DNA of 64,000 nucleotides from Pseudomonas tensinigenes (lineage in GTDB: Bacteria; Pseudomonadota; Gammaproteobacteria; Pseudomonadales; Pseudomonadaceae), in the NCBI RefSeq assembly GCF_014268445.2, contig NZ_CP077089.1, forward strand, positions 6,552,001-6,616,000, read 5' to 3'. A program made the position numbers and the translations under genes. Below are positions 1-64,000 of the stretch, piece by piece; position 1 is the first letter of the stretch, and each line of letters opens with the position of its first letter. A model generated the notes under the pieces. That model ran no database searches, was not told the DNA's origin, and was given only the letters and a program-made list of their open reading frames with translations.

Positions 1-543
1 CTTGGCGCATCCGGTGGCGTCGGCCTCGCGGCGGTGGAAATCGGCAAAGCCATGGGCGCCCGCGTCATCGCTGCCGCCAGCAGCGCGGAGAAACTGGCGG
101 TGGCCAAAGCTGCCGGCGCCGATGAGTTGATCAATTACAGCGAAACCAGCCTCAAGGACGAAATCAAACGCCTCACCGACGGCCAGGGTGCCGATGTGAT
201 TTACGACCCGGTCGGCGGCGATCTCTTCGATCAAGCCATCCGCGCCATCGCCTGGAATGGTCGTCTGCTGGTGGTCGGCTTCGCCAGCGGGCGCATCCCG
301 GAGTTGCCAGTCAACCTCGCCCTGCTCAAAGGCGCGGCGGTGCTCGGCGTGTTCTGGGGTTCCTTCGCCCAGCGCCAGCCGCAGGACAACACGGCGAACT
401 TCCAGCAGTTGTTCGCCTGGTTCGCCGAGGGCAAGTTGAAACCGCTGGTGTCGCAGGTGTACCCGCTGAGCAATGCAGCGCAGGCGATCAATGATCTTGG
501 CCAGCGCAAGGCTGTGGGCAAAGTGGTGGTGCAAGTGCGCTGA
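1..543 (+). CDS. NADPH:quinone oxidoreductase family protein, 3' part
   Basis: Partial: reading frame 1 is open from the first base, so the start lies left of the window. The visible 180 residues begin with the Rossmann glycine motif GASGGVG of zinc-independent medium-chain dehydrogenases/reductases, followed by a nucleotide-binding fold (ARVIAAASSAEKL) and the C-terminal VGKVVVQVR strand typical of quinone oxidoreductases. The family reduces quinones or activated alkenes with NADPH in the cytosol. The catalytic N-terminal half is absent from the window, so the substrate cannot be judged. Confidence 0.85.
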   Translation, partial: LGASGGVGLAAVEIGKAMGARVIAAASSAEKLAVAKAAGADELINYSETSLKDEIKRLTDGQGADVIYDPVGGDLFDQAIRAIAWNGRLLVVGFASGRIPELPVNLALLKGAAVLGVFWGSFAQRQPQDNTANFQQLFAWFAEGKLKPLVSQVYPLSNAAQAINDLGQRKAVGKVVVQVR

Positions 544-549
544 AACACC

Positions 550-1179
550 TCAACTAGCGGGCGACGCTGGCATGTCGCCCGGCATCAGATGTTCCTGAAC
601 CTTTTCGCTACGCGACTGGATTAACTGCCCCTTGTCATCGAAGCGCAGAACAATCAGCCAATCGAAAACATCGACCGGCCATTTCGGCTGGCCGATCAGT
701 GCCGGGCCATCACCACCGAAAGCGGCAATCAGTTTGTTGATATGGCTGTGGTGCCAGGCGATCAACACGGTTTTCGCCTGATTATTCTTGCGCAGCGAGC
801 TGACCAGTTTGTCGACGTCGTTATTGGCGTAGGGCTGCTCGATCGGCAGTTGCAGGCGTTGGGACAGTGGAATCAGCGTCTGTCGCGGGCGGATGCTTTC
901 CGGACTGTCGGCAGTAGCGATCAGACGTTGGGGTGTGAGTGTCTGGTCGTCCAACTGCAAAGAGGTGAAATAGTCCGCGTAAGCGGCGGCGCGCTGTTCG
1001 CCCCGGGCATTGAGTTCTCGGCCGACATCAGGCTTTTCCGCATGGCGGACGATCAATACGGTGACATTGCGCAGGCCTGGTGCTGCAGAACCTTGGGCGA
1101 AGCTCAGTGCCAACACTGAAACAGTCACCGCTGCGACCATCAACAGCCTGGGCAATAGCCTGCGAATTTTCGGGGTCAT
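550..1179 (-). CDS. Periplasmic histidine phosphatase family protein
   Basis: 209 residues. An N-terminal signal peptide (RRLLPRLLMVAAVTVSVLALS) is followed by the histidine phosphatase signature VRHAEKP near residue 44; a second conserved histidine region (AWHHSHINKL) sits around residue 142. The family uses a phosphohistidine intermediate. The signal peptide places it in the periplasm, but the substrate is not evident. It faces the oxidoreductase gene with 6 bases between the two stop codons. ATG start at 1179. Confidence 0.8.
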   Translation of the reverse strand: MTPKIRRLLPRLLMVAAVTVSVLALSFAQGSAAPGLRNVTVLIVRHAEKPDVGRELNARGEQRAAAYADYFTSLQLDDQTLTPQRLIATADSPESIRPRQTLIPLSQRLQLPIEQPYANNDVDKLVSSLRKNNQAKTVLIAWHHSHINKLIAAFGGDGPALIGQPKWPVDVFDWLIVLRFDDKGQLIQSRSEKVQEHLMPGDMPASPAS

Positions 1180-1341
1180 CGTTTATCTCGAGATATCAGT
1201 CGATCTGAAGATCGCGAGTCTAAGTCACAACGTCCCGAGCGCGACAAAAACGCCCCGTTCTTACAGCTGAGCGACAGGTTCGTAAAGGAACACGCGACAT
1301 CCAACATTTTCCGCTATTTGCTCGATGCGAACCGGTGCTAT

Positions 1342-1355
1342 TTTCGGTAACGAAA
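1342..1355. promoter_or_regulatory. Palindrome upstream of glpT, possible operator
   Basis: TTTCG-GTAA-CGAAA is a perfect 5-base inverted repeat about 50 bases before the glpT start. Glycerol-3-phosphate transport genes in pseudomonads are controlled by the repressor GlpR. I infer this could be its site, but I have no matched consensus to prove it. Confidence 0.3.
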
Positions 1356-1403
1356 CTGTAACATTCGCATCCGCAGTCAAAACAAGAAATCTGGAGCTCT
1401 TGA

Positions 1404-2753
1404 ATGTTTGCTTTCTTTCGTCCTGCCGCACATCAGGCTCCATTGCCTGAAGAAAAAATAGACAGCACCTACCGACGCCTGCGCTGGCAGATCTTCGCCG
1501 GTATTTTCTTTGGCTACGCGGGTTACTACCTGCTGCGCAAAAACTTCTCGCTGGCCATGCCGTACCTGATCGACGAAGGCTACAGCCGCGGCGATCTGGG
1601 TCTGGCAATGTCGGCGATCGCCATTGCCTACGGTCTTTCCAAGTTCCTCATGGGCCTGGTGTCCGACCGTTCCAACCCGCGTTACTTCCTGCCGTTCGGC
1701 CTGCTGGTGTCGGCCGGGGTGATGTTCATTTTCGGTTTCGCACCTTGGGCAACATCCAGCGTGACCATGATGTTCATCCTGCTGTTCATCAACGGCTGGG
1801 CCCAGGGCATGGGTTGGCCGCCTAGTGGCCGGACCATGGTGCACTGGTGGTCGCAGAAAGAACGTGGTGGCGTGGTGTCCGTGTGGAACGTGGCGCATAA
1901 CGTCGGCGGCGGCCTGATCGGCCCGCTGTTCCTGCTCGGCATGGGCTTGTTCAACGACTGGCATGCAGCGTTCTACGTACCGGCAGCCGTGGCGTTGGGC
2001 GTGGCCGTGTTCGCGTTCATCACCATGCGCGACACCCCGCAATCGGTTGGCCTGCCGCCGATCGAGAAGTACAAGAACGATTACCCGGAAGGCTACGACG
2101 CCAGCCACGAAGACGAATTCAGCGCGAAAGAGATCTTCGTCAAATACGTGCTGCGCAACAAAATGCTCTGGTACATCGCCATGGCCAACGTTTTCGTCTA
2201 CCTGCTGCGCTACGGCGTGCTGGACTGGGCACCGACCTACCTGAAAGAAGCCAAGGGTTTCACCGTCGATAAAACCTCGTGGGCGTACTTCTTCTACGAG
2301 TGGGCGGGGATTCCGGGCACACTGCTGTGCGGCTGGATGTCGGACAAGATCTTCCGTGGCAACCGTGGCCTGACCGGCATGGTGTTCATGGCGCTGGTGA
2401 CCGTTGCGACCCTGGTTTACTGGCTGAACCCGGCCGGCAACCCGACCGTCGACATGATCGCGTTGTTCTCGATCGGCTTCCTGATCTACGGCCCGGTGAT
2501 GCTGATCGGCCTGCAAGCGCTGGAACTGGCACCGAAGAAAGCCGCTGGCACCGCTGCCGGGTTTACCGGTCTGTTCGGTTATCTGGGTGGCTCGGTCGCG
2601 GCGAGTGCGGCGATGGGTTACACCGTTGACCATTTCGGCTGGGACGGTGGTTTCGTACTGCTGGTGGGCGCTTGCCTGCTGGCGATGGCCTTCCTCGCCC
2701 CGACGCTATGGCACAAGCAAGTCGCCAGTCAGAGCCGTGAAGCGGTCGCTTGA
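1404..2753 (+). CDS. glpT: Glycerol-3-phosphate transporter GlpT
   Basis: 449 residues, the usual GlpT length, with 12 predicted membrane segments of the major facilitator superfamily (organophosphate:phosphate antiporter group). The N-terminal [20 protein letters not shown] and the [11 protein letters not shown] segment are characteristic; the arginine there contributes to phosphate binding in known GlpT. It exchanges external glycerol-3-phosphate for internal phosphate at the inner membrane. The ATG at 1404 follows a GGAG site. Its last 25 bases overlap the end of the convergent ChaC gene. Confidence 0.95.
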
Positions 2754-3397
2754 TCAGTCTGTGACTTACAGCGCTTGAGCCGCGCCTCCAGATTTCGATC
2801 TGGCATGGCGTGGCTGCGCAGGGCGTGTGCGGTCTGCTCGACATAATCGCGAGTGGTGCCGTAACGCCCGCTGGCGCTTTCGAACACCTGGCTCAGCACG
2901 TGATCCGGCAAGTTGCCGGCATAGCTGGGCAGGTGTCGCTCCAAAACGAATCCCAACGCCTGCACCTGAGTGCCATCTTCGAGCCGGCAGTTGAGCCAGT
3001 GTGGCCGATAGGACGGCACCGGCATTTCGCGTTTCCACAAGGCGTACAGCGCAGTGTCGAGATTGTCTTCCGGCAAGCGATAGGCGAAGCCGCTGCACGA
3101 ACCGCCACGATCCAGACCAAACACCAGACCGGGCATTTCCGGCGTCCCGCGGTGCTCGTGGGACCACAGGTACAAGCCGCGATGGTAGCCGTGCACGCGT
3201 CCGCGCACCCGTTCTACCGCCGAGCATTCGGGCCGCCAGATCAGCGAACCGTAGGCGAACAGCCACACCGGCCCGCCCTTGTGGCGCGCCATGGTCGATT
3301 GCATGGAAGCGAGAAGTTGTTCGTGCGTCAGCTGCGGCCCAAGATCGAGCCGCGGAGGGTAATTCAAATTCAGAAAAGCGTTTTCAATGGCGCTCAT
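2729..3397 (-). CDS. ChaC-like gamma-glutamylcyclotransferase
   Basis: 222 residues. The substrate-loop motif FAYGSLIW (near residue 48) and [19 protein letters not shown] mark the ChaC family, which cleaves glutathione's gamma-glutamyl bond to give 5-oxoproline and Cys-Gly. The conserved acidic residue of the family probably lies in the segment around WKREM. Cytosolic. The gene is convergent with glpT and the two coding ends overlap by 25 bases in antisense. Upstream lies an AT-rich gap with no gene. Confidence 0.88.
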
Positions 3398-3594
3398 GGC
3401 GAATAGCGTTCAGCTCCCCGCGGGTAAAGAATTACTTAATAGAACGCACCGCTGTAACAATAAGGCACATATGTTTTAAGGCAATTTGAGTGCCATGGCA
3501 CAGTTCTTAATTGATTGCCTGATTGATATATAACCTAGCGGTATTTATGCAATTACATAAATACCGATCGGCTATATAGCGAGTTATAACGGAT
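3398..3594. other. AT-rich gap with a perfect inverted repeat
   Basis: The gap between chaC and the ferredoxin-type reductase is visibly richer in A and T than its surroundings. It contains a perfect 11-base inverted repeat, CGGTATTTATG at 3539–3549 and CATAAATACCG at 3556–3566, with a 6-base loop. No T-run follows it on either strand, so it is not a classic terminator; it could be an RNA hairpin at the end of the ubiD operon or a protein-binding site. No coding potential was seen. Confidence 0.6.
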
Positions 3595-4563
3595 TCAGGA
3601 GCGGGGAGCGTAAGCGAACACGTCGGCACGCATTTGATGAGCGTCCATCCCCGCTTCAACCAGAGCGTCCAGCGTGCCGTAGACCATGGCCGGCGAGCCG
3701 CTGGCATAGACGTGCAGCGGTTTCAGGTCAGGGAAGTCTTCACAGACCGCCTCGTGCAGCATGCCGCAGCGCCCTTCCCAACCGCATTGATCACTGACGA
3801 CTTTGTGCAGGAACAGATTGGGCAACTTCAGCCATTCATCCCAATGTTCGATCTCATAGAAATCTTCCGGACGGCGCACGCCCCAGTACAGATGCACCGG
3901 GTGTTTGAAGCCGTTGGCGCGGCAGTGTTCGATCAGGGCGTGAATCTGGCCCATGCCGGTACCAGCGGCAACCAGCACCAGTGGCCCATCGGGCAGCTCG
4001 GCCAGATGCGTATCGCCGAACGGCAGCTCGACCCGCACCATCGCGTTGCGTTGCAGCTGTTCGATCAGGCTCAGTGCACTGGCTTCGCGCGCCAGCACAT
4101 GGATTTCCAAATCACGCCCACCGTGCGGCGCCGAGGCCATGGAGAACGCTGACTTCTCACCGTTCTCACGCTCGATCATCAAGTACTGTCCGGCGTGATA
4201 GCGCGGTGGCTTGCCCGCCGGCGCACGCAGACGCACGCGCCAGGTATCACCACCCACATCGCGGCATTCGATGACCTGACACGACAGGCTGCGCACCGGC
4301 AGTTCTCCCAGCGCGAGCACGCCATCCCACAGCAGGACGCAGTCTTCCAGCGGCTCGGCTATGCAAGTGTAGAACTCGCCGTGGTCATGCACCTTGCCGT
4401 CCTGCGCGACACTACCTTCAACCAGCAGCGCCGCACACACATGACAATTGCCGTTGCGGCAGCTTTGCGGGCATTCGTAGCCCAAGCGCCGCGCGCCGTC
4501 GAGAATCCGCTCACCGGGCTGTATCTCAAGCACTGCTCCGGAGGGCTGCAGGGTTACACGCAT
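3595..4563 (-). CDS. Ferredoxin/FAD/NAD(P) reductase, CDP-6-deoxy-delta-3,4-glucoseen reductase-like
   Basis: 322 residues. The N-terminal plant-type [2Fe-2S] ferredoxin domain has cysteines 35, 40, 43 and 67 (Cx4Cx2C…C). An FAD domain follows (AGQYLMIERENGEKSAFSMA), then an NAD-binding domain (GPLVLVAAGTGMGQIHALIE). The protein moves electrons from NAD(P)H through flavin to an iron-sulfur centre; the partner is unknown, and the AscD-type name reflects family resemblance rather than a shown role in sugar synthesis. ATG at 4563 overlaps the ubiD stop codon (TGATG), implying translational coupling with ubiD. Confidence 0.85.
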   Translation of the reverse strand: MRVTLQPSGAVLEIQPGERILDGARRLGYECPQSCRNGNCHVCAALLVEGSVAQDGKVHDHGEFYTCIAEPLEDCVLLWDGVLALGELPVRSLSCQVIECRDVGGDTWRVRLRAPAGKPPRYHAGQYLMIERENGEKSAFSMASAPHGGRDLEIHVLAREASALSLIEQLQRNAMVRVELPFGDTHLAELPDGPLVLVAAGTGMGQIHALIEHCRANGFKHPVHLYWGVRRPEDFYEIEHWDEWLKLPNLFLHKVVSDQCGWEGRCGMLHEAVCEDFPDLKPLHVYASGSPAMVYGTLDALVEAGMDAHQMRADVFAYAPRS

Positions 4564-6029
4564 CAATCTATTCCTAACTGATTCCAGATGGCATCGATCC
4601 GTTGAGTGACGGCGTCGTCCTTGACGATCACGCGGCCCCACTCGCGAGTGGTTTCGCCCGGCCACTTGTGGGTGGCATCGAGGCCCATTTTCGAACCCAG
4701 GCCGGAGATCGGCGAGGCGAAGTCGAGGTAGTCGATCGGCGTGTTATCGATCATCACCGTGTCGCGCTTGGGGTCCATGCGCGTGGTGATGGCCCAGATC
4801 ACGTCGTTCCAGTCACGGGCGTTGATATCGTCGTCGGTGACGATAACGAACTTGGTGTACATGAACTGTCGCAAAAACGACCAGACACCGAGCATCACGC
4901 GCTTGGCATGCCCCGGATACGACTTCTTCATGGTCACGATGGCCATGCGGTACGAGCAGCCTTCCGGCGGCAGGTAGAAGTCGGTGATCTCCGGGAACTG
5001 CTTCTGCAGGATCGGCACAAACACTTCGTTCAGCGCCACGCCGAGAATCGCCGGCTCATCCGGCGGCCGGCCGGTGTAGGTGCTGTGGTAGATCGGTTTG
5101 ATCCGGTGGGTGATGCGTTCGACGGTGAACACCGGGAAGCTGTCGACTTCGTTGTAGTAACCGGTGTGATCGCCGTACGGGCCTTCATCGGCCATTTCGC
5201 CCGGGTGGATCACGCCTTCGAGGATGATTTCGGCGGTGGCCGGCACTTGCAGGTCATTGCCACGGCACTTGACCAGTTCGGTACGGTTACCGCGCAAGAG
5301 CCCCGCGAAAGCGTATTCGGAAAGACTGTCCGGCACCGGCGTCACGGCGCCCAGGATGGTCGCCGGATCCGCGCCAAGGGCCACGGACACCGGGAACGGC
5401 TGACCCGGGTGCTTCTCGCACCACTCACGGAAGTCGAGGGCGCCGCCACGGTGGCTGAGCCAGCGCATGATCACCTTGTTGCGGCCGATCACTTGCTGGC
5501 GGTAGATGCCGAGGTTCTGGCGATCCTTGTTCGGGCCTTTGGTGACGGTCAGGCCCCAGGTGATCAGCGGGCCGACGTCGCCGGGCCAGCAGGTCTGCAC
5601 CGGCAGCATCGCCAGATCGACGTCGTCGCCTTCGATGACCACTTCCTGGCACACCGCGTCTTTGACGACTTTCGGCGCCATCGAGATGATCTTGCGGAAG
5701 ATCGGCAGTTTCGACCACGCGTCTTTCAAGCCCTTCGGTGGCTCCGGCTCCTTGAGGAAGGCCAGCAGCTTGCCGATTTCGCGCAGCTCGCTGACCGACT
5801 CGGCGCCCATGCCCATGGCTACCCGTTCAGGCGTACCGAACAGATTGCCGAGCACCGGAATGTCATAGCCAGTCGGTTTTTCGAACAGCAGCGCCGGGCC
5901 CTTGGCTCGCAGCGTGCGGTCGCACACCTCGGTCATTTCCAGCACCGGCGAGACGGGAATCTGGATGCGTTTCAACTCTCCGCGCTGCTCAAGCTGCTGC
6001 ACGAAATCCCGAAGATCCTTGAATTTCAT
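4563..6029 (-). CDS. ubiD: 4-hydroxy-3-polyprenylbenzoate decarboxylase UbiD
   Basis: 488 residues. Full-length UbiD opening [20 protein letters not shown] and the family's [17 protein letters not shown] and [13 protein letters not shown] segments are visible. It decarboxylates octaprenyl/nonaprenyl hydroxybenzoate in ubiquinone synthesis and needs prenylated FMN made by UbiX (not in the window). I chose the ATG at 6029; an upstream TTG at 6047 adds six poorly conserved residues. First gene of a two-gene unit with the ferredoxin-type reductase. Confidence 0.95.
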
Positions 6030-6109
6030 TGACGATGGCACCCTCAAAATAGGCGTACATCCTACCTGCTCTGACGGGCAAACAGCAGCCCGTCAGGCAC
6101 CGGCATCGC

Positions 6110-8065
6110 TCAATTGTGCCTCGTGCCCAGCAGCAGCGGTGCAAACAGCGGGCTCAGTCGGGCACTGCCGGCATCCGACAGGTGATCCTCATCCTTGTAC
6201 TGCGAATGACCATTGACCTCGATACTGCAGACTCCGTTCGCACACATCAGCGGTGTTGGATCGATCACGTGAACCCCCGGATCGGCGGCGCTCATGGCGT
6301 CGAACAAGGTACTGAGGAACTGCTGTCGCGCCAGATGCTCTTCAAGCGGACGGCCCAGCCCTTCGGCCGAACGCCCGATGCGCGCCAGACTGGTCAACCG
6401 GTTGATGATGCCTTTACGTTGTAAAGGCACTTCTTTGAACAACCAGACTTGCGCGCCCGCCGCTCTCAGCGCGGCCACTCGCGCCTTGAGTGCAACGGCC
6501 ATGCGTTGCTCGGCCTGGGCAGTAGTGTCGTGGGCGTTGAGCAGTACTTTTTTATCGCCGTCTTCACGGCCGTACACATAAAGGCTCCAGTTCGAGGCCA
6601 GCACTACGTCCTTGATACCTAGGCTGCGCACACGCTCCATGGTTTGTTCGTTGAAGTCTTTGCAACGCTGACGCGGATCATCGCTCAGAATCGGTGGGCA
6701 GGCACTCATGCTGTACAGCCACACCGGACGCCCTTCGCGGCGGGCATTGCTTTCGATGGCCGGCAGCAACGCAGCGGTGTGGCTGTCGCCCCAGAACAAT
6801 TGCGTGGCCGGGACATCCTCGCGACCACCCACCAGGCATGCCTTGTCCAGCGACTTGTCCTGGGTGACCAACATGCACTTCATCTGCCCGGCGCGCCATT
6901 CCCGCGACTGTGCATATTCCAGCGCTTTGCCGGTCAGCCGTTGTGGCACACCGTCAGCTGAACGGATCGCCGAGCCCGTCGCCACCAACACGACAATCGC
7001 AGCCACAGCCCCGGCCAATATGGCGTTACGTCCGGCCAGCAGGCGTTTTTCCCGAAACGGCAACTCGACATAGCGCAGGCTCAGCCACGCCAGTCCCAGC
7101 GCCATGGCCATCCAGGCGAACGCCTCGACAGGCTGAATACCGTCGATGGAAATCGCGTTGGCGTAGACAAAGACCGGCCAGTGCCACAGGTACAGCGAAT
7201 AGGAGAGCAACCCGACCCAGACCAACGGCCGCAGGCTCAAGAGTTGCGCGGTCCAGCTCTGACCCTGCGCGCCCGACCAGATCAATGCCGTGGTACCCAG
7301 TACTGGCAGCAACGCCGCCCAGCCCGGAAACACCGTAGATTTGTCGAACGCAAACACCGCAAACAGCACGGCAGCCAGACCCGCGATGCCAACCGTTTGA
7401 TACAACCATGGGCGCACCGCCTGCTTCGGCGCCGGCGTCACCGCGAGCATCGCGCCGCAGAGCAGCTCCCAGGCCCGGGTCGGCAGCGAGAAGAAGGTGA
7501 ATTCCGGTTTGTGTTCGATATACGCGATATTCAAGCCGAACGACACCAGCAACACCGCAAACAACATCCAGCGCCAATGCCGGACATAACGGATCAGCAC
7601 CGCCATCAGCAGTGGAAAGAAGATGTAGTACTGCTCTTCTACCGCCAGCGACCAGGTATGCAGCAGCGGCTTCAGATCGGAGGCCGGCTGGAAGTAGCCA
7701 TCCTCACGCATGAACAGGATGTTGGAGATGAACAATGACTGATAGCGCACCGTTCGCCCAAGCTCGGAGAAGTCCTTGGCCGTCAGCAGCAGCCAGCCCA
7801 GCGCCAACGTGACCAGCATGACCACGCTCAGCGCAGGAATGATGCGACGGGCACGGCGCGCCCAGAAATCAATGAAACTGAAGCGCTGTGCGCTGATTTC
7901 TCGGAACAGAATGGTGGTGATCAGGAATCCGGAAATGACGAAAAAGACGTCCACCCCGACAAATCCGCCACTGAATGTACTGAATCCGAAATGAAACAGT
8001 ACGACAGGAATAACCGCCAGTGCCCGTAATCCGTCGATATCACGGCGATTGCCAAACGTGTGCAT
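6110..8065 (-). CDS. Acyltransferase 3 / SGNH fusion, OafA-like
   Basis: 651 residues. Residues 1–350 form an acyltransferase-3 domain with about ten membrane helices, opening RRDIDGLRALAVIPVVLFHF and containing GVDVFFVISGFLIT. The C-terminal part is a periplasmic SGNH hydrolase-like domain (FWGDSHTAALLPAIE; late catalytic pair in the LSDAG region). This architecture acetylates surface polysaccharide such as O-antigen. The ATG at 8065 begins the conserved region; the frame continues upstream without homology. It stands alone between ubiD and rho. Confidence 0.88.
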   Translation of the reverse strand: MHTFGNRRDIDGLRALAVIPVVLFHFGFSTFSGGFVGVDVFFVISGFLITTILFREISAQRFSFIDFWARRARRIIPALSVVMLVTLALGWLLLTAKDFSELGRTVRYQSLFISNILFMREDGYFQPASDLKPLLHTWSLAVEEQYYIFFPLLMAVLIRYVRHWRWMLFAVLLVSFGLNIAYIEHKPEFTFFSLPTRAWELLCGAMLAVTPAPKQAVRPWLYQTVGIAGLAAVLFAVFAFDKSTVFPGWAALLPVLGTTALIWSGAQGQSWTAQLLSLRPLVWVGLLSYSLYLWHWPVFVYANAISIDGIQPVEAFAWMAMALGLAWLSLRYVELPFREKRLLAGRNAILAGAVAAIVVLVATGSAIRSADGVPQRLTGKALEYAQSREWRAGQMKCMLVTQDKSLDKACLVGGREDVPATQLFWGDSHTAALLPAIESNARREGRPVWLYSMSACPPILSDDPRQRCKDFNEQTMERVRSLGIKDVVLASNWSLYVYGREDGDKKVLLNAHDTTAQAEQRMAVALKARVAALRAAGAQVWLFKEVPLQRKGIINRLTSLARIGRSAEGLGRPLEEHLARQQFLSTLFDAMSAADPGVHVIDPTPLMCANGVCSIEVNGHSQYKDEDHLSDAGSARLSPLFAPLLLGTRHN

Positions 8066-8156
8066 GAAAACCTTTCTCTTTTTGGATACAGCGTCCCTGG
8101 AAAGCGCGAAAGTTATCAGCAGCGTACATTTCAATCCAGACACAAATAATCCGGCG

Positions 8157-8190
8157 CAAAAAAAAACGCCCCTTTCGGGGCGTTCTTTTT
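8157..8190 (-). terminator. Rho-independent terminator after rho
   Basis: The stem AACGCCCC/GGGGCGTT (8165–8184) has a TTTC loop and T-runs on both strands, 16 bases past the rho stop codon. The A- and T-runs on both sides suggest it can work in both directions. Confidence 0.9.
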
Positions 8191-8205
8191 CAAACCGCTT
8201 ACGTA

Positions 8206-9465
<1,260 letters not shown>

Positions 9466-9600
9466 ATAGGAATGACGTAATCATTTATGGAGGGGGGGAA
9501 ATTAAGCTTTTGGCTTAATGAGGCCGCGCCGCGGAGAAGGCGACAGGATCGCGAACTAATTCGAAAAGGAGTGCGTCGGCGACGGCTAGCAGGGGGCAAT
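9466..9600 (-). ncRNA. rho leader, probable Pseudomon-Rho RNA motif
   Basis: About 200 bases separate the trxA terminator from rho. Read on the minus strand, the leader has a 7-bp hairpin (ATTAAGC-CAAAA-GCTTAAT, 9500–9518), then an unstructured C-run (TTTCCCCCCCTCC, about 9487–9499) directly before rho, plus GC-rich hairpin-forming stretches farther upstream. A conserved structure called Pseudomon-Rho has been described in rho leaders of this genus. Position fits; I cannot run the covariance model. The C-rich single strand could serve as a Rho-loading site for autoregulation (inference). Confidence 0.5.
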
Positions 9601-9662
9601 GGAGAAACCAGTGCGGGGCCGAATGTACCACCTGAGTTTCGGAGCGTCTAGCCCTGAATACG

Positions 9663-9695
9663 CAAAAAGCCCCGCTATTTTGCGGGGCTTTTTTT
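9663..9695 (-). terminator. Terminator after trxA
   Basis: The hairpin AGCCCCGC/GCGGGGCT with a short AT loop and T-runs on both sides lies 20 bases past the trxA stop. It separates trxA from the rho leader, so rho must have its own promoter. Confidence 0.92.
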
Positions 9696-9715
9696 CAGGC
9701 ACTTTACAGCGACGC

Positions 9716-10045
9716 TTAGATGTTGGCGTCGAGGAAAGCAGCCAGTTGCGACTTCGACAGGGCGCCGACTTTGGTCGCTTCAACGTTGCCGTTCTTGAAC
9801 AGCATCAGCGTCGGGATACCACGCACGCCGTGCTTGGCCGGGGTTTCCTGGTTCTCGTCGATGTTCAGTTTGGCAACGGTCAGCTTGCCTTTGTAAGTCT
9901 CGGCAATCTCGTCCAGAACCGGAGCGATCATTTTGCAAGGACCGCACCATTCGGCCCAGTAATCGACCAGGACAGCGCCTTCGGCCTTGAGGACGTCAAC
10001 GTCGAAGCTAGCGTCGGTGACGTGTTTGATAAGATCGCTGCTCAT
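9716..10045 (-). CDS. trxA: Thioredoxin 1
   Basis: 109 residues with the redox motif WCGPC at positions 33–37 and the cis-proline loop GIPTLMLF, identical in layout to TrxA. A cytosolic disulfide reductase kept reduced by thioredoxin reductase. Single-gene unit with its own terminator. The adjacent rho is conserved in Pseudomonas. Confidence 0.97.
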
Positions 10046-10165
10046 GGAATTCTCCAGGTTGTAAGCAAAAAAACGTGGCCCATCATAGCCGCCCTTCCCC
10101 TGTTCAGGAAGCCGCAGTTGATTGAGTCTTGCTATGGCACTCGATGAGTTTGGGTATAGCTCAAG

Positions 10166-10873
10166 TCACGCCGTGGCGGGGGCGATGAAGGAAATTCCGG
10201 TACGCAGGGCGGCGTTGCGCACGTGTTCCTGCATGGCTTTTTGCGCCGCACCCGACGCCCGGCGCGCGAGGGCGCGGAGGATCTTGCGGTGTTCCTGCCA
10301 GGTTTCCATGGCGCGTTCGGCACGGATGAACGGTAGTTTCTGGCTTTCCAGGAACATTTCAGCGCTGGCCGTAAGGATGCTCAGCATCGCCTGATTGCCG
10401 CTGGCCAGTAGAATGCGTCGGTGGAACTCGAAGTCGAGTTTCGCCGCCGCGTCAAAGTCGCCGGCCTTCAACTGATCGCGCATGGCCGCGACATTGTCTT
10501 CCAGCGCATCCAGATCGAACGTGCTCAACGTCACCGCCGCCAGCCCCGCCGCAAATCCTTCCAGCGCATAGCGCAGTTGAAAGATGTCCAGTGGCGACGC
10601 CTGCGCCGCGAACGACCAGCCCGGTGCGTTTTCGCCACGCGACAATTCCACTGGCGACTGCACGAACACGCCCTTGCCCGGCTGAATACTGACCACACCC
10701 AGCGCACTCAGCGACGACAACGCCTCACGCAACGACGCCCGACTCACGCCCAATTGCAGCGCCAGATCCCGCTGCGACGGCAAGGCATCACCCGCGCCGA
10801 AACCCTGCTCGGTGATCAGTTTGCGGATCGCTTGCAGCGCCACTTCGGGTACCGCACGGGAAATCGAATTCAT
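10166..10873 (-). CDS. GntR-family (FadR subgroup) transcriptional regulator
   Basis: 235 residues. N-terminal winged helix (residues 10–75; LPSQRDLALQLGVSRASLREAL is the recognition helix region) and a C-terminal all-helical FCD ligand domain with the metal-site pattern (DFEFHRRIL … HRKILRAL). Divergent from the ABC importer operon beginning at 11130, with a 256-base shared control region, so it most likely governs that operon. The ligand, probably an amino acid or derivative, is not known. Confidence 0.85.
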   Translation of the reverse strand: MNSISRAVPEVALQAIRKLITEQGFGAGDALPSQRDLALQLGVSRASLREALSSLSALGVVSIQPGKGVFVQSPVELSRGENAPGWSFAAQASPLDIFQLRYALEGFAAGLAAVTLSTFDLDALEDNVAAMRDQLKAGDFDAAAKLDFEFHRRILLASGNQAMLSILTASAEMFLESQKLPFIRAERAMETWQEHRKILRALARRASGAAQKAMQEHVRNAALRTGISFIAPATA

Positions 10874-11129
10874 GGTTTTTCAGACGCGCCAGGCCAATGT
10901 GCGGCTAGTTGTAAAGCTATTCGCCGAGTCCGGCAAGTCGTGCCCCAGCGGGGTTCGGTGCTGCGGAGCGATGCGCGATAGCGGTGCGAAAAACAACCTG
11001 ACTGTTCAGACCAGTAAGACCGAACAAACCCGCTGAAACCGCGGCCTGCCACGACGAAAGCCACGTATTGGCACGGCCCATGCTCTGTCCGAACGCAGAA
11101 ATCACTTCCCGCCGATCCGGAGATTGTTC

Positions 11130-11915
11130 ATGACTAAGCGTTACAGCGCCCTCCTCGCCGCCCTGTTTTCTTCTTTGTTGCTCAGCCAGGCTCCCGCTCA
11201 CGCCGACGGTCTCGACGACGTGGTCAAACGCGGCACGCTGAAAGTCGCCGTGCCCCAGGACTTCCCGCCGTTCGGCTCGGTCGGCCCGGACATGAAACCT
11301 CGTGGTCTGGACATCGACACGGCGAAATTGCTGGCCGACCAGCTCAAGGTCAAACTCGAACTGACCCCGGTCAACAGCACCAACCGCATTCCGTTCCTGA
11401 CCACCGGCAAGGTCGACCTGGTGATTTCCAGCCTCGGCAAAAACCCTGAGCGCGAGAAAGTCATCGACTTCTCCCGCGCTTATGCACCGTTCTACCTCGC
11501 CGTGTTCGGCCCGCCGGACGCCGCCATCACCAGCCTCGACGACCTCAAGGGCAAGACCATCAGCGTCACCCGTGGCGCCATCGAAGACATCGAACTGACC
11601 AAAGTCGCCCCCGAAGGCGTGACCATCAAACGCTTCGAAGACAACAACTCGACCATCGCCGCCTACCTCGCCGGCCAGGTCGACCTGATCGCCAGCGGCA
11701 ACGTGGTGATGGTCGCGATCAGCGAAAAGAACCCGAAGCGTGTGCCGGCGCTGAAAGTGAAGCTCAAGGATTCGCCGGTCTACGTCGGTGTGAACAAGAA
11801 CGAAGCGGAGCTGCTGGCCAAGGTCAACGACATCCTGACCACCGCCAAGGCTGACGGCGCGCTGGAAAAGAATTCGCAGACCTGGCTGAAAGAGCCGCTG
11901 CCGGCCGATCTCTGA
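11130..11915 (+). CDS. Amino-acid ABC transporter, periplasmic binding protein
   Basis: 261 residues. Signal peptide ending near PAHADG, then a family-3 solute-binding fold (RGTLKVAVPQDFPPFGSVG; GLDIDTAKLLADQL; the acidic/arginine ligand loop around NSTNRIPFLTTGKVDLVIS). It binds a polar amino acid or opine-like solute. I take ATG 11130 with GGAG 7 bases upstream over the TTG at 11124. First gene of a four-gene importer operon read away from the GntR regulator. Confidence 0.9.
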   Translation: MTKRYSALLAALFSSLLLSQAPAHADGLDDVVKRGTLKVAVPQDFPPFGSVGPDMKPRGLDIDTAKLLADQLKVKLELTPVNSTNRIPFLTTGKVDLVISSLGKNPEREKVIDFSRAYAPFYLAVFGPPDAAITSLDDLKGKTISVTRGAIEDIELTKVAPEGVTIKRFEDNNSTIAAYLAGQVDLIASGNVVMVAISEKNPKRVPALKVKLKDSPVYVGVNKNEAELLAKVNDILTTAKADGALEKNSQTWLKEPLPADL

Positions 11916-11936
11916 TCGACTGAGCGGGAGACCTTC

Positions 11937-12605
11937 ATGGCTTATCAGTTCGATTTCATGCCGGTGGTGGAAAACACCGACCTGTTGCTGCGCGGGGCGC
12001 TGTTTACCCTTGAGCTGACGGCCATCGGAGCGCTGCTCGGGGTTGGCGTCGGGATTGTCGGGGCGCTGGTGCGGGCGTGGAACATCCGCCCGTTCTCGGC
12101 AATCTTTGGCGTCTACGTCGAGTTGATCCGCAACACGCCGTTTCTGGTGCAGTTGTTCTTCATCTTCTTCGGTTTGCCGTCGCTTGGCGTGCAGATTTCC
12201 GAATGGCAGGCGGCGGTGCTGGCGATGGTGATCAACCTCGGCGCCTATTCGACCGAGATCATTCGCGCCGGCATTCAGGCGATCCCGCGCGGGCAACTGG
12301 AAGCCGCAGCGGCGCTGGCGATGACGCGCTTCGAGGCGTTTCGTCATGTGGTGCTGCTGCCGGCACTGGGCAAGGTCTGGCCGGCGCTGAGCAGCCAGAT
12401 CATCATCGTCATGCTCGGCTCGGCGGTGTGTTCACAGATCGCCACGGAAGAGCTGAGCTTCGCCGCCAACTTCATTCAGTCGCGCAACTTCCGCGCTTTT
12501 GAAACCTACGCGCTGACCACGCTGATCTATCTGTGCATGGCGCTGCTGATCCGCCAACTGCTCAACTGGATCGGTCGCCGCTACATCAGCAGGAGCCGCG
12601 CATGA
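11937..12605 (+). CDS. Amino-acid ABC transporter permease 1
   Basis: 222 residues with about five membrane helices. It carries the His/Glu/Gln-type permease motif RNTPFLVQLFFIFFG and the EAA loop (IPRGQLEAAAALAMTRFEAF) that docks on the ATPase. It works as a heterodimer with the next permease. Its stop overlaps the next start (ATGA). Confidence 0.92.
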   Translation: MAYQFDFMPVVENTDLLLRGALFTLELTAIGALLGVGVGIVGALVRAWNIRPFSAIFGVYVELIRNTPFLVQLFFIFFGLPSLGVQISEWQAAVLAMVINLGAYSTEIIRAGIQAIPRGQLEAAAALAMTRFEAFRHVVLLPALGKVWPALSSQIIIVMLGSAVCSQIATEELSFAANFIQSRNFRAFETYALTTLIYLCMALLIRQLLNWIGRRYISRSRA

Positions 12606-13252
12606 GCGATTTCACCTTCTGGGACATCCTGCGCAACCTGCTCGTCGGCCTGCAATGGACGCTGGCGCTGTCGCTGGTGGCGTTCATTGGCGGTGGGATC
12701 GTCGGGCTGCTGATCCTGATCATGCGCATCTCGAAAAACTCTCTGCCAAGCAGCATCGCCCGCACCTGGATCGAGCTGTTCCAAGGCACGCCACTGTTGA
12801 TGCAGCTGTTTCTGGTGTTCTTCGGCGTGGCGCTGGCCGGGATCGAAATCTCGCCGTGGATGGCCGCAGCGATTGCGCTGACCTTGTTCACCAGCGCCTA
12901 TCTGGCAGAGATCTGGCGCGGCTGCGTCGAGTCGATCTCCAATGGCCAGTGGGAAGCCTCGGCGAGTCTGGCGCTCAATCCGCTGGAGCAGCTGCGCTAC
13001 GTGATCCTGCCGCAAGCGCTGCGCATTGCCGTGGCGCCGACCGTGGGCTTCTCGGTGCAAGTGGTCAAAGGCACCGCCGTCACCTCGATCATCGGCTTCA
13101 CCGAGCTGACCAAGACCGGCGGCATGCTTGCCAACGCCACGTTTGAACCGTTCATGGTCTACGGCCTCGTCGCCCTCGGCTACTTCCTGCTCTGCTACCC
13201 CTTGTCCCTCAGTGCGCGCTACCTGGAAAGGAGACTGCATGCCTCTGCTTAG
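12602..13252 (+). CDS. Amino-acid ABC transporter permease 2
   Basis: 216 residues, a paralogue of the preceding permease: FQGTPLLMQLFLVFFG motif and the EAA loop ISNGQWEASASLALNPLEQL. ATG 12602 overlaps the upstream stop by four bases, and its 3' end overlaps the ATPase gene by 14 bases, so the three genes are translationally linked. Confidence 0.92.
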   Translation: MSDFTFWDILRNLLVGLQWTLALSLVAFIGGGIVGLLILIMRISKNSLPSSIARTWIELFQGTPLLMQLFLVFFGVALAGIEISPWMAAAIALTLFTSAYLAEIWRGCVESISNGQWEASASLALNPLEQLRYVILPQALRIAVAPTVGFSVQVVKGTAVTSIIGFTELTKTGGMLANATFEPFMVYGLVALGYFLLCYPLSLSARYLERRLHASA

Positions 13253-13976
13253 AATTTCCGCCCTGCATAAATACTACGGCGATCACCACGTGCTCAAAGG
13301 CATCGACCTCAGCGTCGAAGAAGGCCAGGTCGTGGCAATCATCGGCCGCAGCGGCTCGGGCAAATCCACCCTGCTGCGTACGCTCAATGGTCTGGAGTCG
13401 ATCAACGACGGCGTGATCGAAGTCGACGGCGAATACCTCGACGCCGCCCGCGCTGATCTGCGCAGCTTGCGGCAGAAGGTCGGCATGGTGTTTCAGCAAT
13501 TCAACCTGTTCCCGCACCTGACCGTGGGCGAAAACGTCATGCTCGCGCCGCAGGTGGTGCAGAAAGTGCCGAAAGCCAAAGCGGCGGAACTGGCGCGGGA
13601 GATGCTTGAGCGGGTTGGTCTCGGAGAAAAATTTGATGCCTTCCCGGATCGGCTGTCCGGCGGGCAACAGCAACGCGTGGCGATTGCCCGGGCGCTGGCG
13701 ATGTCGCCGAAGGTTTTGCTCTGCGACGAGATCACCTCGGCGCTCGACCCGGAACTGGTCAATGAAGTGCTCAGCGTGGTGCGGCAATTGGCCAAGGAAG
13801 GCATGACGCTGATCATGGTCACCCACGAAATGCGCTTTGCCCGCGAGGTGGGAGACAAATTGGTGTTCATGCACCATGGCAAGGTGCATGAGGTGGGGGA
13901 TCCTAAGGTGTTGTTTGCCAATCCGCAGACGGCGGAGTTGGCGAACTTTATTGGCACGGTGGAAGCGACAGCCTGA
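13239..13976 (+). CDS. Amino-acid ABC transporter ATP-binding protein
   Basis: 245 residues. Walker A GRSGSGKS near residue 36, Q-loop VFQQFNLFPHLTV, signature LSGGQQQRVAIARAL, Walker B LLCDEITSALDPE and H-loop VTHEM are all intact. This is the GlnQ/HisP type that powers polar amino-acid import. I chose ATG 13239 (after AAGGAGA) because conservation begins there; the open frame extends farther upstream inside the permease gene. Confidence 0.94.
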   Translation: MPLLRISALHKYYGDHHVLKGIDLSVEEGQVVAIIGRSGSGKSTLLRTLNGLESINDGVIEVDGEYLDAARADLRSLRQKVGMVFQQFNLFPHLTVGENVMLAPQVVQKVPKAKAAELAREMLERVGLGEKFDAFPDRLSGGQQQRVAIARALAMSPKVLLCDEITSALDPELVNEVLSVVRQLAKEGMTLIMVTHEMRFAREVGDKLVFMHHGKVHEVGDPKVLFANPQTAELANFIGTVEATA

Positions 13977-14003
13977 AATAGCCGTAGTGATGGGGCGGAC
14001 GCC

Positions 14004-14068
14004 TTCGCGAGCAGGCTCGCTCCCACAGGGGATATGCATTCCAATGTGGGAGCGAGCCTGCTCGCGAA
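14004..14068. repeat. REP doublet (REPIN), family 1
   Basis: Two 23-base REP units face each other: 14004–14026 and 14046–14068, each carrying the core GAGCAGGCTCGCTCCCAC or its complement. They lie between the ABC operon end and ppx. Confidence 0.95.
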
Positions 14069-14185
14069 TGGCCACGCTGCGGTCTCAAGCTTTTCTGCGC
14101 TGAATCAACGGTTTGAACCGTGCGCGTTGGCGCCAGCGTTTGATCGTGGCACGATGACGGGGTTATCGACCGAGACCCCCTGACC

Positions 14186-15688
14186 ATGCCGCAATCCCAA
14201 GCCAAGAATCTGTCCCTGATCGCCGCAATCGACCTGGGCTCGAACAGCTTTCACATGGTCGTGGCCAAGGCCCAGAACGGCGAAATCCGCATTCTCGAGC
14301 GCCTCGGCGAGAAGGTTCAACTGGCTGCCGGCATCGACGATGAGCGCAAACTCAACGAAGAATCGATGCAACGCGGCCTCGATTGCCTAAAGCGTTTTGC
14401 CCAACTGATCAACGGTATGCCGCTGGGCGCCGTGCGCATCGTCGGCACCAACGCCCTGCGTGAAGCGCGCAACCGCCTCGAATTCATCCACCGCGCCGAA
14501 GAAATCCTCGGCCACCCGGTGGAAGTCATTTCCGGCCGTGAAGAGGCGCGACTGATTTATCTGGGCGTGTCGCACACCCTCGCCGACACCCCGGGCAAAC
14601 GTCTGGTCGCCGACATCGGCGGCGGCAGTACCGAGTTCATCATCGGCCAGCGCTTCGAGCCACTGCTGCGCGAAAGTCTGCAAATGGGCTGCGTCAGCTT
14701 CACCCAGCGTTACTTCAAGGACGGCAAGATCACCCCGGCCCGCTACGCCCAGGCATACACCGCGGCGCGGCTGGAGATCATGAGCATCGAACACGCCCTG
14801 CACCGCCTGACCTGGGATGAAGCCATCGGCTCCTCGGGCACCATCCGCGCCATCGGCCTGGCACTGAAGGCCGGCGGCCATGGCACTGGCGAAGTGAATG
14901 CCGAAGGTCTGGCGTGGCTCAAGCGCCGGCTGTTCAAGCTCGGTGACGTCGACAAGATCGATTTCGAAGGCATCAAGCCTGATCGCCGGACCATTTTCCC
15001 GGCGGGCCTGGCGATTCTCGAAGCGATTTTCGACGCCCTCGAACTGCAACGCATGGATCACTGCGACGGCGCGCTGCGTGAGGGCGTGCTCTACGACCTG
15101 CTCGGCCGCCATCATCACGAAGACGTGCGCGAACGTACGTTAACTTCGCTGATGGAGCGCTATCACGTCGATCTGGAGCAGGCGGCGCGTGTGGAACGCA
15201 AAGCGTTGCACGCATTTGATCAGGTGGCGGTGGACTGGGAACTGGATGACGGCATCTGGCGCGAACTCCTCGGTTGGGCAGCGAAAGTGCACGAAGTCGG
15301 CCTCGACATCGCGCACTATCATTACCATAAGCACGGCGCTTATCTGATCGAGCACTCGGACCTTGCCGGGTTCTCCCGCGAAGACCAACAGATGCTCGCG
15401 CTATTGGTGCGCGGCCACCGCCGCAACATTCCCAAGGACAAGTTTGCCGATTTCGGCGACGACGGCGACAAGCTGATTCGCCTGTGCGTGCTGCTGCGCT
15501 TTGCGATCCTGTTCCACCATATTCGTGGCACCCAAGCGATGCCGCAGGTGGTGCTGCACGCCAAGGGCAACACCCTGGATGTGGAATTCCCGGAGAACTG
15601 GCTGGATGAGAATCAGCTGACTCAGGCGGATTTCGGGCTTGAGGCGGATTGGCTGACGCGGGTGGGGATTGTGCTTACGGTGCATTGA
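14186..15688 (+). CDS. ppx: Exopolyphosphatase Ppx
   Basis: 500 residues, full length. The actin/ASKHA-fold phosphate loop [16 protein letters not shown] is at about residue 16, a second loop [11 protein letters not shown] near 146, and a C-terminal HD-like domain ([16 protein letters not shown]). It removes terminal phosphates from polyphosphate and may hydrolyse pppGpp. Convergent with ppk, the opposing polymerase, across a terminator and a REP doublet. Confidence 0.97.
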
Positions 15689-15705
15689 GTTAGTGAGTCA
15701 GGCAC

Positions 15706-15737
15706 AAAAAAGGCGATCCGTTGGGATCGCCTTTTTA
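15706..15737 (+). terminator. Terminator after ppx
   Basis: AAAAAGGCGATCC-GTTG-GGATCGCCTTTTT: strong stem with a flanking T-run 18 bases past the ppx stop. The A-run on the other side may also stop transcripts from ppk. Confidence 0.92.
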
Positions 15738-15768
15738 TTGGGTTCGACTTGAGTGAAGAGGTGAACCT

Positions 15769-15920
15769 TCCCCCTCACCCCAGCCCTCTCCCGAGGGAGA
15801 GGGAGCCGATCGCCGTTGGCTTCAAGGCCTGAGTTCGACTCGGTAGTTCAGGTCGGCGTAACTCGCCCATCCAACCCGGTCAGTCCCCTCTCCCTCCGGG
15901 AGAGGGCTAGGGTGAGGGGC
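15769..15920. repeat. REP-like doublet, family 3 (CCCTCTCCC/GGGAGAGGG)
   Basis: Two arms, 15769–15805 and 15884–15920, form a large inverted repeat about 152 bases long. Each arm has its own internal CCCTCTCCC…GGGAGAGGG palindrome plus a CCCTCACCC tail. Sequence is unrelated to family 1. It sits in the convergent ppx–ppk gap. Confidence 0.88.
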
Positions 15921-15937
15921 TTTTGACCTTCAAGGCT

Positions 15938-18163
15938 TTAGCTGCTCACCGGCAATATCGGACTACCCAACCGCTCCAGCAACGTCGCCTGCGCACTCCT
16001 CGGGTTCTGGTTACCGGTCGGCGTGTTGCGGATGTAACGGCCATCCGACTGCAAGCTCCAGCTATGAGTGTTATCAGTCAGATACAGCTCCAGCTCTTTC
16101 TTCACCCGGGTCAGCAGTTTCTTGCCTTCGACTGGGAAGCAAGTCTCGACACGCTTGTCGAGGTTGCGCTCCATCCAGTCGGCACTGGAAAGGAACATCT
16201 GCTCATCACCGCCATTGAGGAAGTAGAACACCCGCGTGTGCTCAAGGAAGCGGCCGATGATCGAGCGCACATGAATGTTGTGCGAAACCCCGGCAATCCC
16301 CGGACGCAGACAGCACATGCCGCGCACCACCAGGTCGATACGCACACCGGACTGGCTGGCCTTGTACAGCGCGCGAATGATCTTCGGATCGGTCAGCGAG
16401 TTGAACTTGGCAATAATGTGCGCCGGCTTGCCTTCAACAGCGAACTGGGTCTCGCGGGCAATCATGTCGAGCATGCCCTTCTTCAGGGTGAACGGCGCAT
16501 GCAGCAGCTTCTTCATGCGCAGGGTTTTACCCATGCCGATCAGCTGGCTGAACAGTTTGCCGACGTCTTCGCACAAGGCGTCGTCGGAGGTCAGCAGGCT
16601 GTAGTCGGTGTACAGCTTGGCGTTGCCGGCGTGGTAGTTACCGGTGCCGAGGTGCGCGTAGCGGACGATTTCGCCGGCTTCGCGACGCAGGATCAGCATC
16701 ATCTTGGCGTGGGTCTTGAAGCCGACCACACCGTAAATCACCACCGCACCGGCCGCTTGCAGACGGCTGGCCAGTTGCAGGTTGGACTCTTCGTCGAACC
16801 GCGCACGCAGCTCGATGACCGCCGTCACTTCCTTGCCGTTACGCGCGGCATCCACCAGCGCATCGACGATCTCGGAGTTGGCGCCGGAGCGGTACAGGGT
16901 CTGACGCACAGCGAGAACGTGCGGGTCTTTCGCCGCCTGACGCAGCAGGTCGACCACCGGGGTGAACGACTCGAATGGGTGCAGCAAGAGGATGTCCTGC
17001 TTGCTGACCACGCTGAAGATGTTTTCACTGTTCTGCAGCAGTTTCGGGATCTGCGGGGTGAACGGCGTGTATTGCAGCTCCGGATGGCTGTCGAGCCCGG
17101 TGATGCTGAACAGCCGCGTCAGGTTGACCGGGCCGTTGACCTGATACAGCTCGCTCTCGCTCAGGTTGAACTGCTTGAGCAGGTAGTCCGAAAGATGTTT
17201 CGGGCAAGTGTCGGCGACTTCCAGACGTACCGCATCACCGTAACGACGCGAGAACAACTCGCCACGCAGGGCGCGGGCCAGGTCTTCTACATCTTCGGAG
17301 TCGAGCGCCAGGTCGGCGTTTCGGGTCAGACGGAACTGGTAGCAGCCTTTTACCTTCATGCCTTGGAACAGGTCATCGGCGTGGGCGTGGATCATCGACG
17401 ACAGGAACACATAGTTGTCGCCCGGGCCGCCAACTTCTTCCGGCACCTTGATGATCCGTGGCAGCAGGCGCGGCGCCGGGATGATCGCCAGACCGGAGTC
17501 GCGACCGAAGGCGTCGATGCCTTCCAGTTCGACGATGAAGTTCAGGCTCTTGTTCACCAGCAACGGGAACGGGTGCGTCGGGTCGAGGCCGATCGGCGTG
17601 ATGATCGGTGCGATCTCGTCGCGGAAATAACGGCGCACCCAGGTTTTGATCTTGACCGTCCAGTGCCGGCGACGAATAAAGCGCACCTGATGCTTTTCCA
17701 GCTCCGGCAACAGAATGTCGTTGAGGATCGCGTATTGACGGTCAACGTGACCATGGACCAGCTCGCTGATCCGCGCCAGCGCCTGATGCGGTTGCAAGCC
17801 ATCAGCTCCGGCCTGCTCACGGGCGAAGGTGATCTGCTTCTTCAGACCGGCGACGCGAATTTCAAAGAATTCGTCAAGGTTGCTGGAGAAGATCAGCAGG
17901 AACTTCAGGCGTTCCAGCAACGGATAGGACTCGTCCAGCGCCTGTTCCAGCACGCGGATATTGAATTGCAGTTGCGAAAGCTCACGGTGGATGTACAGGC
18001 TGCTGTCATCCAGGCCCGGTATCGCAATCACTGGCGCCGCCGCGACAGGTTCGGTGACTGGCGCGGGTGGCGCAGGCTCCAGTTCCGGCGGGGTCTCGGT
18101 GATTTGCTCGACCACCGGTTGAGCTTCTTTTACTGCAACTTCCGTGAGTCCTTCGGTATTCAT
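15938..18163 (-). CDS. ppk1: Polyphosphate kinase 1
   Basis: 741 residues. The first roughly 50 residues are a Pro/Ala/Glu-rich tail; the conserved enzyme then starts at [20 protein letters not shown]. Catalytic phospholipase-D-like segments include [17 protein letters not shown] (histidine near residue 480, phosphorylated in the family) and [10 protein letters not shown]. It polymerises ATP gamma-phosphates into polyphosphate. Convergent with ppx; the hemB gene lies upstream on the same strand with an 18-base gap. Confidence 0.97.
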
Positions 18164-18181
18164 TGAATGTTCCTGGGAGGG

Positions 18182-19321
<1,140 letters not shown>

Positions 19322-19402
19322 TCACGTCGAGACACATTTGGACACTTTCATGAATGTGTCCGAAGGGTTAGGCTGCGCGTTCATTTCGCCAGCACCCAGA
19401 CA

Positions 19403-20053
19403 ATGCTCCAACAATTTCTGCATGACTTTGGCTACTTTGCCTTGTTCCTCGGCACGTTTTTCGAAGGCGAAACCATTCTGGTGCTCGCGGGCTTCCTCGC
19501 GTTCCGTGGATACATGGACATCAATATGGTGGTGGTCGTGGCGTTCTTCGGCAGCTATGCCGGTGATCAGCTGTGGTATTTCCTGGGACGCAAGCACGGA
19601 CGCAAATTGCTCGCGCGCAAACCGCGCTGGCAGATGATGGGCGACCGCGCGCTGGAGCACATTCGCAAGCATCCGGACATCTGGGTTCTGAGCTTCCGCT
19701 TCGTCTATGGCTTGCGCACAGTGATGCCCGTGGCGATCGGCCTGTCGGGTTATCCGCCGGGGCGTTATCTGCTGCTCAACGGCATCGGTGCAGCGATCTG
19801 GGCGACCGCGCTGGCCGCTGCGGCTTACCACTTCGGGGCGGTGCTGGAAGGCATGCTCGGCAGTATCAAGAAGTACGAGCTGTGGGTGTTGGGTGCATTT
19901 CTGGTGCTGGGCGTTGGCTTGTGGCTGCGCCGTCGTTTCAAGAATGCCCGTCTCGCCAGGCAGGTCTACGCCGACGAGCAAGCCGCAAAAGCTGCACTGC
20001 TGAATCAAGCTGAAGTGACCAAACCTGCCGAACCGAAGACGCCAGCCGAGTAA
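19403..20053 (+). CDS. DedA family membrane protein
   Basis: 216 residues with five to six membrane segments. The DedA/VTT features FFEGETILVLAGFLA and the motif RFVYGLRTVMPVAIGLSGYP (conserved arginines) are visible. DedA proteins act in membrane lipid recycling, probably undecaprenyl-phosphate flipping in some members, and need the proton motive force. The tail (last 40 residues) is cytosolic and Ala/Lys/Glu-rich. Divergent from hemB. Confidence 0.9.
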   Translation: MLQQFLHDFGYFALFLGTFFEGETILVLAGFLAFRGYMDINMVVVVAFFGSYAGDQLWYFLGRKHGRKLLARKPRWQMMGDRALEHIRKHPDIWVLSFRFVYGLRTVMPVAIGLSGYPPGRYLLLNGIGAAIWATALAAAAYHFGAVLEGMLGSIKKYELWVLGAFLVLGVGLWLRRRFKNARLARQVYADEQAAKAALLNQAEVTKPAEPKTPAE

Positions 20054-20332
20054 CTCGCTGGCGACTGGCGTACAGCCCTGTGCACAGCGCGGGCTGGCCG
20101 CCTCTTTCAGTCATTTATCCCCCTCTGCGCTCGCGGACTTCCGTTCGTCAGCGGCGTTCTCACGCCAAAAATCACCCGTTCATCACGCAACAGACTTGCC
20201 AAATAATGAACACCCCGCCGTTGTTGCGATCCATGTAGAAAGCGCTCCATGCAGGTGCAGCCGCGACTTGGGCCTATGGCAACGCGCGACAATTTAGTGG
20301 ACATTTAGCGCCATGAATCTGGAGAGAAACCC

Positions 20333-21001
20333 ATGAGCAAAAAAGTTGCAGTGATCCTGTCCGGCAGTGGCGTGTACGACGGCGCCGAGATCCATGAAAG
20401 CGTCATCACCCTGCTGCGCCTCGACCAACGCGGCGCGCAGGTGCAGTGCTTCGCCCCGAACATCGCGCAATTGCATGTGATCAATCACCTGACCGGCGAA
20501 GAAATGCCCGAGTCGCGCAACGTCCTGGTGGAATCGGCACGCATTGCCCGAGGCAACATCAAGGACATCCGTGAAGCCGATGTCGACGACTTCGATGCGC
20601 TGATCGTGCCGGGTGGGTTTGGTGCGGCGAAGAACCTTTCGAACTTTGCTGTTGAAGGCGCTGGCTGCAGCGTGCAGCCGGAAGTGCTGGCACTGGCCGA
20701 GGCGTTTGCCGAAGCGGGCAAACCGGTGGGCCTGATGTGCATCTCGCCGGCATTGGCGGCGAAGATCTATGGCCCAGGCGTAACTTGCACCATCGGCAAC
20801 GACGCCGACACGGCCACGGCAATGAACAAGATGGGCGCCACCCACGAAGACTGTGCGGTGACGGAGATTATCGAAGACAAGGCGCGCAAACTGGTGACAA
20901 CCCCGGCTTACATGCTGGCGCAGAACATCAGTGAAGCGGCGTCGGGGATCAATAAACTGGTCGACCGCGTCCTCGAACTGACCCACGAAAACGACGCCTG
21001 A
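20333..21001 (+). CDS. elbB: ElbB, DJ-1/PfpI-type glyoxalase
   Basis: 222 residues. Opens KKVAVILSGSGVYDGAEIHE and contains the nucleophile elbow GLMCISPALAAKIYG, matching ElbB (sigma cross-reacting protein 27A family). E. coli ElbB has weak glyoxalase activity, and a link to isoprenoid synthesis has been proposed; the true substrate is unclear. A strong GGAGAG site precedes the ATG. The 279-base gap upstream shows no gene. Confidence 0.93.
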   Translation: MSKKVAVILSGSGVYDGAEIHESVITLLRLDQRGAQVQCFAPNIAQLHVINHLTGEEMPESRNVLVESARIARGNIKDIREADVDDFDALIVPGGFGAAKNLSNFAVEGAGCSVQPEVLALAEAFAEAGKPVGLMCISPALAAKIYGPGVTCTIGNDADTATAMNKMGATHEDCAVTEIIEDKARKLVTTPAYMLAQNISEAASGINKLVDRVLELTHENDA

Positions 21002-21026
21002 TCTCCAACTGCGTACAAAACCAAAG

Positions 21027-21113
21027 GTGGGAGTGAGCCTGCTCGCGAAGGCGGTGTGTCATTCAACTCTATGTTGTCTGATACAACGCATTCGCGAGCA
21101 GGCTCGCTCCCAC
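21027..21113. repeat. REP doublet (REPIN), family 1
   Basis: Inverted REP units at 21027–21049 (one mismatch, GAGTGAGC) and 21091–21113, in the convergent gap between elbB and the YaiI gene. Confidence 0.95.
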
Positions 21114-21131
21114 AGAGGATTTGTGTAGGGC

Positions 21132-21587
21132 TTAAGGTTTGCGCGTCAGTCGAGTGAGGATCCGGTCCAGCGCATTGGCAAACGCTTGTTTCTCGCGATC
21201 GCCAAACGGTGCAGGTCCACCGCTCATCTGGCCTTGTTCACGCAGGTCAGTGAACAGATTGCGCACCGCCAGCCGCTCACCCATATTTTGCGCATCGAAC
21301 TCCTTGCCGCGCGGATCCAGCGCCGCGACGCCCTTCTTCACCAGCCGGTCGGCCAGCGGGATATCGCTGCAAATCACCAGCTCACCCGGTACCGCGTGCT
21401 CGACCAGATAGTCGTCTGCTGCATCCGGGCCGCTCGGCACCACGATCAGTTTGACGATGGCCAGCCCCGGCTTGATCTGCGGCTGCCCGGCCACCAGCAC
21501 CACTTCAAACTGGCGCTTGAGCGCAAACTTCACCACCAGATCCTTCGCCGCCCGTGGGCAGGCGTCGGCATCGATCCATACACGCAT
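21132..21587 (-). CDS. YaiI/YqxD family protein (DUF188)
   Basis: 151 residues. MRVWIDADACPRAAKDLVVK, the PIN-like opening with paired acidic residues, and VICSDIPLADRLVKKG are the family hallmarks. Members are predicted nuclease-like cytosolic proteins with no proven role. I start at ATG 21587, where conservation begins, rather than seven codons upstream. Flanked by REP doublets on both sides. Confidence 0.9.
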   Translation of the reverse strand: MRVWIDADACPRAAKDLVVKFALKRQFEVVLVAGQPQIKPGLAIVKLIVVPSGPDAADDYLVEHAVPGELVICSDIPLADRLVKKGVAALDPRGKEFDAQNMGERLAVRNLFTDLREQGQMSGGPAPFGDREKQAFANALDRILTRLTRKP

Positions 21588-21608
21588 TTTTCTAACCTCC
21601 AAAAACAA

Positions 21609-21672
21609 TTCGCGAGCAAGCTCACTCCCACAGGTTACGCGTAAACCCTGTGGGAGCGAGCCTGCTCGCGAA
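21609..21672. repeat. REP doublet (REPIN), family 1
   Basis: Units at 21609–21631 (variant AAGCTCACTCCC) and 21650–21672 facing each other, between the YaiI start and the iron-permease end. Confidence 0.95.
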
Positions 21673-21692
21673 TGTGAGCGCAGCGAATGCTG

Positions 21693-23588
21693 TTAAGCGA
21701 CTACCCGTCGCTTCTCAGCCATCCAACTGCGCCCGTACAACACCACAATCGCCAGAATCGCCACCGCCTGCGCCGTCAACGAATACGCATCGGCATGAAT
21801 GCCCAGCCAGTCGAATTCAAAGAACGCCACCGGCCGCGTGCCGAAGATCCCGGCTTCCTGCAAGGCCTTCACACCGTGCCCGGCAAACACCACCGACAGC
21901 GCACACAGCAGCGCCGCGTTGATGCTGAAGAACAGCGTCAGCGGTAGTTTCGCCGAACCGCGCAGAATCACCCACGCCAGACCCACCAGCAGCACCAGCG
22001 CCGTCGCCCCGCCCGCAAGCACCGCGTCATGCCCGGCCGGGCCAGCCTGCAGCCACAGGGTTTCGTAGAACAGGATCACTTCGAACAACTCGCGATACAC
22101 CGAGAAGAACGCCAGAATCGCGAAACCGAAACGTCCGCCGCCACCGACCAGACTGCTCTTGATGTAATCCTGCCAGGCCGCTGCGTGGCGACGGTCATGC
22201 ATCCACACACCCAGCCACAAGACCATGACACTGGCGAACAGCGCCGTCGCGCCTTCGAGCAGTTCACGCTGCGAACCACTGACATCGATGACATACGCCG
22301 CCAGCGCCCAAGTGCCCAAACCCGCCAGCAGCGCGAGGCCCCAACCGACGTTGACGCTGCGCACCGCCGATTGCTGGCCGGTGTTGCGCAGGAACGCGAG
22401 GATCGCCGCCAGCACCAGAATCGCTTCCAGACCTTCGCGCAGCAGAATCAGTAAACCGGAGATGTAGCTCAGCGACCAGCTCAGACCATCGCTGCCAAGC
22501 AGGCCGGCAGACTCTTTCAACTTGGCCTTGGCCACGTTCAGGCGCTGCTCGGCCTGCTCGACCGGCAAGCCGTCCTGCAACGATTGCCGATACGCCATCA
22601 GCGATTTTTCAGTGTCCTTGCGCACGTTGGCGTCGACGTTATCCAGCGAACTCTCGACCAGTTCGAAGCCTTCCAGATACGCCGCGACCGACAGGTCATA
22701 AGCCTGATCGTGTTCGCCGACGCGGTATGCGGCGAGGCTCTTGTCCAGGGTTGCCGCGGTGTAGTCGAGCAACTGCGCCGGGCCACGCTTGACCTGCGGC
22801 GGCTGCGCGCGTTGCGCACGGAACGTCGCCGCCGCTTGCGGGCCATCGGCGGCCTGTACCTCGGCCGGTGTCTGGCGAGCCAGATCGGCGATGTTGTAGC
22901 TCTTCTCCGACTTGGCCGCCGCCGGATCGGCGCTGAAGCCGGCGATGTAAGTCGCCAGATCCCAACGCTGGCGATCATCGAGCTGATCGGCAAACGCCGG
23001 CATGTCGGTGCCTTCGACGCCTTGGCCGAGGGTGTTGTAGATCGCGTACAGGCTCAGGTGATCCAACCGCGCCGCATCACGCAGATTGGCCGGTGCCGGG
23101 GTCATGCCGAGTCCCGCCGGGCCGTCACCCGCGCCGCTGTCACCGTGGCACACCGAGCAATTCTGCGCATAGAGCGGTGCGCCGCGGGTCGGATCCGGAG
23201 TGATGATCGGTGCCTGGCTGACTTCATACGCCACCGCCAGTTGCGCGCCCAGTTGCCGCGCCTGACGGGCCACTTCGGCGCCGTCCTGCTTCGCGGTGAT
23301 CGCTGTTTTCAATGCGCTGACACCTTGCTCCAACGCAGCTTTTTCAGGCTTGGCCGGCATGCCGGCGATCAAGCCTTGCAGCGCTTGGGTGAACTCCAGT
23401 TGCTCGCGATATTCGGAGTCATCGACCACCTTGCCTGCGGCTACCGTCGGCGGGTAGTCGGCGCTGATGTAGTCGAGCAGGTGCAGCGCTTGCGGTGCGC
23501 CTTCCACGGTATCGGCCAGCAGATTGAAGCTGCTCAGGGCAAACAGCGGGAACACCAGCCAGGCCAGAAAACGGGACGAGGCAGTCAT
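21693..23588 (-). CDS. Cytochrome c–FTR1 fusion iron permease
   Basis: 631 residues. A signal peptide precedes a cytochrome c domain with the haem motif CSVCH near residue 144 and the Met ligand region (TDMPAF), then a helical periplasmic stretch. An FTR1 permease domain of about seven membrane helices follows, with both iron-binding motifs (LLREGLEAIL and YRELFEVILFYETL). The family oxidises ferrous iron and imports it. The fused haem domain could carry electrons away from the iron-oxidation site (inference). Likely monocistronic; I saw no clear Fur box upstream. Confidence 0.9.
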   Translation of the reverse strand: MTASSRFLAWLVFPLFALSSFNLLADTVEGAPQALHLLDYISADYPPTVAAGKVVDDSEYREQLEFTQALQGLIAGMPAKPEKAALEQGVSALKTAITAKQDGAEVARQARQLGAQLAVAYEVSQAPIITPDPTRGAPLYAQNCSVCHGDSGAGDGPAGLGMTPAPANLRDAARLDHLSLYAIYNTLGQGVEGTDMPAFADQLDDRQRWDLATYIAGFSADPAAAKSEKSYNIADLARQTPAEVQAADGPQAAATFRAQRAQPPQVKRGPAQLLDYTAATLDKSLAAYRVGEHDQAYDLSVAAYLEGFELVESSLDNVDANVRKDTEKSLMAYRQSLQDGLPVEQAEQRLNVAKAKLKESAGLLGSDGLSWSLSYISGLLILLREGLEAILVLAAILAFLRNTGQQSAVRSVNVGWGLALLAGLGTWALAAYVIDVSGSQRELLEGATALFASVMVLWLGVWMHDRRHAAAWQDYIKSSLVGGGGRFGFAILAFFSVYRELFEVILFYETLWLQAGPAGHDAVLAGGATALVLLVGLAWVILRGSAKLPLTLFFSINAALLCALSVVFAGHGVKALQEAGIFGTRPVAFFEFDWLGIHADAYSLTAQAVAILAIVVLYGRSWMAEKRRVVA

Positions 23589-23777
23589 GGAGGATTCTCA
23601 AATGGAAATGCGAAGTTACATATTGTTCACTTCGAACGCGTTTCCCTCAAGCTTTGTCGACGTAGCGCCACACATGACGCGAGCCATCGGCCTACAAAAA
23701 TGCCACATCACTTAGCCACTATTGCACCCTATACTGCGCGACCTGTCGCATTTCCCGCTCAAGGATGAACCCCTTTC

Positions 23778-25178
23778 ATGCGCCATCGCTTGCACTTGCC
23801 CCTGTTGATCGCCGCCGTTGTGCACCTGAGCGGCTGCGGTGCGTATCGCAATTACGATCTGGAACTGCAACAGACCACCGATCAGTTCAAGGCCGGCAAC
23901 ATCGACAGCACCCTGTCCGTGATCGAGGCGAACAACCCGGCTGCGGAAAAAGACCTGCTCTACTATTTCGAAAAGGGCACTGTACTGAGTGCCGGCGGCG
24001 AGTTTGCGCAGAGCCAGACAACCTGGCGCAGCGCCGAGCAGATGATCATCGAGCGCCAAGACACCATTGAAACCACCGGCGACAAGTTGCTCGCCGCCAT
24101 GGGCGATCACTGGGGCAGCATCATCAATGACAAGCTGCGCCGCTACGATGGCTACGACTACGAAAAAGTCATGCTGACCACGCAAATGGCCCTCAACCAA
24201 CTGGCCATGAATGACTTTGACGGTGCTCGCGCCGACATCAAGAAAACCCACGAGCGCGAAGCGCTTATAGCCCGCCAGCGGGAGCTGGAATACGAGCGTG
24301 TCGAAGAAGCGGCCAAGGCCCAGGGCGCGCGCGTGCATTACAAGGATCTGCAGGGTTACCCCGTGGTAATGCTCGAATCGCCTGCGGTGATTGCTCTGAA
24401 AAACGGTTACCAAAGTGCATTCAGTCACTATCTCGCCGGCTTCACTTACGAAGCGCTGGGCGAGAAAGATCTGGCAGCGCCCGGCTATCGTCAGGCAATA
24501 GAACTGCGCCCGGACATGGCGTTTTTCCAACAGGCATTGCGCGACCTCGACAGCCCTGGCTTGAAGGCAGACGAAAGCGATGTGCTGATCATCGTGCAGA
24601 GCGGCCTGGCGCCGGCCCGCAGTTCCGTGCGCGTGCCCTACCCGGTGAAGCTCGCGGACGGGCAAGTCATCGTCGCCAATGTTTCGTTTCCCGTGATGGT
24701 GCCCGACACCTCGACCCCGGCATTCAATCAAGTGGCCATTGATGGTCGACAGAAAAAGCTGATTGCGGTCAACAGCATTACCGACATGTCCCTGCGCACC
24801 CTGCGTGACGACATGCCGGGCATTATCCAGCGCACAACCTATCGGGCATTTCTGGCGGCCGATGTTCAGGCTACGGACAATCGACGCGATCCGAGCAAAG
24901 CCTCCTACGTCACGCACTGGGATGGCTTCGAGCAGGCCGACACCCGCACCTGGCGCACCCTGCCCAACCTCACCCAGGTCGTGCGCCTGCGCCTGAAAAA
25001 AGGTGACCACCTGATCAGCCTGCCTAACGCGTCCGGGGCTGCGCCACTGAAAATCCGTATCGACCAGAACCGCCAGGTTATCGGCCTGCGTGCCTTGGGT
25101 GATCGGGTGTTTGCCAATGGCAGCGCATTTCAGTCGGATGGGGCGCCGGCAAAGAGCGTGGTATCCAACCTGAAATAA
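23778..25178 (+). CDS. COG3014-family lipoprotein, copy 1
   Basis: 466 residues. Lipoprotein signal with lipobox LSGC (Cys near residue 20), then a repeat-rich helical region (YYFEKGTVLSAGGEFAQSQTTW) and YRRYDGYDYEKVMLTTQMALN-like segments shared with the next gene. The C-terminal part is beta-rich. Closely resembles the gene at 25386, so this is a tandem duplication. In gammaproteobacteria COG3014 genes commonly neighbour ycfL and lpoB, suggesting an envelope or peptidoglycan role; the biochemical function is unknown. Confidence 0.88.
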   Translation: MRHRLHLPLLIAAVVHLSGCGAYRNYDLELQQTTDQFKAGNIDSTLSVIEANNPAAEKDLLYYFEKGTVLSAGGEFAQSQTTWRSAEQMIIERQDTIETTGDKLLAAMGDHWGSIINDKLRRYDGYDYEKVMLTTQMALNQLAMNDFDGARADIKKTHEREALIARQRELEYERVEEAAKAQGARVHYKDLQGYPVVMLESPAVIALKNGYQSAFSHYLAGFTYEALGEKDLAAPGYRQAIELRPDMAFFQQALRDLDSPGLKADESDVLIIVQSGLAPARSSVRVPYPVKLADGQVIVANVSFPVMVPDTSTPAFNQVAIDGRQKKLIAVNSITDMSLRTLRDDMPGIIQRTTYRAFLAADVQATDNRRDPSKASYVTHWDGFEQADTRTWRTLPNLTQVVRLRLKKGDHLISLPNASGAAPLKIRIDQNRQVIGLRALGDRVFANGSAFQSDGAPAKSVVSNLK

Positions 25179-25385
25179 GTAATGGCACCAAACTAACAAG
25201 TGCGATTAAAAAGCTATTACATAGCCAGCACCGCCTGCTTATAATGCCGCGCCCGCGTTATTGCGATCGGGCATTAAAGCTCCTCAGGTTATGAGGAATT
25301 GGCAGGAGGCCAACGCCACTGTCGATGGGTCACACCAGCCCGACCAGCATTCGCGGCTGTTTTACTCCAGGGAAGAAGTACCCCC

Positions 25386-26780
25386 ATGGCATTCCGCGCC
25401 CCCACCTTGATCGCGCTCAGCGCCGTCACTCTGCTGTCCGGCTGTTCGGCGTTTCGCAACTACGACTCCGAACTGGCACAGACCAACCAGCAACTGGCCT
25501 CCGGCAACGTCGACGCCGCGCTGACTCTGCTGGAAAAGAACAACACCGGCCCAGACAAAGACCTGCTCTATTACTTCGAGAAAGGTGAGTTGCTGCGCGC
25601 CAAGGGTGACCTCTCCGGCAGCCAGAATGCCTGGAGCAGCGCCGATGGGGTGGTCGGTCAGTGGGAAGACGCCGTCAAGCTCGACACCGGGAAGTACCTG
25701 GCCCAGTTCGGCAGCTTCATCGTCAACGACAAAGTGCGTCGCTACGAAGGCTACGACTACGAAAAAGTCATGCTGACCACGCAGATGGCCCTGAATCTGC
25801 TGGCGGTCAATGACTTCGACGGTGCGCGTACCGCGATCAAGAAGACTCACGAACGTGAAGCGGTGATCGCCGAGTTGCGTGACAAGGAATACCTCAAGAG
25901 CGAAGAAGAGGCCGAGAAAGAAGGCATCAAGACGCAGTACAAAGACCTGCAGGGCTATCCGGTCGCCAGTCTCGACGCGCCGGAAGTGGTCGGTCTGAAA
26001 AACAGCTACCAGAGTGCGTTCAGCCATTACCTGTCCGGTTTCGTCTATGAAGCCCTGGGCGAAAAAGGCCTGGCTGCACCGGGCTACCGCAAGGCCGCCG
26101 AACTGCGTCCGAACACGCCGCTGCTGGAGCAGGCGCTGGTCAATCTCGACAAGCCGAGCAAGTCCGACGACAGCGACATCCTCATCGTTGTCCAGAGCGG
26201 TCTGGCCCCGGCCCGTGACTCGATCCGAGTGCCGTTGCCATTGCCGATCTCCAACAACGTGGTGATCACACCGTTGTCGTTCCCGATCATCAAGCCTGAC
26301 ACCTCCACGGCGACTTTCGCGCAGATCGGCGTCGACGGTCAGCAGGTCGATCTGACCGCGCTCAACAGCACCACCGCGATGTCCCGCCGCGCCCTGCGCG
26401 ACGATATGCCGGGAATCATTGTGCGCACCACCGTGCGGGCGATCACCAAGGGTGTAGCGCAGAAGCAGATCAACGAAACCAACCCGCTGGCCGGTCTGGC
26501 CGTCGGTATCTCTTCAGCTGTGCTCGAAGGTGCCGATACCCGTACGTGGCGCACCCTGCCGGATTACACCCAAGTGGTGCGTCTGCGTCTGAAAAAGGGT
26601 GAGCATCAGGTTACCCTGCCAAGCGCCGTCGGCGGTTCAGTGGTCAAGGTCACTGTCGATCAGCGTTATCAAGTGATCACTCTGCGCGCCGTGGGCAACC
26701 AGGTGTTCGCCGGTGGCCTCGCCGCACACGTCATCCCGAGCGCCAGCGCGACCAACGTCGCCAGCCTCAAACAACCTTAA
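25386..26780 (+). CDS. COG3014-family lipoprotein, copy 2
   Basis: 464 residues. Lipobox LLSGCSAFRNYDSELAQTNQ. It aligns over its whole length with copy 1 (for example GYDYEKVMLTTQMALN, YQSAFSHYLSGFVYEALGEK, VQSGLAPARDS, TWRTLPDYTQVVRLRLKKG). ATG 25386 was chosen because it starts the lipoprotein signal. The 207-base gap from copy 1 suggests it may have its own promoter and then lead the ycfL–lpoB genes, which follow at 15 and 36 bases. Confidence 0.88.
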   Translation: MAFRAPTLIALSAVTLLSGCSAFRNYDSELAQTNQQLASGNVDAALTLLEKNNTGPDKDLLYYFEKGELLRAKGDLSGSQNAWSSADGVVGQWEDAVKLDTGKYLAQFGSFIVNDKVRRYEGYDYEKVMLTTQMALNLLAVNDFDGARTAIKKTHEREAVIAELRDKEYLKSEEEAEKEGIKTQYKDLQGYPVASLDAPEVVGLKNSYQSAFSHYLSGFVYEALGEKGLAAPGYRKAAELRPNTPLLEQALVNLDKPSKSDDSDILIVVQSGLAPARDSIRVPLPLPISNNVVITPLSFPIIKPDTSTATFAQIGVDGQQVDLTALNSTTAMSRRALRDDMPGIIVRTTVRAITKGVAQKQINETNPLAGLAVGISSAVLEGADTRTWRTLPDYTQVVRLRLKKGEHQVTLPSAVGGSVVKVTVDQRYQVITLRAVGNQVFAGGLAAHVIPSASATNVASLKQP

Positions 26781-26795
26781 GAACGGAGTCTTTGC

Positions 26796-27170
26796 ATGCG
26801 CTTCAAACTCATCGCCGTCGCCGCCCTCGCCTTGTTGGCGAGCGGCTGCGCCACCCCGCCACCGCCAGAGCCGGGCAGCGCCGCGAGCAAAGTCGTGGCC
26901 ATGGGTCCGCAGAAACACATCGTCGTCGGCGCCATGCGCGTCGCTCGCGAAAATGGTTTCATGACGGTCAATGTGCAGTTGAGCAACACCCTCAACAGCA
27001 ACAAGATTTTCTACTACCGCTTCGCCTGGCTCGGCGCGGAAGGTTTCCCGATCGCCGAAGAAGAAGTGTGGAAAAGCCAAATGATGTACGGCGCCCAGAC
27101 CAGCTTCATTCAAGGCATCGCCCCGACCCCGAAAGCCGTGGACTTCCGTCTGGAAATCAAGACGCCGTAA
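26796..27170 (+). CDS. ycfL: YcfL family lipoprotein (DUF1425)
   Basis: 124 residues. Lipobox ASGC near residue 19, then a proline-rich linker and one compact beta domain (VNVQLSNTLNSNKIFYYRFAWLG). YcfL precedes lpoB in E. coli as well, so the order is conserved. Probably anchored to the outer membrane; function unknown. Confidence 0.85.
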   Translation: MRFKLIAVAALALLASGCATPPPPEPGSAASKVVAMGPQKHIVVGAMRVARENGFMTVNVQLSNTLNSNKIFYYRFAWLGAEGFPIAEEEVWKSQMMYGAQTSFIQGIAPTPKAVDFRLEIKTP

Positions 27171-27206
27171 GCCTGCCACCCTATTCCTGATTTAGAGAGC
27201 ATTCCC

Positions 27207-27794
27207 ATGTTTGCACGCTTTTCCTGCATCGCCGTTATCGCCCTGCTGGCCTCCGGTTGCGCCAACACTTCGCCGACCCTGGGCAGCAAGAACATCAGCT
27301 ACGGCGACACCAAAGCGGTTGAAACCGTGACCAACGAATTCGGTTCGACCGACCTGCAAATGATCGCCGAGTCGATGACCCGCTCGCTGGCTCAGTCCGG
27401 CATCCTGCAGGGCCGTCCGGTGGTTCAGGTCTACGACGTGAAGAACAAGACCAGCGAGTACATCGATACGCGCGAAATCACCACCAGCATCAAGACTCAG
27501 TTGATGAAGACTGGCGTAGCGCGCTTCGCCAGCGACAACAACGCAATGCAAAGCCAGGTTGACCAGCTCAAGCTGCAAAACCAGAGCGGTCTGTACAAGA
27601 AAAGCACCGTGGCCAAGACTGGCAACATGGTTGCCGCCAAGTACCGCATCGAAGGTTCGATCAGCTCGATCGTCAAGCGCAGCAGCGACTACAAGGACGT
27701 CTTCTACAAATTCAGCCTGCAACTGATCGACGTTGAAAGCGGTCTGGCCGAGTGGATGGACGAAAAAGATATCCGCAAAACCACGGAGCGTTAA
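27207..27794 (+). CDS. lpoB: LpoB-like penicillin-binding protein activator
   Basis: 195 residues. Lipobox ASGCANTSP followed by the LpoB globular domain (TDLQMIAESMTRSLAQSGI; YRIEGSISSIVKRSSDYKDVFYKFSLQL). In E. coli LpoB is an outer-membrane lipoprotein that activates PBP1B. The proline-rich linker seen in E. coli LpoB is short here. Pseudomonas also uses a different activator (LpoP), so activity on PBP1b is inferred from family and position only. Confidence 0.82.
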   Translation: MFARFSCIAVIALLASGCANTSPTLGSKNISYGDTKAVETVTNEFGSTDLQMIAESMTRSLAQSGILQGRPVVQVYDVKNKTSEYIDTREITTSIKTQLMKTGVARFASDNNAMQSQVDQLKLQNQSGLYKKSTVAKTGNMVAAKYRIEGSISSIVKRSSDYKDVFYKFSLQLIDVESGLAEWMDEKDIRKTTER

Positions 27795-27797
27795 TTG

Positions 27798-28541
27798 ATG
27801 CGCGCATGGATTGGCATGATGGCCCTGGCTTGCGCGTTCAGCGCGCAAGCGGCCCCAAAAGTCGCGGTGACGGATCTGGCTTACCAGGAACGTGTGGAGC
27901 AATACATCCACATCGTTTCGGCCCAGAGCAATCATCGCGAGGGTTACTACAGCTCCAGTGGCTCTTCGAGCTACAACGAGATTGAAGCAACGACCAGCTA
28001 CATCGAACAGACCGAGCTGCGCAAATTCACTGGCGACATCAAGGGTGAAATTCTGCGTACCGGCATGTTCCAGCTGGTGCAGGGCACGCCGTACACCGCG
28101 TCGTCCAAGGGTGACGTCTACGACGTGATCAAGCGCATCAAGGCCGGCAACTTCAAAGGCGCCGACTATGTGCTGTTCGGCACTGTTTCGGACATCGACT
28201 TCACCCAGGACATCAACGAGCTGGCGAACACCGACAGCTATTCGGCGGTGCTGGGCCTGACGCTGGTGGCGGACTTCAGCCTGATCAACACCAAGACCTT
28301 CGAAATCACCTCGGCCTTCACGGCGATGGGTGAAGCGCAGGACACCAAACTGGTGAACCACCGCGACATCAAGATCTCGCTGAACCGTCCTCGGGTGGTG
28401 CGTGACGTGTCCAAGGCCTTGGGTGAAGACGTGGCCGGGCAACTGAGCATGCAGCTCGGTGGCGGCGGTTACGAGCAGCCGCGCGAAGCACCGCAGCGCA
28501 ACAATCTGCCGCGTGATACCGCGCCGGTGATTTTGCGCTGA
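27798..28541 (+). CDS. LpoB/CsgG-like exported protein without lipobox
   Basis: 247 residues. A signal peptide (ALACAFSAQAAPKVAV) has no lipobox, so the mature protein should be soluble in the periplasm. The fold resembles LpoB/CsgG-type domains (LRKFTGDIKGEILRTGMFQLVQG; YVLFGTVSDIDFTQDINELA). Its start lies 4 bases after the lpoB stop (ATG 27798 preferred to TTG 27795), so it is co-translated with lpoB. The C-terminal 25 residues are low-complexity. Function unknown; it may be an LpoB partner. Confidence 0.75.
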   Translation: MRAWIGMMALACAFSAQAAPKVAVTDLAYQERVEQYIHIVSAQSNHREGYYSSSGSSSYNEIEATTSYIEQTELRKFTGDIKGEILRTGMFQLVQGTPYTASSKGDVYDVIKRIKAGNFKGADYVLFGTVSDIDFTQDINELANTDSYSAVLGLTLVADFSLINTKTFEITSAFTAMGEAQDTKLVNHRDIKISLNRPRVVRDVSKALGEDVAGQLSMQLGGGGYEQPREAPQRNNLPRDTAPVILR

Positions 28542-28610
28542 TGACTGGCCCCTGATCTTTCCCATGCACCGCGTGGGAATGCATCCCGGAACGCTCCGCG
28601 TTTCAGCCAC

Positions 28611-28642
28611 AAAAAAGGCGACCCGCAAAGGTCGCCTTTTTT
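28611..28642 (+). terminator. Terminator of the COG3014–lpoB operon
   Basis: AAAAAAGGCGACC-CGCAAA-GGTCGCCTTTTTT stem with flanking T-run, 70 bases past the last operon stop. Symmetric runs may also end the opposing LysE transcript. Confidence 0.92.
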
Positions 28643-28655
28643 CTGCCTGCGATGT

Positions 28656-29288
28656 TTACGCCGCCGCTTTACGCAACGTCGCCATAAACGCCGCGGCACC
28701 GATGAACAGCCCGGCAAACGTGCGGTTCATGCGCTTCTGCTGCTGCGGTGTGCGCAACAGACGCAACACCTTCGACGCCAGACCGGTGTAGCCGGCCATC
28801 ACGATCAGGTCGACGCAGACCATGGTCACGCCAATCACCAGATATTGAATCAGCAACGGCGCATGCGGGTTGATGAACTGCGGCAGCACCGCGAGCATGA
28901 AGACCAAAGCCTTGGGGTTGCTGATGTTCACCAGAAAGCCACGGAATATTAGCGCCAGCGGTTTGCCGATCGGCCGCACCGCCGCGTCATCACTCATGTC
29001 CATGGGCTCTGCGCGCCATTGCTTGATGGCCAGATACACGAGGTAAGCCACACCAAACCATTTGATCGCGTGGAAGGCCGTTGCCGAAGCGGTCAGGATC
29101 GCGCCAACACCGGCGCCGACAATCGCGATTTGCACCGCCAGGCCAATCTGCAGGCCGAGGGCGTTCCAGTAACCGCGCCAGAAACCGTATTGCAGACCGC
29201 TGGACATCGACGCAATGGCGCCAGCACCCGGAGACAGACTGATCACCCAGCAGGCGGCAAAAAACGCCAGCCATGTTTGAAGCTCCAT
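28656..29288 (-). CDS. LysE/RhtB family amino-acid exporter
   Basis: 210 residues with about six membrane helices. It opens MELQTWLAFFAACWVISLSP, the LysE N-terminal helix with the G/S-P-G-P-like motif (SLSPGAGAI). The family exports amino acids such as threonine, homoserine or leucine. ATG 29288 was selected as the conserved start. A single gene; its terminator is shared with the lpoB operon. Confidence 0.9.
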   Translation of the reverse strand: MELQTWLAFFAACWVISLSPGAGAIASMSSGLQYGFWRGYWNALGLQIGLAVQIAIVGAGVGAILTASATAFHAIKWFGVAYLVYLAIKQWRAEPMDMSDDAAVRPIGKPLALIFRGFLVNISNPKALVFMLAVLPQFINPHAPLLIQYLVIGVTMVCVDLIVMAGYTGLASKVLRLLRTPQQQKRMNRTFAGLFIGAAAFMATLRKAAA

Positions 29289-29349
29289 CGCACACCTCGC
29301 ATCTGAATCGTGACAGACGCTCAAGCTAATGCGGATTGGGGCTAAAAGC

Positions 29350-29427
29350 AAAAGATCGCAGCCTGCGGCAGCTCCTACACGGGATTGACGTTCACCCTGT
29401 AGGAGCTGCCGAAGGCTGCGATCTTTT
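29350..29427. repeat. REP doublet, family 2 (GTAGGAGCTGCC)
   Basis: Two roughly 29-base units face each other, 29350–29378 and 29399–29427, with the core GTAGGAGCTGCCGAAGGCTG. Unrelated in sequence to family 1. Lies between the LysE start and the MscS end. A single unit of this family occurs again at 57296. Confidence 0.92.
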
Positions 29428-29444
29428 GATCTTGCTTGGAAAAT

Positions 29445-30026
29445 CTACTTCTCGAATCCGCTGGAAGGAAACACATCCGTCCCGCGCCAACGCCGCACCG
29501 AGCGCTGGAAGAACAGACTGTTGGGCACTTGCACCATGGCGCTGCCAGTCCCCAGCTCTTCAGCCTCGATCAACGTGGTGTAGAGCAGATTGATCGCCAC
29601 CACCCGGCCTTTGACGCCCGGCTTGTCCGTGGTGTCCACCAGCTCAACGATATCGCCCAGCCGAAACGGCCCGACCGTGAAGATCAGAATCGCGCAGAGC
29701 AAATTCGACAACACACTCCACATCGCGAAGAACGCCACCGCTGCCACCGCAACGAAACCCGACAGCGCCGTCCACAACACCGTGGCCGAGACACCGAGGC
29801 GCTCCAATACGAAGATCAGCGCGCTGCCCATGATCAACCAACGCAGCACGCCACGCAGCGGCATCAGCAACTGCGGCGGGAACGGATAGCGCTCGCCCAA
29901 CCGGGTCAGGCCTTTGGCGACGAAGCGCTGGGTGAGATAGCCGGCCAGCAGGATCAGCAGAATCTGCACCGTAAACCAGATCGGCTCGACCCACACCGCC
30001 GGCAGCGGCAGCTTGAACGCTTCCAT
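29445..30026 (-). CDS. MscS-family mechanosensitive channel
   Basis: 193 residues, a short MscS: two N-terminal membrane helices, the pore helix (ALSGFVAVAAVAFFAMWSVLSN) and the beta domain (GPFRLGDIVELVDTTDKPGVKGRVVAINLLYTTLI). The C-terminal alpha/beta cage of E. coli MscS is truncated. Would gate on membrane tension. ATG 30026 overlaps the stop of the upstream ABC-F gene (TGATG), so the two are coupled. Confidence 0.9.
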   Translation of the reverse strand: MEAFKLPLPAVWVEPIWFTVQILLILLAGYLTQRFVAKGLTRLGERYPFPPQLLMPLRGVLRWLIMGSALIFVLERLGVSATVLWTALSGFVAVAAVAFFAMWSVLSNLLCAILIFTVGPFRLGDIVELVDTTDKPGVKGRVVAINLLYTTLIEAEELGTGSAMVQVPNSLFFQRSVRRWRGTDVFPSSGFEK

Positions 30027-31936
30027 CAGGACAGCGCCTCCAGCTCCGCCTGCATGCTTTCCAGCACCTCGAGGGCTTCCATCCACGCTTCTTCCAACTC
30101 GCCTTCGCGAACCTTCAGTTTGGCCTGCTCGGCCAACAGATCGCGTAATTCGTTCTTGCGCGCTGGCTCGTAGATGTCGCTGTCGCCAAGGCTCGCATCG
30201 ACCTTGGCGAGTTTCTCGTGGAGCTTGCCCAGTTCGGCTTCGAGCTTGTCGGCTTCACGCTTGTGCGGGGCCAGTTGCTGACGCAACGCGGCGGCCGCCT
30301 GACGCTGAGCCTTCTTGTCGGTCTTGTCCGGATTGACCGGGGTGTTGCTGACCGGCGCGTTGCGCTGGCGGTATTCCACCAGCCAGCGTGCGTAGTCTTC
30401 GAGGTCGCCATCGAACTCTTCGACCTTGCCGTCAGCGACCAGGTAGAAATTGTCGGTGGTGCTCTTGAGCAAATGCCGATCGTGAGACACCACCAGCACC
30501 GCGCCGCTGAATTCCTGCAGCGCCATGGTCAGCGCCAGGCGCATTTCCAGATCGAGGTGGTTGGTCGGTTCGTCGAGCAGCAACAGGTTCGGACGTTCCC
30601 AAGCGATCAGCGCCAAGGCCAGACGCGCCTTTTCGCCACCGGAGAAATTCAGTACCGGCTCATCGATGCGCGCGCCACGGAAGTCGAAACCACCGAGGAA
30701 ATCACGCAGGGTCTGCTCGCGTTCGGTCGGCGCCAGACGCTGCATGTGCAACAACGGGCTGGCCTTGGAATCCAACGAGTCGAGTTGATGTTGAGCGAAA
30801 TAGCCGACCACGGTGTTCTCGCCACGGGTCAGGCGCCCGGCGATCGGTGACAGTTCGCCGGCGAGGTTCTTGATCAGTGTCGATTTACCCGCGCCGTTCG
30901 GGCCAAGCAGGCCGATCCGCGCACCCGGGGTCAGTTGCAGCTTGACCTTCTCGAGGATGGTTTTTTCGCCGTAACCCAAGCTGGCATCGGACAGGTCGAT
31001 CAGCGGGCTGGAGATCTTGGTCGACTCGCGGAAGACGAAATCGAACGGTGAATCAACGTGGGCCGCCGACAACTCTTCCATCCGTTCCAAGGCTTTGATC
31101 CGGCTCTGCGCCTGACGGGCCTTGGTCGCTTGCGCCTTGAAGCGGGCGATGTAGCTTTCCATGTGCGCACGTTGCGCCTGCTGCTTCTCGTAGGCCTGTT
31201 GCTGCTGGGCCAGACGTTCGGCACGGGCGCGCTCGAACGCGGTGTAGCCGCCGCGATACAAGGTGATTTTGCGCTGATCGACGTGGGCCACGTGATCGAC
31301 GACTTCGTCGAGGAAATCGCGGTCGTGGGAGATCAGCAGCAAGGTGCCCGGATAGCTTTTCAGCCAATCTTCGAGCCAGATGATTGCGTCGAGGTCCAAG
31401 TGGTTGGTCGGTTCGTCGAGCAACAACAGGTCCGACGGGCACATTAATGCCTGCGCCAGGTTCAGACGCATCCGCCAGCCGCCGGAGAAATCCCCGACCT
31501 GACGATCCATCTGCTCGTTGGTGAAACCGAGACCGGCCAGCAGCTTGCGCGCCCGCGCATCGGCGGTGTAACCGTCGGCGCTGTCGAGTTCGGAATGCAG
31601 ACGGGCCTGAGCGGCACCGTCGTGCGCCGCTTCGGCGGCGGCGAGGTCACGTTGCACCTCACGTAGACGCAAGTCGCCATCGAGCACATAGTCGACGGCA
31701 AGGCGCTCAAGCGTCTCGATTTCCTGGCGCATGTGGGCGATGCGCCAGTCAGCCGGCAGGAAGCAATCACCCGAGTCGGGGTGCAGCTCACCCCGAATCA
31801 GGGCAAACAGGCTCGATTTGCCGGCGCCGTTGGCACCGATGAGGCCGGCTTTGTGGCCGGCGTGCAGGGTCAGCTCGGCGTCTTCTAGCAGACGTTGCGG
31901 GCCACGCTGTAAAGTCAGGTTCTGAAGTCGGATCAT
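30026..31936 (-). CDS. ABC-F ATPase, YheS-like
   Basis: 636 residues without membrane segments. Two ABC domains (Walker A GANGAGKSSLF near 36 and GPNGAGKSTLIKNLAG near 345; signatures FSGGWRMRL and FSGGEKARL; LLLLDEPTNHLDL in both) joined by a charged P-site linker, plus a C-terminal coiled coil. ABC-F proteins act on the ribosome in translation; this one is closest to YheS. The MscS gene follows in a coupled unit. Confidence 0.93.
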   Translation of the reverse strand: MIRLQNLTLQRGPQRLLEDAELTLHAGHKAGLIGANGAGKSSLFALIRGELHPDSGDCFLPADWRIAHMRQEIETLERLAVDYVLDGDLRLREVQRDLAAAEAAHDGAAQARLHSELDSADGYTADARARKLLAGLGFTNEQMDRQVGDFSGGWRMRLNLAQALMCPSDLLLLDEPTNHLDLDAIIWLEDWLKSYPGTLLLISHDRDFLDEVVDHVAHVDQRKITLYRGGYTAFERARAERLAQQQQAYEKQQAQRAHMESYIARFKAQATKARQAQSRIKALERMEELSAAHVDSPFDFVFRESTKISSPLIDLSDASLGYGEKTILEKVKLQLTPGARIGLLGPNGAGKSTLIKNLAGELSPIAGRLTRGENTVVGYFAQHQLDSLDSKASPLLHMQRLAPTEREQTLRDFLGGFDFRGARIDEPVLNFSGGEKARLALALIAWERPNLLLLDEPTNHLDLEMRLALTMALQEFSGAVLVVSHDRHLLKSTTDNFYLVADGKVEEFDGDLEDYARWLVEYRQRNAPVSNTPVNPDKTDKKAQRQAAAALRQQLAPHKREADKLEAELGKLHEKLAKVDASLGDSDIYEPARKNELRDLLAEQAKLKVREGELEEAWMEALEVLESMQAELEALS

Positions 31937-31986
31937 AATGGCGGCGGAGTCTACCAGCTTCGCTCACAACTGGCGCGAGTAGCACG

Positions 31987-32448
31987 ATGTCCTCTGACCT
32001 GTGGAGCTTTTCCCTTGCCACCTACGCCCGACCGGGCGTGGAAGATGCTTGTCTGCAACTGCAAACGGCGGGCGCGAATGTGTGCCTGCTGCTGTGTGGT
32101 TTGTGGCTGGAACAACGCGGGGTGACTTGCGATGAACAACGCGTAAGGCAGCTTCAGGCGCTGACCGGTCAGTGGGATATCGAGGTGGTGCAGCCGCTGC
32201 GAACCCTGCGCATGCAATGGAAAGCGCGGGCGGTGGATGACGCGGTTTTGAAAGGCATGCGCGAGCAGATCAAATCACTGGAGCTGGAAGCTGAGCGAGC
32301 GTTGCTGTCACGGCTTGAGGGTGTGGCGCAGGAGTGGATGGAAAACGACGCAGGCTCGGAAACCTGGCTGGAAGAATTGGCCGGCACGGCAGCCAGCCCG
32401 AACCGCGACGCGCTGCAAGTGCTGCGCGTCGCGGCAACCGACACTTAG
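31987..32448 (+). CDS. TIGR02444 family protein (DUF2390)
   Basis: 153 residues, helical. It opens SSDLWSFSLATYARPGVEDACL and has the GANVCLLLCGLWL segment typical of this gammaproteobacterial family. Function unknown. Divergent from the ABC-F gene; its stop overlaps the algP stop by four bases. Confidence 0.87.
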   Translation: MSSDLWSFSLATYARPGVEDACLQLQTAGANVCLLLCGLWLEQRGVTCDEQRVRQLQALTGQWDIEVVQPLRTLRMQWKARAVDDAVLKGMREQIKSLELEAERALLSRLEGVAQEWMENDAGSETWLEELAGTAASPNRDALQVLRVAATDT

Positions 32449-33668
32449 GAAGCGCTGGTTGGGTTGTTGCTGGTGCTCGACACAGCGGCTGGCGATGGCG
32501 CAGTCGATGGCGTCGAGGTAGTCGCGGCTGGAGCAGCTGCCGATGGCGCAGCCGACGCTGCCGGTGCGGCAGGCTTAGCGGCAGGCGCGGTAGCCGGTTT
32601 AGCGGCAGCTGGTTTGGCAGCGGCTGGTTTGGCAGCGGCTGGCTTTTTAACGGCTGGTTTTGCAGCTGGTTTTGCAGCTGGCTTGGCGGCTGGTTTTGCA
32701 GCAACAGGTTTGGCAGCAGCATTCGCTGGCTTGGCAGCAGCGGCCGGTTTAGCGGCTGGCTTGGCTGCCGGTTTGGCGGCGGCATTCACGGCTGGCTTGG
32801 CAGCAGCTTTTGCTGGTGCTTTTGCAGCTGGTTTGGCGGCAGCTGGTTTAGCGACAGTCTTGGCAGCTGGTTTTGCAGCAGCAGTTTTAGCAGCAGGTTT
32901 TGCGGCAGCTTTGGCAGCAGGTTTAGCTGCGGCGGTTTTCGCTGGAGCAGCTTTTGCTGCAGCTGGTTTGGCGGCTGGTTTTGCAGCGGCGGCACGGGTA
33001 GCCGGCTTGGCAGCGGCAGTACGCGCAGCAGGTTTTGCCGCCGTGGTTTTAACCGCTGGTTTTGCAGCGCTCGCCGCAGCAGGTTTCTTCGCTGCAGGTT
33101 TTGCGGCCGCTTTGGCAGCTGGTTTTGCAGCGGCTTTTACCGGTGTTTTTGCAGCTGGCTTGGCAGCGGTTTTAGCAGCAGGCTTGGCCGCTGCGGTTTT
33201 CGCTGGAGCTTTTGCAGCAGCAGGTTTGGCTGCAGCTTTCTTCGCCGGTGCCGCTGCCGGTTTGGCTGCGCGGGTGGACAATACTTTGCCCACGGCTTCT
33301 TGAACGCGACCAACACCCTGAGCCAGTTTCAGGCTTTCCTGGGCATCGCGCTTGAGTTGCAGAATGTAGCTGCGAGTGTCGGACTGACGATCCTTCAAGG
33401 CATCGAGCAGGTCTTCCAGTTCTTTCACGGCGCCTTTGGCTTTGGTCTGTGCCTTGGCTTTGCCGGCGGCAGCTGCGTCCTGCAATTTGGTGCGGGACTT
33501 GTGCAGTTTTTCTTGCGCCTTGCCGCGTTGCTTTTCCAGTTTGGCGAGCAGTTTTTCAGCATCAGCCAAAGCTTGAGAGCAAGCGTTTTCCAGATGCTCG
33601 AGCAAGCTGCCCGAGAGTTGTTGGAGTAAGTGCAACGGAGTATTTACAGGCTTCTTGGTGGCCGACAT
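32445..33668 (-). CDS. algP: AlgP, histone H1-like alginate regulator
   Basis: 407 residues. The N-terminal ~130 residues form a charged coiled coil (LLAKLEKQRGKAQEKLHKSR); residues ~135–370 are a low-complexity run of KPAA/AAKPAAK units like eukaryotic histone H1 tails; the last ~35 are Ser/Thr/Ala/Pro. AlgP influences alginate genes in P. aeruginosa and binds DNA. The repeat DNA is a tandem series of short GC-rich units, known to be unstable in P. aeruginosa, so its length may vary among strains. Confidence 0.92.
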   Translation of the reverse strand: MSATKKPVNTPLHLLQQLSGSLLEHLENACSQALADAEKLLAKLEKQRGKAQEKLHKSRTKLQDAAAAGKAKAQTKAKGAVKELEDLLDALKDRQSDTRSYILQLKRDAQESLKLAQGVGRVQEAVGKVLSTRAAKPAAAPAKKAAAKPAAAKAPAKTAAAKPAAKTAAKPAAKTPVKAAAKPAAKAAAKPAAKKPAAASAAKPAVKTTAAKPAARTAAAKPATRAAAAKPAAKPAAAKAAPAKTAAAKPAAKAAAKPAAKTAAAKPAAKTVAKPAAAKPAAKAPAKAAAKPAVNAAAKPAAKPAAKPAAAAKPANAAAKPVAAKPAAKPAAKPAAKPAVKKPAAAKPAAAKPAAAKPATAPAAKPAAPAASAAPSAAAPAATTSTPSTAPSPAAVSSTSNNPTSAS

Positions 33669-33860
33669 GGTTTACCTCCTGGCTGACGTGAGTGCGGCTC
33701 ATACTAGACCTCTGCAGTTACCGCCGCTAGGGCATCTTGACAGTATCGATTGCGTTGCGTTGCACCGAATCGAAAATGTTCTGCGCGAAGTCAAAAGCAG
33801 TTCACCGTTGGCGACGTTCGCGCTGGCATAATCCACCCCATCTCAGGACGGAGAGTGCCC

Positions 33861-34526
33861 ATGTCGCGCTACTTTTTTTTATCCCTCTGGATGATTTTTT
33901 CGGCCGCTCATGCGGACGAAAAAACCACCGCGAATGATGCTCACGATCTGGCCTACAGCCTCGGTGCCAGCCTCGGTGAACGGCTGCGCCAGGAAGTCCC
34001 GCAATTGCAGATTCAAGCGTTGGTCGACGGCTTGCAGCAAGCCTATCAAGGCAAGCCGCTGGCATTGAGCGAGGCCCGCATCGAGCAGATTCTGGCCGAT
34101 CACGAATCGCAGAATGCCGAACACTCGGCACAGCCTTCGAGCGACGCGGCGATGGAAAACGAACAGCGTTTTCTCACCGCTGAAAAAGCCAAACCAGGCG
34201 TGAAGGAACTGGCCGACGGCATCCTGCTCACCGAGCTGACGCCTGGCACCGGCACCAAGGCCGGGCCTGACGGAAAGGTGCAGGTGCTGTATGTCGGGCG
34301 ACTACCCGACGGGACAGTGTTCGATCAGAACACTCAGCCGCAATGGTTCAATCTCGACAGTGTGATTGCCGGGTGGCGCACTGCGTTGCAGAACATGCCG
34401 GTGGGCGCGAAATGGCGTCTGGTGATTCCATCGGATCAGGCCTATGGCGCCGACGGTGCCGGCGACTTGATCGCACCGTTCACACCGCTGGTGTTCGAAG
34501 TCGAATTGCGTGGTGCGACCAGTTGA
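33861..34526 (+). CDS. FKBP-type peptidyl-prolyl isomerase, exported
   Basis: 221 residues. A signal peptide (FFLSLWMIFSAAHAD) precedes an FKBP_N dimerisation region (DLAYSLGASLGERLRQ) and a C-terminal FKBP domain (VQVLYVGRLPDGTVFDQN; WRLVIPSDQAYG). A periplasmic folding catalyst of the FkpA/Mip type. ATG 33861 follows GGAGAG. It lies between algP and algQ, the order known in P. aeruginosa. Confidence 0.92.
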   Translation: MSRYFFLSLWMIFSAAHADEKTTANDAHDLAYSLGASLGERLRQEVPQLQIQALVDGLQQAYQGKPLALSEARIEQILADHESQNAEHSAQPSSDAAMENEQRFLTAEKAKPGVKELADGILLTELTPGTGTKAGPDGKVQVLYVGRLPDGTVFDQNTQPQWFNLDSVIAGWRTALQNMPVGAKWRLVIPSDQAYGADGAGDLIAPFTPLVFEVELRGATS

Positions 34527-34534
34527 TCGGGCAA

Positions 34535-34571
34535 CAAAAAACGGTGCGCTTGGGGGCGCACCGTTTTTTTG
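34535..34571. terminator. Bidirectional terminator between FKBP and algQ
   Basis: AAAAAACGGTGCGC-TTGGGG-GCGCACCGTTTTTTT: a long stem with T-runs on both strands between two convergent genes. Confidence 0.95.
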
Positions 34572-34584
34572 ATCAGGGTTCGGA

Positions 34585-35043
34585 TCAGGCCTGAACCGGA
34601 TCCTCTTCCTTGTGTGCTGTGTGCAGCACTTCAATCAGGCAGTCTTCGAGTTCGAAGCGCTCGTGCAACAGGCCACCGAGTTCCTTGAACTTCTCGGCTA
34701 CGCACTTGCCTTCATCGCACAGATCGTTGAAGGCGAGCAGCTTCTCGGTGATGACGTCGATGCGCGGATAGATCGTCTCGGCGAGCTCCAGACCGCGCTT
34801 GTCGTTGAACGCCTTGGCTTCGCCAGTCAGCTGTTCATAGATTTCGAAGTGCCCGGCCGATACATAATCGACCAACACACCGCAGAATTCCTGCAAGGGC
34901 TTGCGGCTCTCGGACAGCGACTCAGGCTGTGCGCCGAGCTTGTCGTAGGCGCCGATCAGCTCTTCACGCTCCTGCAACCAGCGGTCGATCAGCAGATGAA
35001 CTCCACCCCAGCGTTCCTGAGCATTCTGACAACTTTCGAGCAT
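34585..35043 (-). CDS. algQ: AlgQ, Rsd-type anti-sigma-70 factor
   Basis: 152 residues, all helical. [20 protein letters not shown] is the Rsd/AlgQ opening; ATG 35043 was preferred to the start nine codons upstream. AlgQ binds region 4 of sigma-70 and shifts promoter choice, including alginate and siderophore genes in P. aeruginosa. It belongs to the algP–FKBP–algQ–dsbB block. Confidence 0.93.
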
Positions 35044-35226
35044 GGCGATCTCTCTTCCCTTGTGGGTCATGCTGCTCTACACCCGCGCCCCTCTTTTGAT
35101 TTTGACTTGGGGGACGGCCGGGCAGAGCGTCATCGAGCAACATAAATCCAATGACACGTGCGGGCCAGATTATGCCCGCACGCCTATGGCTTCAAGGTAC
35201 GCAGGAGATAAAGTTCATACAAGTGT

Positions 35227-35778
35227 TTAATCCCGCAGCAGCTGCCGGTGCGACGCTTCGCCGCTGAGCGGGCGTTGCAGAGCACTCCAGACCAGCCGTA
35301 ACAATTGATATACCGCCAGTATCGATACCGCGACAAAGAACAACAGGCTCCACTCCGGGATGCTCAGGTCGAACAGCGTCCAGGATATTTCCGCGCAATC
35401 GGTGCCGCCGCTAAACATCCTTTGCAAGGCGCAGATCCAAGGCAGACCACTGAACAATGTCTCGGGGTGCGGGGTACATTTGAGCAGTTGCAGCATCGGG
35501 TCACTCTGTATCAATACCTGTCGCCAGGCAGCCGTAGTGCCGCCCAGGCTCGCGACCAGCGTCAACAGCCAGTAGAACCACAAACCGACACGCCCGGGGC
35601 CGTGCACCGCTGCCATGCCACTGGACACGCACAGCAGCGTGAGGAACAGGCGCTGCACCAGACACAGGCTGCACGGCGTCAGACCGACAGCATATTCAAG
35701 ATAATAGGAAGCTCCCAGAGCAAAGGCCCCCGCAGTGAAAGCCATGAAGAACAAGGAGCGTGAGCAGGCCAACGACAT
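35227..35778 (-). CDS. dsbB: Disulfide bond formation protein B (DsbB/DsbH)
   Basis: 183 residues with four membrane helices. The first periplasmic loop has the redox pair TPCSLCLVQR and the second loop the pair KC…DC (near 100 and 127), both required to reoxidise DsbA using ubiquinone. A paralogue known as dsbH lies at this position in P. aeruginosa. Located between algQ and hemY. Confidence 0.93.
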   Translation of the reverse strand: MSLACSRSLFFMAFTAGAFALGASYYLEYAVGLTPCSLCLVQRLFLTLLCVSSGMAAVHGPGRVGLWFYWLLTLVASLGGTTAAWRQVLIQSDPMLQLLKCTPHPETLFSGLPWICALQRMFSGGTDCAEISWTLFDLSIPEWSLLFFVAVSILAVYQLLRLVWSALQRPLSGEASHRQLLRD

Positions 35779-35970
35779 GGCTTTTCCGTAACAGTAGAGA
35801 CAGACGGTTACGGTAGAGGAAAGCGTGTCAGCCTTTCAAGGCGAGGCCCTGCCGACAGTTCACCAGAGGTGTAGGGAAAACCCGACAGATTCAAGAGGAA
35901 ATGGTGTAGCCCGCTGTAGGACTTTGCCTGGGACGATTGCTGAAGTTGAAATTTCAGCCACAAAAGGTAA

Positions 35971-35992
35971 GCGAGGGAGCGAGCTCCCTCGC
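35971..35992. repeat. Perfect palindrome after hemY
   Basis: GCGAGGGAGC-GA-GCTCCCTCGC: ten-base arms with a 2-base centre, 5 bases beyond the hemY stop. The core resembles family 1 REP bases (GGGAGCGAGC), so this may be a degenerate REP; it could also end the hem operon transcript, though the following T-run is poor. Confidence 0.6.
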
Positions 35993-35996
35993 CACT

Positions 35997-37235
35997 TCAG
36001 ACCTGCGCTGGAACCGGCAACGGCGCGGCCAGCAGGCGTTCGTCCAGCAGACCGAGGCCTTCCTGGAACAACTGATTGCTGCGTTCGGTATCGCCCAACT
36101 GTGCAAGCAGGCGCGCCAGCTCTGCACAGGCCTCCGGATTGCGCTGCACACGCAGGCTGCTTTCCAGATAATCCCGCGCTTTACCCCAAAGGCTGGTTTG
36201 CAGACACAACCGACCGAGGGTCAACAGCAAGCTCGGATCGTTCGAATGTTCCTTCAGCCAGCCTTCGGCAGTTTGCAACTGACGGGCCGGATCGCTGCCG
36301 CGCACCAGACCATAGAGACGGGCCAGATGGCTGTCGTACTTGCGCTTGAGGGCAGTGCGCAGCACTTCTTCCGCTTCGACCTGAGCGCCCAACTGCCGCA
36401 ACTGTTCGGCATACGCCAGCACCAACGGCGGTTCCTGACGCTGTGCCGAGGTGAGTTGCTCCCAGGCGCGCGTGAGCGACTGCAAACCAACGCTGCCATC
36501 CTCTTCACGCTGTGCGGCCAGCGACAGGTTTTCACCCCAGGCGCGGCGTTCGAGTTCGGCCAGTTCAGCACGCGGCAGGACTTTGTCCTTGCGCAATTCC
36601 GGCAGCAAACGAATCACCGCCGACCATTCGCCGCGCTGCTGATACAAGCGCTGCAACTGACGCAGTGTCTGCGCATTGTGTGGATGCCGATCATGCATCG
36701 CTTGCAGGGTCACCAAGGCACCGTCGGTATCACCACGATCGGTCTGCAACTGCGCATGGCTCAGAGCGATCGCCAGCTCTGCCTGCGGCTGACGCTCCAG
36801 TGCGCGCTCCAGCAAACGATCGCACTCTTCGTAATTGCCTTGCTCGTTGGCCGCGCGGGCAGCGCCGAGGTAATACAGCAATGGCTGGCGCTCGGCTTCA
36901 GCCGCTCGATACAGATGACGCTGCGCGCTGGCCCAGCGACCTTCGGCCAGATCCAGTTGACCGTGCTCGATCGCCACTTGCACGCGACGACTGCGGTTGC
37001 GTCGCGACCAGGGATTGACCACGCCACTGGAGGTCATGACCAGCTCGACCAAGGCCTTGATGCCCCAGATCAGCAGCCACAACACCGCGATCACCGCCAG
37101 CGTTGCCCAAAGACTCGCTTCGTAACGGAAGCTCTTGTAGGCAATCAGCACGTAGCCGGAATGCTGGGCCACTGCAAAGCCCAGTGCCGCCGTCGCCGCG
37201 ATCACCAGAAACACGATCACATACAGGCGTTTCAT
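35997..37235 (-). CDS. hemY: HemY, haem-biosynthesis-associated membrane TPR protein
   Basis: 412 residues. Two N-terminal membrane helices (MKRLYVIVFLVIAATAALGF; LWATLAVIAVLWLLIWGIK) are followed by a tetratricopeptide-rich cytosolic region. Not related to the Gram-positive HemY oxidase. Its role is unclear; it is always in the hemCDXY operon. ATG overlaps the hemX stop (ATGA). Last gene of the operon. Confidence 0.94.
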   Translation of the reverse strand: MKRLYVIVFLVIAATAALGFAVAQHSGYVLIAYKSFRYEASLWATLAVIAVLWLLIWGIKALVELVMTSSGVVNPWSRRNRSRRVQVAIEHGQLDLAEGRWASAQRHLYRAAEAERQPLLYYLGAARAANEQGNYEECDRLLERALERQPQAELAIALSHAQLQTDRGDTDGALVTLQAMHDRHPHNAQTLRQLQRLYQQRGEWSAVIRLLPELRKDKVLPRAELAELERRAWGENLSLAAQREEDGSVGLQSLTRAWEQLTSAQRQEPPLVLAYAEQLRQLGAQVEAEEVLRTALKRKYDSHLARLYGLVRGSDPARQLQTAEGWLKEHSNDPSLLLTLGRLCLQTSLWGKARDYLESSLRVQRNPEACAELARLLAQLGDTERSNQLFQEGLGLLDERLLAAPLPVPAQV

Positions 37236-38374
37236 GGCGTGGCCTCCTGCGCAGTATTGGCCGCAGGTTTGGCAAAGGGTTTCACCGACTCTTCGGCGTT
37301 GACGTTGCGTCGCTCAAGGTAGGCTTGCACGGCACTGAGGGTGCCGGCCAGATCAGGCGTCGTGACTGTGACCGGTTCCTTGCTCAACTCACCGACCTGT
37401 TCCAGCATCACTTTGCTTTGCGGATTGTCCGGATTGAAATTGCCCTTGAGCACATCGCGCGCTTCGGCCAGTGCCTGGGTGTAGACCGGCGCCTGCCCGT
37501 TGAGGGCGGCCCACTGTGCCTGCTCCAGTGCCAGGCTCAGCGCCAGGCGCACCTGACTCAGGCTCTGCCCGGCCAGCAGCGGCCGCACATTTTTGTCGGC
37601 GTTGAAATCGATACGGATGTAGCGCGAGACCTGATCCCACCATTGCGCCCAACGACTGGCACCGTCACCGTCAGCGGTCAGGCCCAGCAGTGATTCGCCG
37701 CGATCCTTGTACTCCGGCGCCAGCTCGGTGAGTTCGATGACTTGATCACGCAGTGCGCCGAGACGCAGGAACAGTCCGGTGCGATCCGGCTGCGCGGTGC
37801 TGCGCAGCGCCACCAGGGTTTTTGCCACTTGCTCGCGAGCAGCAAAAGAGCCGGGATCGTTCTGCTCACGGAGGATTTCGTCAGCGCCCTGCACCAGTGC
37901 CTGAGCACTGCTGATGTCCTGCAACGCCGAAAGACGCAAGCTGGCCAGACGCAGCAGGTGCTCGGCCTCGGCCAGACGCCAGTCCTTGCGGCTGGCACCG
38001 AGAACCGTTTCCAGACGCTGATTAAGGCGCTGTTGATCGCCCTGAAGTTGCGTCACCAGACGCTGGCGCTCGGCAAGTTCGTCGGCCCCCGGTAGCTGCG
38101 CGAGGCGCTCGGTCAGGCGCTGCTCATTGAGCTTCAGGCTCTGCGCCTGATCGTTCAATGCCTGCACTTCACCGGACTGCTGCTGAGTATTGGTCTGCAG
38201 GTGACGGACCTGCCAGACACCCCAGCCACCGATCGCGACGCCGGCAGCGCCGAGCAACAGGGCGACGATGGCCAGTCCATTGCCTCGGCGCGGCTCTATG
38301 GCCGGCGGTGGAGTTTCAACCTGGGTTTCAATCACAGGTTGCACATCATCTTTAGGCAAGGCTGTTTCGCTCAC
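37232..38374 (-). CDS. hemX: HemX, membrane-anchored uroporphyrinogen-related protein
   Basis: 380 residues, GTG start (38374). Short Pro/Glu N-terminus, one membrane helix (GLAIVALLLGAAGVAIGGWG), then a long coiled coil and helical periplasmic domain. Annotated as a putative uroporphyrinogen-III methylase in databases, but no SAM-binding motif is seen, so a catalytic role is unlikely. Stop overlaps hemY start. Confidence 0.92.
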   Translation of the reverse strand: MSETALPKDDVQPVIETQVETPPPAIEPRRGNGLAIVALLLGAAGVAIGGWGVWQVRHLQTNTQQQSGEVQALNDQAQSLKLNEQRLTERLAQLPGADELAERQRLVTQLQGDQQRLNQRLETVLGASRKDWRLAEAEHLLRLASLRLSALQDISSAQALVQGADEILREQNDPGSFAAREQVAKTLVALRSTAQPDRTGLFLRLGALRDQVIELTELAPEYKDRGESLLGLTADGDGASRWAQWWDQVSRYIRIDFNADKNVRPLLAGQSLSQVRLALSLALEQAQWAALNGQAPVYTQALAEARDVLKGNFNPDNPQSKVMLEQVGELSKEPVTVTTPDLAGTLSAVQAYLERRNVNAEESVKPFAKPAANTAQEATP

Positions 38375-38390
38375 GTATCCATCCTTTGCA

Positions 38391-39152
38391 TTAGAAAACG
38401 GGTACGGGATGCTCCCGTAGCGCCGTCAGCAAAGCCGCGGCACTCGCGCCGCGGCAATCCACAACTGTTTGAGCCCCGGTGGCAAATGCCTGCTCGGCGA
38501 CTCTTGGGCTTGGTACAAACAACGGCAATTGCGCGATTGTCGGCCAGGCATCGCCGGCCATCTGACGCAGGTGCTCGAAACCCTGTCCACTGCTGACCAC
38601 CAGCCCGTTCAAGCGTTCCGCTTCGATCCGCCGCGACAGTTCCTTCGGGGCGTAGGCTGGCAGATCACGTCGATACAACTCCAGATACTCGACACTAGCA
38701 CCTAGCTCGCGCAGGCGCTCGGCGAGTAGTTCGCGGCCGCCCTCACCGCGCAGGATCAACACCCGCGCACCGGACTGGCCGACCGCCTCACGCAGACGCG
38801 GCAATTGCAGCAAGGCTTCGCTGTCATCACCGGCGGCCGGGAAATTCGCGTCCAGACCGTGATCCAGCAGAATCTGCGCGGTCGCCGCGCCGACACTGAA
38901 CCAAGGCATCGTCAGCGCAGAACTGCCGTCGAGCAGATCCAGCGCAATACGTGCCGCGGGCTTGCTGACGACGATCACTGCGCTGCAACCGGACAGTTGC
39001 GCCATCGACTGACGCATTTTGTCAGAGACTGGCAGCGGGACAATTTCCAAAAGCGGCAGGCAACTGCTGAAAATCCCCTGCGCGGCCAACGTCGCGGCCA
39101 GCGCCGCACAGTCTTGCGCAGGGCGTGTCAGCAGCAGGCGCCAGCCAGTCAC
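38391..39152 (-). CDS. hemD: Uroporphyrinogen-III synthase
   Basis: 253 residues, GTG start overlapping the hemC stop (GTGA). Two Rossmann-like lobes with the typical WRLLLTRP opening, [12 protein letters not shown], and [14 protein letters not shown] near the C-terminal lobe. It closes and isomerises hydroxymethylbilane to uroporphyrinogen III. Sequence divergence is usual for HemD. Confidence 0.95.
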
Positions 39153-40090
39153 TCGTGACCTGCCTCGCCGTAGACCGCTTTGAGAATGTCGTCGGCGCCC
39201 TGGCTGAGCAAGTCTTCAGCGACCTTGACGCCCAATGCTTCGGCATCGGTACGCGGCGCGCGCGCCTCAGCGCTCAGCAGCTTGCCGCCACTCGGTTCAC
39301 CGACCAGACCACGCAACCATAACTGCTCGCCTTCGAGCACCGCATAGCAGGCGATCGGCACTTGGCAGCCGCCATTCAAATGTTTGTTGAGGGCACGTTC
39401 AGCGGTGACCCGCGACGAGGTATCGGCGTGATGCAGCGGCGCGAGCAAGGCGTGGATTTCAGTGTCGGCGCTACGGCATTCAATGCCGACCGCACCTTGG
39501 CCACCGGCCGGCAGACTGTCGTCGACGCTGATCGCCGAGGTGATGCGGTCTTCGAAACCAAGACGGATCAGACCGGCCGCCGCGAGGATGATCGCGTCGT
39601 ACTCACCGGCATCGAGCTTGGCCAGGCGCGTGTTGACATTGCCACGCAAGAAGCGGATTTGCAGGTCCGGACGACGGGTCAGCAACTGTGCCTGACGACG
39701 CAGACTCGACGTGCCGACAATGCTGCCGGCAGGCAACGCCTCCAGGCTGGCATAGGTGTTGGAGACGAAAGCATCACGCGGATCTTCACGCTCGCAGATG
39801 CAGAACAGGCCAAGGCCTTCAGGGAAGTCCATCGGCACGTCTTTCATCGAGTGCACAGCGATATCGGCTTCGTTTTCCAGCAGCGCGGTTTCCAGTTCTT
39901 TGACGAACAGGCCCTTGCCGCCGATCTTCGACAGGGGCGAATCAAGCAGCTTGTCGCCGCGACTGACCATGGGCACCAGCGTCACCAGCAAACCCGGATG
40001 GGCCGCTTCCAGACGAGCTTTGACGTATTCGGCCTGCCAGAGGGCCAGCGCACTTTTACGGGTGGCGATGCGGATTTCGCGAGAGGACAT
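39149..40090 (-). CDS. hemC: Porphobilinogen deaminase (hydroxymethylbilane synthase)
   Basis: 313 residues. The dipyrromethane cofactor cysteine lies in [14 protein letters not shown], and the arginine-rich substrate loop [12 protein letters not shown] is intact. Polymerises four porphobilinogens. First gene of hemCDXY, 138 bases downstream of algR. Confidence 0.97.
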
Positions 40091-40228
40091 GGATCAATCC
40101 GTACTGAATAGATACGGCGGATAATAACAGCTCAGCCAAATCCACTTTGACTTGAATCAGAAACGGCGTGGCCTCCCTGGCCGGCAATGCCTGGTAAATA
40201 GAATGAAGAACCGCCCGGAATGACCGGG

Positions 40229-40975
40229 TTACAGCCCCTGCATCATCTTGCGCACACCGGCCACATGCCGACGGCTGACGATCAGCGCATCACCATTGAG
40301 ACCTTTGAGGAACAACTGGAAATGCCCCAGCGGCGTACGTTGCAGCCGCTCGATACGATCGCGGGCAACCAGCGCGTTGCGGTGGATACGCACGAAGCGT
40401 TCACCGAATTCGTCTTCGAGGGCCTTGAGCGGCTCGTCCAGTAACACTTCACCGGCCTCGTGACGCAAGGTCACGTATTTGTGGTCGGCGATGAAGTAGA
40501 CCACCTGATCCAGCGGGATCAGTTCGATGCCTTTGCGGGTACGGGCACTGATGTGGCTGCGCGGGCCGGTGCCGCTTTCGGCAGCGGGACGGGTCAGGGC
40601 CGAGAGTTGCGTCCGATTGGGACGTTCAGCCCGTTTCAGGGCGTCATGCAGATGTTCAGTTCGCACGGGTTTCACCACATAGCCCACGGCGCTGGCCTGC
40701 AGGGCTTCCACGGCAAATTCATCGGGGCTGGTGCAAAACACCACGGCCGGCGGCGTTTCGCGTTCGCACAGACGGGCAGCGACCTGCAGGCCATCGAGGC
40801 CTGGCATACGGATATCGAGTAGCACGATATCCGGCTTGTGGCTGTCGATCAGTGCCAACGCCTCTTCGCCATTCGTGGCGCTGGGCTCCAGAACTGTATA
40901 ACCCTCGAGCTCGCTCACCATTCGGCTGAGGCGCTCGCGAGCCAGTGGTTCGTCATCAACGATCAGGACATTCAT
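40229..40975 (-). CDS. algR: Response regulator AlgR (LytTR)
   Basis: 248 residues. Receiver domain with phosphoacceptor Asp54 (DIVLLDIRMPG) and a C-terminal LytTR DNA-binding domain from ~137 (TRKGIELIPLDQVVYFIADH; FVRIHRNALVARDRIERL). In P. aeruginosa AlgR is phosphorylated by AlgZ/FimS and regulates alginate, twitching motility and virulence genes. Here the ATG overlaps the stop of a decayed algZ remnant (ATGA), so the adjacent kinase is lost and control must be by another kinase or independent of phosphorylation. Confidence 0.95.
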   Translation of the reverse strand: MNVLIVDDEPLARERLSRMVSELEGYTVLEPSATNGEEALALIDSHKPDIVLLDIRMPGLDGLQVAARLCERETPPAVVFCTSPDEFAVEALQASAVGYVVKPVRTEHLHDALKRAERPNRTQLSALTRPAAESGTGPRSHISARTRKGIELIPLDQVVYFIADHKYVTLRHEAGEVLLDEPLKALEDEFGERFVRIHRNALVARDRIERLQRTPLGHFQLFLKGLNGDALIVSRRHVAGVRKMMQGL

Positions 40976-41302
40976 ATTGCGCTGGATTCCTGCGTGAGTC
41001 TCGCACAAGGATAGCGTAGACAGGTGAAGTGACGTCCGTCACCGCGATCCACGCTAAGACTAGCCCGAGCGCCAAAAAGTGCCGTACGTCGGCCAGCAAT
41101 ATTTGCCAGTGTCCGGGTCGTACTGCTCAAAGCCCGCTGTTTCCTGCGTTTTTCACGGGGATTGCCGAAGGACAATTACACCCATCCCCTCTTCTTATAG
41201 TCGGCGTCCAGGCCTTTGCCCGATCCAAGTCACACCGACCCTTATGTCCAACTGTAGACGCTCGCCGGGCTGATATTGCTCAATCGAAAAATATCCTTGC
41301 GC
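40972..41302 (-). pseudogene. algZ: Remnant of sensor kinase gene algZ/fimS
   Basis: This is the place of algZ in P. aeruginosa (between algR and argH), where an intact LytS-type kinase gene should take roughly 1 kb. Only two fragments remain, in different frames. At 41195–41302 the minus strand reads AQGYFSIEQYQPGERLQLDI, the segment after the phosphorylated histidine in this kinase family. At 40972–41163 it reads LANIAGRRTALFGARASLSV then GRHFTCLRYP, matching an ATPase-domain end, and it finishes with ATGA overlapping algR as an intact algZ would. The N-terminal membrane region, the histidine box and the asparagine box are gone. Identification is by motif resemblance and position. Confidence 0.72.
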
Positions 41303-41446
41303 AAAACCTCCGGGGCCAGCGCCGACTATGACTGAGCGGATGAGAAAAAAACGTATCGACCAGTGTCAGCGACAGGATTGGCAACCCTGTTATCATCCGC
41401 GCCAGCGTTTCACGCCTTTTTTCTTCAAGCCGATACGAGCGAATTC

Positions 41447-42841
41447 ATGAGCACTGACAAGACCAATCAGTCCTGGGGCGGCCGCTTCAGTGAACCCGTC
41501 GACGCCTTCGTCGCCCGCTTCACCGCCTCCGTCACTTTCGACCAGCGCCTGTATCGCCACGACATCATGGGCTCGATCGCCCACGCCACCATGCTGGCCA
41601 AGGTCGGCGTGCTGACCGATGCCGAGCGCGACAGCATCATTGATGGCCTGAACACCATTCAGGGAGAAATCGAGGCCGGCCAGTTCGACTGGCGCATCGA
41701 CCTCGAAGACGTGCACATGAACATCGAAGCACGCCTGACCGATCGCATTGGCGTCACCGGCAAAAAGCTGCACACCGGGCGTAGCCGCAACGACCAGGTC
41801 GCCACCGACATCCGCTTGTGGCTGCGTGACGAAATCGACCTGATCCTCGCTGAAATCACCCGCCTGCAGAAAGGCCTGCTGGAGCAAGCCGAGCGCGAAG
41901 CTGCGAGCATCATGCCCGGCTTCACCCACCTGCAGACCGCGCAGCCGGTGACTTTCGGGCACCACATGCTGGCCTGGTTCGAGATGCTCAGCCGCGACTA
42001 CGAGCGCTTGGTCGACTGCCGCAAGCGCACCAACCGCATGCCACTGGGCAGCGCCGCCCTGGCCGGCACCACCTACCCGATCGACCGCGAATACACCGCG
42101 CAACTACTCGGCTTCGACGCTGTCGGCGGCAACTCGCTGGACAACGTTTCCGATCGCGACTTCGCCATCGAATTCTGCTCGGCCGCGAGCATCGCGATGA
42201 TGCACTTGTCGCGCTTCTCCGAAGAGCTGGTGCTGTGGACCAGCGCGCAATTCCAGTTCATCGATCTGCCGGATCGTTTCTGCACCGGCAGTTCGATCAT
42301 GCCGCAAAAGAAAAACCCTGACGTGCCAGAGCTGGTGCGTGGCAAGACCGGCCGTGTATTCGGCGCACTGATGGGCCTGCTGACCTTGATGAAGGGCCAA
42401 CCGCTGGCCTACAACAAGGACAATCAGGAAGACAAAGAGCCGCTGTTCGACGCCGCCGACACCCTGCGCGACTCGCTGCGGGCCTTTGCCGACATGATCC
42501 CGGCGATCAAGCCGAAACACGCGATCATGCGTGAAGCGGCGCTGCGTGGCTTCTCCACCGCGACTGACCTGGCGGATTATCTGGTGCGCCGTGGTCTGCC
42601 GTTCCGTGATTGCCACGAGATCGTTGGTCACGCCGTGAAATACGGTGTCGACACTGGCAAGGATCTGGCCGAGATGAGCCTGGAAGAACTGCGTCAGTTC
42701 AGCGATCAGATCGAGCAGGATGTGTTTGCCGTGCTGACCCTGGAAGGCTCGGTGAATGCCCGTGACCATATCGGCGGCACTGCGCCGGCGCAGGTCAAGG
42801 CAGCGGTGGTACGCGGCCAGGCGCTGATCGCCAGCCGCTAA
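41447..42841 (+). CDS. argH: Argininosuccinate lyase
   Basis: 464 residues. The fumarase-superfamily signature [11 protein letters not shown] is intact and the opening [20 protein letters not shown] matches ArgH. It releases arginine and fumarate in the last step of arginine synthesis. ATG 41447 follows from conservation; the frame runs back to 41363. Read away from algR, so its promoter lies among the algZ remains. Confidence 0.97.
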
Positions 42842-42852
42842 AAGCCAAAAGC

Positions 42853-42942
42853 TTCGCGAGCAGGCTCGCTCCCACAGGTTCTGCGTCGAACACGTAATCG
42901 TGTTTCAGCACATAATTCTGAGGGAGCGAGCCTGCTCGCGAA
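42853..42942. repeat. REP doublet (REPIN), family 1
   Basis: Units at 42853–42875 and 42920–42942 (one changed base, GAGGGAGCGAGC), in the convergent argH–GST gap. Confidence 0.95.
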
Positions 42943-42967
42943 TGCGATCTTCAGAACAGCAAAAAAC

Positions 42968-43627
42968 TCACTTCTTGGCAGCGATCATCGCCAAAAACGC
43001 CGGCATCGCCGCTTCCTTGTCCGCCGCAATCTTCTGCACATGCGGATTCTGCTCAAGCCGCTCCAGCAGCGCCTTCGCCTGTGGCATTTCCGCCAGCAAA
43101 TCGATCCCGAACAGCTTCTGCCCGACCGCACAGGCCAGCGGCACGCTGTAAAGGAAGTACAAATCGGCAATGCTCAAACTGTCGCCCGCCACGTACGGGG
43201 CGAATTTGCCATGCCGGCCCAGCGCCGCAAAACCCAGCTGCAATTCAGTCTTGGTCTTTTCCTTGATCGCCTCCGGCAGGGTCATGCCAAAGAACGCTTC
43301 GCCGTAACAAGCGCGTCCCGGCAACTCGATGTACAGCTCGATTTCCTTGGCAATTGCCAGCACCTGTGCGCGCTCGAACGGATCGCTCGGCAGCAGCGGC
43401 GTGCCCTTCTGGGTCTGTTCGACGTATTCGAGAATGATCGCGGTCTCGTTAATGAAACCGGCGTCCACGCCCAGCACCGGTACCTTTCCGCGCGGGCTGA
43501 TGGCCAGTGATTCCGGGGTCTGCGCCGGGTAGAACGTGACCTCCTCGAACGGCAGGCCTTTTTCCAGCAGCGCCAGTTTGACCATGTTGTAGTAGTTGCT
43601 GACTGAGAATCCGTAAAGCTTGAACAT
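42968..43627 (-). CDS. Glutathione S-transferase family protein
   Basis: 219 residues. Thioredoxin-fold N-domain (FKLYGFSVSNYYNMVKLALLE; cis-Pro RGKVPVLGVD; glutathione-binding INETAIILEYVE) and helical C-domain with the N-capping motif (LSIADLYFLYSVPLA). Conjugates or reduces with glutathione; substrate unknown. ATG 43627, one codon after a GTG. Confidence 0.9.
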   Translation of the reverse strand: MFKLYGFSVSNYYNMVKLALLEKGLPFEEVTFYPAQTPESLAISPRGKVPVLGVDAGFINETAIILEYVEQTQKGTPLLPSDPFERAQVLAIAKEIELYIELPGRACYGEAFFGMTLPEAIKEKTKTELQLGFAALGRHGKFAPYVAGDSLSIADLYFLYSVPLACAVGQKLFGIDLLAEMPQAKALLERLEQNPHVQKIAADKEAAMPAFLAMIAAKK

Positions 43628-43750
43628 CACATAGCCTCCAGGCCGTGCGGGGTGGGCAGTGCCTGTTTATAGATCGCTCAGGCGATTCCCGCTAGCAGCA
43701 TCACGCCGCTGAATGCGGGTAAACTGGCGCCTTTCCTTGAGGAGCCTGCC

Positions 43751-44041
43751 ATGAGCGAGCCGACAGACATCGACAACGACAATGACGAAGAAGAGTTCGC
43801 CGAGGCTACGTTGATCGAAGCCATCGAGAACCAGATCGAAAGCGACAACCCGCCAGCGGCCAAAGCGACTTTCAACAAGCTGACACTGGTCGGAACCGAG
43901 CGTGAAGAAATCCTCAACCTGATGGCGCATGTGCTGGCCTATGAGATTGACGCGATGCTCGATGAAGACCGCGCGTTCAATACCGAATGGTACGAAGCGG
44001 CGTTGCGTGCATTGCCGGAATTACCGCCAGAAAAGCATTAA
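43751..44041 (+). CDS. Conserved acidic small protein
   Basis: 96 residues, highly acidic N-terminus (DIDNDNDEEEFAEATLIEAI) and a helical remainder (EREEILNLMAHVLAYEIDAMLDE). AGGAG precedes ATG. Not recognised beyond a Pseudomonas conserved hypothetical. Monocistronic between GST and the small gene at 44302. Confidence 0.75.
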   Translation: MSEPTDIDNDNDEEEFAEATLIEAIENQIESDNPPAAKATFNKLTLVGTEREEILNLMAHVLAYEIDAMLDEDRAFNTEWYEAALRALPELPPEKH

Positions 44042-44058
44042 GCCAAACACATCACCCT

Positions 44059-44145
44059 GTGGGAGCGAGCCTGCTCGCGAATGCCGTGTATCAGCAAAAA
44101 CCACGCTAAATGACACACCGCTTTCGCGAGCAGGCTCGCTCCCAC
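44059..44145. repeat. REP doublet (REPIN), family 1
   Basis: Perfect 23-base units at 44059–44081 and 44123–44145, between two short same-strand genes. Confidence 0.96.
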
Positions 44146-44301
44146 ACAATTTGTCACCCATCCATCCAGCCAACTCCCCGGCCGCGACTACACTGGAATC
44201 CGCCTCAAGACAAAATCCCTGATCTGAGCACTGGACATGCCGCAAAAGCGGGTTCACCTTAGGGACGCTGTCGTCCAATTCCTAGAAAGTCTGGAGTCCT
44301 T

Positions 44302-44547
44302 ATGTCGCTTACCCCTGAGTTGGTTGCCGAACTGGAAGTCCTCGCACTCTTCAACCTGGACAGTTCCCAGGAAGGTCTGAAAATTCATCAGACCGCTGCC
44401 CCGAAACACATTGCTGCAGCCAAACGCCTCTTTGAAAAAGAACTCACCGACCAGCCCGATGGCGGTTATCTGACCAGCCTCGGTCGCGACGCTGCACAAA
44501 ATGTGCAAACCGTGCTCACTATTCTGAGAGAGCAGGAAACCGCCTGA
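44302..44547 (+). CDS. TIGR02647 family small protein
   Basis: 81 residues. SLTPELVAELEVLALFNLDS and GLKIHQTAAPKHIAAAKRLF match a family found in Pseudomonas and relatives, annotated as possibly DNA-binding. Helical, with no catalytic motif. GGAG lies 8 bases before ATG. Confidence 0.8.
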   Translation: MSLTPELVAELEVLALFNLDSSQEGLKIHQTAAPKHIAAAKRLFEKELTDQPDGGYLTSLGRDAAQNVQTVLTILREQETA

Positions 44548-44729
44548 TCCCCCTGACTTCGCCCACGGGAACTCCTGCCACGGGATTTCCGCGGGCCTGC
44601 CCGGCCTACCGCGATATAAATCTGACGTCAAAAAACAAATTCAGCTTAAAAGTCCCGCTGCGCTAAGGCTAAACTGCCTGACATTCCGAGACCCTCTACG
44701 TCCGAGCCTGCGAGCCGGTTTGAGCTGAC

Positions 44730-47573
44730 ATGACGCGCACCCACGAAATCCGCCCCGACCTGGACGAAGGCATTGACCGCAAGGTCCTCAGCCAGCTGCG
44801 CGCGCGTTTTCTCAAACTCAATGAAGGCCGCCTGGGCCGCGCCCTGGAAGGTTTGTCGACGCGCCAACAGAGCGTGTTGACGCTGTTGCCGCTGTTCTTC
44901 CACGTCAACCATCCCCTGCTGCCGGGTTATGTCTCGGGCAGTACACCGGCCGGTCTGTCGAATTACGAGCCGGACACCAATACGCTTGCCGAAGCGCAAC
45001 GCCTGACCCGCTCGTTCTCCTACAAGCCGCGCCACGGCAGCAACCCGCCACGACCGATCCACGGCCTGTTCCTGATGGGCAGCCTTGGCACGCTGGCACA
45101 GGCCGATCAGAGCGACATGGACGTGTGGGTCTGCCACGCGCCTGACTTGAGCGAAAGTGAACTCAGTGAGCTGAGCAAGAAATGTCAGTTGCTCGAAACC
45201 TGGGCTGCGAGCCAAGGCGCCGAAGCGCATTTTTTCCTGATCGACCCGGAGCGCTTCGTCAAAGGCGAACGCGACACCCAGCTCAGCTCGGAAAACTGCG
45301 GCAGCACTCAGCACTATCTGTTGCTGGACGAGTTTTACCGCACCGCAATCTGGCTGGCCGGGCGCACGCCGATCTGGTGGCTGGTGCCGGTTTACGAAGA
45401 AACCGCCTACGACCTCTACACCCACACCCTGCTGTCCAAGCGTTTCATCCGCGCCGACGAAACCCTCGACCTTGGCCATCTGGCGAGAATCCCGCCAGGC
45501 GAGTTCATCGGCGCCGGATTGTGGCAGTTGTTCAAAGGCATCGAGTCACCGTACAAATCGGTGCTCAAACTGCTGCTGACCGAGGTCTACGCCAGCGAAC
45601 ACCCGCAGGTGCAGTGCCTGAGCCTGCGCTTCAAAAAAGCCGTGTTCGCCAACCAACTGGATCTGGATGAACTGGACCCGTACATGGTCGTGTACCGGCG
45701 TATCGAGGAATACCTCACCGCGCGCAACGAGCCGGAGCGGCTGGAACTGGTGCGCCGCGCGCTGTACCTGAAGATCAACCGCAAGCTCACCGGCAACAGC
45801 CGCACCCAGAGCTGGCAACGCACGTTGCTGGAACGGCTTGCCAGCGAGTGGCATTGGGATCAGCGACAACTGACCCTGCTCGACAGCCGCAGTCAGTGGA
45901 AAGTCCGCCAGGTCAGCGCCGAACGCCGCGCGCTGGTCAATGAGCTGAACTACAGCTATCGCTTCCTGACCCAGTTCGCCCGCACCGAGCAGACCGTCAG
46001 CCTGATCAACAAGCGCGACCTCAATGTGCTCGGCCGTCGGCTCTACGCAGCCTTCGAGCGCAAGGCCGACAAGGTCGAGTTCATCAACCCCGGCATCGCC
46101 CCGGATCTGGCCGAAGACACCCTGACGCTGGTGCAGTCGCGTAACAAAAAGGAACCGGGGCAAACCCAGTGGGGCCTGTACAACGGCAGCCTGACCGCAT
46201 TGGAGTGGGAACACTTCGCGCCAATCAAGCGCAGCCGCGAGTTACTGGAGCTGTTGACCTGGTGCCACCGCAACGGTGTGATCGACAGCAGCACTCGCCT
46301 GGCTTTGCATCCCGGCACCAGCGACCTGAGCGAATTTGAGCTGTTCAACCTGCTCGGCAGCCTGCAACAGTGCATCGCCCTGCCCCTGCCTACAGTGGCT
46401 GAAGAGCCATTGCTGCGCGCCGCGGTGCCGAGCGAAGTGCTGATTCTGGTCAACGTAGGGATTGACCCGCTAAAACATCACCGCGACCTCAATATCCTGA
46501 TGACCACCGAGCGTACCGACTCGCTGAGTTACGCCGGCGTGCGCGAAAACCTCGTGTTGACCCTCGATCAAGTCACGCTCAACAGCTGGAACGAAGTGCT
46601 GGTCAACCGCTTCGATGGCCCCCACGCCCTGCTCGATTGCCTGCGCGATTACCTCAACAACCTGCCACGCGGGGCCTTGCAGCCGTCGTTGAAGGTGCGC
46701 TGCTTCTGCCACAACCGTGCACAGTTCATCGCCCGTCGCGTCGAGGAAATCATCGACACCGCGCAGAATCTGTTGCTCAGCGAGTTGAATCATCGCTACC
46801 TGATTCAGGTGCAGCAGCACTATCACGTGCTGGAGTTGGTGCCGGGCCAGGTCAACCATATCGCCCTCGCCACCCTGCCGGCCCTGCTCGATTACCTCGG
46901 TGAAGAACAGCCGCGCTACAGTCCGCTGCACCTGGATCCGATGGCGCTGGAAGATCACGACCTCGCGCTGATCCTGCCGATGGGTCAGCCGGAATGTATT
47001 CAAGTGTTCTACCGGATCACCGAACAGCAGGCCGAGTTGTACGTATTGGATGAGTTCAATGCGCTGTGGCAGCAACATTTGCCCTATCACGACGAGCAGA
47101 GTCTGTTGGTGCCGTTGCAGCGTTTCCTGCAATCGATTCTGTTCCGCCGCGAAGCCGTGCTGCCGATGGACGCCGGCCCGGATAGCCGCCTTGAAACTTT
47201 GTATTACCAGTTATTGCCTTCCGGCCCGGGGCGCGCACGACGGGTCGAAGCACGGCCGGCACCGCAGACGCCAGTGAACAAGCCGTTCTACGACGTGCAG
47301 GCGATCGTCGGCAAAGCCGCACCGGGCGAAGTGCAGGTCACCCTGTATTGCAATCAACGGGAATTCAGCGAGCTGGAACATGGCGACCAGCTGTTCAGCG
47401 TGGTCGCCCGGGAGATTGTCGAACAGCGCCGCGAGAGCGAACGCTATCGCTGCTACATCACCGACCTCGACCTTTCAGGCCTGCTCGGTGACGGGCAGAG
47501 TTCAAGCAATCTGTATCTGCGCTACAAGGCTGACCTGGAGCGCGCCCTGAACGAGGCACTCGAACAGGTCTGA
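44730..47573 (+). CDS. cyaA: Class I adenylate cyclase
   Basis: 947 residues. The N-terminal ~540 residues form the catalytic domain, with the nucleotidyltransferase motif LMGSLGTLAQADQSDMDVWV near residue 115. The remaining ~400 residues resemble the regulatory half of E. coli CyaA. Produces cAMP for the Vfr/CRP-type regulator. The three-gene neighbourhood with cyaY and lptM is conserved in E. coli. Confidence 0.95.
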   Translation: MTRTHEIRPDLDEGIDRKVLSQLRARFLKLNEGRLGRALEGLSTRQQSVLTLLPLFFHVNHPLLPGYVSGSTPAGLSNYEPDTNTLAEAQRLTRSFSYKPRHGSNPPRPIHGLFLMGSLGTLAQADQSDMDVWVCHAPDLSESELSELSKKCQLLETWAASQGAEAHFFLIDPERFVKGERDTQLSSENCGSTQHYLLLDEFYRTAIWLAGRTPIWWLVPVYEETAYDLYTHTLLSKRFIRADETLDLGHLARIPPGEFIGAGLWQLFKGIESPYKSVLKLLLTEVYASEHPQVQCLSLRFKKAVFANQLDLDELDPYMVVYRRIEEYLTARNEPERLELVRRALYLKINRKLTGNSRTQSWQRTLLERLASEWHWDQRQLTLLDSRSQWKVRQVSAERRALVNELNYSYRFLTQFARTEQTVSLINKRDLNVLGRRLYAAFERKADKVEFINPGIAPDLAEDTLTLVQSRNKKEPGQTQWGLYNGSLTALEWEHFAPIKRSRELLELLTWCHRNGVIDSSTRLALHPGTSDLSEFELFNLLGSLQQCIALPLPTVAEEPLLRAAVPSEVLILVNVGIDPLKHHRDLNILMTTERTDSLSYAGVRENLVLTLDQVTLNSWNEVLVNRFDGPHALLDCLRDYLNNLPRGALQPSLKVRCFCHNRAQFIARRVEEIIDTAQNLLLSELNHRYLIQVQQHYHVLELVPGQVNHIALATLPALLDYLGEEQPRYSPLHLDPMALEDHDLALILPMGQPECIQVFYRITEQQAELYVLDEFNALWQQHLPYHDEQSLLVPLQRFLQSILFRREAVLPMDAGPDSRLETLYYQLLPSGPGRARRVEARPAPQTPVNKPFYDVQAIVGKAAPGEVQVTLYCNQREFSELEHGDQLFSVVAREIVEQRRESERYRCYITDLDLSGLLGDGQSSSNLYLRYKADLERALNEALEQV

Positions 47574-47579
47574 GGCGGG

Positions 47580-47999
47580 TTACTCGGGAAAAGCGCCACC
47601 ATTGGCCGGTTGCGATTCGACTTCGAGCAAGGTTAGTTTGAGGGTCTTGCCACCGGGTGCCGGCCAGTCAATGTGCTGACCGACCTTCAGACCCAACAGC
47701 GCGCTGCCGACCGGGGCCAGGATCGAGATCTTGCCTTCATCGGCGTTGGCATCCTTCGGATAGACCAGCGTCAGGTGGTAATCCTTGCCACTGCCTTCTT
47801 CGCGGCAATGCACACGGGAATTCATCGTCACGACATCGGCGGGCACTTCATCGTGGCCGACCACGGTATCGGCGCGGTCCAGTTCGGTTTGCAGCGCAAT
47901 CACGCCCGGCGCAGCCTGGTCTTTATCGTTCAGGCTATCGATCAGGCGCTCCAGACGTTGCACGTCCAGACGGGTAAGGGTGATGGAAGGTGCGGTCAT
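47580..47999 (-). CDS. rnk: Rnk, nucleoside diphosphate kinase regulator
   Basis: 139 residues, GreA/GreB C-terminal-like domain (VTMNSRVHCRE; GSALLGLKVGQHIDWPAPGG) with a short N-terminal coiled coil (RLDVQRLERLIDSL). In E. coli Rnk affects Ndk levels and binds RNA polymerase without the Gre acidic tip. ATG 47999 rather than ten codons upstream. Its stop is 6 bases from the cyaA stop. Confidence 0.92.
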   Translation of the reverse strand: MTAPSITLTRLDVQRLERLIDSLNDKDQAAPGVIALQTELDRADTVVGHDEVPADVVTMNSRVHCREEGSGKDYHLTLVYPKDANADEGKISILAPVGSALLGLKVGQHIDWPAPGGKTLKLTLLEVESQPANGGAFPE

Positions 48000-48032
48000 G
48001 ATCCGGGCAGACTCCTTTCTTCTGCACACAAA

Positions 48033-48068
48033 AAAAGCAAAACCCCGCCAAAAAAGACGGGGTTTTCA
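48033..48068 (-). terminator. Terminator of the cyaY–DUF1289 transcript
   Basis: AAAACCCCG…CGGGGTTTT stem with T-run on the minus strand, between DUF1289 and rnk. Isolates rnk from the upstream pair. Confidence 0.85.
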
Positions 48069-48146
48069 CCAGGCCTCGATGGGTTGAGGCGTGTTCGGAC
48101 ACTATCACAGCTCAAAAAATATACAAGTCACCCACCCGGCCGGCCC

Positions 48147-48368
48147 CTACATTGAGGAATTGCGGCGGTCTGCGGCTTGGGCGCAGATGACCCGGCGGCG
48201 TTGATCGTCCGCCGAACGCCATTCGCGAATGTCTTCGACATGGCGGAAGCAGCCGAGGCAGACCTTTTGCTCGTCCAGTCGGCATACACCGCTGCACGGC
48301 GAAGGCACTGCCGGGCTGATGTTGCTGTAGAGCGGCTTCGGAGGCCGGGCGGGAGCAGTCTCAGTCAC
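48147..48368 (-). CDS. DUF1289 small cysteine protein
   Basis: 73 residues. SPCSGVCRLDEQKVCLGCFR contains the four conserved cysteines of DUF1289, probably a metal site. GTG start 48368, four bases after the cyaY stop, so it is co-translated with cyaY. Function unknown; a link to iron handling is suggested by cyaY. Confidence 0.83.
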   Translation of the reverse strand: MTETAPARPPKPLYSNISPAVPSPCSGVCRLDEQKVCLGCFRHVEDIREWRSADDQRRRVICAQAADRRNSSM

Positions 48369-48372
48369 GGAA

Positions 48373-48705
48373 TCACAGACCTTCGAAATCGAATTCGGCG
48401 CCGGCCTGCTGCTTGACGATGCGCTCGAGCATTTCGCCCAATTGCTCTTCGCTCTTGTCGCACATCCAGCGCTCGCTTTCTTCGTCGTAGTCGAAGTGGA
48501 AACCACCGGATACCGCCGCCAGCCACAGCTGACGCAGCGGCTCCTGGCGGCTGAAGATCAGCTGCGAGCCGTTTTCGAACTTGACGGTAAGCACACCGGC
48601 CGAGCTCTCCAGATCGATATCCAGATCACTTTCGTCAAAGATGTCTTCCAGTTTTTCCTGGGTTTCATCGACCAGATCGTGAAAACGGGCTTCGGACAAA
48701 CTCAT
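48373..48705 (-). CDS. cyaY: CyaY, frataxin homologue
   Basis: 110 residues. MSLSEARFHDLVDETQEKLE and the acidic ridge (DIFDESDLDIDLESS) followed by a beta-sheet with QPLRQLWLAAVSGGFHFDY are frataxin features. It binds iron and modulates the cysteine desulfurase IscS in Fe–S assembly. ATG 48705 chosen on conservation. Divergent from lptM across 317 bases. Confidence 0.95.
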   Translation of the reverse strand: MSLSEARFHDLVDETQEKLEDIFDESDLDIDLESSAGVLTVKFENGSQLIFSRQEPLRQLWLAAVSGGFHFDYDEESERWMCDKSEEQLGEMLERIVKQQAGAEFDFEGL

Positions 48706-49022
48706 TGCGGCAACCTCAAAAAATGTCTGATCAGGCACAAGCGCCGAAAGATACGGACGCTGCCGGCCGATTGCAAAGATTAACGACCAAGCACCGGTCA
48801 GGGCATCGAACACCCAACCCTGTGGGAGCGAGCCTGCTCGCGAATGGCCGGCACATTCAACATTATTGTTGCCTGACACACCGCCATCGCGAGCAAGCTC
48901 GCTCCCAAAGGGTTACCAGTGCTCACGAACAAGCCCCGCCGGACGGGAGGGCCATCACATAGGCAAGCCGCCGGGTGGCCGGTATACTCCGGCGCAATTA
49001 ACGCATTTTCAAGGATTTCGCC
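48706..49022. other. cyaY–lptM divergent gap
   Basis: 317 bases between two divergent genes. It contains a REP doublet (48822–48908) and must hold promoters for cyaY and the lptM–lysA operon, but I could not pick clear hexamers. No coding potential. Confidence 0.7.
48822..48908. repeat. REP doublet (REPIN), family 1
   Basis: Units at 48822–48844 and 48886–48908; the second has changes (ATCGCGAGCAAGC). This is the only doublet in the window in a divergent, promoter-bearing gap. Confidence 0.93.
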
Positions 49023-49196
49023 ATGAAGCGCCTGATCTCTTCCCTTGCTGCGCTCGTCGCGGTTGCCTGCCTTGTTTCGGCCTGCGGTCAAAAAGGCCCG
49101 CTGTACCTGCCCGATGATGATCAGGACCCAGCCGAGCAAGCCCAGTCTTCGCAAAAGCAGCCTGCTTCGAAAGCACACAAGCACGACGTTTACTAA
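49023..49196 (+). CDS. lptM: LptM (YifL) small lipoprotein
   Basis: 57 residues. [20 protein letters not shown] precedes lipobox cysteine and [10 protein letters not shown], the LptM hallmark. LptM assists oxidative maturation of the LPS translocon LptD. It heads the operon lptM–lysA–dapF–DUF484–xerC–HAD, with lysA starting 9 bases after its stop. Not listed by length-limited searches because it is short. Confidence 0.93.
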
Positions 49197-49205
49197 GGGA
49201 TCGCC

Positions 49206-50453
49206 ATGGACGCTTTTAACTACCGTGGCGGGGAGCTGTTCGCGGAAGGCGTGGCGCTGTCAGCCATCGCCGACCGTTTCGGCACGCCCACTTATGTTTA
49301 TTCGCGCGCGCACATCGAAGCCCAGTATCTGGCCTACGCCGATGCGCTGGCCGGCATGCCACATCTGGTTTGCTTCGCGGTCAAAGCCAACTCCAACCTC
49401 GGCGTGCTGAATGTCCTGGCCCGTCTCGGGGCCGGTTTCGACATCGTTTCCCGTGGTGAGCTGGAACGCGTTCTCGCCGCTGGCGGCAGTGCTGACAAGA
49501 TCGTCTTCTCCGGTGTCGGCAAGACCCGTGACGACATGCGTCGCGCACTGGAAGTCGGCGTGCACTGCTTCAACGTCGAATCCACCGATGAGCTCGAGCG
49601 CCTGCAAGTGGTTGCCGCCGAACTGGGCGTTCGCGCACCGGTGTCGCTGCGGGTGAACCCGGACGTCGATGCCGGCACCCACCCGTACATTTCCACCGGT
49701 CTCAAAGAGAACAAGTTCGGCATCGCCATCGCCGACGCCGAAGACGTGTACGTGCGCGCCGCGCATCTGCCGAACCTCGAAGTGGTCGGCGTCGACTGCC
49801 ACATCGGTTCGCAACTGACCACGCTGCCACCGTTCCTTGATGCCCTTGATCGCCTGCTGGATCTGGTCGATCGCCTCGGCGACTGCGGCATTCACCTGCG
49901 CCACATCGATCTTGGTGGTGGTTTGGGCGTGCGTTATCGCGATGAAGAGCCGCCATTGGCTGCCGACTACATCAAAGCCGTACGCGAGCGTCTCAACGGT
50001 CGTGATCTGGCGCTGGTGTTCGAGCCGGGCCGTTTCATCGTTGCCAACGCCGGCGTGCTGCTGACGCAGGTCGAGTACCTCAAGCACACCGAACACAAAG
50101 ATTTCGCCATCGTCGACGCGGCAATGAACGACCTGATTCGCCCGGCGCTGTATCAAGCGTGGATGGACGTTACCGCGGTCAAACCGCGTGACACCGCTGC
50201 GCGCAAATACGACATCGTCGGCCCGATCTGCGAAACCGGCGACTTCCTCGCCAAGGATCGCGAACTGGCCCTGGCCGAAGGCGATCTGCTGGCCGTGCAT
50301 TCGGCCGGTGCCTACGGTTTTGTAATGAGTTCCAACTACAACACCCGTGGCCGTGCGGCCGAAGTGCTGGTAGACGGTGACCAGGTTTTTGAAGTGCGCC
50401 GCCGCGAAACCGTGGCTGAGCTGTTTGCCGGCGAAAGCCTGCTGCCGGAGTAA
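49206..50453 (+). CDS. lysA: Diaminopimelate decarboxylase
   Basis: 415 residues. PLP-binding lysine K60 in [14 protein letters not shown]; glycine loop [13 protein letters not shown]-terminal substrate residues [14 protein letters not shown]. Makes lysine from meso-diaminopimelate. Followed by dapF after 3 bases. Confidence 0.97.
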
Positions 50454-50456
50454 CCC

Positions 50457-51287
50457 ATGCTGCTGCGTTTTACTAAAATGCACGGCTTGGGCAATGACTT
50501 CATGGTTCTCGACCTGGTCAGCCAGCACGCGCATATTCAGCCAAAGCACGCCAAGCAATGGGGCGACCGCCACACCGGTATCGGTTTCGACCAGTTGCTG
50601 ATCGTCGAGGCGCCGAGCAACCCGGACGTGGATTTCCGTTACCGGATCTTCAATTCCGATGGCTCGGAAGTCGAGCAGTGCGGCAACGGTGCGCGCTGTT
50701 TTGCGCGCTTCGTGCTCGACAAGCGTCTGACCGCCAAACGGCAGATTCGCGTCGAGACCAAGGGCGGCATCATCGAACTGGACGTGCGTAACGACGGCCA
50801 GATCGGCGTAAACATGGGCGCCCCGCGCCTGGTGCCGGCGGACATTCCGTTCGAAGCGCCGGCGCAGGCCAGCAGCTATCAGCTGGAAGTCGACGGCACC
50901 ACGGTCGAACTGGCCGCCGTGTCGATGGGCAACCCGCATGCGGTATTGCGCGTGCAGGACATCAACAGTGCACCGGTGCATGAACTGGGGCCGAAAATCG
51001 AACACCATCCGCGCTTCCCAGCGCGAGTGAACGTCGGTTTTCTCCAGGTCATCGACCGCAACCGTGCGCAGTTGCGCGTGTGGGAACGCGGTGCTGGGGA
51101 AACCCAGGCCTGCGGTACCGGTGCCTGTGCAGCGGCTGTCGCTGCGATCAGCCAAGGGTGGATGGATTCGCCGCTATTGGTCGACCTGCCCGGCGGGCGT
51201 CTGTCCATTGAATGGGCAGGCCCTGGCCAACCGGTACTGATGACCGGTCCGGCAGTGCGTGTATACGAAGGACAAGTGCGTCTTTGA
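50457..51287 (+). CDS. dapF: Diaminopimelate epimerase
   Basis: 276 residues. Both catalytic cysteines are present: C75 in [13 protein letters not shown] and the later one in [16 protein letters not shown]. Converts LL- to meso-diaminopimelate, the LysA substrate and a peptidoglycan component. Confidence 0.97.
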
Positions 51288-51300
51288 GTGAGCAGAAACC

Positions 51301-52026
51301 ATGACCGATAAGCCTCAGGTACCCGCCCGACAGTCCGACGAATCAGCGTCCGAGAGCCTCGAGGCGGCAGCGGTTGCCGCATACCTCGAGGCGCATCCGG
51401 ACTTCTTCGTCGAGCACGAAGAACTGCTGCCCGCCCTGCGCATTCCTCACCAGCGCGGTGACACCGTTTCGCTGGTCGAGCGGCAGATGACTATCCTGCG
51501 CGACCGCAACATCGAGATGCGTCACCGCCTCTCGCATTTGATGGACGTCGCCCGCGACAACGATCGCCTGTTCGACAAGACCCGTCGTTTGATCCTGTCC
51601 CTGATGGACGCCAGCAGCCTGGAAGACGTGGTGATCAGCGTCGAAGACAGTCTGCGCCAGGATTTCCAGGTGCCTTTTGTCAGCCTGATTTTGCTCGGTG
51701 ACAACCCGGCACCGGTTGGCCGCTGGGTCACTCACGCCGACGCGCAGGTCGCCATCGGCGGCTTGCTCACCGAAGGCAAAAGCGTCAGCGGCAGCCTGCG
51801 CGAGCACGAACTGGACTTCCTCTTCGGCGAAGAACAGCGCAAGCAGATCGGCTCCACCGCCGTGGTCGCGGTCAGCCATCAAGGCATCCACGGCATTCTG
51901 GCGATCGCCAGCCGTGATCCGCAGCACTACAAGAGTTCGGTGGGTACGCTGTTTCTCAGCTACATCGCCGAAGTCATGGGCCGCGTGCTGCCACGGGTCA
52001 ACAGCTCCCTGCGCTCGGTACGCTGA
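51301..52026 (+). CDS. DUF484 (GAF-like) family protein
   Basis: 241 residues. [20 protein letters not shown] is the DUF484 start; coiled coil and a GAF-like C-half follow ([19 protein letters not shown]). Always between dapF and xerC in gammaproteobacteria (yigA in E. coli). Role unknown. Confidence 0.9.
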
Positions 52027-52028
52027 AC

Positions 52029-52928
52029 ATGGAACGGCAACTGGACGCTTACTGCGAACACCTGCGCAGTGAGCGACAGGTGTCGCCGCACACGCTGTCG
52101 GCCTACCGCCGCGACCTCGACAAAGTCCTCGGCTGGTGCGTGAAACAGAACATCGGCAGCTGGGCCGCGCTGGATATTCAACGCCTGCGCAGCCTGATCG
52201 CCCGTTTGCATGCGCAGGGACAATCCTCGCGCAGCCTCGCGCGGCTGCTGTCGGCAGTGCGCGGGCTCTATCACTATCTCAATCGCGAAGGTCTTTGCGA
52301 CCATGATCCGGCCACGGGTCTGGCACCGCCGAAAGGCGAGCGCCGACTGCCGAAAACCCTCGACACCGATCGTGCGCTGCAACTGCTTGAAGGTGCGGTC
52401 GAGGATGATTTTCTTGCGCGGCGCGATCAGGCGATTCTGGAGTTGTTCTATTCCTCCGGCCTGCGCCTTTCCGAACTGACCGGGCTCAATCTTGATCAGC
52501 TGGATCTTGCTGACGGTATGGTTCAAGTGCTCGGCAAGGGCAGCAAAACCCGCCTGCTACCGGTGGGTAAAAAGGCCCGCGAAGCACTGGAACAATGGCT
52601 ACCGTTACGGGCCATGACCAACCCCGCAGACGACGCCGTATTCGTCAGCCAGCAAGGTCGACGCCTTGGCCCGCGAGCGATTCAGGTGCGGGTCAAACTG
52701 GCCGGCGAACGTGAGCTGGGGCAGAACCTGCACCCGCACATGCTGCGGCACTCTTTCGCCAGCCACTTGCTGGAATCCTCGCAAGACCTGCGTGCGGTGC
52801 AGGAACTGCTCGGCCACTCCGACATCAAGACCACGCAGATCTACACCCATCTGGACTTCCAGCATCTGGCGGCGGTCTACGACAGTGCCCATCCACGGGC
52901 CAAACGCATGAAAGGCGACGATTCATGA
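52029..52928 (+). CDS. xerC: Site-specific tyrosine recombinase XerC
   Basis: 299 residues. Core-binding N-domain; catalytic set R (SSGLRLSEL), K (GKGSKTR), HxxR ([12 protein letters not shown]), H and nucleophile Tyr ([15 protein letters not shown]) all present. With XerD it resolves chromosome dimers at dif. Starts 3 bases after DUF484. Confidence 0.97.
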
Positions 52929-53632
52929 GCATCCAGTTAATCACCTTCGACCTCGACGACACGCTATGGGACACCGCCCCGGTGATCGTCAGCGCCGAAG
53001 CGGTATTGCGCGAATGGCTGAGCGAACATGCGCCGAATCTGGGCGCGGTGCCGGTGGAGCATTTGTGGGCGATTCGCGAGCGGGTGCTGGCCAACGAGCC
53101 GGGACTCAAGCATCGGATCAGTGCTCTACGCAGGCGGGTGTTGTTTCATGCAATGGAAGACGCCGGGTACGCCCATAGCGAAGCATCCGACCTGGCCGAC
53201 AAGGGTTTTGAAGTGTTTCTGCATGCGCGGCATCAGATCGAAGTGTTTCCTGAAGTCGAGCCGGTGCTGGAGATTCTTGCCAATCACTACTCGCTTGGCG
53301 TAGTCACCAATGGCAATGCCGATGTGCGCCGGTTGGGGTTGGCGGATTACTTCAAATTTGCGCTGTGTGCGGAAGATATCGGCATCGCCAAACCGGATGC
53401 CCGGTTGTTCCACGAAGCCTTGCAGCGCGGTGGAGCCACGGCCGAAACCGCCGTACATATCGGTGATCACCCGGGCGATGACATCGCCGGGGCGCAGCAG
53501 GCCGGATTGCGGGCGATCTGGTTTAACCCGGCGGGTAAAACCTGGGAAGCGGATCGCTTGCCGGACGCCGAAATCCGTAGCCTGAGCGACCTGCCAGCGG
53601 TGCTCGCACGCTGGAATGCCCCCTCGAACTGA
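52925..53632 (+). CDS. HAD hydrolase, YigB-like
   Basis: 235 residues. Nucleophile motif [10 protein letters not shown] near residue 8, motif [11 protein letters not shown], motif III lysine [11 protein letters not shown] and motif [15 protein letters not shown]. Fits the FMN phosphatase YigB that follows xerC in E. coli. ATG overlaps the xerC stop by four bases. Confidence 0.92.
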
Positions 53633-53645
53633 TCTACTACACCCT

Positions 53646-53733
53646 GTGGGAGCGAGCCTGCTCGCGAAGGCATTCTGTCATTCAATACTGATGTTGACTG
53701 ACCCACCGCTTTCGCGAGCAGGCTCGCTCCCAC
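53646..53733. repeat. REP doublet (REPIN), family 1
   Basis: Perfect units at 53646–53668 and 53711–53733 in the convergent HAD–sutA gap. Confidence 0.96.
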
Positions 53734-53771
53734 AAGGGAATTGCATTTACTTCAGTTGCTTTATTCCAGAC

Positions 53772-53806
53772 ATGAAAAAGCCCGCAGCGACGGCGGGCCT
53801 TTTCAG
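53772..53806 (-). terminator. Terminator after sutA
   Basis: GGCCCGCCGTC-GCTG-CGGGCTTTTTC on the minus strand, 20 bases past the sutA stop. May also serve the HAD operon in the opposite sense. Confidence 0.87.
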
Positions 53807-53823
53807 CAAGCCAGCGGCACGCC

Positions 53824-54150
53824 TCAGATAGGGCGGCTGCCGTACTTGTTGTCTGGCTTCTTCGGTGGATCGGCGACCACATTGGCCTCCACTTCCTGCA
53901 CTTTTCCGCCGCGCGACAGGAACTCTTCCATGGCCTTGGCCAGGGCGTCGCGCTCCTTGTTCTTGGCTTCAATGCTCGGCAACTCATCAACCGACACCGC
54001 AGCCTTGGCTTTGCCTTTGGCAGCCGGGGCCGGCGTATCGTCACCGCCATCGTCGTCAGCAACGTCTTCCGCTGCTGCTTCCAGGCCTTCCTCGGCCTCG
54101 TCTTCGTCGCCTACTTCGAGGTCGTCGTTTTCCAGATCATCGTCGCTCAT
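53824..54150 (-). CDS. sutA: SutA, RNA-polymerase-binding regulator
   Basis: 108 residues. Highly acidic N-terminal tail (SDDDLENDDLEVGDEDEAEE), central helix (KNKERDALAKAMEEFLSRGG) and a conserved C-terminal tail (NVVADPPKKPDNKYGSRPI). SutA binds RNA polymerase and raises expression of maintenance genes in slow-growing Pseudomonas. Flexible termini are a family trait. Confidence 0.92.
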   Translation of the reverse strand: MSDDDLENDDLEVGDEDEAEEGLEAAAEDVADDDGGDDTPAPAAKGKAKAAVSVDELPSIEAKNKERDALAKAMEEFLSRGGKVQEVEANVVADPPKKPDNKYGSRPI

Positions 54151-54252
54151 GTTCTACCTCATGACTTGCGAAAAGCAGATTAGTTATAGACCAGCTTTGG
54201 CAACTGTCGAAAGTCGCCGTTAAAAAATCAGTAACCATTGGTGACCAACGGT

Positions 54253-54678
54253 TTATGCCCCTTCACCGTGCAAGGTGTCGAGGACTTTTCGGGCACCGCC
54301 ATGATCACGGTGCTCGCCCAGATAAACGCCTTGCCAGGTCCCCAGTGCCAGTCGCCCTGCCGACACCGGCAGACTGATCTGGCAGCCAAGCACGCTGGCC
54401 TTGAAGTGCGCCGGGAGGTCGTCCAGGCCTTCGTCGTTATGCTCATAGCCGTCTGTTCCTTGTGGGATCAGACGATTGAAAAATCGTTCGAAGTCGCGAC
54501 GTACCGCCGGATCGGCGTTCTCGTTGATGGTCAACGACGCCGAGGTATGCTGCAGCCACAAATGCAACAGACCGACCCGGCACTCCCTGAGTTCAGGCAG
54601 CCCCGCGAGTAACTCGTCCGTTACCAGATGAAAGCCCCGGGGCCGAGCCCGCAGGGTTATCAGAGTCTGTTGCCACAT
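54253..54678 (-). CDS. YjbQ family protein (UPF0047)
   Basis: 141 residues. WQQTLITLRARPRGFHLVTD and LHLWLQHTSASLTINENADP, HNDEGLDDLPAHFKASVLG are conserved metal-site segments. Family has weak thiamine-phosphate synthase activity; physiological role unproven. ATG 54678. Sits between amtB and sutA. Confidence 0.9.
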   Translation of the reverse strand: MWQQTLITLRARPRGFHLVTDELLAGLPELRECRVGLLHLWLQHTSASLTINENADPAVRRDFERFFNRLIPQGTDGYEHNDEGLDDLPAHFKASVLGCQISLPVSAGRLALGTWQGVYLGEHRDHGGARKVLDTLHGEGA

Positions 54679-54850
54679 ACAGTTCTCCGCACGTTCGGGG
54701 CGCATTCTAGCGCGCTCTGGGAAAAAACAAAGGCCCTAATATTCCTGCAATGATGTAAGCCATTGGCCGCAGAAAAACGCTCGTCGTAAACACGACCAAA
54801 GCCGTACGAAAAATCCTTTCAGCTGTTCTCTCTGCGACAAATTCCAGACA

Positions 54851-54882
54851 AAAAAATGCCCGGCGAACCGGGCAAGTTTTTT
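54851..54882 (-). terminator. Terminator after amtB
   Basis: TGCCCGG-TTCG-CCGGGCA stem (minus strand) with T-run, 12 bases past the amtB stop. Confidence 0.9.
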
Positions 54883-54893
54883 AATGCGCGTAC

Positions 54894-56231
54894 TTACAGG
54901 TTGTAGCCGCGTTCGTTGTGTTGTGCCAGATCGAGGCCAACCGACTCTTCTTCCTCGGTCACACGCAGACCCATGACGGCGTCCAGGACCTTGAGGATGA
55001 TGAAGGTGACGATCGCGGTGTAGATCACCGTGAAGCCAACGCCTTTGACCTGAATCCAGACCTGCGCGCCGATATCGGTAACGGTGCCGAAACCACCCAA
55101 AGCAGGTGCAGCGAACACACCAGTGAGGATTGCGCCGAGGATACCGCCGATACCGTGTACGCCAAATGCGTCGAGGGAATCGTCATAACCGAGTTTGCGT
55201 TTCAGGGTGGTGGCGCAGAAGAAGCACACCACGCCCGCCGCCAGACCGATCACCAGTGCGCCCATCGGGCCCACGGTGCCGGCAGCCGGAGTGATCGCTA
55301 CCAGACCGGCAACCACACCCGAAGCGATGCCCAGCGCGCTTGGCTTGCCGTGGGTGACCCACTCGGCAAACATCCAGCCCAGTGCAGCAGCAGCGGTCGC
55401 GATCTGGGTGACCAGCATCGCCATGCCGGCGGTGCCGTTGGCCGCTGCAGCGGAACCGGCGTTGAAGCCGAACCAGCCGACCCACAGCATCGCCGCGCCC
55501 ATCAGGGTGTAACCGAGGTTGTGCGGGGCCATCGGGGTGGTCGGGAAGCCTTTACGCTTGCCCAATACCAGGCAGGCAATCAGACCGGCGACACCGGCGT
55601 TGATGTGCACCACGGTGCCGCCCGCGAAGTCGAGCACGCCCCAGTCCCACATCAGGCCGCCGTTGCCGGACCAGACCATGTGCGCGATCGGTGCATAAAC
55701 CAGGGTGAACCAGATAGCCATGAAGATCAGCATCGCGGAGAACTTCATCCGCTCGGCGAACGCACCGACGATCAGCGCCGGGGTGATGATCGCGAAGGTC
55801 ATCTGGAAGGTGATGAATACCGCCTCAGGGAACAGCGCCGCAGGACCAGTCAGGCTCGAAGGCGTGACACCGGCGAGGAACGCCTTGCCCATGCCGCCGA
55901 AGAACGAGTTGAAATTGACGACGCCCTGCTCCATGCCGGTGGTGTCGAACGCAATGCTGTAGCCATAAATGACCCACAGGATGCTGATCAGACCGGTAAT
56001 GGCGAAGCACTGCATCATCACGGAAAGAATGTTTTTCGAGCGAACCATGCCGCCGTAGAACAGCGCCAGGCCGGGGATGGTCATGAACAGCACAAGTGCC
56101 GTTGAGGTGAGCATCCAGGCAGTGTCGCCAGAATTGAGGACTGGGGCCGCCACTTCGTCTGCCGCCATAGCAAGGCCGGGCATTACGATAGACAACAGGG
56201 CTCCTAGCCCTGCGAATTTACGCAGAGTCAT
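54894..56231 (-). CDS. amtB: Ammonium transporter AmtB
   Basis: 445 residues. Signal sequence (ALLSIVMPGLAMAADE) followed by 11 membrane helices; the substrate path residues around GGTVVHINAGVAGL (first pore His) and DAFGVHGIGGILGA (second His) are intact. Imports ammonium; blocked by GlnK. Follows glnK at 38 bases in the same operon. Confidence 0.96.
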   Translation of the reverse strand: MTLRKFAGLGALLSIVMPGLAMAADEVAAPVLNSGDTAWMLTSTALVLFMTIPGLALFYGGMVRSKNILSVMMQCFAITGLISILWVIYGYSIAFDTTGMEQGVVNFNSFFGGMGKAFLAGVTPSSLTGPAALFPEAVFITFQMTFAIITPALIVGAFAERMKFSAMLIFMAIWFTLVYAPIAHMVWSGNGGLMWDWGVLDFAGGTVVHINAGVAGLIACLVLGKRKGFPTTPMAPHNLGYTLMGAAMLWVGWFGFNAGSAAAANGTAGMAMLVTQIATAAAALGWMFAEWVTHGKPSALGIASGVVAGLVAITPAAGTVGPMGALVIGLAAGVVCFFCATTLKRKLGYDDSLDAFGVHGIGGILGAILTGVFAAPALGGFGTVTDIGAQVWIQVKGVGFTVIYTAIVTFIILKVLDAVMGLRVTEEEESVGLDLAQHNERGYNL

Positions 56232-56269
56232 ATTGTTTTCTCCTGGGGCGTTGGGGTTTGTGGCGGCGC

Positions 56270-57022
<753 letters not shown>

Positions 57023-57283
57023 ATGCTCGCGCCCAAAGACTTCCTCGACGCCCTGAGCGGCACCGCCTCCCGCCTCTTCAGCGGCGACACCCCGCTGCCG
57101 AAAGCCGAAATCGAAAGCCAGTTCAAGATGCTGCTGCAGAGTGCCTTCAGCAAACTCGACCTGGTCAGCCGCGAAGAATTCGACAGCCAGATGGTCGTAC
57201 TGGCCCGCACTCGCGCCCGCCTCGAAAGCCTCGAAGCCAAAGTCGCCGAGATGGAAGCCAAGCTGACACCGCCCGCTGAATAA
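57023..57283 (+). CDS. ubiK: Ubiquinone biosynthesis accessory factor UbiK
   Basis: 86 residues. MLAPKDFLDALSGTASRLFS and a C-terminal coiled coil (VVLARTRARLESLEAKVAEM) match the BMFP/YqiC domain. UbiK supports the late ubiquinone-synthesis complex under oxic conditions. Divergent from glnK. Confidence 0.93.
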   Translation: MLAPKDFLDALSGTASRLFSGDTPLPKAEIESQFKMLLQSAFSKLDLVSREEFDSQMVVLARTRARLESLEAKVAEMEAKLTPPAE

Positions 57284-57295
57284 TCCGCGCCCCCT

Positions 57296-57324
57296 GTAGG
57301 AGCTGCCGAAGGCTGCGATCTTTT
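57296..57324. repeat. Single REP unit, family 2
   Basis: One copy of the GTAGGAGCTGCCGAAGGCTG unit seen as a doublet at 29350–29427; no facing partner nearby. It marks the left border of the accessory pocket. Confidence 0.85.
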
Positions 57325-57436
57325 GATCCTCAGCCCTTCAACCATCCCGGCAACGTCCTACAACCTGCACCACCGCCGTCCGATTGCGCCGAAAAGCCCA
57401 GGTTTCTAAGCTCACCCGATGCTGAAAGTTCAGCAC

Positions 57437-57597
57437 CGGGTTTGGCGACCCGAACAGCTTAAGGCGCACGACAACCATGATGGCGGCTACATTTACCGCC
57501 ACATCGTTTCATGGCGGTTGTGCGTGGGAGACCTTCGGGTCTGCCGGGTTCCTTTTGCTCCGGTTCGCCAACCCGCGTACAACTGCCACCCAATCGT
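57437..57597 (+). ncRNA. C4-like antisense RNA upstream of Bro-N gene
   Basis: A compact fold is visible. A closing stem CGGGTTTGGCGA (57437) pairs with TCGCCAACCCG (57565). Inside lie a stem GCGCACgACAACC/GGTTGTGCG, a hairpin GGCGG/CCGCC, and a UUCG hairpin (AGACC-TTCG-GGTCT, 57530–57543). The conserved GCGTACAACTGCCACCC tail follows. This layout and sequence resemble the C4 family, the antisense RNA of phage P1/P7 that blocks antirepressor translation. Two segments pair with the region next to the downstream start: GCTTAAGG (57457) with CCTTAAGC (57620), and GTTCCTTTTGC (57548) with GCAAGAGGAAC (57626), which covers the ribosome-binding site. Rfam assignment is from memory. Confidence 0.75.
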
Positions 57598-57619
57598 TTG
57601 GCGACGATTGAGGGCAGCC

Positions 57620-57637
57620 CCTTAAGCAAGAGGAACT
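57620..57637 (+). promoter_or_regulatory. Target site for the C4-like RNA over the Bro-N ribosome-binding site
   Basis: CCTTAAGC (57620–57627) and GCAAGAGGAAC (57626–57636) are adjacent and match the complements of two leader segments. The second forms 11 pairs with one G·U, and flanking bases add an A–U and a G·U. AGAGGA, the likely Shine–Dalgarno sequence 8 bases before ATG 57643, lies inside. Confidence 0.72.
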
Positions 57638-57642
57638 GCTCA

Positions 57643-58170
57643 ATGAATCAAGAAGAGACTTATCTGACCCCGCACATCTTTACCCGCCACAAACTCCCCC
57701 TCCACGCCCTCCTCATCCAGAACCAACCCTGGTTCTGCGCCCGAGACCTGAGTCGCCTGCTACACATCTACCTCAACGAACGCATGCTGCGAAAACTCGA
57801 CCCCGACCAATACCAGACCCGCAAAACCCTGATCCACAATCAAATCGAAAACACCCTGCTGATCAGCGAATCCGGCATCTACGCCCTCCTCGTCTACCAC
57901 TACTGCCCCGAATACCGTGCGCTACGCGAATGGCTCACCCACCAGGTCATCCCCACCCTGCGCGACGCCCAACACCCCACCACAAGCGAACGTCCACACC
58001 TCAGCTTGCTCAGTTGGCCGGACATGACGTTGAGTTTGTTGCACTGGAATAACCAGCCGTGGATACGGCTGCAGGATGTGCCGTTGATGGTGGTGGAACG
58101 GGAACAGACCAAGCGCCCAATGACGGGGCCATGGTGGAAAAGAGCTTCGCGGATGCTGCAATCGCTATAA
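57643..58170 (+). CDS. Bro-N domain protein, phage antirepressor-like
   Basis: 175 residues. Bro-N features are clear: ALLIQNQPWFCARDLSRLL, then LLISESGIYALLVYHY and REWLTHQVIPTLRD (residues ~25–110). A second short repeat of the entry motif (MTLSLLHWNNQPWIRLQDVP) follows, then a basic tail. Bro-N proteins act as antirepressors or DNA-binding regulators in phages. I start at ATG 57643, behind AGAGGA; the frame opens earlier but overlaps the C4-like RNA. No other phage gene nearby. Its end overlaps the convergent HigA gene by 6 bases. Confidence 0.85.
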   Translation: MNQEETYLTPHIFTRHKLPLHALLIQNQPWFCARDLSRLLHIYLNERMLRKLDPDQYQTRKTLIHNQIENTLLISESGIYALLVYHYCPEYRALREWLTHQVIPTLRDAQHPTTSERPHLSLLSWPDMTLSLLHWNNQPWIRLQDVPLMVVEREQTKRPMTGPWWKRASRMLQSL

Positions 58171-58434
58171 ACCCGCATGCCGGAACTGGGCTCTGCGCAA
58201 ATCGTAAGTCGATTGGAGATTCATCCAGAACTCAGGCGTAGTGTTGAGATGAATGGCAAGGCTGATTGCCAGATCGGCGCAGATCCTGAGCTGGCATTTC
58301 ACAAGCTTTTCGATCTCACTTTCGGGCCAGTTCGTGGGCATGGCCAGATCCATGACAGTCATGCCCAACGGCTCCATGAATTCCTTATTCAAAACCTCGC
58401 CCGGATGAATCGGGCGCATACCATTGCGATCCAT
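58165..58434 (-). CDS. Orphan HigA-type antitoxin
   Basis: 89 residues. MRPIHPGEVLNKEFMEPLGM and ITAD-like ADLAISLAIHLNTTPEFWMN followed by LQSTYDLRRA match HigA antitoxins with a helix-turn-helix. A strong GGAGG lies 6 bases before ATG 58434. No HigB toxin frame is found upstream on this strand, where higB normally sits. The HTH is degenerate (AMPTNWPESEIEKLV replaces the usual ALGVP…I). It may be a regulator on its own or a module remnant. Confidence 0.82.
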   Translation of the reverse strand: MDRNGMRPIHPGEVLNKEFMEPLGMTVMDLAMPTNWPESEIEKLVKCQLRICADLAISLAIHLNTTPEFWMNLQSTYDLRRAQFRHAGL

Positions 58435-58531
58435 TTTTCGCCTCCAGAGGCTGCGTTGAGTGGCCAAACTGGAACATCCGACTCCCGGATACAAGACCTT
58501 CACCCCCCTTTCGCCGGCGTCCTACAACTAT

Positions 58532-58546
58532 TAGGGCATGGCCCTA
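58532..58546. promoter_or_regulatory. Palindrome upstream of the HigA gene
   Basis: TAGGGC-ATG-GCCCTA, perfect 6-base arms about 100 bases before the HigA start. HigA proteins often bind palindromes in their own promoter, so this is a candidate operator (inference). Confidence 0.35.
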
Positions 58547-58635
58547 CAAACATCAGCGTCTGCACCCAGTTACGCAGCCCTTACGCATGTCATTACATTG
58601 GCAAACGAAATATGCCCGTCAAGATGGAGGTATCT

Positions 58636-58806
58636 GTGAAAGATAAGAAGAGGAAAGAAAAGCTATTTCAAATTGTTGATTTGCACCTCGAAGCACTCCG
58701 TTTGGCTGGGAATATGTCAGCCAACCAACGGCGATTTATTGAAGTTGCTGTTACATGTGGGCCAGCGCTTGAGCCCAGCGGCGCGCTGGCCGGTAGAAGG
58801 TCCTGA
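58636..58806 (+). CDS. Small protein, paralogue A of a 56-residue pair
   Basis: 56 residues from GTG 58636, with GGAGG 5 bases upstream. Basic start (MKDKKRKEKLF) and a conserved C-half (SANQRRFIEVA, EPSGALAG). Aligns without gaps to the protein at 59831 (24 of 56 identical by eye). The frame extends farther upstream but without a ribosome-binding site. Not recognised; no catalytic motif. Followed directly by a terminator. Confidence 0.72.
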   Translation: MKDKKRKEKLFQIVDLHLEALRLAGNMSANQRRFIEVAVTCGPALEPSGALAGRRS

Positions 58807-58812
58807 GTGAAA

Positions 58813-58846
58813 AATAAAAAAGGCGTCCATAGGACGCCTTTTTTTG
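58813..58846 (+). terminator. Terminator after small protein A
   Basis: AAAAAGGCGTCC-ATA-GGACGCCTTTTTTT stem with long T-run, 7 bases past the stop codon of small protein A. Confidence 0.92.
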
Positions 58847-59262
58847 TTCGGAGGAATAGTCGCAGCGATTCTTTAGCTCCTGGCTTTACGGCCTTGGGTT
58901 CAGAATCCGACAGGCTAGCCCGTCGTCACTACTTCAGAGAAACCAGCTTTCTCTGCTGCCAAAAATGCGGGGGAGCTTTGCTGGTGCCCAGTCCCGACGA
59001 ATGCGCAGTTGCAGTCCTCGAGCGTGAGGATCCTTCAGTACCGCTCAGGAGTCAAAGCTCATTTACGATCGAGAGCAGCGCAAAACCCTCATCCATGCCG
59101 GTATAAAGTATTGCCTCTCCGCCCTCTCACACCCTGAACTGCCATCTCCAACGTCCTTCACTAACGCAAGCACAGTCCTACGAGGACCGTCCCCTACGTC
59201 TGATTACGTAAGCATCAATGCCTTCGATATCGTCTGCATATTGATCCCGACAGAACAAGACG
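58847..59262. other. Gene-free gap in the accessory pocket
   Basis: 416 bases between the terminator of small protein A and the GNAT gene. A weak open frame runs through the terminator into it and is not credible. No tRNA, REP unit or inverted repeat of note; composition is lower in GC than the core genes. Confidence 0.6.
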
Positions 59263-59796
59263 ATGCGAAGAAAAGGCAAAGGTACCGAGCTTCGAAATCA
59301 GACACTCAAATCTGAATCGCGCAAACTTGCACATCAAACAATGTCCATGGACCCAGAAGCCCTGGCAGCTGGAGTTGATACCCTATCACTCAGGATCGAT
59401 CCGATTACTCCAGTAGCAATCAACGCATTCCACCAGTGGACCGGCCCCGTTGGGTATCCCTGGGACGCTGTTTTGGACTGGAAGACCAAAGATGCAAAAG
59501 GGCTGGACTTGGCGTTTTGGTACGAAGAAGAACTGTGCGGACTGTGCTACGCAACGCCGCGAAGAAGCACGATCTGCGTGAAAATCGTTTTACAGGGACA
59601 CACATGCAAGACGAATACCTTGCGGGGCTGGATCGCGCCGATGGCATTGCTGACAACAGAGTTCTACGCCCGGAAGCTGGGGTGCACGCAAATCGAAGTA
59701 CAAGAGCCAGACTCAGGCGCCATTCCTTACTATCAAACGCTGGGATTTTATTTTGATACAACCGGTCGCCTTGTCTTTCCATTGGACGACCAATAA
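59263..59796 (+). CDS. GNAT-like N-acetyltransferase
   Basis: 177 residues. A basic N-terminus (MRRKGKGTELRNQ) and a GNAT-like fold: YPWDAVLDWKTKDAKGLDLA, LCGLCYATPRRSTICVKIV, then a C-terminal helix-strand (EFYARKLGCTQIEVQEP…IPYYQTLGFYFDTTGRL) typical of acetyl-CoA enzymes. The acetyl-CoA loop (Q/RxxGxG/A) is not canonical. The start is uncertain (ATG 59263 or 59341; neither has a strong site). Lies between two paralogous small genes. Substrate unknown. Confidence 0.7.
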   Translation: MRRKGKGTELRNQTLKSESRKLAHQTMSMDPEALAAGVDTLSLRIDPITPVAINAFHQWTGPVGYPWDAVLDWKTKDAKGLDLAFWYEEELCGLCYATPRRSTICVKIVLQGHTCKTNTLRGWIAPMALLTTEFYARKLGCTQIEVQEPDSGAIPYYQTLGFYFDTTGRLVFPLDDQ

Positions 59797-59830
59797 GATC
59801 GAATCAAGCATCCCGGCACGTGAGGTGTTT

Positions 59831-60001
59831 ATGAAGCAGAAGAAGCAGAAAACCCAACCGGCACGGGTGTCCAAACCGGGTACCGAGGCACTCGGTTTGC
59901 CGGACAGAGTTTCAGCCAGTCAGCGACATTTTTTGAAAGTGGCCGCGACCTATGGCAAGGAAATGGAGCCCGACGGTTGGCTCGCCGGTGGTGGAACCTG
60001 A
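59831..60001 (+). CDS. Small protein, paralogue B of a 56-residue pair
   Basis: 56 residues from ATG 59831 after GAGG. Basic start (MKQKKQKTQPARVSK) and the shared C-half (SASQRHFLKVAATYG, EPDGWLAG). Same length as protein A, with identical residues at the S-A-x-Q-R-x-F-x-x-V-A, E-P and G-x-L-A-G positions. Begins 34 bases after the GNAT stop, so it is likely co-transcribed with it, and ends with its own terminator. Confidence 0.75.
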   Translation: MKQKKQKTQPARVSKPGTEALGLPDRVSASQRHFLKVAATYGKEMEPDGWLAGGGT

Positions 60002-60009
60002 GTACCGCA

Positions 60010-60038
60010 AAAATGACCGCCTAACAGGCGTTTTTTTT
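60010..60038 (+). terminator. Terminator after small protein B
   Basis: CGCCT-AAC-AGGCG stem followed by eight Ts, 17 bases past the stop. Confidence 0.88.
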
Positions 60039-60174
60039 ATACCTGCAGGTTATTGTCTCCTGCAACATCCGGTGAAAATTCGCTCATAGAACCCACCTAC
60101 CAACATCCCCTCCCCCGACTACCCTTCAAAAAACCCGCAGGAAGCGGCTCCCCGATTCAGCTCAAGGAACGACC

Positions 60175-61668
60175 ATGTCCCTCTCCATCGTCCACAGTCG
60201 CGCCCAGATAGGCGTGGAAGCCCCCGCTGTCACCGTCGAAGTCCATCTGGCCAACGGTCTGCCGTCGCTGACCATGGTCGGCCTGCCCGAGGCGGCGGTG
60301 AAGGAGAGCAAGGATCGGGTGCGCAGCGCGATCATCAATTCCGGGCTGCAGTTTCCGGCGCGGCGGATCACTTTGAATCTGGCGCCGGCGGATCTGCCAA
60401 AGGATGGCGGGCGGTTTGATCTGGCGATTGCCTTGGGGATTCTGTCGGCGAGTGTGCAAGTGCCGTGTCTGACGCTGGATGATGTGGAATGTCTGGGTGA
60501 GTTGGCGTTGTCCGGCGCCGTACGAGCGGTGCGTGGCGTGTTGCCGGCAGCACTTGCGGCGCGCAAGGCGGGTCGTGCGCTGGTGGTGCCGCGGGCGAAT
60601 GCCGAGGAGGCGTGCCTGGCTTCGGGGTTGAAGGTGTTTGCGGTGGATCATTTGCTGGAGGCGGTGGCGCATTTCAATGGGCATACGCCGGTTGAGCCCT
60701 ATGTATCAGACGGGTTGATGCATGCCAGCAAGCCTTATCCCGACTTGAATGAAGTGCAGGGGCAAGTGGCGGCGAAACGAGCGCTGCTGATTGCTGCTGC
60801 GGGCGCCCATAACTTGCTGTTCAGCGGGCCGCCTGGGACGGGTAAGACATTGTTGGCGAGTCGCCTGCCGGGGCTGTTGCCGCCGCTGGCCGAGAGTGAA
60901 GCGCTAGAGGTGGCGGCGATTCAGTCGGTCGCCAGTGGCGCGCCGCTGACCCATTGGCCGCAGCGTCCCTTTCGTCAACCGCACCACTCGGCATCCGGGC
61001 CAGCGCTGGTGGGTGGCAGTTCGAAACCGCAACCTGGTGAGATTACCCTCGCCCACCATGGCGTGCTGTTTCTCGATGAGCTGCCGGAGTTTGATCGCAA
61101 GGTATTGGAGGTTTTACGCGAGCCTTTGGAGTCAGGACATATCGTCATCGCCCGGGCCAAGGATCGCGTGCGCTTTCCGGCGCGATTCCAGCTTGTGGCA
61201 GCAATGAACCCCTGCCCCTGTGGATATCTTGGTGAGCCCAGCGGCAAGTGCTCGTGCACACCGGACATGGTGCAGCGCTATCGCAACAAGCTATCGGGGC
61301 CGTTGCTGGATCGGATTGATCTGCACCTGACGGTGGCGCGGGAGGCGACGGCGTTGAATCCGGCAATTAAACCCGGCGAGGACAGCGCCAGCGCCGCAGC
61401 ACTGGTAGCCGAGGCTCGCGAACGACAGCAAAAGCGTCAAGGCTGCGCCAACGCGTTTCTCGATCTGCCAGGACTGAAAAAACACTGCAAGTTATCCACA
61501 GTCGATGAGAAATGGCTGGAATCAGCCTGTGAACGGCTGACGTTATCGCTGCGCTCAGCACACCGGCTACTCAAGGTCGCCCGCACTCTGGCAGACCTTG
61601 AGCAAGTCGATGCAATCAAACGCGAACACTTGGCCGAGGCGCTGCAATATCGGCCGGCGACACCTTAA
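60175..61668 (+). CDS. comM: ComM/YifB, Mg-chelatase-like AAA+ helicase
   Basis: 497 residues. N-terminal Lon-protease-like fold domain (VEAPAVTVEVHLANGLPSLT), AAA+ core with Walker A FSGPPGTGKTLLASRLPG near 219 and Walker B GVLFLDELPEF, a zinc-binding CPCGYLGEPSGKCSC, and a C-terminal Mg-chelatase domain. ComM drives branch migration in natural transformation. Convergent with the next gene; stops overlap by 4 bases. Confidence 0.96.
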   Translation: MSLSIVHSRAQIGVEAPAVTVEVHLANGLPSLTMVGLPEAAVKESKDRVRSAIINSGLQFPARRITLNLAPADLPKDGGRFDLAIALGILSASVQVPCLTLDDVECLGELALSGAVRAVRGVLPAALAARKAGRALVVPRANAEEACLASGLKVFAVDHLLEAVAHFNGHTPVEPYVSDGLMHASKPYPDLNEVQGQVAAKRALLIAAAGAHNLLFSGPPGTGKTLLASRLPGLLPPLAESEALEVAAIQSVASGAPLTHWPQRPFRQPHHSASGPALVGGSSKPQPGEITLAHHGVLFLDELPEFDRKVLEVLREPLESGHIVIARAKDRVRFPARFQLVAAMNPCPCGYLGEPSGKCSCTPDMVQRYRNKLSGPLLDRIDLHLTVAREATALNPAIKPGEDSASAAALVAEARERQQKRQGCANAFLDLPGLKKHCKLSTVDEKWLESACERLTLSLRSAHRLLKVARTLADLEQVDAIKREHLAEALQYRPATP

Positions 61669-62879
61669 TGCTCGGTCAGATCCACCAACGGCGTCTGCCG
61701 CACTTCGGTCTCGCGCCCCGCCTGAATCTCGGTCACACGCTTCAAGGCCTTATCCACAGCACCTTTGTCCGCGAGCAGGCTGTAGCTGATCTGGAACTGT
61801 TTGTGTTCCTTGGGTGCGATGGTCGGCACCAGATTCAGCGGACGCTGATAGCGGCGGTTGTAAGAAAAACTGGTGCCCGGTTCCAGCCCCGTGACATAGC
61901 CCTGCCCTTGGGTGTCAGTGTTTTTCCACAGGGAAAACACCGGCAACTGCTGGGTATTGAAGCCAACAGAAACACCCAGGCTGCCGGCCTTGTTATGCAG
62001 AACAGTCAGGGTTTCGCCTTTGGCGTCGGCATAGGGCACGACGTTGTAGACGGTTTCGTCGTAGTCCTTGGTCGGTGCGCGGTAGGTCTGCCAGTCTGGC
62101 AAATCACCCTTGGCCTTGTCGTTGAACGGCGACACCTGTTTCACCGGAGCGGCAAATCGTGCGCCTTGCTCGAGGAACGGCGTACTGAAGTTGCTGTGAT
62201 ACAGCGCCTGGTATTCCTTCGGATAGTCGCCGTTGTTGGTCAGCGTATCGTTGAGTGCAAAGCGCACGCTGCCAGGCTCGGTGACCAGTTCCGTGACCAC
62301 CGAAAAGTCGACTTTCTTGAAGGCTTGCTCTTTCAGCTCGCCGCGCAGACTGATGGCGTACGGTGGCTTTTCGTCGATGTGCAGCATGACGGTACTGGCC
62401 GGGATGTTGGCGGCGCGGCCGTGCAGGGTCAGCAGTTCGCCATTGTCCATGCCGGGATGGCCGACCCATTCGTACCCGCAGCGGGTCACCAGCTCGTTGA
62501 AACCTTCCAGCCAGCCCAGCCCACCGCGTCCGTTGAGTTCGATGAACGCCGGGTTGACCACGTCCTTGACCGGCGAATCCCACCCCATGCGCACATTGCC
62601 GACAGAGGCTTGCAAGACATTCATGCCTCGGGTTGGTACCACCGAGAGTTTCATCGTGCCGTTATCGATATCAACGATGCTGACACCTTCCTGCCGCCCA
62701 CCGTGCAAGGTACGCAGGCTTACGGAGAAGGGTTTGTCGGTTTTCACACCGAGCTGTTCACTGGTGATGCTCCAGTTTTGTGCGGGCTTGTTGGTATCGA
62801 GAAGGACGTAATCCCAAGCCATGGCGTGGGAAGCAGCAGTGAAAGCGCCGAGGGCGACGGCGAGTTTGAGCGGGGTCAT
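61665..62879 (-). CDS. DUF4432/aldose-epimerase-like exported protein
   Basis: 404 residues. Signal peptide (KLAVALGAFTAASHAMAWDY) then a galactose-mutarotase-type beta-sandwich (LSVVPTRGMNVLQASVGNVR; NELVTRCGYEWVGHPGMDNG; VTGLEPGTSFSYNRRYQRPL). Periplasmic; probably binds a carbohydrate, but activity is unknown. Stands alone. Confidence 0.85.
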   Translation of the reverse strand: MTPLKLAVALGAFTAASHAMAWDYVLLDTNKPAQNWSITSEQLGVKTDKPFSVSLRTLHGGRQEGVSIVDIDNGTMKLSVVPTRGMNVLQASVGNVRMGWDSPVKDVVNPAFIELNGRGGLGWLEGFNELVTRCGYEWVGHPGMDNGELLTLHGRAANIPASTVMLHIDEKPPYAISLRGELKEQAFKKVDFSVVTELVTEPGSVRFALNDTLTNNGDYPKEYQALYHSNFSTPFLEQGARFAAPVKQVSPFNDKAKGDLPDWQTYRAPTKDYDETVYNVVPYADAKGETLTVLHNKAGSLGVSVGFNTQQLPVFSLWKNTDTQGQGYVTGLEPGTSFSYNRRYQRPLNLVPTIAPKEHKQFQISYSLLADKGAVDKALKRVTEIQAGRETEVRQTPLVDLTEH

Positions 62880-62989
62880 GGCAGCAGCCTTTATTGGAGT
62901 TGTGCCATTTTTATAGCGCTGCGGAAACGTTTCAGCAAGTGTATTAGATCGACAGATCGCATGTTCTGCCGAAGATCTTCATTGATGCA

Positions 62990-63080
62990 ATCGCGAGCAG
63001 GCTCGCTCCCACAGGGGATCCGGGTCTTCACAAAATCTGTGAATCACACCGAACACTGTGGGAGCGAGCTTGCTCGCGAA
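62990..63080. repeat. REP doublet (REPIN), family 1
   Basis: Units at 62990–63012 and 63058–63080 (the second with GAGCTTGCTC), between the DUF4432 start and the chemoreceptor end. Confidence 0.94.
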
Positions 63081-63098
63081 AGCTATATCAAGGCTGTA

Positions 63099-64000
63099 TC
63101 AACGGAAGCGATCAACCTCGGAACGCAAATCCGCCGCCAGTTTCTCCAGCTCTTTAGCCGTAACAGCCAGGTTCGACACAACCTCACGCTGCTCACTGTT
63201 GGCCAACGCAATGCTCTGCAAATTACTGCTCAACAACGTCGCGGTGCTGCTCTGCTCCTGAGTCGCCGTGGTAATCGCGGCAAACTGTTGCCCCGCCGAA
63301 CGGCTCTGCTCATCGATGCGAGCCAGCGCCGAGGCGACATTGGCGTTGCGCGACAAGCCTTCCTGCATCAGCACATTGCCCTGCTCCATGGTGCTGATCG
63401 CGTTGCCGGTTTCCTGCTGGATGCTGTGGATCATGCTGGAAATTTCATCGGTGGCCTGACGAGTACGCGAGGCCAGGCTGCGCACTTCATCGGCTACCAC
63501 GGCAAAGCCGCGACCTTGTTCGCCGGCGCGGGCAGCTTCGATTGCTGCGTTAAGTGCCAGAAGGTTGGTTTGCTCGGCAATCGACGTAATCACACCGACG
63601 ATGCCGCCAATTTCCTGCGAACGCTGACCGAGGGTGTTGATCACCGTTGCGGTGCTGTTCAGGGCGCCAGCGATTTGCTCCAGCGAGGACGACGCTTCTT
63701 CCATCGAGCTGCGGCCAATTTGGGTTTGCTGGGCATTTTCCTGTGCCAGACGCTGGGTTGCGCCCATGTTGTCGGCAATGTTCAGCGAGGTCGCGCTGAA
63801 CTCTTCCACCGCACCCGCCATGCTAGTGATTTCGCCAGACTGCTGCTCCATGCCTTCGTAAGCACCACCGGACAGACCGGACAGGGCCTGGGCACGGCTG
63901 TTGACCTCTTCCGAAGAGCGGCGGATATGCTCGACCATGGTCGACAGCGCCTGGCTCATCTGGTTGAACGCGCGGGACAACTGACCGATTTCGTCATTGC
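63099..64000 (-). CDS. Methyl-accepting chemotaxis protein, C-terminal part
   Basis: Partial: the frame is open to the right edge, so only the last ~300 residues are present. It begins in a HAMP end ([18 protein letters not shown]), followed by the long methylated helices and the hairpin tip [40 protein letters not shown], which docks CheA/CheW. The ligand domain is outside the window, so the stimulus is unknown. Confidence 0.94.

Follow-up and report, generated by a model that had tools for sequence, protein, structure and literature searches.

The DNA analyzed here, a stretch of 64,000 nucleotides from Pseudomonas tensinigenes (the window), carries a gene for a Bro-N domain protein directly behind a leader predicted to contain a C4 antisense RNA (Table 1). 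The protein matches PHROG anti-repressor families, and we infer that it is an antirepressor-type regulator. Pfam searches of six neighboring ORFs identified a BMFP/ubiK-type and a comM-type gene, with no Pfam match for the four small ORFs among them, and the ORF list also includes neighbors that we take to be glnK and amtB. These surroundings look ordinarily chromosomal, and the phage genes that would mark a prophage immunity region do not adjoin the module. As ubiK directly precedes comM in 8 of 10 genomes picked for having no Bro-N match (the “empty” gap measuring about 35–245 bp), the interval between the two genes is a variable site.

Several further features of this neighborhood were noted. 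The content of the ubiK–comM interval (57284–60174) is mixed among close strains. The small gene adjoining Bro-N on the minus strand (58165–58503) is HigA-like by eye; a relative occurs at 54 of 80 Pseudomonas loci, with unrelated sequence at this place in others such as L185 and L189. Two small proteins encoded on the plus strand (58621–58806 and 59828–60001) look like paralogues of one another (SANQRRFIEVA and SASQRHFLKVA), and the ORF between them (59290–59796) is acetyltransferase-like by eye; none of these genes has a Pfam match. Elsewhere in the window, Rfam identifies a Pseudomon-Rho element (9523–9623, minus strand) and an rnk leader (48031–48136, minus strand), both ordinary Pseudomonas cis-elements.

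Of 199 genomes of the genus, 122 have a homologue of the Bro-N protein, and the ubiK neighbor is kept at 27 of the 30 best of these loci. A scan of named genomes gave 80 Bro-N loci, all from Pseudomonas and many from the P. fluorescens group by name; this set overlaps the set of 30, at least 8 loci being the same DNA. Both ubiK and glnK are kept in 74 of the 80, and 70 of these 74 have a pattern-readable C4. Codon comparisons indicate that purifying selection acts on Bro-N (median dN/dS 0.19, range 0.06–0.27, 21 comparisons over codons 16–175). As originally predicted, a C4-family RNA whose loop faces the ribosome-binding site of an antirepressor-like gene thus stands outside any recognizable prophage, and these data support its having been kept in evolution. 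Bro-N matches with 50–59% identity to the window's protein occur in many other genomes.

Table 1. Features of the Bro-N module, in window coordinates.
Feature	Position	Strand	Basis
Candidate promoter TTGCGC-17-TAAGCT	57384–57412	+	Read by analogy with paralogues
Leader with a1/b1-type targets	57406–57456	+	Weak match to Rfam c4-a1b1 (RF03163)
b1, TTTGGCGA	57441–57448	+	Within leader; same octamer as b2
Originally proposed first segment, GCTTAAGG, a1-like position	57457–57464	+	Perfect complement of 57620–57627
Presumed exchangeable cassette, a1 to first Bro-N codons	57463–57702	+	Island of divergence between strains
Hairpin immediately 5′ of C4	57481–57501	+	Leader fold
C4 antisense RNA	57507–57593	+	Rfam RF01695, 88.1 bits
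a′ (loop of hairpin P3), pairs with a2	57547–57559	+	Complementarity to 57625–57637
b′, TCGCCAA, pairs with b2 and b1	57565–57571	+	Complementarity
b2 target, TTTGGCGA	57597–57604	+	Complement of b′
a2 target, covers Shine-Dalgarno-like AGAGGA	57625–57637	+	Complement of a′
Bro-N domain gene, 175 aa	57643–58170	+	Pfam PF02498, E 1.2e-11

The leader is unusually stable. Its predicted fold (57412–57660) has an energy of −112.5 kcal/mol (z −6.5), which none of 200 dinucleotide shuffles equaled, in agreement with the structured leader originally proposed to end just 5′ of Bro-N. The assignment of this RNA to the C4 family had been made to depend on a covariance match, and RF01695 matches over its full length (positions 1–87 of 87, E 4.7e-16), far above the curated cut-off of 45 bits. 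RNAs of this family are processed by RNase P to about 77 nt, and by inspection the P1 stem of the window RNA begins with GG. Judged by sequence and structure, the window RNA is a true C4 member. Upstream of it, the RF03163 match reaches 33.9 bits against a cut-off of 46.7, and a still weaker isrK match (57418–57493) 24.6 bits against a cut-off of 50. The candidate promoter was placed where several paralogues have TTGTGC-17-TATTGT. Among 145 C4 modules from four genomes, described below, a promoter scan put the best site 120–140 nt 5′ of C4 in 57, and in the window module itself it preferred a site other than that in Table 1. By analogy with isrK loci, the hairpin preceding C4 is a possible attenuator or terminator; in 124 of the 145 modules, the 49 nt 5′ of C4 fold more stably than shuffled versions of them do on average.

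Two arms of the C4 RNA are complementary to the region in front of Bro-N, with a target over the ribosome-binding site of the downstream gene as expected of the family. The duplex between a′ and a2 comprises 13 pairs, two of them G-U, and its score was reached by 3 of 20,000 dinucleotide shuffles of 57594–57645; the 11-pair duplex first reported here (57548–57558 with 57627–57637) is thus real and extends further. Of the two antisense segments originally placed inside the RNA, that corresponding to a′ was right, the second arm is b′, which had been missed, and the a1/b1 leader had also been overlooked. The segment proposed in its stead, at 57457–57464, is indeed a perfect complement of 57620–57627 but lies upstream of C4 rather than inside it; among 33 orthologues with an a′ loop of the window's type, 12 have this pairing intact and 28 keep the a′–a2 site. 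Used as an antisense to the Shine-Dalgarno (SD) region, the upstream a1 region gave no excess for its own partner in any of the four genomes (z 0.2, −1.3, 0.1, and −0.3), and we rejected this segment as a conserved antisense arm. As for the upstream target copies that accompany C4 RNAs, the b1 octamer is in place in the window while the match of a1 to a′ is poor (rank 24 of 48); across relatives the a′–a1 matching at the Bro-N locus is likewise weak (z 2.3), and the RF03163 match stays under its cut-off.

The module has many counterparts in its own genome. When 150 of 1764 first-look candidates were scored, the 6.62 Mb single contig gave 48 C4 matches distributed around the chromosome and over both strands, of which 47 exceed the cut-off. 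The description of the Bro-N gene as “lone” therefore holds only in the sense that no recognized prophage genes adjoin it, as the genome has 48 C4 matches and the family is genus-wide. The gene behind the C4 RNA encodes a DUF6124 protein in 36 modules, Bro-N in 3, DUF3077 in 2, and a member of one of three further small families in 4; the profiles used left 3 unclassified, of which one is a DUF3077 gene by Pfam whose start lies too far downstream for our ORF rule and another ends in an apparent DUF6124 remnant. With modules from three further genomes, sets of 48, 37, 30, and 30 were scored for pairing, and these 145 modules comprise 90 with DUF6124, 14 with Bro-N, 9 with DUF3077, 18 with the three small families, and 14 unclassified.

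The genes concerned also occur away from C4. Three of the four Bro-N matches in the genome stand behind C4 RNAs, and the fourth (5254826–5255317) has no C4 match nearby. There are 40 DUF6124 matches, of which those at 1109940, 3812067, and 4437757 are not directly behind C4, that at 3812067 following another DUF6124 gene. A single protein (4437742–4437942) matches both DUF3077 and DUF6124, so the two probably form one superfamily; by eye, the three unnamed small families resemble them as well.

We asked of each module how well its RNA fits its own gene, scoring every a′ loop against every SD region and every b′ against every b2, ungapped and with the loops alone. On both pairings combined, the own partner ranked top for 40 of 48 modules in this genome, the window module included, and for 34 of 37, 21 of 30, and 26 of 30 modules in the three further genomes, leaving 8, 3, 9, and 4 modules, respectively, not top-ranked. 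In the window's genome, own partners averaged 20.6 on a′–a2 and 17.9 on b′–b2, as against 12.6 and 11.7, respectively, for swapped ones. Across the four genomes, the corresponding z values were 20.0, 17.4, 11.4, and 13.6 for a′–a2 and 17.3, 14.3, 9.1, and 12.0 for b′–b2, and none of 5000 permutations reached the observed means of either pairing. An exact 7-nt complement of b′ is present at b2 in 110 of the 145 modules (36/48, 32/37, 19/30, and 23/30, as against swapped-partner means of 2.9, 1.7, 2.0, and 1.4 modules), with 30 different heptamers among them. Both arms fit their own upstream a1/b1 copies too (z 6.1 to 15.2 in the four genomes), b′–b1 being cognate with z values of 15.2, 10.3, 6.1, and 10.1. 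A first scoring with RNAduplex on wide segments separated own from swapped partners weakly (z −0.5 to −1.5 per pair, own partner top in 3–12 of 48) because wide segments let the conserved stem letters dominate; the narrower score was chosen after this outcome, and the three other genomes were fresh to it, the limits of the segments being moved slightly for them.

Of seven C4 parts compared, the a′ loop varies most (1.63 bits, the others ranging from 0.34 to 1.07), and within each genome nearly every module has its own, with 47 distinct loops among 48, 36 among 37, 29 among 30, and 30 among 30. Two modules have the same a′ string in 3 of 2664 comparisons within genomes and in 18 of 7776 between genomes, a modest gap in which orthologues inflate the second figure. 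As far as sequence alone can tell, the C4 modules thus show cognate pairing and near-private codes. Since nearly all modules differ in code, each would silence, or otherwise control, mainly itself. Candidate reasons for keeping codes private are the avoidance of cross-silencing and heteroimmunity towards incoming elements.

The code also changes at a fixed locus. A C4 is readable in 74 of the 80 Pseudomonas Bro-N loci, with 22 different a′ loops that include the window type and the TTTCGAATTCA type. The SD sites change in step with these alleles (own score 20.6 against 14.6, reached by none of 10,000 permutations), which provides the co-varying pairs across homologues that the original prediction had called for. 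Ten of the 22 alleles rank top for their own target and 18 are in the top three; among those that pair poorly are the alleles of L236 (rank 17), L199 (rank 13), and L228 (rank 9). An overlapping earlier set of 29 readable loci, with 13 loops, gave z 7.1. On a Bro-N tree (71 rows, 21 a′ alleles) at least 31 allele changes are needed, whereas 200 shuffles needed a mean of 38.8 and a minimum of 35, and the same alleles therefore recur in separate parts of the tree; this count is rough because the tree was built by a quick method that left 25 of its 68 inner branches unsettled.

Comparison of individual loci in bins of 60 nt locates the change. L178 is 92–100% identical to the window over 56203–57402 and 93–100% over 57703–58422, falling to 83% in 57403–57462 and, across the four bins that make up 57463–57702, to 55, 82, 58, and 72%. 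L185 and L182, which share the window's allele, are 98–100% identical to it in the three bins of 57463–57642, with several nearby bins at 85–92%. These alignments show a divergent cassette lying between conserved flanks, its ends approximate because of the bin size. The same pattern is seen within genomes, where 28 pairs of modules have gene bodies with an identity of 90% or more, and 26 of these pairs differ in their a′ loop; identity averages 95.2% in the body and 67.2% in the cassette, and one pair of neighboring modules has identical bodies (100%) and cassettes 61.6% identical. An island of divergence at a conserved locus implies that it is the RNA code, more than the protein, that changes. 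We infer that the RNA cassette (a1, a′, and a2) has been swapped as a block between strains, with the gene and its flanks staying in place; cassettes identical between strains could alternatively reflect strong constraint on one allele.

Within the genus, C4 was found in 184 of 199 genomes, the per-genome counts being lower bounds as 20 candidates were scored in many; the four genomes searched deeper, with 150 candidates scored each, gave 48, 42, 30, and 30 matches. Across the class, C4 was found in 24 of 369 genomes, that of the window included, and DUF6124 in none of the 369 but the window's own. Apart from the window's genome, the highest counts were in three genomes of other families (G472, G459, and G565), with 10, 6, and 6 C4 matches from at most 11 candidates scored and no DUF6124 match; we take these sets to be separate expansions.

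As C4 and Bro-N are phage families, the modules might be relics of decaying prophage immunity regions, with an inherited pairing that is no longer used. DNA similar to the window's C4 is present in 32 phage records, phiAH14b among them, the Bro-N protein has matches below 60% identity in 794 phage records, and the modules at 1091666- and 3390565- look truncated. Against this reading stand the neighbors kept across Pseudomonas loci, the low dN/dS of Bro-N, a pairing that is maintained while both of its sides change, and a tblastn search with one DUF6124 protein, which matched 1 of 50,697 phage records. The same protein matched 0 of 72,556 plasmids. We consider such an origin as disused relics very improbable.

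The modules carried by viruses follow the same scheme. For C4 modules on viral contigs, with at least 131 distinct leaders, cognate pairing gave z 31.1 with 51 top-ranked, and the scheme is therefore common to phages and the chromosome; some of these contigs may themselves be host DNA, as 34 of 184 loops lead into DUF6124. The isrK model matched two phage loci at 55.2 and 50.8 bits, over its cut-off. When the host C4 set was scored against the viral targets, 63 of 131 leaders reached the lower quartile of cognate scores, compared with a mean of 47.5 and a maximum of 61 in 20 loop shuffles; the mean score was 36.49 against 35.81 for shuffled loops, a shuffling that also destroys the shared SD-complement motif. 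Among at least 119 distinct viral loops read with two b′ patterns, 9 recur in the four host genomes when compared by a loose substring rule, whereas none of at least 184 loops from 181 loci, again with two b′ patterns, equals an allele of the Bro-N locus.

Taken together, we think it likely that the window holds a chromosomal C4 module that keeps its own gene silent, one of about 48 self-coded modules whose codes have been diversified and exchanged. In this model, a single transcript from a promoter near 57384–57412 would carry the a1/b1 leader, C4, the b2 and a2 targets, and Bro-N. The C4 RNA would be cut out of its own transcript, for which phages P1 and P7 and Acinetobacter baumannii provide precedents, and a′ and b′ would then bind the SD region and b2 of the same mRNA in trans, blocking its translation. 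The a1/b1 leader may serve as a decoy that soaks up C4 in trans, as suggested by the isrK precedent. The a1/a′/a2 code would form an exchangeable cassette that is swapped at a fixed locus, exchange being the presumed cause of the island of divergence.

In the window, occlusion in cis is a live alternative, since the minimum-energy fold of its leader does not take the C4 shape and instead pairs 57547–57559 with 57625–57637 within the same molecule. Regulation might then be exclusively in cis, the leader folding back on the SD site as in structure A of isrK (PMC4825925) and C4 never existing as a separate RNA. Only 6 of 145 full leaders fold in this way, the window's among them, and the C4 and downstream piece folded alone does so in 0 of 145 modules, on which grounds we rejected cis folding as a general mechanism. 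C4-like RNAs moreover appear to be processed in A. baumannii, according to the accessible text of PMC5320573. Regulation solely in cis seems to us rather improbable.

A translational block of the kind we favor may also be set against transcription control as in satellite phage P4, where the RNA (CI RNA, with seqA and seqC) acts on elongation and not on translation. The modules share the target–RNA–target order of P4 (PMC4825925, accessible text), many have a hairpin 5′ of C4, and in phage phiAH14b a C4 of 89 bits adjoins genes annotated as AlpA and Rha-like. However, in 43 of 46 modules of the window's genome at least 4 nt of the best a′ site fall within the SD window, positions −15 to −5 relative to the start codon, a placement that would be needless for a pure termination device, and P4-like control is to our minds a distinctly weak contender.

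The presumably silenced gene is in most cases of the DUF6124 family, of which a profile search found 3309 proteins at E ≤ 0.001. An AlphaFold2 model (mean pLDDT 72.3, pTM 0.46) shows a helix hairpin predicted with confidence and an N-terminal half of low confidence; Foldseek found nothing in the PDB better than E 2.3, and we read no function from the model. No paper on DUF6124 by that name was found in the searched non-subscription literature. PADLOC, which covers known anti-phage defense families, gave 0 matches for four module proteins, a result that bears on described systems. The modules could instead be selfish, addiction-like units, in which a harmful small protein is held in check by C4 as an RNA antidote in the manner of a type I toxin–antitoxin pair; each unit would then need a code of its own, as copies must not protect against one another's loss. 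In favor of such a model, the single-gene units are numerous and dispersed, each has a private antisense RNA, and their proteins are in part near-identical; the toxicity of AntQ, from the isrK locus (PMC4825925), also lends addiction some plausibility. The want of PADLOC matches and of a significant DUF6124 fold match argues weakly against it. Against it, too, C4 lies on the same strand as its target, unlike classic type I antitoxins. On balance we regard addiction as unlikely.

The C4 family, its role in phages, and the multi-copy C4-like RNAs of A. baumannii are already known. For phages P1 and P7, the accessible text of PMC12197685 and PMC8198154 gives the precedent of a c4 RNA that is cut from its own transcript and blocks by antisense pairing. 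The window module resembles it in its RF01695 match, its two antisense arms, its ribosome-binding site target, and an antirepressor-like gene that follows the RNA on the same strand, and the heteroimmunity of P1 and P7 is similar to the allele differences at the Pseudomonas Bro-N locus. In contrast to the phage RNA, which controls ant, the Pseudomonas set is chromosomal, numbers 48 matches in one genome, stands mostly before DUF6124, and has specificity cassettes that appear to be swapped at a fixed locus. Like Pseudomonas, A. baumannii AB5075 has multi-copy C4-like RNAs with variable a′ loops (21 copies in Group 1), which seem to be cut out of longer precursors; that study proposed incoming phage or other bacterial transcripts as their targets, and its accessible text names none (PMC5320573). 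In Pseudomonas, cognate matching points to the next gene of the same module, and the variable P3 loop lies on the SD site with b2 upstream, whereas PMC5320573, in its accessible part and assuming that the labels are equivalent, has b′ at the ribosome-binding site. The isrK leader RNA acts on its own mRNA in the orf45-anrP-antQ locus of Gifsy-1, and both this locus and seqA-CI-seqC of P4 resemble our modules in that a single transcript holds leader, terminator, complementary RNA, and, further downstream, a ribosome-binding site; these are single prophage or satellite loci, and the accessible text of PMC4825925 describes no genome-wide set of private codes for them. The searched non-subscription literature yielded no account of a Pseudomonas C4 set, of DUF6124 as its partner, of cognate targets, or of cassette swapping.

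C4, known as a phage immunity RNA, here appears as a genus-wide chromosomal family of gene control, and a concrete answer is suggested, for Pseudomonas, to the question of what multi-copy C4-like RNAs target, namely their own next gene. A regulatory hypothesis is thereby placed on DUF6124. With dozens of natural antisense switches that appear to be orthogonal within a single cell, the set would also be well suited to studying how RNAs evolve their specificity while avoiding cross-talk. More tentatively, and with the odds against it, the modules may make up a repertoire of RNA-coded identities, in which tens of modules with related effectors are each held by their own antisense lock, the codes are swapped like immunity specificities, and the leader or C4 RNA that a phage or satellite brings in would either unlock the one module of the same code or be silenced by it. 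If this were true, Pseudomonas would possess many sensors for few effectors.
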